Origin: an uncultured Alphaproteobacteria bacterium
GTDB lineage: Bacteria; Pseudomonadota; Alphaproteobacteria; HIMB59; GCA-002718135
Reading direction: 5' to 3'
DNA: 47,319 bases
NCBI GenBank assembly: GCA_902627245.1
Contig: CACOIH010000010.1
Span: 1 to 47,319, forward strand
This document shows, in pieces, positions 1-47,319 of this stretch (position 1 is its first letter; every line of letters begins with the position of its first letter). The position numbers and the translations under genes are program-made. Below the pieces are notes generated by a model. The model saw only the letters and a program-made list of their open reading frames with translations. It did no database searches and was not told where the DNA came from.

Positions 1-1
1 T

Positions 2-265
2 GTTAAGTTAGTATTAGACAAAGCAATATTAAACAAAAATAATTCAAAATCGTTATTTTATTATACGTCAAAAATTAATAAAACTTATTCAGTAGAAAAA
101 AAAATACAGCTTATTGAAACTCTCTGGGAAATAGTATTATCAGATGGCAATATACATGACTACGAATCTAGTTTAATTAGAAGACTTTCAGGACTATTAT
201 ACATTTCTGATATCAATTCTGGAAATGCTAGAAAAAGAGCCCTAAATAATATTTCTAATAAATGA
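2..265 (+). CDS. TerB-like protein, C-terminal part (5' end outside window)
   Basis: The frame is open from base 2 to a TGA at 263-265, giving 87 residues with no start inside the window. The segment '[21 protein letters not shown]' in shortened form (EIVLSDG, then HDYE) follows the helix, acidic-DG, E pattern of the TerB/DUF533 family, whose acidic residues can bind divalent metal. The TerB assignment comes from this pattern alone. The stop overlaps the fdxA start as ATGA, so the two are probably cotranscribed and translationally coupled. The cellular role is unknown; in alphaproteobacteria TerB-like genes often sit in stress-associated neighbourhoods, which fits FdxA, CarD and RpoH downstream. 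Confidence 0.6.
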
Positions 266-594
266 CATACGTAGTTGATGAAAAATGTATTAAATGCAAG
301 CATATGGATTGCGTCGAGGTTTGTCCTGTAGATTGTTTTTATGAGGGAGAAAATATGCTAGTTATCCATCCAGATGAATGCATTGATTGTGGCGTATGTG
401 AACCGGAGTGTCCTGCAGAAGCAATATTTTCTGATACTGAAGAAGGTATTGAAAAATGGGCTGAATTAAATAGAAAGTATGCTGAAATTTGGCCGAATAT
501 AAATGAAAAAAAAGAACCGCCAAAAGATGCTGAAGAGTGGCAGAAGATTGAAAATAAATATGAAAAACATTTTAGTGAAAAACCAGGAAATTAA
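262..594 (+). CDS. fdxA: 7Fe ferredoxin FdxA
   Basis: A 110-residue cytoplasmic electron carrier with one [3Fe-4S] and one [4Fe-4S] cluster. Cysteines lie at positions 9, 12, 17, 21, 25, 40, 43, 46 and 50, which is the Azotobacter FdI arrangement shifted by one residue: 9, 17 and 50 would hold the 3Fe cluster and 21, 40, 43 and 46 the 4Fe cluster. The length and the charged, helical C-terminal half are typical of the alphaproteobacterial FdxA family. It starts inside the TerB stop (ATGA), and its TAA directly abuts the carD ATG. FdxA next to CarD is a common alphaproteobacterial pairing. The redox partner cannot be read from the sequence. Confidence 0.93.
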
Positions 595-1095
595 ATGACA
601 AAAAAAAATAGTGAATTTAAAATAGGCGAGATAGTAGTTTATCCTAAGCATGGAGTAGGTGAAATTGTAAAAATAGAAAACATGGAAATTGCAGATATAA
701 AAACAAAGTTTTATGTAGTTAAAATGGAACAATCTAAATTAATTATAAGAGTTCCATTAGATAAGCAAAATGAAGTTGGATTAAGAAAAATTTCATCTAA
801 GAAAATTATAGATGAGGTATTTACAACGTTGAAACTAAAGCCAAAAATTAGAAGAATAATGTGGAGTAGAAGAGCCCAAGAGTACGAGACTAAAATTTTT
901 TCAGGTGAACCAATAAGAATTGCTGAAGTTGTTAGAGATTTATTTAGAAAAAATAGCCAGGCTGAACAATCCTATAGTGAAAGACAAATGTTCCAAGTTG
1001 CTATTGAAAGATTGGCAAGAGAAGTAGCAGCAGTAGAAAAAACTGATTATTTTCAGTCCACAGAAAAAATCGAACTAATTTTGAGTAAAAAGTAG
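595..1095 (+). CDS. carD: CarD/CdnL family RNA polymerase-binding regulator
   Basis: A 166-residue protein with an N-terminal RNA polymerase-interacting domain (from about residue 8, 'GEIVVYPKHGVGEI') and a helical C-terminal DNA-binding part containing 'RRIMWSRRAQEYE'. CarD/CdnL proteins bind the RNA polymerase beta subunit and stabilise open promoter complexes, notably at rRNA promoters. It follows fdxA without a gap and ends four bases before the TTG of the next gene. With rpoH close downstream, the cluster groups two factors that act on RNA polymerase. Length and domain order are normal, and nothing looks truncated. Confidence 0.93.
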   Translation: MTKKNSEFKIGEIVVYPKHGVGEIVKIENMEIADIKTKFYVVKMEQSKLIIRVPLDKQNEVGLRKISSKKIIDEVFTTLKLKPKIRRIMWSRRAQEYETKIFSGEPIRIAEVVRDLFRKNSQAEQSYSERQMFQVAIERLAREVAAVEKTDYFQSTEKIELILSKK

Positions 1096-1099
1096 AAAA

Positions 1100-1912
1100 T
1101 TGAATAGTTCAAGTAATTTTATTGAATTAAAAAAAGCTTCTAGAATATGGGCAATCGGATCAATTCATTCAAATAGTATTTCTTTTGAGTCAATAAGAAA
1201 TTATATAATAAAAAATTTTCAAGAAAATGATAAACTTGTTTTTCTAGGTAACTTAATTGGTCTAGGAGATTTAACTAAAGAAACCATATCAAGTGTTATT
1301 GATCTTAGATTCGATTTAATGTCTAAGCATAAATTAAAACCAACTGAAATAGTTTTTTTAAGAGGTGCACAAGAAGAAATGTTTAGTAAATTACTTCAGC
1401 TTCAAATTGCACCAAATCCGATAGAAATTATTAATTGGATGTTTGACCATGGTGTTGACAAAACTTTGTCATCATATGGTTTTTCAAAGGATGAGGTTAT
1501 AAATATTGCATCTTCGGGGACAGTATCAATTTCTAAGTGGACATCTAGACTAAATAAGTCCATTCTTAAACATCCTGGTCATAAAGAATATTTTACAAAT
1601 TTAAAACACGCAGCCTATTCGTCTTCAAAAAAAATACTTTTTGTTAATAGAGGTGTTGATATTACAAGGCCCTTGTCTGCTCAAAATGATTGTTTTTGGT
1701 GGGGTTATCAAAATTTCTCAAAAATAAATAAACCTTATAACTCATTCATTAGAATAGTTAGGGGATATCAGTCAAACAATAGTAATGAACTTGAACATGC
1801 AAAAAATAGAGTAATTTGCACTTTATTTAAACAGCCCTTAACTAATAATACAATATATGCTGGGATTTTTAAGGAAAATGGTGAAATTTTAGAATTATTT
1901 GAGTCAAATTGA
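1100..1912 (+). CDS. Degenerate metallophosphoesterase-like protein (probable pseudoenzyme)
   Basis: A 270-residue protein, probably starting at TTG 1100, four bases after carD. The N-terminal third keeps the spacing of a calcineurin-like phosphoesterase but not its metal ligands. The GDxHG position reads GSIHS (20-24), the GDxxDRG position reads GNLIGLG (50-56), and the GNHE position reads GAQEE (89-93). The first His is kept, while Asp, Asp, Asn and His are replaced. The reading frame is intact and codon use matches the neighbours, so this looks like a maintained non-catalytic protein rather than a decaying gene. It lies between CarD and RpoH, which suggests a stress or transcription-linked role by inference. 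Family membership is inferred from motif spacing. Confidence 0.6.
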   Translation: MNSSSNFIELKKASRIWAIGSIHSNSISFESIRNYIIKNFQENDKLVFLGNLIGLGDLTKETISSVIDLRFDLMSKHKLKPTEIVFLRGAQEEMFSKLLQLQIAPNPIEIINWMFDHGVDKTLSSYGFSKDEVINIASSGTVSISKWTSRLNKSILKHPGHKEYFTNLKHAAYSSSKKILFVNRGVDITRPLSAQNDCFWWGYQNFSKINKPYNSFIRIVRGYQSNNSNELEHAKNRVICTLFKQPLTNNTIYAGIFKENGEILELFESN

Positions 1913-1938
1913 TCCAAATCCAAATATCTGCGTATAAT
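1909..1938 (+). promoter_or_regulatory. Candidate sigma-70-type promoter for rpoH
   Basis: A TTGATC (1909-1914) and a perfect TATAAT (1933-1938) are separated by 18 bases and overlap the end of the preceding gene. The -10 box ends five bases before the rpoH ATG, so a transcript from it would start at or next to the start codon and be leaderless. In AT-rich DNA such boxes occur by chance, so confidence is limited. Confidence 0.4.
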
Positions 1939-1943
1939 AAGGT

Positions 1944-2810
1944 ATGACACTAAAACAAAACTTTTTTTCTAATGGATTAGTTGAATTTTCTAAAAAAGCA
2001 GCCATTCTAGAAAAAGAAGAAGAGTTCTCTCTCATAAATGACTGGAGAGATAATAAGAATTCTAAATCTCTTCAAAAAATTTTGAATGCATACCTTAGAC
2101 TCTCCGTATCTTATGCTAGAAAATACTCTAGCTACGGTCTTCCATTAGATGATCTTATACACGAGGGCGTATTAGGAATTATGCATGCTTTAGATAAGTT
2201 TGATACATCAAAGGATTTTAGATTATCAACTTACGCATCATGGTGGATAAGAGCATCAATACAAGACTATATACTTAAGAATTGGTCGGTTGTTAGAACT
2301 GGTTCAACAGCTTCTCAAAAAGCTTTATTTTTTAATTTAAAGAAAATTAAACAACAAATTAATGATGTTTCAAGAGAATTTATGGGACAAAACGAAATCG
2401 ACAAAGTATCAAGTATGTTAAATGTTAAATCAATAGAAGTTCAAAATATGGAGTCACGTTTAACAGGTGGTGATTTACACCTTAATCAGAAGGTTGATAA
2501 CGATAGTGAAAACGATATGATGTCATTACTGGCAGATGAAAGAGAAAATCCTGAAGAAATATACGAAAGTTTTAAAGACGCTGCTGTTAAAAAGGACTAT
2601 ATTAATGCAGCCATAGATACCTTAAATGATAGGGAAAAAACTATTATAAACCTTAGAAAGTTTAAGGAAAAAAGCATTACCCTAGATGAACTTGGCCAGA
2701 TGCTTAAGATTAGTAAAGAAAGAGTTAGACAAATTGAAACTAAAGCTTTGGATAAGTTAAAAAAAGCAATTTTAGAAATTTCTCAACAAGATAAAGAATT
2801 TTTTATTTGA
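1944..2810 (+). CDS. rpoH: RNA polymerase sigma-32 factor RpoH
   Basis: A 288-residue heat-shock sigma factor. Region 2 is clear around residues 70-115 ('LPLDDLIHEGVLGIMHALDK', then 'STYASWWIRASI'), followed by the RpoH box 'QKALFFNLKKIK', which separates sigma-32 from housekeeping sigma factors. Region 4 ends with the helix-turn-helix 'LGQMLKISKERVRQIE'. It directs RNA polymerase to chaperone and protease genes. Length is normal. It may be transcribed with fdxA-carD or from the candidate promoter directly upstream. An AT-rich hairpin overlaps its stop codon. Confidence 0.95.
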   Translation: MTLKQNFFSNGLVEFSKKAAILEKEEEFSLINDWRDNKNSKSLQKILNAYLRLSVSYARKYSSYGLPLDDLIHEGVLGIMHALDKFDTSKDFRLSTYASWWIRASIQDYILKNWSVVRTGSTASQKALFFNLKKIKQQINDVSREFMGQNEIDKVSSMLNVKSIEVQNMESRLTGGDLHLNQKVDNDSENDMMSLLADERENPEEIYESFKDAAVKKDYINAAIDTLNDREKTIINLRKFKEKSITLDELGQMLKISKERVRQIETKALDKLKKAILEISQQDKEFFI

Positions 2811-2829
2811 TAGTTTCTCATTATCAAAT
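2805..2829 (+). repeat. Hairpin overlapping the rpoH stop codon
   Basis: The arms ATTTGATA (2805-2812) and TATCAAAT (2822-2829) are perfect 8-base complements around a 9-base loop, and the 5' arm contains the rpoH TGA. The stem is nearly all A-T and no T-run follows, so it is a poor intrinsic terminator. It could slow 3' decay or attenuate transcription into the next gene. Confidence 0.35.
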
Positions 2830-2840
2830 ATTATAAGTTA

Positions 2841-3371
2841 ATGAGGATTTTAATAATTAATTTTTTCATATTTCTAATAACGACTAATGTATATGGATCA
2901 AACCTCAATATATTCGGCATTGGTCTATATGATGTAAAATTTGACAATTCAGCAAAGCACGAAACAGTTGACATAAGATATGAAAGAAGATTTGATAATA
3001 CACTACTTGATATCGGACCAAAAGAAGATAACTTTTTTTTCTTAAAACCATTTATTGGTCTTGAATACACAGGGGATAGTGCATCATATTTTATAACAGG
3101 AATATATCTTGAAGATAACCTAGGACAATTATTAAAAGGTGAAAAAAATAGGTTATTGTTTACACCAAGTTTTGGAGTAGGTTATTATAATAACGGATCA
3201 GGTAAAAATCTAGGAAACGAAATTCAATTTCGTACAACTTTAGAATTAAGTTATGAGTTAAAAAATCAAAACAGAATTGGATTTTCTTTTGGTCATATTT
3301 CAAACGCTAATTTAGGTGATAAAAATCCTGGAGCTGAAATAATTAATATAACCTACCAAGTTCCTTACTAA
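2841..3371 (+). CDS. pagL: PagL-like lipid A 3-O-deacylase (acyloxyacyl hydrolase family)
   Basis: A 176-residue outer-membrane protein. Residues 1-19 are a signal peptide with a hydrophobic core and likely cleavage after 'NVYG'. The rest is alternating amphipathic segments suited to an 8-stranded barrel. The last strand carries the PagL catalytic triad: His and Ser in 'GHISNA', and Glu 14 residues after the His in 'NPGAE', the same spacing as His126/Ser128/Glu140 of characterised PagL. The family removes the 3-position acyl chain of lipid A in the outer leaflet. It lies 30 bases after rpoH on the same strand, and its stop overlaps that of dusA on the other strand. The exact substrate here is inferred from the family. 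Confidence 0.8.
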   Translation: MRILIINFFIFLITTNVYGSNLNIFGIGLYDVKFDNSAKHETVDIRYERRFDNTLLDIGPKEDNFFFLKPFIGLEYTGDSASYFITGIYLEDNLGQLLKGEKNRLLFTPSFGVGYYNNGSGKNLGNEIQFRTTLELSYELKNQNRIGFSFGHISNANLGDKNPGAEIINITYQVPY

Positions 3372-4357
3372 TAATTCAAAAATAACTTTTTACTTTTTAC
3401 AAAATTTAAAAAAATGCTTTCAATCAATTTTAGATCCCCACTTTTGATGCTATCATTTATTTTAGCCTTAAAGATTTTGCTATTTGGAACACCAAAAAAT
3501 ATCTGCAAAATCGGACTTAACAATCTAAATATTGAGTCAATTTCTAATTTTGTTTTAATATAATCAAAATAAGCAAAAATTAATTCTTCATTTACGTCTG
3601 TAATTTCATTAATGTTATAAAATCTCTTATCTACTTCACGTAATAAAAAAGGATTGTTTTGTATTAGCCGGCCAAGCATAACACCATCAAAATTATTTAT
3701 TAAATCTGAAGCTTTTTCTAAACTATTTATTCCACCATTAAGCACAAATATAGCAGATGGATATCTGTTTTTGATCCTATCAACAAAATTATAATCTAAA
3801 GGAGGAATTGAGCGATTTTGACTTGGACTTATACCACTCAATATTGCATTTCTAGCATGTACATACACAATCTTTATTCCACTTTTTAAAGTTTCATCAA
3901 TAAATTCCTCAAAAAAATCATAATTTTTTTCTTTACCTAAACCTATTCTACATTTCATTGAAACTTCAATTTTATTATTTTGCATTGACTCTAAGCATTG
4001 TCTTACTAAAATCTTATCTTTCATTAAGCATGCACCAAAACTTCCCTTTTGTACTGATTTACTTGGACACCCAACGTTCAGATTAATCTCATCATAATTA
4101 TATTCATAAGCAATGTTAGAACACTTATTTAAATCTTCTAGATTTGAACCTCCAACCTGAAGAGCTACAGGATTATGTCCATCATTTTCAATAACCAGAT
4201 CTTTATTTCTAGAGTGTATCATTGTTTTTGCAGCAATCATTTCAGTAAATAGAAATGATTTTTTTGATAATATTCTATAAAGTTTTCTAGCGTATGGTGT
4301 AGTGTATCCCATCATGGGCGCTACACAAACTCTTCTATTTATATCTTTCTTGTACAT
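3368..4357 (-). CDS. dusA: tRNA-dihydrouridine(20/20a) synthase DusA
   Basis: A 329-residue FMN-dependent TIM-barrel enzyme that reduces uridine to dihydrouridine in the tRNA D-loop. The N-terminus 'VCVAPMMGYTTPYAR' is the FMN-site signature, and 'NLNVGCPSKSVQKGSFGACL' carries the catalytic Cys in GCP. 'FVLNGGI' and 'GVMLGR' supply phosphate-binding loops. DusA is chosen over DusB/DusC because of the 'VALQVGGSNLEDLNKCS' and 'GSFGACLMKD' style of these blocks. The gene converges on the PagL-like gene with a four-base overlap and diverges from carbonic anhydrase across 93 bases. Confidence 0.93.
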   Translation of the reverse strand: MYKKDINRRVCVAPMMGYTTPYARKLYRILSKKSFLFTEMIAAKTMIHSRNKDLVIENDGHNPVALQVGGSNLEDLNKCSNIAYEYNYDEINLNVGCPSKSVQKGSFGACLMKDKILVRQCLESMQNNKIEVSMKCRIGLGKEKNYDFFEEFIDETLKSGIKIVYVHARNAILSGISPSQNRSIPPLDYNFVDRIKNRYPSAIFVLNGGINSLEKASDLINNFDGVMLGRLIQNNPFLLREVDKRFYNINEITDVNEELIFAYFDYIKTKLEIDSIFRLLSPILQIFFGVPNSKIFKAKINDSIKSGDLKLIESIFLNFVKSKKLFLNY

Positions 4358-4450
4358 TTAATCTGAAATATTAAACATATTACTTAAATAAACTTCTAAT
4401 TACTTGCCTACAATAATTACTTAATATAAATTAATTTTTATCAGGATTTT

Positions 4451-5095
4451 ATGATAAATAAACTTAGTCCTCTTCCTAATTTTTTAATTTCAAGATATAA
4501 AAATTGGAAATCTTCAACATACTTAAAAAACCAAAAAAAGTTCAGTAAACTTGCATCTCAAGGTCAAAATCCAACTTGTATGATTATTTCATGTTGTGAT
4601 TCAAGAGTACATGCCACATCACTTTTTAGTGCTGATGAAGGTGAATTTTTTATTCATAGAAATATTGCAAATTTAGTACCTCCATTTTTGCCACACGGAA
4701 ATAATTATGGAACCTCAGCAGTTATCGAATACGCATTAAATGAGCTTAAAATTAAACATATTATTATATTAGGTCATACTGGTTGTGGTGGAATAGAGAC
4801 CAGTTATAATTTTCACAAAACTGGTATAAAAAAAGATTATGTATTTATATACAAATGGCTTAAGATAATATCACCTGCCTTAAAAAATATTTTAAAAAAC
4901 GAATCTAAGAATTCACAATTAAGAAAACTTGAAGAAGAAAGTATAAAAAATTCTATAAAAAATTTGTTTACATATCCAAATATAAAAAAAGAAGTGAAGA
5001 ATGAAAACTTATTTGTGCATGGCTTGATTCATGATATTGGCTCAGGATCTCTTAAATACTTAAATCCAATAAACAAAAAGTTTGAAGCTCTTTAA
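4451..5095 (+). CDS. Beta-class carbonic anhydrase
   Basis: A 214-residue zinc enzyme interconverting CO2 and bicarbonate in the cytoplasm. The zinc ligands are visible as Cys48 with the Asp50/Arg52 dyad ('CCDSRV') and His109/Cys112 ('GHTGCGG'). 'HRNIANLVPP' and 'GTSAVIEYAL' are also family signatures. AGGA lies about five bases before the ATG, a clearer ribosome-binding site than most genes here have. In slow-growing marine heterotrophs this enzyme can supply bicarbonate for carboxylases (inference). Its TAA is followed without a gap by the panB stop on the other strand. Confidence 0.93.
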   Translation: MINKLSPLPNFLISRYKNWKSSTYLKNQKKFSKLASQGQNPTCMIISCCDSRVHATSLFSADEGEFFIHRNIANLVPPFLPHGNNYGTSAVIEYALNELKIKHIIILGHTGCGGIETSYNFHKTGIKKDYVFIYKWLKIISPALKNILKNESKNSQLRKLEEESIKNSIKNLFTYPNIKKEVKNENLFVHGLIHDIGSGSLKYLNPINKKFEAL

Positions 5096-5893
5096 TTAGC
5101 TGTAAGAGTTTTTACTAGATGGAAATTTCTTTAACTTTACATCTTTAACAAACTCTTCGATAGCTTTTGAAATATTAATTGAAATATTGGTATAATTTTT
5201 TATAAATTTTGGCTTTCTTTTATCTGGGCTAAAATTCAATATATCGTCAATAACTAATACTTGTCCATCACAATAATTTGAGGAGCCAATACCTATTGTC
5301 GGTATTGATAATTTTTTTGTAATTTTTTTAGCAGCAAAAATAGTTATGCATTCAAGTACAATAAACTTTGAACCTGCTTCCTGTAGGTCTATCGCTAGTT
5401 TAAGCAGATTTTCAATTTCTTTGTCTGTCTTTCCTACGCTTTTTATTTTGCTAAAGTCAGAATATTTTTGTGGAGTAACTCCTATGTGAGAAACGATTTT
5501 AATTTTTTTACTAGTTAAATACTTTACAATTTCAATATTACTTCTATCAGTTTCAATTTTTATAAAATCAGCTTTGCTAAATTTTAAAATCTCAATGGCA
5601 TTTTTCAGAGCTTCCCTTTTACTTCTATATGTTTTGTAAGGCATATCTACAATTGTCATTGATTTTTTAACACTCTTCGTGACAGCTTTTGCATGATTCT
5701 TCATGATTTCTAAATTTACTGATCTGGTGTTAGACATTCCATATATTGTAGTTCCAACTGAGTCACCTATTAAAATTAAATCTACTTTGCCATCTAAAAT
5801 TTTAGCAATTGGATCAGAATAAGCAGTAAGACAAGTAATGGCTTCTTTATTTTTTTTTCTCAATAATAGTTTTTTATAGCTAATTTTTGACAT
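5096..5893 (-). CDS. panB: 3-methyl-2-oxobutanoate hydroxymethyltransferase
   Basis: A 265-residue enzyme of pantothenate and coenzyme A synthesis that transfers a hydroxymethyl group from methylene-tetrahydrofolate to 2-oxoisovalerate, giving ketopantoate. Family blocks are 'CLTAYDP'-like 'CLTAYSDPIA' near the start, 'LIGDSVGTTIYG' (substrate and metal binding), 'VSHIGVTPQ', and 'IPTIGIGSSNYCDGQVLV'. Length is normal. It lies eight bases after the SDR gene and is probably cotranscribed with it. No panC or panD is visible in the window. Confidence 0.93.
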   Translation of the reverse strand: MSKISYKKLLLRKKNKEAITCLTAYSDPIAKILDGKVDLILIGDSVGTTIYGMSNTRSVNLEIMKNHAKAVTKSVKKSMTIVDMPYKTYRSKREALKNAIEILKFSKADFIKIETDRSNIEIVKYLTSKKIKIVSHIGVTPQKYSDFSKIKSVGKTDKEIENLLKLAIDLQEAGSKFIVLECITIFAAKKITKKLSIPTIGIGSSNYCDGQVLVIDDILNFSPDKRKPKFIKNYTNISINISKAIEEFVKDVKLKKFPSSKNSYS

Positions 5894-5901
5894 TAAAATA
5901 T

Positions 5902-6600
5902 TTATACAGATCTTGTAATACCGCCATCAACTCTTAAATTTTGTCCTGTTATGTAAGATCCATCTTTGGATGCTAGCAGTCTAATAATAGCTGAAATTTC
6001 CTTAACTTTTCCAGCCCGTTTTAAAGGAACCCTATCAATAAATTTTTTCTTTGGTTTCAAACTATCAATAAAGCCTGGAAGTACATTGTTCATTCGAATA
6101 TTAAATTTTGCATACTCATCAGAATAAATTTTTGTAAAAGAAGACAAACTAGCTCTCATTATACCTGAAGTAGGAAAACTTTTTTCTGGCTCAAATACAG
6201 CATAAGTAGATATATTTATTATTGAACCGAATTTTTGTTTTTGCATAATAGGCGTTACTAATCTAGACGCTCTAACAACATTTAAAAAATATATTTCCAT
6301 AGAATCGATCCATTCTTGATCAGTTATATTTAGTATATTGCCCTTTGGGCCGTGTCCTGCACTATTTACCAAGACATCTATTCTTCCCCACTTCTTAATT
6401 ACAATATTAAAAAATTGTTCAATATCATCTATATTTAAATTTGAACCTGTGAAACCAACACCCCCTAGTTTTTTTGCTAATTTTTCACCTTTTCCTGATG
6501 ATGACATTATTGCAATTTCAAATCCATCTTTAGCTAGTACTTTAGCAGCATCAGCTCCCATTCCAGTACCTGCAGCGATTAGAACAGCAACTCTTTTCAT
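5902..6600 (-). CDS. SDR-family protein lacking the canonical YxxxK active site
   Basis: A 232-residue Rossmann-fold protein of the short-chain dehydrogenase/reductase superfamily. The nucleotide-binding loop reads AAGTGMGA, 'LVNSAGHG' fits the NNAG motif, and 'INIST' fits the strand with the catalytic Ser (here Thr132). Where the YxxxK motif should lie, 13 residues later, the sequence has Ser145 and Arg149 in 'PTSGIMRASL'. The following 'IRMNNVLPGFIDS' and the C-terminal 'GQNLRVDGG' are typical SDR. Classical SDR chemistry therefore seems unlikely. I recall related SDR proteins with a similar substitution, so this may be a conserved subfamily rather than a local defect. The substrate is unknown. 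It sits between a small membrane peptide and panB. Confidence 0.8.
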   Translation of the reverse strand: MKRVAVLIAAGTGMGADAAKVLAKDGFEIAIMSSSGKGEKLAKKLGGVGFTGSNLNIDDIEQFFNIVIKKWGRIDVLVNSAGHGPKGNILNITDQEWIDSMEIYFLNVVRASRLVTPIMQKQKFGSIINISTYAVFEPEKSFPTSGIMRASLSSFTKIYSDEYAKFNIRMNNVLPGFIDSLKPKKKFIDRVPLKRAGKVKEISAIIRLLASKDGSYITGQNLRVDGGITRSV

Positions 6601-6603
6601 GAT

Positions 6604-6726
6604 TTAATTCTTTAGATAAGGTCCAAGACTTAAGTCTAAACCCGCCCCTACTCTTAGTAAAGAATAAATTATAACTAAAAAGAAAATAACAATAATTAAG
6701 TTTCTAATAATTTTTTTTTCATCCAT
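6604..6726 (-). CDS. Small single-pass membrane protein (40 aa), not in ORF track
   Basis: On the minus strand an ATG at 6726 opens a 40-codon frame ending in TAA at 6604-6606, three bases before the SDR start. The peptide has a charged N-terminus (MDEKKIIRN), about 15 hydrophobic residues ('LIIVIFFLVIIYSLL'), then a short polar tail. The composition and charge suit a single membrane helix with the N-terminus inside. The close spacing to the SDR gene (3 bases) and the 37-base gap to the MFS gene upstream suggest it belongs to the same operon. I do not recognise the family. Confidence 0.5.
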   Translation of the reverse strand: MDEKKIIRNLIIVIFFLVIIYSLLRVGAGLDLSLGPYLKN

Positions 6727-6763
6727 ATTATTCAGATAATAATTATTTACAAACTAAAATCAA

Positions 6764-8014
6764 TTACGCAATTATAATCTCTCTATCAGTTATAGGTTTT
6801 TCCTTAATTGGAAGATGAATAATAGCTGAAAAGGCTCCAACACCTATACCTACCCACCATACAATATCGTAACTACCATACATATCATAGAACACACCAC
6901 CCAACCAAACACCAACAAAAGAACCTATTTGGTGAGAAAGAAATACAATCCCATAAAGCGTACCCATGAATTTTATTCCATAAATATGACCTATCAAACC
7001 TGAGGTCAAGGGAACAGTTGCTAACCAAAGAGAACCCATAACCATAGAGAAGATAGCAATAGATAATGGAGTGATTGGCAAAATTATAAATAAAATTGCT
7101 GCAACAGTCCTGCCCGTATAAATTAGAGATAGTAGATATTTTTTTGTATATCCTTTACCTAAGGCACCAGCAAGTATGCAACCAATAATATTAAAAAAAC
7201 CAATTAAAGCCATAGACAAAGCCCCAAGTCCTTCAACCGAATTACAAATCAAAGATATAAAACTGCCTTGAATTATAGGACTACTAGCCTCAGTGATAAA
7301 TGCTGGAAAATGAGCTGTTATAAAAGCTAATTGAAATCCACAAGAAAAAAAACCAAAAAAAAGCATCGCATACGTTGGATCTTTAATTGCTATTTTTAAA
7401 GTATTGCTGAGATTTTCATTTTTTTTTAAAATTTGTTTTTGTGATTTTGTATTTAAAACTGGAACCAGAAAAATCGTTAAAAGAGTAATAATTGCAAATA
7501 TTTCAAAAATAGAAGACCAAGGCATAACTGATAATAGTATTGCAGCGAAAGGAGGTCCTATAACCTGTCCTGCTGAACCAGCTGCTGTCGTTAGCCCTAA
7601 AGCTATTGACCTCTTTTCATCACTTGAAGCTCTCCCTACTACAGCTAGAACTGGACCAAAACCACTACCTGCGATACCAAAGCCAATTAAAATATTTAGA
7701 AGTTGATGTGACTCAGGCGAACTTGCTGTACTGCTGACAAATATGCCTAGTGCATAAAGTAATAATCCTAAAGTGATTGCTTTTCTATCCCCATACTTTT
7801 CAGCAAAAGCACTGAAAATAGGGGTTCCAATACCCCATGCTAAATTTTGTATAGCTATAGCAAGTGAAAACTCTGAACGTGCCCATAAAAATTCTTCTGC
7901 AATTGGAATTTGAAAGAGACCAAAAGTTGATCTTATTGCAAAACTAATTAACAGTATTAAGCTTCCAGCAATTAAAACTGGAGTGAATAATGTTACTCCA
8001 CCGTTATCTTTCAT
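6764..8014 (-). CDS. MFS transporter, monocarboxylate/oxalate-formate antiporter-like
   Basis: A 416-residue inner-membrane protein with about 12 hydrophobic segments and the MFS intracellular loop 'AFAEKYGDRKA' after the second segment, matching the GxxxDRxG-type motif A. 'RSTFGLFQIPI' in helix 1 and 'GFGIAGSGFGPVLAV' in helix 4 resemble the monocarboxylate/YbfB-like branch of MFS, but the substrate cannot be read from the sequence. It follows gcrA after 37 bases on the same strand and precedes the small membrane ORF, the SDR gene and panB. Confidence 0.85.
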   Translation of the reverse strand: MKDNGGVTLFTPVLIAGSLILLISFAIRSTFGLFQIPIAEEFLWARSEFSLAIAIQNLAWGIGTPIFSAFAEKYGDRKAITLGLLLYALGIFVSSTASSPESHQLLNILIGFGIAGSGFGPVLAVVGRASSDEKRSIALGLTTAAGSAGQVIGPPFAAILLSVMPWSSIFEIFAIITLLTIFLVPVLNTKSQKQILKKNENLSNTLKIAIKDPTYAMLFFGFFSCGFQLAFITAHFPAFITEASSPIIQGSFISLICNSVEGLGALSMALIGFFNIIGCILAGALGKGYTKKYLLSLIYTGRTVAAILFIILPITPLSIAIFSMVMGSLWLATVPLTSGLIGHIYGIKFMGTLYGIVFLSHQIGSFVGVWLGGVFYDMYGSYDIVWWVGIGVGAFSAIIHLPIKEKPITDREIIIA

Positions 8015-8051
8015 GGTAATCTGGTGATATCAGTAAAAAAATAAAATTCTA

Positions 8052-8522
8052 TTAAATTTTTGAATTTACTTCCTGTCTTTCATTTTCTTCTTTTTCAGGA
8101 ATAACGTATGCAACTGCACAGTGTTCTAAACAATATGGTTTTTCTTCGAACCTATCCTTTCCACAAAAATGAAAGTCATTTTCATCAGGGTGTCCTACAG
8201 GCCACTCGCATCCTCTTTTAACTGAAGAATTAAATAAGTTTTTTACTACTGGTTGGAAAGAAGAAGTTTCATTAACTGGCCTTATCTCTTCTTGTTTACT
8301 TTCAAAATTCAATTTTGGCATTACTGGGGATCGTGCTTTTTTTCTATCTGGTTTTACAGCACTCCTTCTTATAGGAGATGGCCTTCTTTCAAGTCCAATT
8401 CTATGAGCTTTTCCAACAACTGCGTTTTTAGTAAAACCTAATAATTTTCCAATCTGTGCTGTAGGTAGACCTTGATCCCACAAATCTCTTAGTTTTGCTA
8501 CGTTGTTTTCATCCCAAGGCAT
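8052..8522 (-). CDS. gcrA: GcrA cell-cycle regulator
   Basis: A 156-residue alphaproteobacterial transcription factor. The N-terminal helix-turn-helix 'LRDLWDQGLPTAQIGKLLG' followed by 'KNAVVGKAHRIGL' is the GcrA signature. The C-terminus carries the family's Cys/His block, 'CEWPVGHP' then 'FCGKDRFEEKPYCLEH'. In Caulobacter, GcrA binds sigma-70 and acts at promoters containing GANTC sites methylated by CcrM. Its presence supports the alphaproteobacterial assignment. No ccrM or ctrA is in the window. It is divergent from pgk across 138 bases. Confidence 0.95.
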   Translation of the reverse strand: MPWDENNVAKLRDLWDQGLPTAQIGKLLGFTKNAVVGKAHRIGLERRPSPIRRSAVKPDRKKARSPVMPKLNFESKQEEIRPVNETSSFQPVVKNLFNSSVKRGCEWPVGHPDENDFHFCGKDRFEEKPYCLEHCAVAYVIPEKEENERQEVNSKI

Positions 8523-8660
8523 AATTAATCTATAATACTACATTTAGTAGTTTAAAAAAGCTTTAATATACTAAATATATGTATTAAAAAAGATAAAACT
8601 GCAAATTTTTGAAAAAAATCAATGATATCAAGCATTTTTTTTATAATGATGTGAATAGAA
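8523..8660. promoter_or_regulatory. Divergent gcrA/pgk promoter region
   Basis: This 138-base gap must hold both promoters. On the plus strand a perfect TATAAT (8642-8647) lies 13 bases before the pgk ATG, predicting a leader of only a few bases. On the minus strand a TATTAT (8532-8537) lies just before the gcrA ATG. A short dyad, ACTAC-N5-GTAGT (8537-8551), lies near gcrA. I see no GANTC site and no convincing -35 box. Confidence 0.4.
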
Positions 8661-9857
8661 ATGAAAGAATTAAAAAATCTAGACTGCACAAACAAAAGAA
8701 TAATTGTGCGCGTCGATTTAAACGTACCAGTTTTTGAAGATAAAATAACTGATCATTCAAGAATTCATGCAATTATCCCCACACTAAAAAAACTAATTAA
8801 AAATAAAAATAAAGTATTCTTAATTGCACATTTTGGTAGGCCTAATGGAGAAGTTAATAAAAAATATTCTACTAAGTTTTTATGTCCAGAATTAAAAAGA
8901 TTGTTAAATCTAAAAACAATTCATTTTTTAGATAACTATGAAAATAAAATAATTGAAACTAGAATTTCTGAAATGAACTTAGGGGAAATTTGCCTATTAG
9001 AAAATATTCGGTTTAATATTGAAGAAGAAAAAAATGATCTTAATTTTTCAAAATTATTAGCTTCTTGTTTTGATATTTATATTAATGATGCTTTTTCTGC
9101 TTCACATCGTAATCACGCATCAATAACAGGTCTAACTAAATATTTACCTTCATATGCAGGATTAAGCTTCTCTAAAGAAATTGAAAATTTAGATAAATTT
9201 TTAGAAAATTCAAATAAACCAAATTTGGCAATTATAGGTGGTTCAAAGGTTTCAACAAAAATTAAAGTTTTGGAGAATTTAGTCGAAATTTTTGACTCTA
9301 TAGTAATTGGTGGTGCAATGGCTAACACATTCTTGTTATCAAATAATTATAATGTTGGATCTTCTTTAGTAGAAAATGATTTTATCAATTTATCAAAAGA
9401 AATACAAGAAAAGGCAAAATCAAAAAACTGCAAAATATTTTTACCAATTGATGTTGTTTGTTCTAAAAATCTAGAAGATAAAGAAAATATTCAGAGTTAC
9501 TCAATTAACAATGTTCCAAGCGATCAAATGATTCTAGATGTTGGTGAAAAAAGTACAAAATTAATTTCAGATGAAATTTCAAAATCTAAATCAGTATTGT
9601 GGAATGGGCCTCTAGGTGCATTCGAGTACAATCCATTTGACAAAAGCACAATATCAGTTGCAAATATTATACTAGATATTTCAAGTAAGTCTGAATTAGA
9701 TGCTTTAGCTGGAGGAGGAGATACACTTGCAGCAATAAAAAAAGCACAAGCTAATGAAGCATTTAATTATTTATCTACAGCTGGAGGTGCTTTTTTAGAG
9801 TGGCTTGAGGGAAATAAATCTCCAGGATTTATAGCACTAAAAGAAAATAGATTATAA
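8661..9857 (+). CDS. pgk: Phosphoglycerate kinase
   Basis: A 398-residue cytoplasmic enzyme transferring phosphate between 1,3-bisphosphoglycerate and ADP. The N-terminal 'RVDLNVPV' and 'AHFGRPNG' bind 3-phosphoglycerate. 'NDAFSASHR' and 'GGSKVSTK' are core signatures, and 'GGGDTLAA' near the C-terminus is the nucleotide phosphate loop. Length is typical. It is isolated here from gap, fba and other glycolytic genes. The stop lies one base from the yciB stop on the other strand. Confidence 0.96.
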   Translation: MKELKNLDCTNKRIIVRVDLNVPVFEDKITDHSRIHAIIPTLKKLIKNKNKVFLIAHFGRPNGEVNKKYSTKFLCPELKRLLNLKTIHFLDNYENKIIETRISEMNLGEICLLENIRFNIEEEKNDLNFSKLLASCFDIYINDAFSASHRNHASITGLTKYLPSYAGLSFSKEIENLDKFLENSNKPNLAIIGGSKVSTKIKVLENLVEIFDSIVIGGAMANTFLLSNNYNVGSSLVENDFINLSKEIQEKAKSKNCKIFLPIDVVCSKNLEDKENIQSYSINNVPSDQMILDVGEKSTKLISDEISKSKSVLWNGPLGAFEYNPFDKSTISVANIILDISSKSELDALAGGGDTLAAIKKAQANEAFNYLSTAGGAFLEWLEGNKSPGFIALKENRL

Positions 9858-9858
9858 T

Positions 9859-10398
9859 CTAATCTTCTATTTGATATTTTTTAATCAGAGGAAACTGTGT
9901 CATAGTGAAAATAAATGTAATTGGCAAGATGCCAAAAACTTTAAAATTTACCCAAATGTCTGTACTTTGTGTCCTCCACACAATTTCATTTAGAACGGCA
10001 AGTGCAACAAAAAAAGCAATCCACCTCTGAGTTAATATTTTCCAACCATCTTCTTTTAGTTTTAGCGCTGCCCCCAAAAGATATCTCAAAAGAGGTTTTT
10101 TTACAACTATTCCTCCATATAAGATTAATGCAAAGACTAAATTTATTATAGTAGGTTTCATTTTGATAAAAATTTCGTTATCAAAATAAATTGTTAGACC
10201 GCCAAATATTAAAACAATAGTCGCTCCAAGAGTTGGCATAATTGGTATTTTCTTTTCAAGTAAGTAAGAAATTGCTACTGAAATTACAGTCGCTATCATT
10301 AGTGGAAGTATTGCATCCTGTAGACCACTTCTAGTATAGAAAATAAAGAATACTGCTAGTGGTCCTATATCAATTAATAATTTATAAATTGACTTCAT
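9859..10398 (-). CDS. yciB: Inner membrane-spanning protein YciB/IspZ (septation protein A family)
   Basis: A 179-residue polytopic membrane protein with about five hydrophobic segments. 'IDIGPLAVFFIFY' near the N-terminus, 'PTLGATIVLIFGGLTIYF', and the conserved 'LNEIVWR' followed by 'WVNFKVFGILPITFIFT' are family blocks. The family is linked to envelope integrity and septation, and its biochemical function is unsettled. Its ATG overlaps the ftsY stop by four bases, so it is the last gene of the dapF-mtaB-ftsY-yciB operon, a normal alphaproteobacterial order. Confidence 0.9.
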   Translation of the reverse strand: MKSIYKLLIDIGPLAVFFIFYTRSGLQDAILPLMIATVISVAISYLLEKKIPIMPTLGATIVLIFGGLTIYFDNEIFIKMKPTIINLVFALILYGGIVVKKPLLRYLLGAALKLKEDGWKILTQRWIAFFVALAVLNEIVWRTQSTDIWVNFKVFGILPITFIFTMTQFPLIKKYQIED

Positions 10399-11315
10399 TT
10401 TTGTTCATCTAAATTTAAAATAGATCTAGCAAAGCTTCGAGAATCAAAATTTACAAGATCCTCAACACTTTCACCAAGACCCACATAACTTATAGGGATT
10501 TCAAGTTTATTTGCAATTGAAATCAATGCTCCACCTTTAGCCGTTCCATCTAATTTAGTTATTATAAGACTTGATACCTTAAGTTCATTTCCAAATATTT
10601 CCGCTTGTTTAATCATATTAGAACCATTTGTTCCATCTAAAACTAATACAGTTTCAACTTTAATAGAGGAGTCAATTTTAGAAATAACATTTTTCATTTT
10701 AATTAACTGATTTATAAGGTTTGTATTATTTGATAATCTTCCAGCAGTATCAACAAGTAAAAAATCATAATCTTCTTTTTCAAATTTTTCAGTTGCTTGA
10801 TATGCAATACTTGCTGGATCTTGATTACTTTTTCCAGCAATAAAACTAGTATTGTTTTTTTTTGCCCAATTTTCCAATTGTTCAACCGCAGCTGCTCTAA
10901 AAGTATCACAAGCTGCAATTAGAGTTTTTTTATTTGATGAAACTTTATTCGCAATTTTACCAATAGTTGTTGTCTTTCCACTACCATTTACTCCAACAAA
11001 AATTAATATTTTTTTCTCATCACTGTCTGCATCTATAAGTATGTGTTCTCTAGGTAGCAAGATGCTTTGTATATTTTCAGCTAAAACTTCTAGAACGGTT
11101 TTTATTTCATCATCATTTGAAATTCTAAATTTGTTTATTGAAATTAGCAACTTATTTACAACATCTAAGCTTATATCGGACGAAATAAGAACACTCTCTA
11201 ATTCTTCTAAAGTTACATCATCAATTTTCTTTTTTTTTAAAATTTCTAAAATATTAAAAGAAAGTGCGTTTGAAGTCTTGCTTAACCTACTTTTAAAAAT
11301 TGAGAAAAAACTCAT
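10395..11315 (-). CDS. ftsY: Signal recognition particle receptor FtsY
   Basis: A 306-residue SRP GTPase that docks SRP-ribosome complexes at the membrane. An N-terminal helix ('MSFFSIFKSRLSKT') leads into the N domain. G-domain motifs in order are 'GVNGSGKTTTIGK' (P-loop), 'DTFRAAAVEQL', 'DTAGR', and 'TKLDGTAKGG', with 'YVGLGESVEDL' at the C-terminus. The long acidic A domain of E. coli FtsY is absent, as usual in alphaproteobacteria and compact genomes. It overlaps mtaB by four bases upstream and yciB by four downstream. Its partner ffh starts about 2.3 kb away on the other strand. Confidence 0.96.
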   Translation of the reverse strand: MSFFSIFKSRLSKTSNALSFNILEILKKKKIDDVTLEELESVLISSDISLDVVNKLLISINKFRISNDDEIKTVLEVLAENIQSILLPREHILIDADSDEKKILIFVGVNGSGKTTTIGKIANKVSSNKKTLIAACDTFRAAAVEQLENWAKKNNTSFIAGKSNQDPASIAYQATEKFEKEDYDFLLVDTAGRLSNNTNLINQLIKMKNVISKIDSSIKVETVLVLDGTNGSNMIKQAEIFGNELKVSSLIITKLDGTAKGGALISIANKLEIPISYVGLGESVEDLVNFDSRSFARSILNLDEQK

Positions 11316-12571
11316 ATTTTTTTTGCTAATAGCATATCATTTTCTACACTCGTATATATACAGGATATTATATTCCCCTCTTTAAATTCTTTCTCAAGTT
11401 TTACTTTTAAAAAATGTTGATCTTTTCCTAATGAAAAATTTTCTTTTCTACTTTCCACTAAAATTCGTTCTTTCTTTCCAATATTTTTTTTTAAATGTTG
11501 TCTTAATTTTTCAATACCTTTTTCTCTAAGTCTTCTTGCTCTATCTTTTATAATATTTTTTTTAACTTGAGGCATTCTAGATGCAGGAGTGTTTTCTCTT
11601 GGTGAATACGGGAAAATATGAAGATGAGTTAAGTTACATTCGTCAACTAGTTTAATTGAATCTTGAAACATTGCTTCTGTCTCCGTTGGAAAACCAGCTA
11701 TTATATCAGCACCAAAAGTAGCATCTTTGCGAACAGACAAAACTTTCTTACAAAAATTAATTGCCATTTCTCGTGAATGCCTTCTTTTCATTCTTTTCAA
11801 AATTAGATTGTTTCCAGCTTGTAAGCTTATATGAAAATGAGGCATTAATCGTTTTTCTTTTAAAACATCCCAAAAATCTTCATCTATTTCTGCGCAGTCA
11901 ATTGAAGATAAACGTAGTTGTTTTAATTCAGGCACTAATTTTAGAATTCTTTTGATTAAGTTTGAAAAAGTTGGTTTTGCAGGAAGATCTTTTCCATAAT
12001 CAGTTATATCTACTCCTGTTAAAACAACTTCATTATATCCATTGCTAACAATATTTTTTATTTTATTTACTATTTCACCAGCAGGTACACTTCTATTATT
12101 TCCTCGACCAAATGGAATTATACAAAAAGTACAGCGATGATTACAACCTTGTTGTATCTCAATATAAGCTCTTGATTTTCCTTCAAATTTTTCAATAGAA
12201 TTTGGTACTGTTTTAATTTCTTCTAATATATTTCCTACTTTAAAATTTTGGGTTTGATCTATATTTTTCCATGTTAAAGCTTCTAATTTTTCAGTATTGC
12301 CAATAATTGAGTCTACTTCTTTTAAGTTTTTATATTTCAATGGATTAATTTGAGCCGCACATCCAGTTACTACTATTTTATTATTAGGAAAATTTTTTTT
12401 TGCTTTTCTAATCTCATAAGATACTTTTTTTTCAGCTTCTTGAGTTACGGCACAAGAATTTATAACTGTTACATTATCCAAATTATTAACTTCAAGATGG
12501 TTTTTAATAATTTCACCTTCATAAATATTCAATCTACAGCCTAGATTAACTATATGGTTTTTATTTTTCAT
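11312..12571 (-). CDS. mtaB: tRNA t6A37 methylthiotransferase MtaB
   Basis: A 419-residue radical-SAM enzyme converting t6A to ms2t6A at tRNA position 37. The N-terminal MTTase domain supplies three cluster cysteines ('NLGCRLN', 'NSCAV', 'TGCAAQ'). The radical-SAM motif 'CNHRCTFCIIPFGRG' gives the CxxxCxxC set, and the C-terminus is a short TRAM-like beta region. The 'GCRLN' block and the missing long RimO/MiaB insertions favour MtaB over MiaB and RimO. It starts three bases after dapF and overlaps ftsY by four. Confidence 0.93.
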   Translation of the reverse strand: MKNKNHIVNLGCRLNIYEGEIIKNHLEVNNLDNVTVINSCAVTQEAEKKVSYEIRKAKKNFPNNKIVVTGCAAQINPLKYKNLKEVDSIIGNTEKLEALTWKNIDQTQNFKVGNILEEIKTVPNSIEKFEGKSRAYIEIQQGCNHRCTFCIIPFGRGNNRSVPAGEIVNKIKNIVSNGYNEVVLTGVDITDYGKDLPAKPTFSNLIKRILKLVPELKQLRLSSIDCAEIDEDFWDVLKEKRLMPHFHISLQAGNNLILKRMKRRHSREMAINFCKKVLSVRKDATFGADIIAGFPTETEAMFQDSIKLVDECNLTHLHIFPYSPRENTPASRMPQVKKNIIKDRARRLREKGIEKLRQHLKKNIGKKERILVESRKENFSLGKDQHFLKVKLEKEFKEGNIISCIYTSVENDMLLAKKI

Positions 12572-12574
12572 TAA

Positions 12575-13393
12575 TTATATTTCTAAACTACCTTGATAAC
12601 TTATTTCAGCGGGCCCAATCATAATAGCTTCATTATTAATTATATTTATATGCAGAGATCCTTTTTCAAGTTTCACTTCAGCATTATTTTCAATTAATCC
12701 TTTTTTCCAAGCTGCATATACAGCTGCACAGGCACCACTGCCGCAAGCTAACGTTATTCCAACCCCTCTTTCCCAAACCCTCATTTGAATTGATTTTGAA
12801 TCAATAACTTCAACTATTTCAACATTAGTTTTTTTTGGAAAAAGCTCATGATTTTCTATTTCAGGTCCTATGCTTTCAAGATCAGTTTTATAAATTGATT
12901 TTCCAAAAAAAACTACATGCGGATTACCAATATTTACTGCAACTCCCTTACTATATCCATCAATTGAAATTGGTATATTCATTGTGTCAACTTCTTTTCT
13001 TAAAGGAATCTTTTCCCAAGTATTTTTAATTAAACCCATATTGACACTTATATTTCCACCTATTTTTTTTGATTCTAATATTCCTGCAATAGATTGTATT
13101 TTTAAAATTTTTTTATCAGTATCTTCATCAAATAATATTTTTGCTACGCAACGTGTACCATTGCCACAAGCTTCAGCTCTATCACCACCCGGATTAAAAA
13201 TTTCAATTTCAGCATCAGCACTTTGATTATCTGTATTATCAATAGTGATTAATTGATCGCACCCTGCTCCAGTTCTCCTATCGCTAAGTCTCTTAATAAT
13301 ACTTTCCGTTATCTCAATATTGTTAGACCTTTTATCTATAATTACGAAATCGTTGCCTAGGCCATGCATTTTTATAAAGTCTACTTTTTGCAT
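12575..13393 (-). CDS. dapF: Diaminopimelate epimerase
   Basis: A 272-residue cofactor-independent epimerase converting LL- to meso-diaminopimelate for lysine and peptidoglycan. Both catalytic cysteines are present: Cys76 in 'ACGNGTRC' and a second in 'LACGSGACAAVYA'. The start 'FIKMHGLGNDFVIID' is a family signature. It is the first gene of the minus-strand operon, divergent from ffh. asd, an earlier step of the same pathway, ends the facing ffh operon. Confidence 0.96.
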   Translation of the reverse strand: MQKVDFIKMHGLGNDFVIIDKRSNNIEITESIIKRLSDRRTGAGCDQLITIDNTDNQSADAEIEIFNPGGDRAEACGNGTRCVAKILFDEDTDKKILKIQSIAGILESKKIGGNISVNMGLIKNTWEKIPLRKEVDTMNIPISIDGYSKGVAVNIGNPHVVFFGKSIYKTDLESIGPEIENHELFPKKTNVEIVEVIDSKSIQMRVWERGVGITLACGSGACAAVYAAWKKGLIENNAEVKLEKGSLHINIINNEAIMIGPAEISYQGSLEI

Positions 13394-13539
13394 ATTTGTT
13401 TTATAACCTAATTTATCAATAAATCTCAGTAAATATGGGAAATTTAAGAATACTTGACTTTCAATTATTCAGCTAATACAGGGTCATAAACAAATCCTAT
13501 ATTTGTAAACGATTTAGCTTGTTACAATTGTGATAGGTG
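13394..13539. promoter_or_regulatory. Divergent dapF/ffh promoter region
   Basis: The gap between dapF and the ffh leader hairpin holds no gene I can support. A TACAAT (13523-13528) could serve as the -10 box for ffh, putting the transcript start near 13535, just before the leader hairpin. A TTGACT lies further upstream near 13455, too far to pair with it. Promoter calls here are tentative. Confidence 0.3.
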
Positions 13540-13568
13540 CTCTAGCCCACGAGTTTCGTGCCCTGGAG
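13540..13568 (+). promoter_or_regulatory. Structured RNA leader hairpin upstream of ffh
   Basis: A two-part hairpin. The outer arms CTCTAG (13540-13545) and CTGGAG (13563-13568) pair over six bases with one G-U. A symmetric CC/CC internal loop follows, then inner arms CACGA (13548-13552) and TCGTG (13556-13560) close a GTT loop. The block is much richer in G+C than its surroundings and lies 21 bases before the ffh ATG, right after a possible -10 box. An 'ffh' leader motif was described in Candidatus Pelagibacter ubique by comparative genomics, and this may be the same class, but I have not aligned it. Autoregulation of SRP synthesis is inference. Confidence 0.55.
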
Positions 13569-13589
13569 TTAAAATGCTATTGGAGAATT

Positions 13590-14954
13590 ATGTTTGATGC
13601 GCTGAACACAAAATTTGAAAAAATTGTTCAAAGTATAAGGGGTAAGGCTGTTATATCAGAAAAAGATCTAGAAGCTACATTACGTGAAATTCGAATTGCT
13701 CTCTTAGAGGCGGATGTATCTTTAGTTGTAGTAAAAGATTTCATCAATTCTATCAAGACAAATATTTTGGGAAAAGAAATACTTAAATCAGTTAAGCCAG
13801 ATCAAATGATTATAAAGCTTGTCCAAGACGAACTTGTAAAGATTCTTGGATCAGAAAACGAAACTCTAAATTCATCATCTTCACAATTAACTAAAATATT
13901 ATTTTGTGGATTACAGGGTTCTGGAAAAACAACATCAATTGCTAAACTTTCACATTTTTTAAAGAAATCTTCAAAGAAAAAAATTTTACTAGCATCAGCA
14001 GATATATACAGACCTGCAGCTCAAGAACAATTAAAAGTATTAGCTAAAGAAACGGGTTCAGATTTTTTTAGTCATGATTTATCATCAACTGATAAAATTA
14101 TTGATGAGTCCACAGTGTATGCTCAAAAAAATTTATTTGATATTCTTATTTTAGATACAGCTGGAAGACAGGTAATAGATAAAAAGTTAATGAGTGAATT
14201 AATAGAAATTGAAAATAAGTTTAAGCCTGATGAAACCTTGCTAGTAGCAGATGCTCTAACAGGACAAGATGCAGCAAACGTAGCAAAAAGTTTTTCTGAC
14301 GCCGTAAATATTACTGGATCAATTTTAACAAGAATTGATGGTGATAGCAGAGGTGGTGCAGCACTATCAATTAAATCGATCACAAATTCTCCTATAAAAT
14401 TTATAGGTTTAGGTGAAAAGATAGAAGACTTTGAACCTTTCCATCCTGAAAGAATTGCTCAGAGAATTTTAGGTATGGGAGATATCGTTTCTCTTGTCGA
14501 AAAGGCTGCAGAGAGTCTTGATAAAGAAGAAATGCAAGATATGGCAAAAAAAATTGCCAAAGGAAAATTTGATCTTGAAGATTTTGCAAATCAGTTAAAA
14601 CAAATGGGCAAAATGGGAGGGGTTTCAGGTTTACTTTCAATGATGCCTGGTGTTTCAAAAGCACAAAAGTTAATGGCTGAAAATAACATTTCTAATTCAA
14701 TGATCGATAAACAGATAGCAATAATTAATTCAATGACAAAAAAAGAGAGAGCTGATCCAGATATAATAAAAGCCTCACGTAAAATAAGAATTTCAAATGG
14801 ATCTGGAACAAAAGTTCAAGATGTTAACAGATTGTTAAAACAGTTTCTCCAATCACAGAAAATGATGAAGAGAATGAAATCAATGGGCAAAGGAGGAATT
14901 CCCAGTGATTTAATGCAAAAATTACAGGGAAATTTTCCCCCAAATATAAATTAG
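13590..14954 (+). CDS. ffh: Signal recognition particle protein Ffh
   Basis: A 454-residue SRP GTPase that binds signal sequences and 4.5S RNA. It has an N domain from 'MFDALNTKFEKIVQSIRGK', a G domain with 'GLQGSGKTTSIAKL', 'DIYRPAAQEQL', 'DTAGR' and 'TRIDGDSRGGAA', and a methionine-rich M domain after about residue 300 ('QMGKMGGVSGLLSMMPG'). The ATG at 13590 is chosen because it begins the standard N-terminus and has GGAGA eight bases upstream. The tracked GTG at 13530 would add 20 unrelated residues across the leader hairpin. It heads the ffh-rpsP-rimM-trmD-rplS-leuCDB-asd run. Confidence 0.96.
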   Translation: MFDALNTKFEKIVQSIRGKAVISEKDLEATLREIRIALLEADVSLVVVKDFINSIKTNILGKEILKSVKPDQMIIKLVQDELVKILGSENETLNSSSSQLTKILFCGLQGSGKTTSIAKLSHFLKKSSKKKILLASADIYRPAAQEQLKVLAKETGSDFFSHDLSSTDKIIDESTVYAQKNLFDILILDTAGRQVIDKKLMSELIEIENKFKPDETLLVADALTGQDAANVAKSFSDAVNITGSILTRIDGDSRGGAALSIKSITNSPIKFIGLGEKIEDFEPFHPERIAQRILGMGDIVSLVEKAAESLDKEEMQDMAKKIAKGKFDLEDFANQLKQMGKMGGVSGLLSMMPGVSKAQKLMAENNISNSMIDKQIAIINSMTKKERADPDIIKASRKIRISNGSGTKVQDVNRLLKQFLQSQKMMKRMKSMGKGGIPSDLMQKLQGNFPPNIN

Positions 14955-14966
14955 AAAGGAAACAAA

Positions 14967-15473
14967 ATGCCAGTAAGAATAAGATTATCAAGAGGTGGAG
15001 CTAAAAAAAGACCATTTTACAGAATAGTTGTGGCTGATTCTAGAAGAGCAAGAGATGGAAAATTCATCGATCAAATTGGAACTTATAATCCAATGCTTCC
15101 AAAGGATAGTGCCGATAGAGTTAAAATGGATTTAGATAAAGCTAAAGAATGGATTTCAAAAGGGGCAAAACCCTCAGACAGAATTTCAATCTTTCTTAGC
15201 AATCTTGGTGTGATGCAAAAACCAGTTATTACTGAAAAAACAAAAAAACATTTACCTAAGAAAAAAGCACAAGAACGCTTAGCTGCTGCTAAAGAAAAAG
15301 AGGAAGCTGCTAAAGCCGCATCAGAAGAACCAAAAGCAGAAGAAGCAGTAGCAGAAGCTAAGCCAGCTGAAGACGCACAACCTGCTGAAGAACCAAAAGC
15401 AGAAGAAGCAGTAGCAGAAGCTAAGCCAGCTGAAGAGCCAAAAGCAGAAGAAGCTGAAGCTAAAAAAGAATAA
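14967..15473 (+). CDS. rpsP: 30S ribosomal protein S16 with long Ala/Glu/Lys/Pro tail
   Basis: The first ~80 residues are a normal S16 ('PVRIRLSRGGAKKRPFYRIV', 'IDQIGTYNPM'), a small-subunit assembly protein. The chain runs to 168 residues, about twice the usual length. The extension from about residue 90 is low-complexity and made of repeated EEPKAEEAVAEAKPAE-like units, strongly charged and probably disordered. It is preceded by AAAGGA, a good ribosome-binding site, 12 bases after ffh. Tailed S16 proteins occur in alphaproteobacteria; the function of this tail is unknown. Confidence 0.95.
   Translation: MPVRIRLSRGGAKKRPFYRIVVADSRRARDGKFIDQIGTYNPMLPKDSADRVKMDLDKAKEWISKGAKPSDRISIFLSNLGVMQKPVITEKTKKHLPKKKAQERLAAAKEKEEAAKAASEEPKAEEAVAEAKPAEDAQPAEEPKAEEAVAEAKPAEEPKAEEAEAKKE
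15324..15436 (+). repeat. Two identical 50-base direct repeats inside rpsP
   Basis: The segment beginning GAAGAACCAAAAGCAG occurs at 15324-15373 and again, with no mismatch, at 15387-15436, a 63-base period that keeps the frame. Each copy encodes EEPKAEEAVAEAKPAE. A third, partial copy (GAGCCAAAAGCAGAAGAAGC) follows. The exact nucleotide identity points to recent duplication or gene conversion, so tail length may vary between strains. Confidence 0.85.
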
Positions 15474-15487
15474 AATTTATTTTTGCT

Positions 15488-15994
15488 TTGAGTAATAAAG
15501 ATATTATTCCTGTTGGTCAGTTTGGAGCTCCTGTTGGTTTAAAAGGTGAAATAAAAGTTAATCTTATGACTACCTCATTTGAAGTTTTTAAAAATTTAAA
15601 ATACTACTATAATTTTGATGGTACAGTTTCTTGGAATTTTACGAATATTTTATTTAAAAATAATAAGTGCGTTGTTCAGCTTAAAGAATGCTTATTAAGA
15701 GAAGATGTCTTAAAGCTAAAAGGTCAAAAAATTTTCTCAAATAAGAAATTTTTTCCAAAAACAAAAGATAACGAATTTTACATAAACGACTTAATAGAAT
15801 GTACGATTTTTTTAAAAGATAATTCAAATATCGGAAAAGTTTTAAGTGTTCAAAATTTTGGTGCAGGTGATTTATTAGAACTCAAATATAATAATAATTT
15901 TATTCTTATACCTTTTGATAAAACAAATATCTTATCAGTTAATATTAATAAAAAAGAAATTATAGCTGATCCAATATCTGGTATTCTTGATTAA
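15488..15994 (+). CDS. rimM: 16S rRNA processing protein RimM
   Basis: A 168-residue assembly factor that binds S19 and matures the 30S head. The start 'IIPVGQFGAPVGLKGEIKV' is the RimM N-terminal barrel, and the C-terminal PRC-barrel includes 'NFGAGDLLELKY' and 'LIPFDKTNI'. The likely start is TTG at 15488, because no ATG lies before the conserved block. The gene is AT-rich and divergent in its middle. Position between rpsP and trmD is the standard order. Confidence 0.92.
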   Translation: MSNKDIIPVGQFGAPVGLKGEIKVNLMTTSFEVFKNLKYYYNFDGTVSWNFTNILFKNNKCVVQLKECLLREDVLKLKGQKIFSNKKFFPKTKDNEFYINDLIECTIFLKDNSNIGKVLSVQNFGAGDLLELKYNNNFILIPFDKTNILSVNINKKEIIADPISGILD

Positions 15995-15995
15995 A

Positions 15996-16703
15996 ATGAG
16001 AGTAGTAATTTTAACCTGTTATCCTGAGATGTTTCCTGGTTCTTTAGGTCATTCTATAATTGGAAATGCATTAGAAAATAAAAAATTTTCTCTTGAGATC
16101 ATCAATCTACATAATTTTGGAATTGATAAAAGAGGTAGTGTAGATGATGAGCCTTTTGGGGGAGGTCCTGGAATGGTAATCCGACCTGATGTGATAGAAA
16201 AAGCTTTAAATTCAATAATATTAAAAACTCATAATTTTTGCAAAATTTTTTTAACACCTTCTGGTCAACAACTATCACAAACTAAACTTAATAATTTATC
16301 AAAATATGATGAAATGGTCATTTTATGCGGTAGATTTGAAGGAGTTGACCAAAGAGCTATAGAAATACTTAGTTTTCAGGAAATAAGTATCGGTGATTAT
16401 GTCCTATCTGGTGGAGAGATTGCTGCTCAGGTGTTAGTTGAAGGTTGTATTCGTCTCATTCCTGGAGTATTAGGGCATCCACAAAGTTTATTAGAGGAAT
16501 CTTTTTCTAATAATCTTCTTGAATATCCTCACTACACCAGGCCAAAAAACTGGGAAGATACTCAAGGAAATAAACATGAGGTACCAAATGTTTTAACATC
16601 GGGTCATCATGAAAAAATTGGAAGATGGAGAAAAGATAAGGCAATAGAAAAAACTAAAAATCTAAGACCAGATCTTTTAAAAAAAGGATTAAACGATGAG
16701 TAA
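15996..16703 (+). CDS. trmD: tRNA (guanine37-N1)-methyltransferase TrmD
   Basis: A 235-residue SPOUT methyltransferase that makes m1G37 and prevents frameshifting. Signatures are '[15 protein letters not shown]', '[12 protein letters not shown]', '[11 protein letters not shown]', and the trefoil-knot SAM site '[12 protein letters not shown]'. The ATG at 15996, one base after the rimM stop, begins the family-standard N-terminus; the tracked TTG at 15987 adds only three residues. The stop overlaps the rplS start by eight bases. Confidence 0.95.
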
Positions 16704-17295
16704 CTTACTTGATACATTTGAAAAGCAACAGATTGAAAGATTGACTTCAAAAAAAAGGATTCCTGCATTTCGTGCAGGTGATACATTAAAAGTTACAGTT
16801 AGAATAACTGAAGGAAGTAAATCAAGACTCCAAGCTTTTGAAGGAATTTGTATAGCAAGAAAAAATAATTCAGTTAATTCAAATTTTACCGTAAGGAAGA
16901 TTTCACATGGAGAGGGAGTTGAAAGAGTTTTTTCTTTATTTAGTTCTATTGTTGAAAAAATTGAGGTTATAAGAAAAGGTGATGTAAGAAGAGCCAAGCT
17001 ATATTATTTAAGAAAACTTTCTGGTAAAAAAGCAAGAATTGCAGATCGTGATAGAGGTGATGAAGCTGATCAATATGAATATATTGAGGAAAATCATAAT
17101 GAGGAAAAAAATTTAGCTAATGATAATCAATCAGCGTCCCAACCACCTGAAAAAGAAAAAGCTGAAGAAATAAATTCAGCTGATAGTGCTAAAACTATTG
17201 AAGGAACAGAAACAGCTGAAGTCGCCCAACCTAAGGAGGAGTCTCAAGCTGATAATAAACAAAAAGCCGAAGACAACTCGGATGAAGCAAAATAA
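16696..17295 (+). CDS. rplS: 50S ribosomal protein L19 with acidic C-terminal extension
   Basis: Residues 1-115 form a normal L19 ('[17 protein letters not shown]', '[10 protein letters not shown]', then '[15 protein letters not shown]'), which lies at the 30S/50S interface. About 80 further residues rich in Glu, Asp, Asn, Gln, Ala and Lys follow, likely disordered and strongly acidic. Normal L19 is about 115-125 residues long. S16 from the same operon is also tailed. The 3' end overlaps leuC by 14 bases, so the tail-coding DNA carries the leuC start. Confidence 0.94.
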
Positions 17296-18685
17296 TCCTA
17301 AAACACTATTTGATAAGATTTGGCTACACCACCTTGTTGATCAACAAGAAGACGGGACCTGCCTTATTTATATTGATCGACATCTAGTGCACGAGGTTAC
17401 TAGTCCTCAAGCATTTGAAGGTTTAAGAAATTCAAATCGTAAGGTAAGAAGACCTGAAAGTACTTTTGCAGTTGCTGATCATAATGTTCCAACCTCGGAC
17501 AGAACAAAAGGTATTGAAAATAATGAAAGTAGAATTCAAGTAGAAACACTTGAAAAAAATTGTAAGGATTTTGATGTAACTCTTTTTCCTCTTTTAGATA
17601 GTAGGCAGGGGATTGTTCATATTGTTGGACCAGAGCAAGGAATAACTCAACCCGGAATGACCATAGTATGTGGTGATAGTCACACCGCAACACACGGTGC
17701 GTTTGGTGCATTAGCCTTTGGTATTGGAACAAGTGAAGTTGAACATGTGCTTGCAACTCAGACATTAATACAAAAACCTGCAAAAAATATGCTTATATCA
17801 GTTAATGGTGAATTAAAGTCTGGTGTAACTGCTAAAGATATTATTCTTCATATAATTGGTCAGATAGGTACGGCAGGTGGAACAGGTTATGTAATTGAAT
17901 ATGCAGGAGAAGCTATTTCAAACCTTTCAATGGAAGGAAGAATGACTATTTGTAATATGAGCATCGAAGCTGGAGCAAGGGCCGGATTAATTGCACCTGA
18001 TGAAATTACTTTTGAATACATAAAAGGTAGACCATACGCACCAACTGGAGATAATTGGGATAAGGCCATAAATTTTTGGAGATCATTGCCATCCGATAAT
18101 GGAGCCAAATATGATAAAGAAATAATAATTGATGCTGATGATATTGCGCCTCAAATTACGTGGGGAACAAGTCCACAAGATGTAGTTGCAATTGATGGCA
18201 CAGTCCCAAATCCAAATGAAGAGAGCAACCCAAATAGAAAAAAAGCTATGGAACGATCACTCGAATATATGGGTTTGGAACCTAAACAGGAAATTCAGAA
18301 GATTAAAATTGATAAAGTATTTATTGGTTCATGTACAAATGGTAGAATTGAAGATTTAAGAGAAGTAGCAAAAATTGTAAAGGGAAAAAAAGTGTCAGTA
18401 GAGTCTATGATAGTGCCAGGTTCTGGTCTAGTAAAGAAACAAGCTGAAAGTGAGGGTCTTGATAAAATTTTCATTGATGCAGGATTTGACTGGAGAGAGC
18501 CAGGATGTTCAATGTGCTTAGCAATGAACCCTGATCAATTAAAACCTAAAGAACGATGCGCATCAACATCCAATAGAAACTTCGAAGGACGTCAAGGTAG
18601 AGAAGGTAGAACACATCTCGTCAGCCCAGCAATTGCTGCAGCATCAGCTATTAAAGGTTCTTTCACTACTGTCGAGGATTTATAA
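17282..18685 (+). CDS. leuC: 3-isopropylmalate dehydratase large subunit
   Basis: A 467-residue aconitase-family enzyme of leucine synthesis. The 4Fe-4S ligands are in 'GSCTNGR' and '[12 protein letters not shown]', and '[19 protein letters not shown]' is the family block. The start is placed at ATG 17282, giving the standard '[12 protein letters not shown]' N-terminus. The longer tracked ORF from 17186 merely reads 32 codons of rplS in another frame. The 14-base overlap with rplS implies translational coupling of leucine synthesis to a ribosomal operon. Confidence 0.95.
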
Positions 18686-18686
18686 A

Positions 18687-19286
18687 ATGGATCCTTTTGT
18701 AAAAATAAAGAGTATTCCTGCGCCATTACCAATGATTAATATTGATACTGATATGATTATCCCTAAACAGTTTCTAAAAACTATTAAAAGATCGGGCTTA
18801 GGTAAAAATTTATTTCATGAATTAAGATATGATATCCAAGGCAATATCAAAAATGACTTTGTTTTAAATTGGGATCCTTATAAAACCTCTAAAATTTTAA
18901 TAGCGGGTGCAAATTTTGGTTGTGGATCTAGTCGGGAACATGCTCCCTGGTCTTTGTTAGATTTTGGTTTTAAGTCTATTATAGCTCCTAGTTTTGCAGA
19001 TATATTTTTTAATAACTGTTTCAAAAATGGAATCTTACCAATTAAATTAGATCAACGGAATGTAGATATTTTAATGAAAGAGGCTGAAGATAAAAAAGAA
19101 ATTTCTGTGGATTTAGAGAATCAAATTATTAGTTATGATGATAAAAATATTAAATTCGAAGTCGATGAATTTAGAAAAAAATGTCTAATTGAAGGATTAG
19201 ATGATATTGGTCTTACACTTCAGAAAAATAAAAAAATAGATATACACGAAGAAAAAATTCACAACATCCAACCCTGGATAGTCTAA
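18687..19286 (+). CDS. leuD: 3-isopropylmalate dehydratase small subunit
   Basis: A 199-residue swivel-domain partner of LeuC; together they isomerise 2-isopropylmalate to 3-isopropylmalate. '[14 protein letters not shown]' and '[21 protein letters not shown]' are diagnostic, the latter binding substrate. The ATG at 18687 is used because the tracked ORF start at 18633 lies within leuC. It is one base after the leuC stop and six before leuB. Confidence 0.95.
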
Positions 19287-19291
19287 AATTT

Positions 19292-20404
19292 ATGAGCAAT
19301 AAAAAAATTCTTATTTTGCCAGGTGATGGCATTGGAAACGAGGTTATGGCTGAAGTTTTCAAAATTATTAATTGGATGGAAAAAACCAAATCTATGTCAT
19401 TTGATATATCTGAAAGATTAGTTGGAGGTACGGCATATGATAAAGAAGGTGACTCTATAAGTGATGAGACAATGCAAGTTGCGTTAAACTCAGACGCTGT
19501 ATTATTTGGAGCAGTAGGAGGCGCTAAGTGGGATAATGTTGAAAGAGAAAAAAGACCAGAAGCAGCATTATTAAGACTTAGAAAGGATTTAGATCTTTTC
19601 GCTAACCTAAGACCAGCTGTAGTCCTTGATGCCCTAGCAGAGGCTTCATCTTTAAAGATAGATTTGGTAAAAGGTTTAGATATACTAATAGTTAGGGAGC
19701 TTACCAGTGGTATTTACTTTGGTCATCCAAGAGGAATTTCCAAAATTAATGAGACTGAAAGTAAAGCAATTGACACGCAAGTATACACCACTTCTGAGAT
19801 TGAGAGAGTTTCAAGAGTAGCATTTGATTTAGCTAAGTTAAGAAATAATAAAGTATCATCAGCTGAGAAATCAAATGTCATGGAAACGGGATTGTTTTGG
19901 AGAAATATAGTAACCGATTTACATAATAAAGAATATTCTTCGGTAAATTTAGAACATATATTAGCTGATAATTGCGCAATGCAACTCGTTCGCGATCCAA
20001 AACAATTTGATGTAATCCTTACCGATAATCTTTTTGGAGATTTACTTAGTGACACTGCAGCAATGTTAACAGGATCACTAGGTATGTTACCATCCGCATC
20101 ACTTGGCCCAGTTAAAGATAATGGTACAAGAGCCGCTATGTATGAACCAGTTCATGGAAGTGCGCCTGATATTGCCGGTCAATCAAAAGCTAATCCACTT
20201 GCGATGATTATGAGTTTTGCAATGATGCTTAAATATAGTTTTGATATGCAGGAAGATAGTCAATTGGTTGAAAGAGCTGTTCAAAGTGTTTTATTAAAAG
20301 GATTAAGAACTGCTGATATAAAAGATGGTGCAAATAAAGTTATTTCTACTAAAGAAATGGGTGATGCTGTTGTAGAAGAATTAAAAATTTTATCAGGTAA
20401 TTAA
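19292..20404 (+). CDS. leuB: 3-isopropylmalate dehydrogenase
   Basis: A 370-residue NAD-dependent beta-decarboxylating dehydrogenase giving 2-oxoisocaproate, the leucine precursor. Motifs are '[10 protein letters not shown]', '[17 protein letters not shown]' (substrate arginines), '[20 protein letters not shown]' (metal-binding aspartates), and '[13 protein letters not shown]' (NAD preference). It completes leuCDB; leuA and ilvE are not in the window. Its TAA directly abuts the asd ATG. Confidence 0.96.
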
Positions 20405-21448
20405 ATGACTCAAAAATATAATATAGCAGTTGTTGGCGCAACAGGGGCAGTAGGAACCGAAATTGTTCAAATATTAGAACAAAGAGATTTTCCAATTGAT
20501 AAGTTGTTTTTATTGGCATCATCAAAATCAAAAGGAAAAAAAGTAGAATTTAGAGATCAAGAAATTATTGTTGAAGATCTATCAGAGTTTGATTTTTCAA
20601 AAGCACATATAGGCTTGTTTTCACCTGGAGGAAAAATTTCTGCTAAATATGCTCCTAAAGCAGCTAAAGCAGGATGTTTAGTGATAGATAATACCTCACA
20701 TTTTCGAATGCATCATAATATTCCATTAATTGTACCTGAAGTTAATGCAAAAGCTCTAGATGAATTTTTTGATGATGAAAATAGAACAAACATAATATCA
20801 AATCCTAATTGTTCAACAATACAGATGGTTGTTGCTTTAAAGCCACTTCACGAAAAAGCAATTATAAACAGAGTGGTTGTATCCACATATCAAGCAGTAT
20901 CTGGTGCGGGTAAAATAGGCATGGATGAATTATTTAATCAAACACAAAATGTTTATGCAAATCAAGAGTTAAAAAAAGAAAAGTTTACCAAGCAAATAGC
21001 ATTTAATGTTATTCCACATATTGGAGCATTTTTAGAAAATGGTAATACTGAAGAAGAACAAAAAATGATTGATGAAACAAAAAAAATTCTAGATCAGGGA
21101 ATTAATGTCTCAGCAACGTGTGTTAGAACAGCAGTTTTTATAGGACATTCAGAAGCGATAAATATAGAATTTGACTCCCCAATAGATGAAAAAGATGCGA
21201 ATGAAATTTTATCTAACACTGATGGTATATCAGTAATTGATCACAGAAAAGATGAAGGATATATTACCCCAGTAGAAATTGCAGGAGAGGATAAAGTTTA
21301 TATTAGCAGAATAAGAAATGATCAATCTATTGATAATGGTTTAAATTTATGGGTTGTATCTGATAATCTTCGGAAAGGTGCTGCTCTTAATGCTGTTCAA
21401 ATTGCTGAATTAGTAATCTCTGAATATTCAAATTTTATAAAAATATAA
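20405..21448 (+). CDS. asd: Aspartate-semialdehyde dehydrogenase
   Basis: A 347-residue NADPH-dependent enzyme making aspartate semialdehyde, the branch point to lysine/diaminopimelate, threonine and methionine. 'VVGATGAVGTEIVQIL' is the NADP loop, 'SNPNCSTIQMV' holds the catalytic Cys, and 'VSTYQAVSGAGKIGMDEL' follows. The insert and length suit the proteobacterial branch. It is the last gene of the ffh operon, and the facing tRNA gene lies 13 bases beyond its stop. Confidence 0.96.
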   Translation: MTQKYNIAVVGATGAVGTEIVQILEQRDFPIDKLFLLASSKSKGKKVEFRDQEIIVEDLSEFDFSKAHIGLFSPGGKISAKYAPKAAKAGCLVIDNTSHFRMHHNIPLIVPEVNAKALDEFFDDENRTNIISNPNCSTIQMVVALKPLHEKAIINRVVVSTYQAVSGAGKIGMDELFNQTQNVYANQELKKEKFTKQIAFNVIPHIGAFLENGNTEEEQKMIDETKKILDQGINVSATCVRTAVFIGHSEAINIEFDSPIDEKDANEILSNTDGISVIDHRKDEGYITPVEIAGEDKVYISRIRNDQSIDNGLNLWVVSDNLRKGAALNAVQIAELVISEYSNFIKI

Positions 21449-21461
21449 TAATCTTTTACAA

Positions 21462-21536
21462 TGGCGGTCTCGTAGGGACTCGAACCCCAAATCCATGTTC
21501 CGAAGACACGTGTGATATCCATTTCACCACGAGACC
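21462..21536 (-). tRNA. tRNA-Arg (anticodon TCG)
   Basis: On the minus strand the 75-base gene runs from 21536 to 21462. The acceptor arms GGTCTCG and CGAGACC pair over 7 bp, and the CCA end is encoded after a discriminator G. The T-arm GGGTTCGAGTCCC is canonical. The anticodon stem is CGTGT/ACATG with loop CTTCGGA, giving anticodon TCG at 21501-21503, which reads CGA. A TATAAT on the same strand (21549-21554) lies 12 bases upstream as a possible -10 box. No clear terminator is seen before asd. Confidence 0.95.
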
Positions 21537-21584
21537 TTTTAAATAACTATTATATATTATGTGATTAGTTTTAAGAAATTTAAA

Positions 21585-22148
21585 TTACCAAGAGCTATCT
21601 GGCTGTTTTAAAAACTCTTCTTCATCATGTGTTGACTTTCTGCTTAAAATTTTATTTCTATGAGGATATCTTCCAAACTTTTTTATTGCAACGGTGTGGT
21701 CATTCCATGCTTTTTTTATTCTTATATATTCAACATGATCCTTTAAATAAGTATCTACTAATTTATGACCAAAGATATGATCACTAATATCCTCGCTGTG
21801 GATTAGTGGTAAAAGAAGAAAATGTATTTTATCTTCTTCTAGATCTTCTAAAAAACCTCTGTCTACTGCCTCATTTACTATCAATCTACATCTATAATCT
21901 TGTTCGTAAGCTTTTGGATCATTTCTATAAAAATTTCTAGATAGTTGATCTAACAACATAATTAAGGCAACACATTCTTCAGGATTATCTTGCCATTCAT
22001 CACACTGGTGGTTAACTGCATTTGTAAAGTCGTTGAAAAATAATTTTTTTAATAGAATATCAAATTTATCATCTTTTTTAAACCATTTCTCCAGAGATGT
22101 TTTAACAAAACAAAAATCAAGAATAACTTTAGCTCTTTCATTAATCAT
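21585..22148 (-). CDS. DUF924 family protein
   Basis: A 187-residue TPR-like helical protein of the DUF924 family. Signatures are 'VILDFCF' near the start (usually VLDFWF), 'ALIMLLDQLSRNFYRNDPKAYEQD' in shortened form (LLDQLSRN, then FRNDPKA-like), 'FLLLPLIHSED', and 'FGRYPHRNKILSR'. No biochemical function is established. The start is placed at the second Met (22148) because it puts the LDF motif at the usual distance; the tracked start at 22178 would abut the next gene's ATG with no gap. Confidence 0.88.
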   Translation of the reverse strand: MINERAKVILDFCFVKTSLEKWFKKDDKFDILLKKLFFNDFTNAVNHQCDEWQDNPEECVALIMLLDQLSRNFYRNDPKAYEQDYRCRLIVNEAVDRGFLEDLEEDKIHFLLLPLIHSEDISDHIFGHKLVDTYLKDHVEYIRIKKAWNDHTVAIKKFGRYPHRNKILSRKSTHDEEEFLKQPDSSW

Positions 22149-22178
22149 ATAGCTGTAATATAAATAAGTCTTCTCCAT

Positions 22179-22856
22179 ATGACATTAAATAAATTAAATA
22201 AATCAATAATTCAGTGCAGAAAATGTAATCGGTTAGTTCATTTTAGAGAAAAAATTGCCAATGAGAAAAGACGTCAATATTTTGATCAAGATTATTGGGG
22301 CAAACCTATTACTGGTTATGGTGACCCTAGCGCTAAGCTTTTGATGGTTGGGTTAGCGCCTGCAGCACATGGCGGTAACAGGACAGGCAGAGTATTTACT
22401 GGAGATAAATCAGCAGATTTTTTGTTCAAATGCTTATACGAATCTGGTTTTTCCAATCAACCACTATCAGTAAACAAAAATGATGGTTTGAAACTTAATA
22501 ATTTGTACCTTACGACTGCTTTAAAATGTGTTCCGCCAGAAGACAAGCCAACATCAAATGAATTAAAAACTTGTTTTAATTTTTTTAGTAAAGAAATTAG
22601 TTCATTAAAAAATATCACAATTATATTAGCTCTTGGTAAAATAGGTCATGATGCGTGTATCAATTATTACAAGCAATATTATGATATAAAAAACAAGGAT
22701 TATATATTCAGTCATGGAAGTAAAAATAAACTTCCTGATAAGAAGATACTTATGGGAAGTTATCACCCTAGTCCACGTAACGTGAACACTGGAAGAATTA
22801 ACAAATCAAAAATGGTTAATCTATTAAAAAAAGTAAAAAAAGAACTGGATAATTAA
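22179..22856 (+). CDS. Uracil-DNA glycosylase, family 5 (UDGb)
   Basis: A 225-residue base-excision repair enzyme. The active-site block 'GLAPAAHGGNRTGRVFTGD' and the C-terminal 'SYHPSPRNVNTGR' are the UDGb signatures. Family 5 enzymes excise uracil and other deaminated bases, and they lack the polar water-activating residue of families 1 and 4. Cys13 and Cys16 plus two Cys in 'ALKCVPP' and 'ELKTCFNFF' form the usual 4Fe-4S site. Useful in an AT-rich genome exposed to cytosine deamination (inference). It shares one base with the MFS gene downstream (TAATG). Confidence 0.93.
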   Translation: MTLNKLNKSIIQCRKCNRLVHFREKIANEKRRQYFDQDYWGKPITGYGDPSAKLLMVGLAPAAHGGNRTGRVFTGDKSADFLFKCLYESGFSNQPLSVNKNDGLKLNNLYLTTALKCVPPEDKPTSNELKTCFNFFSKEISSLKNITIILALGKIGHDACINYYKQYYDIKNKDYIFSHGSKNKLPDKKILMGSYHPSPRNVNTGRINKSKMVNLLKKVKKELDN

Positions 22857-24058
22857 TGAAGAAATTTTTTTTGCAAGATCCAAAGTTACTCACGTATGGA
22901 TTTTTAGTAATTTTTTTTGCAAGTTACGGTCAAACTTTTTTTATAGCTTTGTTTAATAATGATATAAAAAAAATTTATAACCTTTCTGATGGTGAATTTG
23001 GAATGGTATACGCCATTGCAACTACCACTAGCTCATTATTATTAATCAATTTTGCTAAAATAATAGATTTTGTTGATTTGAGAATTTATTCATTTTTAGT
23101 AACCTTGGGATTACTCTTACCCTGCCTTGCAATCTATTTTCTTCCAGAAAACATTATATATCTTTTTATAATAATATTTGCTTTACGTTTTTTTGGTCAG
23201 GGCGCTATGAGTCATGCTGGAATAACCTCACTAACAAGGTACTTTGGTAAGAATAGGGGCAAAGCAATATCAATTGGAAACTTAGGCGGGATGATTGGTG
23301 TAATGTTTTTACCAGTTCTTGTAGTTTACCTGTATCAGTTTTTTGATTTTAAACAAATTTGGTTAATGTGTTCACTATCTATAATCCTTTTTTTGCCTAT
23401 TCTTTATTTTACTTTGAGCAATCAAAACGAAAGACAAACTAATTTTAATGTCTCAAATAAAAAAAGTAAAAAAAATTGGACTACACTACAAGTAATCAAA
23501 GATAAAAGATTCATAATATTTTTGCCATTAACTATATCATTTTCATTCATAGGTACCGGACTAATGTTTCATCAAATTTTTATTTTTACAGAAAAGGGAT
23601 GGACACTTGAAATGCTTGGAACCGGTTTTATTTTTTTAGGTGCTTTTTCTATTATTGGACTTCTTTTCGGTGGGCCATTGATTGACTTGTTGAACCCAAG
23701 AAAAGCTATTATGTATTTATTATTACCAATTTTTCTTGGAATTATAATTTTGTTTTTTTTTAACAATTTTTATTTTTTAATAATATATATGTCATTATAT
23801 GGTTTAAATTTAGGAATTTCAGCCCCTTTTACAGGCTCTTTATGGGCTGAACTTTTTGGTCTAGAAAGTATTGGAACTGTAAAAGCACTTTTTCATGCAA
23901 TCTCTGTTTTAGCCAGTGCTATTTCACCAGTTGTTTTTGGTTATATAATTGATTGGGGTTATGGAATTAAAGTTATTTGTATTATTTCATTAATTATGAT
24001 TATATTTTCTTCACTTTTACCTGTATTTTTTGAAAACCATGAACAAAGAAATAAATGA
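22856..24058 (+). CDS. MFS transporter
   Basis: A 400-residue inner-membrane protein with about 12 hydrophobic helices. 'FGQGAMSHAGITSLTRYFGKNRGKA' in shortened form (GQGAMSH, then RYFGKNRGKA) fits the helix 4-5 region of MFS, and a charged central loop follows about residue 200. The substrate cannot be inferred. It overlaps the uracil-DNA glycosylase by one base and the next small ORF by 20 bases, so it belongs to a compact plus-strand run leading to zapE. It is distinct from the MFS gene at 6.8-8.0 kb. Confidence 0.85.
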   Translation: MKKFFLQDPKLLTYGFLVIFFASYGQTFFIALFNNDIKKIYNLSDGEFGMVYAIATTTSSLLLINFAKIIDFVDLRIYSFLVTLGLLLPCLAIYFLPENIIYLFIIIFALRFFGQGAMSHAGITSLTRYFGKNRGKAISIGNLGGMIGVMFLPVLVVYLYQFFDFKQIWLMCSLSIILFLPILYFTLSNQNERQTNFNVSNKKSKKNWTTLQVIKDKRFIIFLPLTISFSFIGTGLMFHQIFIFTEKGWTLEMLGTGFIFLGAFSIIGLLFGGPLIDLLNPRKAIMYLLLPIFLGIIILFFFNNFYFLIIYMSLYGLNLGISAPFTGSLWAELFGLESIGTVKALFHAISVLASAISPVVFGYIIDWGYGIKVICIISLIMIIFSSLLPVFFENHEQRNK

Positions 24059-24179
24059 AAGTTTAAATTTCCTCTTAAAAGAATACAAAAGATTACTTAA
24101 AAAAAAAGAAATGAAAATCATATCAAAAGCTGAAGATGAAACATTAAAAAAATTATCTTCATTTTTAGGTAAGAAATAA
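24039..24179 (+). CDS. Small charged helical protein (46 aa), not in ORF track
   Basis: An ATG at 24039, inside the 3' end of the MFS gene, opens a 46-codon frame ending in TAA at 24177-24179. The stop shares its last base with the zapE ATG (TAATG), an arrangement used repeatedly by real genes here. The peptide is Lys/Glu/Leu rich ('LLKEYKRLLKKKEMK'), soluble and probably helical. Without it there would be 120 unexplained bases in a region with almost none. The family is not recognised. Confidence 0.5.
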   Translation: MNKEINESLNFLLKEYKRLLKKKEMKIISKAEDETLKKLSSFLGKK

Positions 24180-25219
24180 TGTCTTTCAGTGTTATTGATC
24201 AATATAATAGTTTTGTTGAAAATAATTTTATAAAAACTAGTCAGGCTCAGCTAGAAGTCCTAAAAAAATTAAATTCAGTTTGGAAAAAAAATAATAAAAA
24301 TAGTCTATTTATTAAGTCTAAAAAAAAAGATGGCATTTATTTATACGGAACAGTTGGAACAGGAAAAACTTTTTTATTAAATCTTTTTTATCAAAACTCA
24401 AAAGTAGGAAAAAAAATACATTTTAATAACCTCATGATCAGAATTCACGAAGTAGTTCAAAGCTCTAACAATAAAGATAAAGCAATTGAAGAATATATAA
24501 AAAAAATCGGTAAAAATTTTAAAATTTTATTTATTGATGAAATGCATATATTTAATATTGTTGATGCACTGATTATAAAAAAGATATTTTTTCTATTAAA
24601 TAAGCACAATATTTTTATAGTTATTTCCTCAAATTTTAAACCTGATGATTTGTATAAAGATGGCCTCCAAAGAAATGATTTTATTCCATTTATTGAGCTT
24701 ATAAAAAGTAATTTTGAAATTATTAATATGAAACTTAGTACAGATTATAGAAGACAAACTTTAAATCAGTCAAAAACATACTTCACTCCAATAAATAATG
24801 AAACACGACAAGAATTTGAAATTTTATTTAATAAGTTTGTTGACAACACTCATTTAACTAAAATTATTATAAAATCTAATAGTAGAAAAATAGTATTTGA
24901 TAAATGTAGCTCAAATATTTTAATGACAGATTTTAAAAAATTATGCGAAGATAATTTTAGTCATCAAGATTATATCAATATATCAAAAAATTTTAATATC
25001 ATATTTCTAAATAATGTACCCGAACTTGATGATCAAAAAAAAGATTCTTGTAGAAGATTCATAAGCCTTATTGATATGCTTTATGAAAATAAATGTTCAA
25101 TAGTGATTCTTGCAGCAAAACCTATTTCTTCTCTAAATTCTATCCAAAGTCTAAATGATGAATTTAAAAGAACTGCTAGCAGACTATATGAAATGACAAT
25201 AGTCCAGCCTATAAAATGA
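24179..25219 (+). CDS. zapE: Cell division ATPase ZapE (AFG1-like)
   Basis: A 346-residue AAA+-type ATPase of the AFG1/ZapE family. Walker A is 'GTVGTGKT' (residues 57-64), Walker B is 'ILFIDEMHI', and the sensor region is 'IVISSNFKPDDLYKDGLQR'. E. coli ZapE affects Z-ring stability, and the eukaryotic homologue AFG1 acts in mitochondrial protein quality control. In many alphaproteobacteria this gene lies between sdhB and mdh; here it precedes the sdh operon. The sequence is divergent and AT-rich, but the motifs are intact. It overlaps the hydrolase gene by four bases. Confidence 0.9.
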   Translation: MSFSVIDQYNSFVENNFIKTSQAQLEVLKKLNSVWKKNNKNSLFIKSKKKDGIYLYGTVGTGKTFLLNLFYQNSKVGKKIHFNNLMIRIHEVVQSSNNKDKAIEEYIKKIGKNFKILFIDEMHIFNIVDALIIKKIFFLLNKHNIFIVISSNFKPDDLYKDGLQRNDFIPFIELIKSNFEIINMKLSTDYRRQTLNQSKTYFTPINNETRQEFEILFNKFVDNTHLTKIIIKSNSRKIVFDKCSSNILMTDFKKLCEDNFSHQDYINISKNFNIIFLNNVPELDDQKKDSCRRFISLIDMLYENKCSIVILAAKPISSLNSIQSLNDEFKRTASRLYEMTIVQPIK

Positions 25220-26202
25220 AAAGATTTTTAAAATATCTTATCAGCATATTTATTGTTTTATCTTTTATTTATTATGGCGCTGGTTTTTACGTAGCTTATC
25301 AAATTTTAAAAATCGATTATTCTTGTGGTATGCACGAAGGATCACTCCCAAATACTTGGAGTACATCGATTGATGCACATCAATATAAGGATATTTCTCA
25401 GAGAACACTTAGAGAAAACTTTCCATATGAAAATTATTATTTAGATGAGTGGCAAGACGTTTATTTTTTATCAAGAGAAGAAAATATTAAACTAAATGGT
25501 TGGCTATTTAATTATTTTCCAAATAGACCAATTATAATAGTTACACATGGTATAAATCCTAATGGTAAGTGCAAGTCAGAATCTAACTTAATTACGTCTC
25601 TTTTGGTTAAAAAAAAATTTAATGTTTTAACAATAGACTTAAGAAATTATGGTCAGAGTGACAGAACTTCGAAATATGAGGATTTAGGTTTAAAAAGTTA
25701 TAAAGATATTTTAGGAGCTTTTGATTTTCTTATTAATATTGGTTTTAAAAGTAATCAGATAGGTCTTCATGGAATTTCTCTTGGAGCAAGTACCTCTATA
25801 TTCGCAGCTCATGAAGAACCAGAAATTTTAGCAATCTGGTCCGATAGTCCAATAGCTGAATTTGGAATGGCGTTAACAGATGAAATAGCAAGGTATGGAT
25901 TATCAATCGAATTTGGTCCAGCAGTAAGTTTTGCTGGAAAAGTCTTAACTGGAATTGATCCTAGCTTATTATCTCCAGCTCTTAAACTTAGTAAAACACA
26001 GTCATATTTTTTTACACATGGCGACAAAGATACAAGAGTATTAACAAGACATTTTAAATTTTATGAGAGATATACTGTAAAAAATAAGATCAACGCGCAA
26101 TATTGGCTAGCAGAAGACTCCAACCATGTTGATAGCATGATAAAATACCCCGACGAATATGCTGATAAGATGGAAAATTTTTTTAATTCTGTTCTTGATT
26201 AA
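25216..26202 (+). CDS. Membrane-anchored alpha/beta hydrolase
   Basis: A 328-residue protein with an N-terminal membrane helix (about residues 7-30) and a probable periplasmic alpha/beta-hydrolase domain. 'THGINPNG' supplies the oxyanion region, Ser188 in 'HGISLGAS' is the nucleophile, 'HGDKDTRV' carries the acid, and 'DSNHVDSM' the His. The triad is complete, so it should be active. The substrate is unknown; the layout resembles BEM46/YqkD-like hydrolases. It overlaps zapE by four bases and ends four bases before the 6S RNA. Confidence 0.85.
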   Translation: MKRFLKYLISIFIVLSFIYYGAGFYVAYQILKIDYSCGMHEGSLPNTWSTSIDAHQYKDISQRTLRENFPYENYYLDEWQDVYFLSREENIKLNGWLFNYFPNRPIIIVTHGINPNGKCKSESNLITSLLVKKKFNVLTIDLRNYGQSDRTSKYEDLGLKSYKDILGAFDFLINIGFKSNQIGLHGISLGASTSIFAAHEEPEILAIWSDSPIAEFGMALTDEIARYGLSIEFGPAVSFAGKVLTGIDPSLLSPALKLSKTQSYFFTHGDKDTRVLTRHFKFYERYTVKNKINAQYWLAEDSNHVDSMIKYPDEYADKMENFFNSVLD

Positions 26203-26206
26203 ATAA

Positions 26207-26344
26207 AGCCGGATATCTCAACTAGTTAGTACCTTGGCAGACACTTCTCTAGAATAGAAACTCATATAATCATCAAACGGCGGGTAAGATGATTAAAATC
26301 TCTTGGCGTTCCTCCGAAGCAAAGAAATTAAGCATTATCCGGCT
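26207..26344 (+). ncRNA. ssrS: Probable 6S RNA
   Basis: A 138-base element closed by a perfect stem, AGCCGGATA (26207) with TATCCGGCT (26336-26344). It resembles 6S RNA: 'TTAGTACCTTGGCAGA' on the 5' side parallels the E. coli 'CCAGTCCCCTGAGCCG' block. On the 3' side, 'CTTGG...CCGAAGC' forms the small central-bubble hairpin equivalent to E. coli 'CTCGG...CCGAGAAGC'. An upper stem AATCATC/GATGATT closes a 13-base loop. 6S RNA mimics an open promoter and sequesters sigma-70 RNA polymerase in slow growth. The call rests on manual comparison from memory; other structured RNAs remain possible. It is shorter than the E. coli form (about 184 bases). Confidence 0.7.
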
Positions 26345-26558
26345 ATGTTAGAATAATATCAAATTGTATAAAATTCAAGGAATATAGCTATTTTTTACTA
26401 TCAATTATACTAAGGTTTGCCTTGCTATGTTAATCTTATTAACAATTTAGCTACTTTGTTTTTACTATATAAGAAAATTAGAAATCCTTGTTTTTTTTTG
26501 AAATTCTAGGAAAAATATATACTTAAGTAAATATAACTATTAAAATTGTAATTTTATA
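26345..26558 (+). promoter_or_regulatory. sdhC leader/promoter region with GTTAAT dyad
   Basis: This is the longest stretch without a gene in the window apart from the 6S RNA, and presumably holds the promoter of the TCA operon. It contains a perfect dyad, GTTAAT-CTT-ATTAAC (26429-26443), with weaker flanking complementarity, a plausible dimer-binding operator or small hairpin. The rest is very AT-rich with long T and A runs. I cannot single out a -35/-10 pair with confidence, and I see no ORF. Confidence 0.4.
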
Positions 26559-26930
26559 ATGATTGATAATCGTCCATTATCACCACATCTATCAATTCAC
26601 AAAAAGGTTCTTACAGCCCTTTTTTCAATATTCCACAGAATAACTGGAATTGGTTTAAGCTTAGGATCTATTCTAATTTCAATTTGGTTTTTACTTATAA
26701 GCCTAGGTCCAAATTATTTTGTATATTTTGAGATGATTTCAAAAAATATTTTATTTAAGTTTATTCTTTTAACTTGGACAATTGGGGTCTTTTACCATCT
26801 ATATAATGGCTGTAGAAAACTCTACTGGTCATTTGGAATTGGTATGGATTTAATTACTGTGTATAGATCTGGATATATAGTATTATTTCTAACACTTGCA
26901 TCTACTATATTAGTGTGGGTTCTAATATGA
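26559..26930 (+). CDS. sdhC: Succinate dehydrogenase cytochrome b556 subunit
   Basis: A 123-residue membrane anchor of complex II with three hydrophobic helices. 'RPLSPHLSIHKK' and 'SIFHRITGIGLSLG' match the quinone-site region of SdhC, and 'YHLYNGCRKLYW' carries the heme-ligand His equivalent to E. coli His84. It is the first gene of the TCA operon. Its TGA overlaps the sdhD ATG (ATGA). Confidence 0.95.
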   Translation: MIDNRPLSPHLSIHKKVLTALFSIFHRITGIGLSLGSILISIWFLLISLGPNYFVYFEMISKNILFKFILLTWTIGVFYHLYNGCRKLYWSFGIGMDLITVYRSGYIVLFLTLASTILVWVLI

Positions 26931-27265
26931 AAAATTATGCTTTAAAATGGGTAATTCAAAGAATTACAGCATCACTGCTTATACCATTAACTTTTTGGTT
27001 CATATATTCTGCAATTTCTCTTTCAAAAATGGAGTATGACGAAACAATTAGCTTCTTTCAGTCGTATTTGAACTCCTTTTTATTTTATGTAATGATGATA
27101 GCTATGCTTTTGCATGCAAAATTAGGCCTTCAAACAATAATAGATGATTATGTCACATCGAAAAAAATTTATAATTTAAGTAAATGGGGAATTAACTTAA
27201 CTTCGTATTTTTTAATGATATTATTAACTATTTTTATAATAAAAACTGCTATTTTTAATGTCTAA
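26927..27265 (+). CDS. sdhD: Succinate dehydrogenase hydrophobic anchor subunit
   Basis: A 112-residue membrane protein with three helices. '[17 protein letters not shown]' holds the second heme His and the Asp-Tyr pair of the quinone site. The ATG at 26927 is used because it forms the ATGA overlap with sdhC; the tracked GTG at 26915 adds four residues within sdhC. It overlaps sdhA by eight bases. Confidence 0.93.
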
Positions 27266-29051
27266 CTCATATAATATAATAGATCATCATTATGATGTTG
27301 TTGTGATCGGTGCCGGGGGATCAGGCTTAAGAGCAACTCTGGGATGTGCTGAAGCTGGTTTAAAAACAGCATGTATTTCAAAAGTTTTTCCCACAAGAAG
27401 TCACACCGTTGCAGCTCAAGGAGGAATTGGTGCAGCATTAGGAAATATGGGAGAAGATAATTGGAAGTGGCATATGTACGACACCGTTAAGGGGTCTGAT
27501 TGGCTGGGTGATCAAGATGCAATAGAATATTTATGCTCTAAAGCACCAGAAGCAGTAATTGAACTTGAGGACTATGGAATGCCTTTCAGCAGAACAGATG
27601 ATGGTAAGATATATCAAAGACCCTTCGGAGGTCATCTTACAAATAATGGTGAGGGTGCTCCCGCTATGCGAGCTTGCGCTGCTGCCGATAGAACAGGTCA
27701 TGCATTATTGCATACTCTTTATCAACAATCATTAAAAAACAATGTTGAATTCTTTATTGAATATTTTGTTCTTGATTTAATTTCAGATGATAATGGTAAT
27801 TGTATTGGAGCAGTTGCTTGGTGTCTTGAAGATGGTTCAATTCATCGGTTTTTATCTCATCAAACAATACTCGCTACAGGAGGGTATGGAAGAGCATATT
27901 TTTCATCAACTAGTGCTCATATCTGCACGGGTGATGGAAGTGCAATGGCACTAAGGCAGAATTTACCGTTGTCTGATATGGAGTTTATTCAATTTCATCC
28001 AACTGGTGTATATGGAGCTGGTGTCTTAATTACTGAAGGAGCCAGAGGAGAGGGCGGTTATTTAACTAATAGCGATGGTGAAAGATTTATGGAACGTTAT
28101 GCTCCAAATGCTAAAGATTTAGCTTCTAGAGACGTTGTGAGTAGGGCTATGACTATAGAAATAAGTGAAAATAGAGGATGTGGAGATAATGCTGACCATG
28201 TTCTTCTACATCTTGAACACATAGATGCTGACACTTTGCACAAAAGATTACCTGGAATCTCTGAAACTGCAAAAATCTTTGCTGGAGTAGATTTAACTAA
28301 AGATCCAATACCTGTTTTACCAACAGTTCATTATAATATGGGTGGAGTTCCTACAAATTATAGGACAGAAGTTCTAAGACCTACTAAACAAAATCCAGAC
28401 AATGTGTGTGAAGGTTTAATGGCAGTAGGAGAAGCGGCTTGCGTATCTGTACATGGAGCAAATAGGCTTGGAACAAATTCACTTATCGATTTAGTAGTTT
28501 TTGGTAAAGCTGCTAGTTTAACTTGTAAAGAAAAAGTAAGACCTAACTCAAAAAAAATTGAAATAAGTAAGTCTAAAACAGATGATATTATTCAAAGATT
28601 TGACAGGATTAGAAATAGTAAAGGTAGTTCAACGACTGGTGAACTTAGAACGACAATGCAACATGTTATGCAAAAAAAATGTGCTGTTTTTAGAACACAT
28701 GATTTAATTTCTAAAGGCATAGAAGAATACCAAGATATTGAAGGTTCAATGGATAATATTGATATTAAAGATAAATCACTTGTATTTAACACTGATCTTG
28801 TCGAAGCCCTAGAGCTTCACAACCTAATGGCTCAATCAAAAGTAACATTATACTCAGCTCTTAATAGAAAAGAAAGTAGAGGAGCACATGCTCGTGAAGA
28901 TTATAAAGATAGAGATGATAAAAATTGGTTAGTTCATTCTTTAGCTTGGTTGAATGAAAATGGTGATGTAAATATGGGTTCAAGAGCAGTTCATATGAAC
29001 ACATTAACAAACCATGTTCAGCCAATTCCACCTAAAAGAAGAGTTTATTAA
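27258..29051 (+). CDS. sdhA: Succinate dehydrogenase flavoprotein subunit
   Basis: A 597-residue catalytic subunit oxidising succinate to fumarate on covalently bound FAD. '[12 protein letters not shown]' is the dinucleotide fold, '[17 protein letters not shown]' holds the FAD-linked His, and '[11 protein letters not shown]' plus '[19 protein letters not shown]' in shortened form ([13 protein letters not shown]) form the active site. Length matches the bacterial family. Electrons pass to SdhB, and its stop shares a base with the sdhB start (TAATG). Confidence 0.97.
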
Positions 29052-29845
29052 TGGTTGAATTTTCTCTTCCAGCAAATTCAAAAGTAACAAATGGTAAACT
29101 ACATTCTAGTAAAGAGATAGCCGAGTCACCAAAAAAATTAGTAATTTATAGGTGGGACCCCGAAGATGATAAAAATCCAAGATTAGATACTTATGAAATA
29201 GATCAAAGTAAGTGTGGCCCCATGGTTTTAGATGCACTTATGAAAATTAAAAATGAGATTGATCCCACTCTTACATTTAGAAGATCTTGTCGTGAGGGTG
29301 TTTGTGGTTCATGTGCAATGAATATTGATGGAGTAAATACTCTTGCGTGTCTAAAAAGTATGTCTGATGTAAAAAAAGATATAAAAATTTATCCACTACC
29401 TCATATGCGAGTTGTTAAAGATTTAGTTCCAGATTTAAGTAAAGCTTATGAGCAATTGGCATCAATTAAACCTTGGCTTGAAAGAGCAAAGCCAAACGGT
29501 AAAAATTTAGACGATCAAAATGAAGAAAAAAAACAATCACCAAAAGATAGAGAAAAATTAGATGGGAAATGGGAATGTGTTTTATGCTTCTGTTGTACAA
29601 CATCATGCCCAAGCTATTGGTGGAATGGAGATGAATATTTGGGACCAGCTGTATTACTTCAAGCAGCAAGATGGGTTGAAGACTCCCGTGATGCTGAAAG
29701 AAAAAAAAGATTAACAGCAATAAATGACTCACTAAAACTTTATAGGTGTCATTCGATAATGAATTGTACTCGCTCTTGTCCCAAAGGTTTAAATCCTGCA
29801 AAGGAAATTGCCGGTTTAAAAAAGGCTATTGTTACAGAATTATAA
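29051..29845 (+). CDS. sdhB: Succinate dehydrogenase iron-sulfur subunit
   Basis: A 264-residue electron-transfer subunit. The 2Fe-2S ligands lie in '[16 protein letters not shown]' and a following 'LAC'. The 4Fe-4S and 3Fe-4S ligands lie in '[16 protein letters not shown]' and '[17 protein letters not shown]'. It links SdhA to the quinone site of SdhCD. A modest Lys/Glu/Asp-rich insert follows residue 150. mdh starts 18 bases downstream. Confidence 0.97.
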
Positions 29846-30826
<981 letters not shown>

Positions 30827-30835
30827 TTGTCTTTA

Positions 30836-30853
30836 CTAACTAATCTAACTAAT
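30836..30853 (+). repeat. Tandem 9-base repeat before sucC
   Basis: CTAACTAAT occurs twice head-to-tail at 30836-30853 in the 41-base mdh-sucC spacer. It could be slippage-generated filler or a protein/RNA-binding site. No ribosome-binding site is obvious between it and the sucC ATG. Confidence 0.6.
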
Positions 30854-30867
30854 ACGTTTTAATCAAA

Positions 30868-32052
30868 ATGAATTTACATGAATATCAAGCTAAAGACCTC
30901 TTAAGAAAGTATAATTTACCTATATTGCAGGGTAAAAGCTATATAGAAAATATTGATAATTTTAGTAAAGACATAGAAAATATTGAGGGCCCACCGTGGG
31001 TAATTAAATCACAGATACATGCAGGTGGAAGAGGAGCTGGAAAATTTTTAAAACCATTTAATGAAAAAGGTGGTGTACAAATCAGCAATACTTCTGAAGA
31101 CGCTCGAAAAATTGCTATGGGAATGATGGGAAATACCTTAGTTACAAAACAAACAGGAAATGAAGGAAAACTTGTAAAAAGAGTTTATTTGGAGGCTGGA
31201 TGTGAAATTGATAGAGAGTACTATTTAAGTATTTTGCTAGACAGAAATCAGTCAAAATTAATGTTGATGGTCTCTAATGCTGGAGGAATCGATATAGAAG
31301 ATGTTGCTGAAAAGACTCCGGAACGAATTCATTATATCCATTTTGATAATTCAAAAAACATTATAGTAAATGATAATCTTCAAAAAAAATTAAACTTTTC
31401 AATTAATGAATTTAGTCAGTTTAAAGAAATTATTTCTAATTTATGCCGTGCATATGTTGAAATAGATGCCTCTTTGATTGAAATAAATCCACTAGTTGTA
31501 ACAAAAGATAAAAAATTAATTTTACTCGACGCGAAAATTAATATTGATGATAATGCTCTTTTTAGACAAAAAGAAATTGAAAAACTAAAAGATACATCAG
31601 AAGAAAATAAATTAGAACTTGAAGCTTCTGAAAATGATATGGCTTACATAAAGCTTGATGGGAAAATTGGTTGTATGGTTAATGGAGCTGGTTTGGCTAT
31701 GGCAACAATGGATATAATTAAACAATTTGGAATGGAACCAGCAAACTTTTTAGATTTGGGTGGTACAGCAAATAAAGAAAGAGCAATTAAAGCTTTTAAA
31801 ATTATTCAATCAGATCAAAATGTAAAATCAGTTTTCATCAATATTTTTGGAGGCATAATTCATTGCGATATGATTGCTAATGGTATTATAGATGCAATTA
31901 AAGAACTAGATTTCAAACTTCCAGTTGTAGTAAGATTTCAAGGAACAAATTCACAAGAAGGAAGAGACATAATCAATAATTCATCACTAGGATTAATTTC
32001 GATTGATGATTTTTCAAGTGCAGCTCAAAAAGCTGTAGATCTTTCAGAGTAA
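30868..32052 (+). CDS. sucC: Succinyl-CoA synthetase beta subunit
   Basis: A 394-residue ATP-grasp subunit that with SucD makes ATP or GTP while releasing succinate from succinyl-CoA. '[15 protein letters not shown]' is the standard start, 'SQIHAGGRG' lies in the nucleotide site, and '[14 protein letters not shown]' and '[15 protein letters not shown]' are in the C-terminal ligase domain. Length is normal. Its stop shares a base with the sucD start (TAATG). Confidence 0.97.
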
Positions 32053-32936
32053 TGTCTATTTTAATCAATAAAAATACAAGAGTCATTTGCCAGGGATTTA
32101 CTGGTTCTCAAGGAACGTACCATTCAGAACAGGCGATAGCTTATGGAACTAACATGGTAGGAGGTGTTACTCCAGGGAAGGGTGGACAAGTTCACTTAAA
32201 TTTACCAGTATTTGATACAGTAGCAGAGGCAGTCAAACAGACTGAAGCAAATGCAACAGTCATTTATGTTCCAGCTAAGTTTGCAACTAGAGCAATTCAT
32301 GAAGCTTTAGATGCAAATATTGAACTAATAGTTTGTATCACAGAGGGTATTCCAGTTTTGGATATGATTGATATTAAAAAAAGAATAATGGAAAAAAAAA
32401 CATATCTTGTCGGACCTAACTGCCCAGGTTTGATTACACCTTCAGAATGTAAAATAGGAATTATGCCAGGTTTTATACATAAAAAAGGTAAAATTGGGAT
32501 TGTGAGTAGATCAGGAACATTGACTTATGAAGCCGTAGCTCAGACAACAGAAGTAGGATTAGGACAATCAACTTGTGTAGGCATTGGAGGAGATCCAATA
32601 CATGGAATGAATTTTGTAGATTGTATAAAATTGTTTTTATATGATGATGAAACTGAAGGAATACTAATGATTGGCGAAATAGGTGGTGAAGAGGAAGAAA
32701 ATGCTGCTGAATTTATTTCTAATTCAAAAATCAAAAAACCCATTTCTGCATTTATAGCTGGACAATCGGCACCTAAAGGTAAACGAATGGGTCATGCAGG
32801 TGCAATAGTTTCAGGTTCAAAAGGCACTGCTCGTTCTAAAATTGATTCTTTAGAAAAAGCAGGTGTATTTGTTTCAAAGTCACCAGCTTCTTTAGGAAAA
32901 ACAATGAAAACAGCAATGCAAAATGGGAATATTTAA
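32052..32936 (+). CDS. sucD: Succinyl-CoA synthetase alpha subunit
   Basis: A 294-residue CoA-binding subunit. '[19 protein letters not shown]' in shortened form ([11 protein letters not shown]) is the CoA site, '[10 protein letters not shown]' the ligase loop, and 'GRMGHAG'-like '[11 protein letters not shown]' carries the phospho-accepting His. It is translationally coupled to sucC. The 50-base spacer to sucA holds nothing I can name. Confidence 0.97.
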
Positions 32937-32986
32937 GTTCTATTTCTTTAATTATCCTTTATTAAAAATAATAGTAATAAGCTTAT

Positions 32987-35890
32987 ATGAATGATTCTTT
33001 TTTAAATAGTGCAAATGCACCTTATGTTGCAGAATTATATTTTAAATATAAAGACAATCCTGATAGTGTTGATAGTAACTGGAAAGATTTCTTTAGCAAT
33101 TTAAATGAAGACGACCATTCAGTATTAAAAGACTTTGGTGGGCCTGAATGGAAACAGAGACCATCGAACGTAATTGATGATATTTCCTTTGATAAAAAAA
33201 TAAGATCTTTTCAAAATATTGATTTTGATAGTTTCAAAACATCAACTTTAGATTCTATAAGAGCATTAAGATTGATAAGAGCCTTCAGAATAAATGGACA
33301 CCTAATTGCTGATTTAGACCCACTTAAAATTTTAGAAAGAAATTACCCACCTGAACTTGATTATAAAAGCTATGGTTTTTCTGACAGCGATTTAAATAGA
33401 GAAATATTCATTGATGGCAGTCTAGGATTGGATAGAGGAAAGCTAAAAGATATAATTAGAATATTAAAAGAAACATATTGTTCATCAATAGGTGTTGAAT
33501 TTTTGCATATTCAACAAGCTGGTCAAAAGCAATGGGTTCAAGAAAGAATAGAAGAAGTTAGAAATAAAACTAACTTTACAAGTGAAGGGAAAAAAGCAAT
33601 TTATAAAAGAATAGTTGAATCTGAATTGTTTGAACAATTTTTAGATAAGAAATTTCTTGGTACAAAAAGATATGGTATCGAAGGTGGTGAGTCAATGATC
33701 CCCGGTATTGAACAAATTGTTAAACAAGCATGTATATCAGGTATTGAGGATATAATTATCGGTACTGCTCATAGAGGACGATTAACGTTACTCTCAAGCG
33801 TTTTGGAGATGTCCTACAAAAATATTTTATCAAAATTTCAAGGTTCAATTAATGATCCTAATGAAGTTCTCGGATCAGGTGATGTAAAGTATCATTTAGG
33901 AGTATCTACAGATAGAGAATTTGAAAGTAAAAAAATTCATTTATCTTTAACATCTAACCCATCTCACCTTGAAGCAGTAAATCCTGTAGTTGTTGGAAAG
34001 GTAAGAGCTAAACAGACTTTATCCAAAGATAAAAATACAGATAAAGTAATTGCTTTATTAATACACGGAGATGCTGCTGTGGCTGGTCAAGGTGTAGTAG
34101 CTGAAACATTTGCTATGTCACAACTAAGGGGTTTTAGGACAGGTGGCACTATACACTTTGTTATAAACAACCAAATTGGGTTTACTACAATGCCTCAATA
34201 TGGAAGATCAGCACCATACTGTACTGAAATTGCGAAAATGGTTCAGGCTCCAATATTTCATGTTAATGGAGATGATCCTGAAGCTGTAGTTCATGTTTGT
34301 CGTTTAGCAACAGAATTTAGAAATAAGTTTAAAGTCGATGTGGTTGTAGATATGTTTTGTTATCGAAGATCTGGTCACAATGAGGCTGATGAACCTTCAT
34401 TTACGCAACCATTAATGTACAAAGCAATAAAAAGTCATCCAACAACAAGAAAAATTTATGAAAAAAAATTAGTTGATAATTCTATTATGACTGAAGAAGA
34501 ATCAAAAAATATAGCTGATGATTTTAAATCTTTTTTAGATCAAGAATTTGAAGCAGCAAAAAATTATAACCCCAATAAAGCTGATTGGCTTGAAGGTACA
34601 TGGACTGGTCTATCAACGGCAACTTTTGATGCAAGACGAGGAAAAACTTCTGTAAAGAAAGACGAACTAATTGATATAGCAAAAAAAATACATCTTATTC
34701 CAAGTGAATTTAATGCACATAAAAGAATCCAAAAAATATATCATGAAAGATTAGAGTCAGTTGTTAATGGAAAAAATATTGATTGGGCAACTGCTGAGAG
34801 TCTAGCATTTGCTACACTTCTAAATGAAGGATATGGAGTTAGGCTTTCAGGTCAAGATGTTGGACGTGGAACTTTTAGTCATCGACACGGAGTTTTATAT
34901 GATCAAGTAAATGAAAAAAGACATGTACCTCTAAGACATTTTCAACAAAAACAAGGTTACTTTGAAATAGTCGATAGTTTTTTATCCGAATTTGGAGTTC
35001 TTGGTTTTGAATACGGCTACTCACAAGCAGATCCTAAAACATTGGTAATTTGGGAAGCTCAATTTGGTGACTTTGCCAATGGTGCACAAATTATGATTGA
35101 TCAATTCATAAGCTCTGGCGAAAGAAAATGGTTAAGAATGTCTGGCCTAACTTTATTATTACCTCATGGGCATGAAGGTCAAGGACCGGAACATACAAGC
35201 GGACGATTGGAACGTTTTCTTCAAATGTGTGCTGAAGATAATATGCAAATAATTAACTGTACCAGTCCTGCAAACTATTTCCATGTTCTAAGAAGACAAT
35301 TGCATAGAAACTTCAGAAAGCCACTAATAATTTTTACTCCAAAATCAACCTTGAGACATAAGAAAAACACATCTGACATTGATCAATTTATAAATGGCTC
35401 AACGTTTCATAGAATACTAACTGATTTGATTCCTAATAGTGAAAAAAAGAAAAAAAAGAGATTATTATTATGTTCTGGAAAAATATATTTTGAAATTCAA
35501 GATAGATTGGAAAAGTTAAATATTAAAAACTGTGCAATTATTCGTCTCGAACAAATATACCCATTTCCATATGAAATATTTAAGGATGAACTTATAAATT
35601 ACAAAGATGCTGAAATATTATGGGTTCAAGAGGAGCCAAAGAATATGGGCGCTTGGGGATTTGTCAGAAGTAGAATTGAAAGTGTAATGTCAGAAGCTGA
35701 CGTTAAACAAAAAGAACTTTACTATGTCGGCAGAAGCCCTGCCGCTTCACCTGCCGCTGGATCACTCCCAAGGCACATAACAAATCAGGAAAATATTATT
35801 AGTCTTGCAACCGAAGGAGATATTGAAAAAGTCAAAAAATCGTGGGCAGGCGTATCAACAAAATTAAAAACAAATCTGCCAATTGAATAA
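32987..35890 (+). CDS. sucA: 2-oxoglutarate dehydrogenase E1 component
   Basis: A 967-residue thiamine-diphosphate enzyme that decarboxylates 2-oxoglutarate and passes the succinyl group to SucB. The N-terminal 'NAPYVAELYFKYK' helix docks E2. 'IIGTAHRGRLTLLS' and 'IHGDAAVAGQGVVAE' form the active site, with ThDP and Mg bound around the GD...N motif. 'RRSGHNEADEPSFTQP' and the C-terminal 'GQDVGRGTFSHRH' and 'LPHGHEGQGPEHTS' are diagnostic. Length is typical. It lies in the usual sucCD-sucAB-lpd order. Confidence 0.97.
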   Translation: MNDSFLNSANAPYVAELYFKYKDNPDSVDSNWKDFFSNLNEDDHSVLKDFGGPEWKQRPSNVIDDISFDKKIRSFQNIDFDSFKTSTLDSIRALRLIRAFRINGHLIADLDPLKILERNYPPELDYKSYGFSDSDLNREIFIDGSLGLDRGKLKDIIRILKETYCSSIGVEFLHIQQAGQKQWVQERIEEVRNKTNFTSEGKKAIYKRIVESELFEQFLDKKFLGTKRYGIEGGESMIPGIEQIVKQACISGIEDIIIGTAHRGRLTLLSSVLEMSYKNILSKFQGSINDPNEVLGSGDVKYHLGVSTDREFESKKIHLSLTSNPSHLEAVNPVVVGKVRAKQTLSKDKNTDKVIALLIHGDAAVAGQGVVAETFAMSQLRGFRTGGTIHFVINNQIGFTTMPQYGRSAPYCTEIAKMVQAPIFHVNGDDPEAVVHVCRLATEFRNKFKVDVVVDMFCYRRSGHNEADEPSFTQPLMYKAIKSHPTTRKIYEKKLVDNSIMTEEESKNIADDFKSFLDQEFEAAKNYNPNKADWLEGTWTGLSTATFDARRGKTSVKKDELIDIAKKIHLIPSEFNAHKRIQKIYHERLESVVNGKNIDWATAESLAFATLLNEGYGVRLSGQDVGRGTFSHRHGVLYDQVNEKRHVPLRHFQQKQGYFEIVDSFLSEFGVLGFEYGYSQADPKTLVIWEAQFGDFANGAQIMIDQFISSGERKWLRMSGLTLLLPHGHEGQGPEHTSGRLERFLQMCAEDNMQIINCTSPANYFHVLRRQLHRNFRKPLIIFTPKSTLRHKKNTSDIDQFINGSTFHRILTDLIPNSEKKKKKRLLLCSGKIYFEIQDRLEKLNIKNCAIIRLEQIYPFPYEIFKDELINYKDAEILWVQEEPKNMGAWGFVRSRIESVMSEADVKQKELYYVGRSPAASPAAGSLPRHITNQENIISLATEGDIEKVKKSWAGVSTKLKTNLPIE

Positions 35891-35909
35891 ATATAACTAA
35901 ATGTTATTA

Positions 35910-35931
35910 AAGTAATATAAAAGTAATATAA
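35910..35931 (+). repeat. Tandem 11-base repeat before sucB
   Basis: AAGTAATATAA occurs twice head-to-tail at 35910-35931, ending directly at the sucB ATG within the 41-base sucA-sucB spacer. There is no ribosome-binding site. It parallels the 9-base tandem repeat in front of sucC. Confidence 0.6.
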
Positions 35932-37122
35932 ATGAGTACAGAATTAATTGTTCCAACACTTGGTGAGTCAATCACAGAAGCAACAGTTTCAAAATGGCTA
36001 ATAAATATAGGGGACAGTTTTGAAGCTGATCAGCCGTTGGTTGAAATTGAAACTGATAAAATAACTGTTGAAGTACCAGCTCCTCACGCAGGTTCTCTAA
36101 AAGAAATTAAAGTTCAAGAAGGCACTGATATAAATATTGGAGGTATCTTAGGTATATTGGATGAAAGCAAAGGTGACAAACTAGGTTCACCTAAAATCAA
36201 GCAACAAAATAATGAAGTAAAACCTAACATTGAAAAAGAAAAAAAAGAAAACTCACAAGTAGATTCAAATTCTAATAAATCTTCTCCATCTGCTAGAAAA
36301 ATGGCAGAAGAAAATAATATTAGTATTCAGGATATTAAATCATCTAGATCTGATGGAAGAATAAACAAAGAAGATGTAGTTAATCATATTAATTCTTCAG
36401 GAAAAGACTCAAGCACATCTAGTGAAAGAGAAGAAATTGTTAAAATGTCTAAAATTAGACAGACGATTTCAAAAAGACTTAAAGAGGCTCAAAACACAGC
36501 TGCAATATTAACTACGTTTAATGAAGTTGACATGTCTCAAATTATGGAAATTAGAAATTCTAAAAATAAAGAATTCCAAGAACGATATGAAGTCAAATTA
36601 GGCTTTATGTCTTTCTTTGTTAAAGCTGTGACAGAAAGTTTGAAAGAATTTCCTGCTGTTAATGCAGAAATCAAAGATGAAAATATTATTTATAAAAATC
36701 ACTTCGATATTGGTATAGCAGTTGGAACTGAAAAAGGACTTGTAGTTCCTGTTTTAAAAGATGCTGATACAATGAATTTTGGACAAATTGAAAAGAGTAT
36801 TATTGAATTAAGCACAAAGGCAAAAGATGGAACATTATCGATGGATGATTTATCTGGGGGTACATTTACAATTTCTAACGGTGGAGTTTATGGCTCTATG
36901 CTAAGCACGCCTATTATTAATAGACCGCAATCAGGTATTCTTGGAATGCATAATATCCAAAAAAGAGCAGTAGTAGTTGACGATGAAATTGTAATTAGAC
37001 CAATGATGTATGTAGCATTAAGTTATGATCATAGAATTATTGATGGTAAAGAGAGTGTTGGTTTTTTAGTAAGTGTTAAAAAATTGTTAGAAAACCCGTC
37101 ACAATTAGTATTAGGAATATAG
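35932..37122 (+). CDS. sucB: Dihydrolipoyl succinyltransferase E2 of 2-oxoglutarate dehydrogenase
   Basis: A 396-residue E2 core protein. The lipoyl domain (residues 1-80) carries the lipoylated Lys in 'ETDKITVEV'. A Lys/Asn/Ser-rich linker leads to the peripheral-subunit-binding domain ('[13 protein letters not shown]'), then the catalytic acyltransferase domain with '[16 protein letters not shown]' (catalytic His and Asp). A single lipoyl domain and the '[13 protein letters not shown]' start fit SucB rather than AceF. Confidence 0.96.
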
Positions 37123-37123
37123 T

Positions 37124-38521
37124 ATGGAAGATTTTGATTTAATTATTATTGGTGCAGGACCAGGTGGTTATGTTGCAGCAATTAGAGCAGCACAACTTGG
37201 AATGAAAGTTGCCTGCATTGAAAAAGAATCCTCACTTGGCGGTACGTGTTTAAATATAGGATGTATTCCTTCAAAAGCTTTATTAAATTCTTCTGAAAAA
37301 TTTGTAGAGATATCCAATCATGCAGCAGAGCATGGAATTAAAACTTCTAATGTAGATTTAGATTTAGATGTATTGATGCAAAGAAAGACTAAGATTGTAA
37401 AAAAATTAACAACTGGAATAGGTTTCTTATTTAAAAAAAACAAAATTACTCATATCCCAGGTTCAGCATCATTTGTTGATTCCAAAACAGTTTCAATTAA
37501 AAATGGAAAACAAGAAATCACAGCATCAGCAAAAAACTTTATTATTGCTACTGGATCATCTTCTATAGAGATACCAAAGATTCCTGTAGATGAAAAACAA
37601 ATTGTGTCTTCAACTGGAGCACTCTCATTAACTAAAGTTCCTAAATCACTTCTCGTTATTGGCGGTGGTTATATTGGATTAGAAATGGGATCAGTATGGA
37701 GTAGACTTGGATCTAAAGTGACTGTTGTTGAAGCGCTAGATAGAATTGTACCAACAATGGATGGCGAAATAGCAAAAGAGTTTATGAAAATGCTTCAAAA
37801 ACAAGGTTTGGAATTTAAACTATCACATAAAGTGAGTTCAGCTAAATCTACTAAATCAGGAGTAGATGTTAAAATGGAAACATCTGATAAAAAAGTAATT
37901 AAAGAAAATTATGAAGTTGTTTTAATGTCAGTTGGTAGAAAACCTAACACTGAAGGATTGGGTTTAGAAAAAATTGGAGTTAAGTTAACAGATAAAAAAT
38001 CAATTGAAATCAAAGATAATTTTCAAACGTCAGTAAAAGGAATTTTTGCTATAGGTGATGTAGCACCAGGACCAATGCTAGCACATAAAGCTGAAGAAGA
38101 AGGGGTAGCTTGTGTAGAATATATAAATGGTCAAAAGCCTCATATAAACTATGATGCTATACCTGCAATTGTTTACACTAATCCCGAGATAGCATCTGTT
38201 GGTAAAACAGAAGAACAACTTAAAGAAGAAAATAAAGAATTCAAAACTGGAAAATTCCCCTTTATGGCAAATGGTCGTGCATTAACAACATCGGCTTCTG
38301 AAGGTTTTGTTAAAATTTTAGTAGATAAAAAAACAGATGAAATTTTAGGTGCTCATATAATTGGTCATGACGCAGGTCAATTAATTGCAGAGATAGTTAC
38401 CACTATTGAATTTGGTGGAAGTGCAGAAGATATTGCGAGAGTATGTCATGCTCATCCAACAACAAGTGAAGCAGTAAAAGAAGCAGCTTTAAGCGTAGAT
38501 GGGAGAGCTATTCATATCTAA
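37124..38521 (+). CDS. lpd: Dihydrolipoyl dehydrogenase (E3)
   Basis: A 465-residue FAD flavoprotein that reoxidises dihydrolipoyl groups with NAD. 'IIGAGPGGYVAAIRAAQLG' is the FAD loop, 'GGTCLNIGCIPSKALL' holds the redox-active cysteines, 'VIGGGYIGLEMGSVWSRLG' the NAD loop, and 'CHAHPTTSEA' the catalytic His-Glu. It starts one base after the sucB stop, so it most likely serves the 2-oxoglutarate complex, and may also serve pyruvate dehydrogenase and glycine cleavage. Confidence 0.96.
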   Translation: MEDFDLIIIGAGPGGYVAAIRAAQLGMKVACIEKESSLGGTCLNIGCIPSKALLNSSEKFVEISNHAAEHGIKTSNVDLDLDVLMQRKTKIVKKLTTGIGFLFKKNKITHIPGSASFVDSKTVSIKNGKQEITASAKNFIIATGSSSIEIPKIPVDEKQIVSSTGALSLTKVPKSLLVIGGGYIGLEMGSVWSRLGSKVTVVEALDRIVPTMDGEIAKEFMKMLQKQGLEFKLSHKVSSAKSTKSGVDVKMETSDKKVIKENYEVVLMSVGRKPNTEGLGLEKIGVKLTDKKSIEIKDNFQTSVKGIFAIGDVAPGPMLAHKAEEEGVACVEYINGQKPHINYDAIPAIVYTNPEIASVGKTEEQLKEENKEFKTGKFPFMANGRALTTSASEGFVKILVDKKTDEILGAHIIGHDAGQLIAEIVTTIEFGGSAEDIARVCHAHPTTSEAVKEAALSVDGRAIHI

Positions 38522-38524
38522 TTA

Positions 38525-39490
38525 ATGTTTAAATTAACAATTAAATTAATCTTTATTTTTTTTATAACCAACATCTTTAATCAATCATTTTCTAAAGAAA
38601 CTAAATTTGAAAAAAGACTTAAGAAAGATATTGATAAATTATCTAAAATAAGTGGTTTTATAGATAATGAATTAAAATTATATGATGAGGAACTAGTTAT
38701 AGATAAAAAAAATACTATTATTATCATTTATAATCATGGTTCACATACTCCAGAAAAGAGAAGAGAAGAGTGTGTTAAAGGAGCTGGAAGAATCCCTGAG
38801 GTGATTTCTAGTTTACATAATAAAAAAATAAATAATATGACAATAAGAATATACCGTATGTGTTCAGGAGTCAGAGGGCTTGGTGACCATCACTTTGATA
38901 GGGTACATAAACTTTTTGTTGATGAGGGTAACCCCAATGGATTTATTGATCTTATTGATTATGATGGAATAAAATTGTATGACAAAGTTCAACAACATTT
39001 AAGAAGACAAGTTGTAATAGACACAATTGATAATCTCTTAGAGAAAGGTTACGATAATATTATTCTATCTGGATTATCTGCAGGTGGTTTTTTATCATTT
39101 TATTTAACAGCTCATTTTCCTGACAAAATTAATGGTAGTATTATATTCAATCCCGCAGCTTTTCAGGGTAAACTATCTGAAAATGCTTACCCACCACGTC
39201 AAGTTTTGAGAGAAAATTGGGAAAAAGAAATGTCGCAATTTTCTGAGATTAATTCCTTAGTATTTATTCATGATGATGATGGATTAGAAGATAGTACAAC
39301 TTTATCTTTTTTGACAAAAATGAATAAAGTGAAGACAATTAATTACACGGATTTTGGATGTGAGCCTCCTCTTAACAACAAATATAAAGCTCACATATTT
39401 CCTGTTTATCCAGAAAAGGATAGTTGTTTTACTAAATGGGAAAAGAAAAATAATTATATAATTGATTATTTAAAAAGCATTTATAATTAA
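38525..39490 (+). CDS. Secreted alpha/beta hydrolase-like protein
   Basis: A 321-residue protein with a signal peptide (residues 1-23, hydrophobic core then 'NQSFS'). The mature part looks like an alpha/beta hydrolase: 'IIYNHGSHTP' for the oxyanion region, Ser185 in 'SGLSAGGF' as nucleophile, 'FIHDDDGLED' as a possible acid region, and 'YKAHIFPVYP' as the likely His. Cysteines at 83 and 113 and near the C-terminus could form disulfides in the periplasm. No characterised family comes to mind. It starts three bases after lpd, so it seems to be the last gene of the TCA operon, an odd place for an exported hydrolase. Confidence 0.75.
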   Translation: MFKLTIKLIFIFFITNIFNQSFSKETKFEKRLKKDIDKLSKISGFIDNELKLYDEELVIDKKNTIIIIYNHGSHTPEKRREECVKGAGRIPEVISSLHNKKINNMTIRIYRMCSGVRGLGDHHFDRVHKLFVDEGNPNGFIDLIDYDGIKLYDKVQQHLRRQVVIDTIDNLLEKGYDNIILSGLSAGGFLSFYLTAHFPDKINGSIIFNPAAFQGKLSENAYPPRQVLRENWEKEMSQFSEINSLVFIHDDDGLEDSTTLSFLTKMNKVKTINYTDFGCEPPLNNKYKAHIFPVYPEKDSCFTKWEKKNNYIIDYLKSIYN

Positions 39491-39694
39491 TTAAATTTTA
39501 CTTAAATCCATATTCTTTTTATATTTTTTTGATGATTGTTTAACAACTGCTTGACCACATCTCATAACTTTTCTTTTAAGATCAAAAGTCATTTTAGGCT
39601 CACCATGCAATTTCCACCCATTTGATAAAGCTTCTGTTACTCTTTGACAAAAGTCAACAGTATCATCATCAGTAATAAACCTATAACCTTTCAT
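39491..39694 (-). CDS. DUF1737 domain protein
   Basis: A 67-residue protein matching DUF1737: 'YRFITDDDTVDFCQRVTEALSNGWKLHGEP' in shortened form (FCQRVTEALSNGWKLHG) and 'MRCGQAVVK'. The role is unknown. It has a good Shine-Dalgarno (GGAG) before the ATG, unusual here. It is 17 bases after the DUF484 gene on the same strand, and its stop abuts the stop of the secreted hydrolase gene. Confidence 0.88.
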   Translation of the reverse strand: MKGYRFITDDDTVDFCQRVTEALSNGWKLHGEPKMTFDLKRKVMRCGQAVVKQSSKKYKKNMDLSKI

Positions 39695-39711
39695 TATTAT
39701 CTCCTTTTAAA

Positions 39712-40374
39712 TTATTTTATATTTAACAAATTTATTTCTATTATTTTAATCAAGTACTCAACAAGATCTGTTTGCATATCAGCGGTAAATTTATTTTTAT
39801 CTTTTGAACCCATAGCTAATATAATTATATCTTCACCAAACTTTACTTTTAATAAAATATAAGATTTTATAATTGTTGATTTATTAGGAAAAAAAATAAG
39901 TAAACCATTAGGATTTTGATTGAGGTTTGTAATCATTTTATTTTTAAAATAACTGTTAGCAATTTTATTATCTAATTGTGCTAAATTTTCAGCTTTAACA
40001 TTTTCATTTGTAATAAAACAATTCATTTCATCACAACCTAGTATTACTTTAAGATCATTTTTTATTAATCCTATCAATTTGGGTAAATTCTTAATATTTA
40101 AAATTCTTATTGTTGATTTTAGAACTCTTTTTTGAGCATTGAGATGGCTTTTTCCAGCAATTAAAACTTTTGTCATTTGATTTTGTAAATCAATATTCTG
40201 TTGCGAAATTTTTTTGTAACGATAAGCTTCAAGGTCTATAACCTTATCGGAACTATTATCTGAAAGTGGAAAATTTAAATCTTTTACAAGATCTGAATTT
40301 TTAATAAAAAAATTTTTATTTTTTTTTAAGAAATCAATTATTTTTTTTTCTGATAATTCATCTTCTTTTGCCAT
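39712..40374 (-). CDS. DUF484 family protein
   Basis: A 220-residue DUF484 protein. 'KKIIDFLKKNKNFFIKNSDLV' in shortened form (FLKKNKNFF) is the N-terminal helical block, then a coiled-coil-prone segment ('YRYKKISQQNIDLQNQM') and a GAF-like C-terminal domain. DUF484 genes commonly neighbour xerC or dapF; neither follows here. The start at 40374 (MAKED) gives the family N-terminus and a four-base gap to fsa; the tracked start at 40419 would overlap fsa by 41 bases. Confidence 0.88.
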   Translation of the reverse strand: MAKEDELSEKKIIDFLKKNKNFFIKNSDLVKDLNFPLSDNSSDKVIDLEAYRYKKISQQNIDLQNQMTKVLIAGKSHLNAQKRVLKSTIRILNIKNLPKLIGLIKNDLKVILGCDEMNCFITNENVKAENLAQLDNKIANSYFKNKMITNLNQNPNGLLIFFPNKSTIIKSYILLKVKFGEDIIILAMGSKDKNKFTADMQTDLVEYLIKIIEINLLNIK

Positions 40375-40378
40375 AAAA

Positions 40379-41038
40379 TTATTTAGGCAGTATCTGTTGT
40401 CCTGTTTTTGCCCAATCATCTAGAAAAGCTTTCAATCCTTTGTCAGTAAGAGGATGTTTATAAAGTTCATGAATTACCTTTGGAGGTAGAGTGGCAACAT
40501 GAGCCCCAATTACAGCTGAGTCAATAAGATGCTGAGTATTTCTGACAGAAGCTACTAAAACCTCTGTATCAAAACCATAGTTTTCATACATGATGACAAT
40601 ATTAGAAATAAGATCCATTCCTTTTTCACCAATGTCGTCTAGTCTTCCAACAAAAGGTGAAATAAAAGTTGCACCAACCTTTGCTGCTAAAAGTGCTTGT
40701 GCTGCAGAAAAACAAAGTGTGACATTAACCATAATATTTTTTTCTCTCAATGATTTACATGTCTTGAGTCCAGCTGGAGTTAACGGAACTTTCACGGCTA
40801 CATTTTTGGCAAGAGATGCTAAATACAATCCTTCTTCTAACATTTTTTCAAATTCAGTCGCTGTTACCTCAGCGCTTACTGGTCCCGGTACAATTGAACA
40901 AATTGTTTTAATCGTTTCACCCATATCTTTTCCACTTTTTGCTATTAATGATGGATTCGTAGTCACTCCATCAATTAGTCCACTTGGCATTAATTGCTCA
41001 ATCTCAGGTATATCGGCGGTGTCTATAAAAAATTTCAT
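40379..41038 (-). CDS. fsa: Transaldolase / fructose-6-phosphate aldolase family
   Basis: A 219-residue TIM-barrel enzyme. '[11 protein letters not shown]' and '[14 protein letters not shown]' are family starts, and Lys83 in '[12 protein letters not shown]' is the Schiff-base lysine. The short length fits the FSA/TalC subfamily. In alphaproteobacteria these proteins usually act as transaldolases in the non-oxidative pentose phosphate pathway, and sequence alone does not separate the two activities. It is first in the fsa-DUF484-DUF1737 operon, divergent from priA across 63 bases. Confidence 0.93.
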
Positions 41039-41044
41039 TGTTTG

Positions 41045-41061
41045 TTGTATACCATATACAA
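41045..41061. promoter_or_regulatory. Perfect dyad in the fsa/priA divergent spacer
   Basis: TTGTATA-CCA-TATACAA is a perfect 7-base inverted repeat six bases upstream of the fsa ATG. In a spacer of only 63 bases serving two genes it could be an operator shared by fsa and priA, or a small hairpin in the fsa leader. Confidence 0.4.
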
Positions 41062-41101
41062 GTTATTTAGAAAGTTAACATATAAAAAGTAAATAAATAT
41101 A

Positions 41102-43054
41102 ATGTTGTATGACGTAATAGTAACAAGACCTTTTGATAAAGTTTTTACTTATTCTTCAAAAAATAAAGAATTAAAAGTTGGGCAAGTAGTATTAGTCCCA
41201 TTTGGCAAAAAAATAGAAACTGGCATTATTTGGAATAAAAATATTGAAAAGCCAAAACATGAAATAAGAGAAATAACTAAGATAATAGAGAGAATAATAC
41301 TTACAAATACAACAATTGAATTTATCAAATGGATAACAAATTATACTTTAGCTCCAGTTGGATCAGTTTTAAAACTTTTTTTAAATAATAATGAAATTGT
41401 CGAATTTAACCTGGAGAAATTTAGTAAAGATAAATTAAATTCTTCAGTCATAACTTTAAACCAAGAACAAGAAAGTGCAAAATTAAAAATAATCCAATCA
41501 ATTAATACATCAAAGAAGCCAATCTTATTAGAAGGTGTAACAGGCTCTGGTAAAACTGAAGTTTATTTTGAGATTATTGAAAAATTTTTAAAAGAAAAAA
41601 AACAAATTCTTATTATGGTTCCTGAGATTAGCTTAACTCCACAATTAGAAACACGTTTTAAAAAACGATTTGGTATTGATGTTCTTTTATGGCATTCTAA
41701 AATAACAAAAAAAAATAGACAGAAAATCTGGCATCAATGTTTTAACGGCGATCAAGTTATCGTAATTGGTGCCCGCTCTAGTTTATTTTTACCCTTTTCA
41801 AATCTTGGTTTAATTGTTGTAGATGAAGAACACGATTCTAGTTATAAACAGGAAGAAAACATAAGGTACCAAGCAAGAGACTTGGCAATAGTAAGATCAA
41901 AAATTGAAAATAATTTTATTTTGCTTGCGTCTGCCACACCTTCGTTAGAATCAATTAACAATGTTAAAATTAAAAAATATGATCATGTATTTTTATCAAA
42001 GCAATTCTCAGGAACACCATTACCTGAAATTTCGTTAATAAATTTAAATAAAGAAAAACTTGAAAAAGACAAATGGATTTCAAGATCAATTAATGAAGAG
42101 ATTTCAAAATGCTTAGATAATAAAGAGCAAGCACTTATTTTTTTAAATAGAAGGGGTTACTCCCCTCTAACTTTGTGTAACAGTTGTGGATTTAGATATG
42201 AGTGTGAACAATGTTCATCTTGGATGGTCATGCATCAAAACAAAAAAGTTTTTATATGTCATCAATGTGGAAATATAAAGAAAGTAACCCTAATTTGTCC
42301 TAAATGTGAAGAAAAAGATAGTATTAAATTTATTGGACCAGGAGTTGAAAGAGTAGCTGAAGAATTAACATTAGTATTTCATGACGCAAAGATATCAATT
42401 ATGTCTAGTGATAATGTTAATACTCCAAATAAAATAAAAAAATTTATTGATGATATAAATAACAAAGAAATAGATATAATTGTTGCTACTCAAATTATGG
42501 CTAAAGGTTATGACTTTCCTAACTTATCTTTAGTTGGAATTGTTGATGCTGATGCAGGATTATTTGGAGGAGATCCAAGAGCAATCGAAAAAACTTTTAA
42601 TTTGTTGCAACAAGTGGGCGGTAGAGCGGGAAGAGGTAAAAAATTAGGTAAAGTTTTATTACAAACTTATTTTCCTGAACAACCAATAATTAAATCAATC
42701 CAATTACGTGAAAGAGAAAAATTTATAGAACGAGCTTTAGAAGAACGAAAAAATTTTAATATAACCCCATTTGGGTTTATGACTGCAATTATTATTTCCA
42801 GTCATACCAAAGCATTAGCTTCAAAATCTGCTTCCCAATTAGTTCAATTAAGTATTAACAATGAAAATATTAAAGTACTTGGGCCAGTTGAGGCACCAAT
42901 AGCTCTATTAAGAGGACAGTTTCGCTTTAGAATATTAATAAAAGGTAATAATAGAAAAAAAATCAATAAATTAACGAAAAAAATAGTCCGAGATGCTAAA
43001 TTACCCGCATCAGTGAAGCTAATTATTGATGTCGATCCATATTCATTTATGTGA
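41102..43054 (+). CDS. priA: Primosomal replication restart helicase PriA
   Basis: A 650-residue SF2 helicase that reloads the replisome at stalled forks. After an N-terminal DNA-binding domain come Walker A 'GVTGSGKTEVYF', the DEEH box 'VVDEEHDSSYKQ', and eight zinc-binding cysteines in 'CNSCGFRYECEQC', 'CHQCG' and 'CPKCE'. 'VATQIMAKGYDFPNL' and 'QQVGGRAGRG' are helicase motifs V and VI. It is shorter than E. coli PriA (732), with the loss mainly in the N-terminal part. It precedes the ATP synthase genes, a common alphaproteobacterial order. Confidence 0.95.
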   Translation: MLYDVIVTRPFDKVFTYSSKNKELKVGQVVLVPFGKKIETGIIWNKNIEKPKHEIREITKIIERIILTNTTIEFIKWITNYTLAPVGSVLKLFLNNNEIVEFNLEKFSKDKLNSSVITLNQEQESAKLKIIQSINTSKKPILLEGVTGSGKTEVYFEIIEKFLKEKKQILIMVPEISLTPQLETRFKKRFGIDVLLWHSKITKKNRQKIWHQCFNGDQVIVIGARSSLFLPFSNLGLIVVDEEHDSSYKQEENIRYQARDLAIVRSKIENNFILLASATPSLESINNVKIKKYDHVFLSKQFSGTPLPEISLINLNKEKLEKDKWISRSINEEISKCLDNKEQALIFLNRRGYSPLTLCNSCGFRYECEQCSSWMVMHQNKKVFICHQCGNIKKVTLICPKCEEKDSIKFIGPGVERVAEELTLVFHDAKISIMSSDNVNTPNKIKKFIDDINNKEIDIIVATQIMAKGYDFPNLSLVGIVDADAGLFGGDPRAIEKTFNLLQQVGGRAGRGKKLGKVLLQTYFPEQPIIKSIQLREREKFIERALEERKNFNITPFGFMTAIIISSHTKALASKSASQLVQLSINNENIKVLGPVEAPIALLRGQFRFRILIKGNNRKKINKLTKKIVRDAKLPASVKLIIDVDPYSFM

Positions 43055-43176
43055 TTTACCCACATTTTAAAAAATATCTTGCATTTAACTCATTTGACGC
43101 ACAAACTGACAGTTTACCTGCTTTTTCTGATGTGCTAATAGCCTATTTCAAATCTTCTTATGAAATTGATTTATGA
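43051..43176 (+). CDS. Possible small ORF bridging priA and atpH (41 aa)
   Basis: A GTG at 43051 overlapping the priA stop opens a 41-codon frame whose TGA overlaps the atpH ATG (ATGA). It exactly fills the 118-base gap, is free of stops in AT-rich DNA, and mostly ends codons in A or T as neighbours do. The peptide is soluble with several aromatic residues ('YPHFKKYLAFNSF'). I do not recognise it, and the gap may equally be an atp leader with its promoter (a TTGACG lies at 43094). Confidence 0.3.
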   Translation: MIYPHFKKYLAFNSFDAQTDSLPAFSDVLIAYFKSSYEIDL

Positions 43177-43730
43177 CATCTAAAATATCTTCTGGCGATA
43201 TGATATCTGATAGATACGGATCCGCTTTATATGACCTTGCATCTGAAAAAAAATGTATTGATGAAATACTAAATGATTTTGCTACAGTTGAAAAAATAAT
43301 GAAAGAAAGTTCTGATTTAAGAAATATTATAAAAAGTCCACTTGTTAATTCCGAAGAGAAACTTAATATTTTATTAAAAATTTTTGATGGATTTAACTTT
43401 AATAATCTAACAACAACTTTTCTAAAAGTTTTAGATAACAATAAAAGAATTTCAAATCTCTCAACAATCATATTACAATTTAAAAAAATAAACTCTGAAA
43501 AAAGAGGTGATATTGCAGCTGATGTAACATCAGCAAACGAACTATCTGAAGATGAAAAAAATAATATTACAAATCAACTCAAAAATAACTTGGGTCAAAA
43601 ACTTTCTCTAAATTTTGATGTTGATAAAGATATCATTGGAGGACTGATTGTTAAAGTTGGGTCAAAGATGATTGATACTTCGATCGCAAATAAAATTAAT
43701 AAATTAAAAATAGCTATGAAGGGGGTATAA
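43173..43730 (+). CDS. atpH: ATP synthase F1 delta subunit
   Basis: A 185-residue stator subunit linking F1 to the b subunits. '[22 protein letters not shown]' in shortened form ([10 protein letters not shown]) is the N-terminal signature, and the C-terminal '[21 protein letters not shown]' block ([15 protein letters not shown]) is the most conserved part of the family. It is the first clear gene of the F1 operon (HAGD) and shares one base with atpA (TAATG). Confidence 0.94.
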
Positions 43731-45265
43731 TGGAAATTAAAGCAGCAGAAATATCATCTGTTATTAAAGATCAAATCGCCAATTTTGAAACTAAAGCAGA
43801 TGTTGCTGAGGTTGGAACTGTATTAAGTGTTGGTGACGGTATTGCGCGTGTTTATGGTTTAGATAAAGTGCAAGCAGGTGAAATGGTTGAATTCCCAGGT
43901 GGTGTTAAAGGTATGGCCCTTAACTTGGAGATGGATAATGTAGGTGTTTCTATATTTGGAGATGATACAGGCATTAAAGAGGGAGATACAGTTAAGAGAA
44001 CTGGAGAAATTGTTGATGTACCCGTTGGAAAAGAATTATTAGGTCGTGTTGTCGATGGTTTAGGAAATCCTATTGATGGAAAAGGTCCTATCCAATCATC
44101 TGAAAAAAGAAGAATTGAATTAAAAGCTCCAGGAATTATACCTCGCCAAAGTGTATCAGAACCAATGCAAACTGGGATTAAAGCCCTTGATGCCCTTGTT
44201 CCTGTTGGAAGAGGTCAACGTGAGCTAATTATTGGAGATAGGCAGACAGGTAAAACAGCTGTTGCTATAGATACCATCCTGAATCAAAAGTCAGTCAATC
44301 AATCTAACAATGAAAAAGAAAAACTTTATTGTATCTATGTTGCAATTGGACAAAAAAGATCAACAGTTGCTCAAATAGTTAAGACTTTAGAGGATAATGG
44401 CGCAATGGAATACACTATTGTTGTTTCTGCAACAGCATCTGAACCTGCTCCTCTGCAATTTTTATCAGCCTATACAGGTTGTACAATGGGCGAGTATTTT
44501 AGAGATAATGGAATGCACGCTCTAATAGTTTATGATGATTTATCTAAACAAGCAGTTGCTTACAGACAAATGTCCCTATTGTTAAGAAGACCACCAGGGC
44601 GTGAAGCATATCCGGGAGACGTATTTTATATTCATAGCCGTCTTCTTGAAAGAGCTGCCAAAATGAGTGATGAACATGGTGGTGGAAGTTTAACTGCCCT
44701 GCCAATTATTGAAACTCAGGCTGGTGACTTGTCTGCTTATATTCCAACGAATGTTATATCTATTACAGATGGACAAATATTTTTGGAAACTAACCTATTC
44801 TTTGCTGGTATTCGACCTGCCATTAACGTTGGTTTGTCGGTTAGTCGTGTTGGTTCAGCTGCACAAACAAAAGCAATGAAAAAAATTGCTGGTCCAGTAA
44901 AACTTGAACTTGCACAGTATCGTGAGATGGCTGCGTTTGCTCAGTTTGCATCAGATCTTGATGCATCAACAAAACAACTACTTGATAGAGGTGCAAGACT
45001 TGTTGAAATTTTAAAACAAGGTCAGTATTCACCACTAACAGTATCAGAGCAAGTTGTATCTATATATGCCGGTGTTAGAGGATATTTAGATAAAGTAGCT
45101 GTAGGTGATGTTGTGCGTTTTGAAACTGAGGCCCTAAATGAAGTTAGAACTAATCATTCTGACTTATTAGACGCTATCGCTAATGAAAAAGAATTATCCC
45201 AAGAGAATGATAATAAATTAAAATCAATCTTGGATAATCTTGTAGAAAAATTTACGAGCAACTAA
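43730..45265 (+). CDS. atpA: ATP synthase F1 alpha subunit
   Basis: A 511-residue non-catalytic nucleotide-binding subunit. '[15 protein letters not shown]' is Walker A, '[20 protein letters not shown]' in shortened form (IVYDDLSKQ) Walker B, and '[18 protein letters not shown]' the alpha-subunit signature with the arginine finger. Length is standard. GGGGG lies just before the start as a ribosome-binding site. Confidence 0.97.
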
Positions 45266-45268
45266 TTA

Positions 45269-47319
<2,051 letters not shown>

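Follow-up and report, generated by a model that had tools for sequence, protein, structure and literature searches.

CarD is present in nearly all Alphaproteobacteria and its regulation is partly known. The C-terminal AA tail is what ClpXP reads. In Caulobacter, CdnL/CarD is cleared by ClpXP during starvation in a SpoT-dependent manner, and that report states that ppGpp has no direct action on ClpXP, raises a (p)ppGpp-sensitive adaptor as a possibility without identifying one, and leaves the starvation control of CdnL partly unexplained (PMC11034885). Term searches of two further reports on CdnL/CarD of Caulobacter (PMC5324124, PMC6994171) gave no phosphoesterase or neighbour-gene partner, and those of PMC11034885 gave nothing on such a partner beyond the proposed adaptor. 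The gene described here, dMPE, adjoins one that encodes a member of the same CarD/CdnL family.

The closest described enzymes are the PPP-type phosphatases and ApaH (PRK00166, PF00149), which have their fold and motif order in common with dMPE. As in ApaH, most dMPE members contain an H-A-G...P-L..Q...W stretch and a C-terminal D-x-G...G-G segment. Unlike ApaH, the metal ligands and catalytic His of dMPE are replaced, invariant QEEM, D-x-F-W-W and R-G-Y/F motifs are new, and the family lies on its own branch. The pseudophosphatases STYX and MTMR13 likewise keep a phosphatase fold and have lost the catalytic motif, which makes binding, scaffolding and allosteric roles candidates for dMPE as well (PMC10211241). 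These and the others reviewed are mostly eukaryotic Cys-based phosphatases (PMC10211241), whereas dMPE is bacterial, has a metal-dependent PPP fold, occurs class-wide and is linked to an RNA polymerase regulator. No description of the dMPE family, nor of any bacterial PPP-fold pseudoenzyme, was found in the open-licence literature.

The dMPE gene and its altered motifs

The window, the whole stretch of 47,319 nucleotides that was analysed, carries dMPE near its start within the following run of genes.

262–594, plus strand: fdxA, a ferredoxin gene preceding carD within this conserved run
595–1095, plus strand: carD, directly upstream of dMPE with a 4-nt gap (CarD_C, 8e-22)
1100–1912, plus strand: dMPE, pseudo-PPP phosphatase gene, TTG start, 270 aa
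1944–2810, plus strand: rpoH, 31 nt downstream of dMPE; PRK07500-type sigma-32 (3e-92, bits just under the cut-off)

The partial ORF before fdxA is presumably TerB-like, 2841–3371 after rpoH is taken to be a beta-barrel gene resembling acyloxyacyl hydrolases, and the opposite-strand gene that follows is assumed to be dus. The ORF at 1100–1912 has no in-frame stop and its TTG start lies 4 nt past the carD stop. Among 66 loci of the genus and family (L103–L168), dMPE starts with TTG in 60 and GTG in 4, and the gap to carD is mostly 4 nt. The TTG start and short gap look like a conserved weak, coupled translation start, and carD and dMPE look like parts of one transcription unit.

Five positions of the dMPE protein correspond to motifs of PPP/ApaH-type phosphatases.

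1157–1171, plus strand: ex-motif 1, GSIHS (residues 20–24), replacing GDxHG; ligand Asp lost, His23 kept
1247–1267, plus strand: ex-motif 2, GNLIGLG (residues 50–56), replacing GDxxDRG; Asn51 in place of the bridging Asp and Gly54 in place of the second Asp
1364–1381, plus strand: ex-motif 3, GAQEEM, replacing GNHE (GAQEE is residues 89–93); without the ligand Asn or the catalytic His, and with conserved Gln91-Glu92-Glu93-Met94
1646–1705, plus strand: ex-HAG loop (NRGVD) and new motif RPLxxQxDxFWWG
1760–1768, plus strand: ex-HGH motif, RGY (Arg221, Tyr/Phe223)

A sequence-only reading of this DNA had reported GSIHS, GNLIGLG and GAQEE in a preserved reading frame, and both observations held: the motifs are where it placed them and the ORF is open over all 270 codons' worth of protein. 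It missed two further losses, in which HAG has become NRG (residue 183) and VHGHT has become VRGYQ (residues 220–224). Of the six PPP/ApaH-type metal ligands, the window dMPE retains His23 and has lost the other five. Misalignment of the motifs, which would have undone that reading, was ruled out, given that the same columns read D/H/D/D/N/H/H/H/H in 22/22 of the nearest intact relatives. The family profiles are also colinear with solved PPP/ApaH-type phosphatases.

Fold, metal site and selection

The window dMPE was predicted by AlphaFold2 with a pLDDT of 86.5 and a pTM of 0.86, residues 183–250 being weaker, and its Azospirillum homologue with a pLDDT of 94.4 and a pTM of 0.92. The best Foldseek matches of both models in the PDB were all PPP/ApaH-like (E 1.6e-8 for the window protein and 6.7e-10 for the Azospirillum homologue, probability 1.00), led by 2qjc (a putative Ap4A phosphatase, ApaH-like), lambda phosphatase, PP5 and PP1. 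The metallophosphoesterase fold that had been proposed from the letters is thus predicted for the window protein, as a PPP-type fold. TM-scores to PPP structures were moderate, about 0.5–0.7, which makes dMPE a distant member of the fold.

A phmmer search of the PDB with the window protein returned only chance matches to designed WD40-like proteins, and a family profile was needed; the profile matched 2qjc at three motifs in the correct order. The window dMPE has no family match in Pfam or NCBIfam, and 10 class-wide homologues gave PF00149 and NCBIfam ApaH/PrpE matches far below the cut-off (PRK00166 down to 1e-6, PF00149 0.03), so that none of the 11 members tested exceeded a Pfam or NCBIfam cut-off. 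The CarD and sigma-32 proteins of the window, by contrast, were readily recognised.

For a census of ligands, 96 class-wide orthologues and the window protein (n = 97) were aligned with the 22 nearest ordinary phosphatases, and six positions were scored: the D and H of GDxHG, the D of GDxxDRG, the N of GNHE, the H of HAG and the H of GH. All 22 conventional relatives have 6/6 ligands. The dMPE proteins keep none in 11 cases, one in 38, two in 46 and three in 2; with 0/97 intact, loss of the ligands is common to the family. No member (0/97) has the motif-1 Asp, and none (0/97) the bridging Asp; the GNHE Asn is present in 2/97 and the HGH His in 3/97. The catalytic His of GNHE is kept in 2/97 and replaced in 95/97, with Gln at this position in 88/97 including the window dMPE. 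His23 is retained in 81/97 and the HAG His in 50/97. Members outside the window's family largely retain the C-terminal Asp-Gly-Gly segment; inside that family both this segment and the HAG His are gone. An apparent intact GDxHG in L230 was rejected because it sits at residue 177, outside motif 1. A search for a close intact orthologue adjoining carD found none.

In a quick maximum-likelihood tree, a single branch with a support of 100 divides the dMPE family from the intact relatives. Given these two separate sides, the loss of ligands looks old and shared, and the simplest reading would be one old loss predating the divergence of the alphaproteobacterial orders. It is well supported, from the sequence and from conservation across the family, that dMPE is a PPP/ApaH-like pseudophosphatase in which the canonical two-metal site can no longer assemble.

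Purifying selection, one of the checks suggested with the sequence-only reading, was borne out by a dN/dS of 0.06–0.16 for the nearest pairs within the genus, comparable to that of the adjacent acyloxyacyl-hydrolase-like gene and slightly above those of carD and rpoH. The gene is a pseudophosphatase in the sense that its catalytic motifs are gone and it is still under selection. Column conservation was scored over 43 dMPE members sharing <80% identity. Of the 20 ex-active-site columns, 11 are at least 90% conserved, compared to 52 of all 270 columns (hypergeometric p = 2e-4, a descriptive value as the active-site columns were hand-picked from motif positions). The replacement residues are near-fixed, with Asn51 in 42/43, Gly54 in 43/43, Gln91 in 41/43 and Arg221 in 43/43, and new strictly conserved stretches, QEEM and Q-x-D-x-F-W-W, lie beside replaced positions. 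Together with the low dN/dS, these near-invariant replacements and new motifs argue for a repurposed pocket and not for decay. From the aligned positions, the ex-active-site cleft would be a pocket that has been rebuilt.

Distribution and gene neighbourhood

Within the window's genus, dMPE was found in 28 of the 37 genomes searched, with an in-frame stop in 0/28; the nine genomes giving no match are incomplete assemblies. Seven genomes with a carD match, from five further genera in the family, all have dMPE, and every genus examined in the family has orthologues. The window belongs to the order of HIMB59. In the sister HIMB59-type family, fdxA and an intact carD are present and dMPE was not found; one genome of this family (G037) is, we assume, HIMB59 itself. 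A profile built from the genus alignment and run on 289 alphaproteobacterial genomes identified one full-length orthologue each in approximately 100 (about a third); beyond the genus, the best E-values reached 1e-71. Among named genomes, a scan placed dMPE in Azospirillum, Nitrospirillum, Niveispirillum and Oleisolibacter. The family is clearly delimited, as in a phylum sample orthologues scored >300 bits and ordinary phosphatases <70 bits; the weakest class-wide matches tested (L281 and L282) are intact phosphatases and were left out of the family. No dMPE relative was found in plasmid records. One contig labelled as an Anaerolineae MAG (L177) carries carD, dMPE and rpoH and groups with alphaproteobacterial sequence; its label is probably a binning error.

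Conservation of the position between carD and rpoH had been put forward for testing. The position stands for the window's genus and part of the class; class-wide it does not, and carD is the lasting neighbour. The order carD–dMPE is kept in 65/65 genus and family loci showing both genes, and carD immediately precedes dMPE on its strand in 77/96 class-wide loci (60/73 genomes by a separate coordinate comparison), with fdxA upstream in 68. A sigma-32 gene directly follows dMPE in 31 of the 90 loci with enough sequence, and was of the PRK07500 type in 7/7 class-wide loci tested. Given 77/96 for carD compared to 31/90 for sigma-32, the link to carD is conserved and that to rpoH is secondary. The order carD–dMPE also persists in the five further genera, where the sigma gene is elsewhere in the genome or not found in an incomplete assembly. 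In loci L059–L065 from these genera the gene order is otherwise the same and rpoH is absent between dMPE and the outer-membrane gene, so that rpoH was either lost there or inserted within the family. The genome has two sigma-32 paralogues, the window's and one elsewhere (G000:C5:61037-61834), whose aligned stretch contains one TAA.

The association is not obligatory in either direction. Around 15 genomes have dMPE away from carD, and carD occurs with no dMPE detected in at least 60 genomes of Alphaproteobacteria. The latter, together with the HIMB59-type genomes, indicate that CarD does not need dMPE.

Candidate functions of dMPE

The sequence-only reading had supposed that an intact pseudoenzyme in this position could have become a binding or regulatory protein, and conservation of the family is consistent with dMPE having done so. 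Because the carD gene order outlasts all others inspected, dMPE most likely acts with CarD on RNA polymerase. We put a probability of about 0.5 on a role without catalysis, in which dMPE serves as a binding partner or adaptor and tunes CarD, and thereby RNA polymerase at housekeeping promoters. In such a mechanism, the former cleft of this old PPP/ApaH-like pseudophosphatase would have been rebuilt around Asn51, Gln91-Glu-Glu-Met, Arg221, His23 and the Asp-x-Phe-Trp-Trp loop. Translated right after CarD, dMPE would then bind CarD, or act with CarD on RNA polymerase, without catalysis. A more specific version would make it a nucleotide-sensing adaptor controlling CarD activity or turnover, with the nucleotide suggested by nothing other than the ApaH-like ancestry.

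Gene adjacency alone can reflect co-regulation. It is possible, if somewhat doubtful, that dMPE is a pseudoenzyme that binds a nucleotide or phospho-compound and has a target other than CarD, merely sharing an operon with growth-control genes. The replacement residues conserved where the active site used to be, the putative Ap4A phosphatase among the nearest solved relatives and the genomes in which dMPE lies apart from carD would all fit such a role, but adjacency to carD has been held at class-wide divergence, above rpoH or any other gene inspected. That dMPE has kept or gained catalysis, through a rearranged or single-metal site or other chemistry, is improbable: the bridging and motif-1 Asp are gone from every member, the catalytic His from nearly all, and the window's family is also without the HAG His and the Asp-Gly-Gly segment, although His23 is widespread, the HAG His survives in about half of the proteins and the Asp-Gly-Gly segment is mostly retained outside that family. 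Other activities do sometimes turn up in pseudoenzymes (PMC10211241). A role in regulating sigma-32 (RpoH), say as an adaptor or an anti-sigma-like factor, is very unlikely. The PRK07500-type sigma downstream in the window and in the class-wide loci tested, directly adjoining in about a third of evaluable loci, would suit this role, but the five other family genera and most class-wide loci have carD–dMPE with no adjoining rpoH. A decaying phosphatase pseudogene, which the lost catalytic residues and unusual TTG start might have suggested, was ruled out by the absence of in-frame stops in the genus, the low dN/dS and a ligand loss common to distant Alphaproteobacteria.

For the reading in which dMPE acts with CarD, the C-terminus of CarD offers a further comparison. 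A C-terminal Ala-Ala on CarD is commoner where dMPE is nearby (68 of 80 genomes) than in genomes without dMPE (34 of 60; Fisher p = 2.5e-4, uncorrected for relatedness; loci L075–L102 and L213–L344, most of them with no family label), and is treated only as a lead. The dead site might be a sensor of, for instance, dinucleoside polyphosphates or (p)ppGpp, through which dMPE would govern the activity of CarD or its ClpXP-dependent turnover, and dMPE would then be the missing starvation adaptor in Alphaproteobacteria; we give this extended version only a slim chance. The Caulobacter findings on CdnL would accommodate a factor of this kind. As the window's own CarD is without a C-terminal AA, the adaptor idea remains a lead.

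As a conserved, unnamed protein encoded right after carD, with a phosphatase fold that has no metal site, dMPE is a concrete candidate for a CarD regulator, and would be a bacterial PPP-fold pseudoenzyme. If the sensor version is true, dMPE would link starvation signals to CarD in Alphaproteobacteria.
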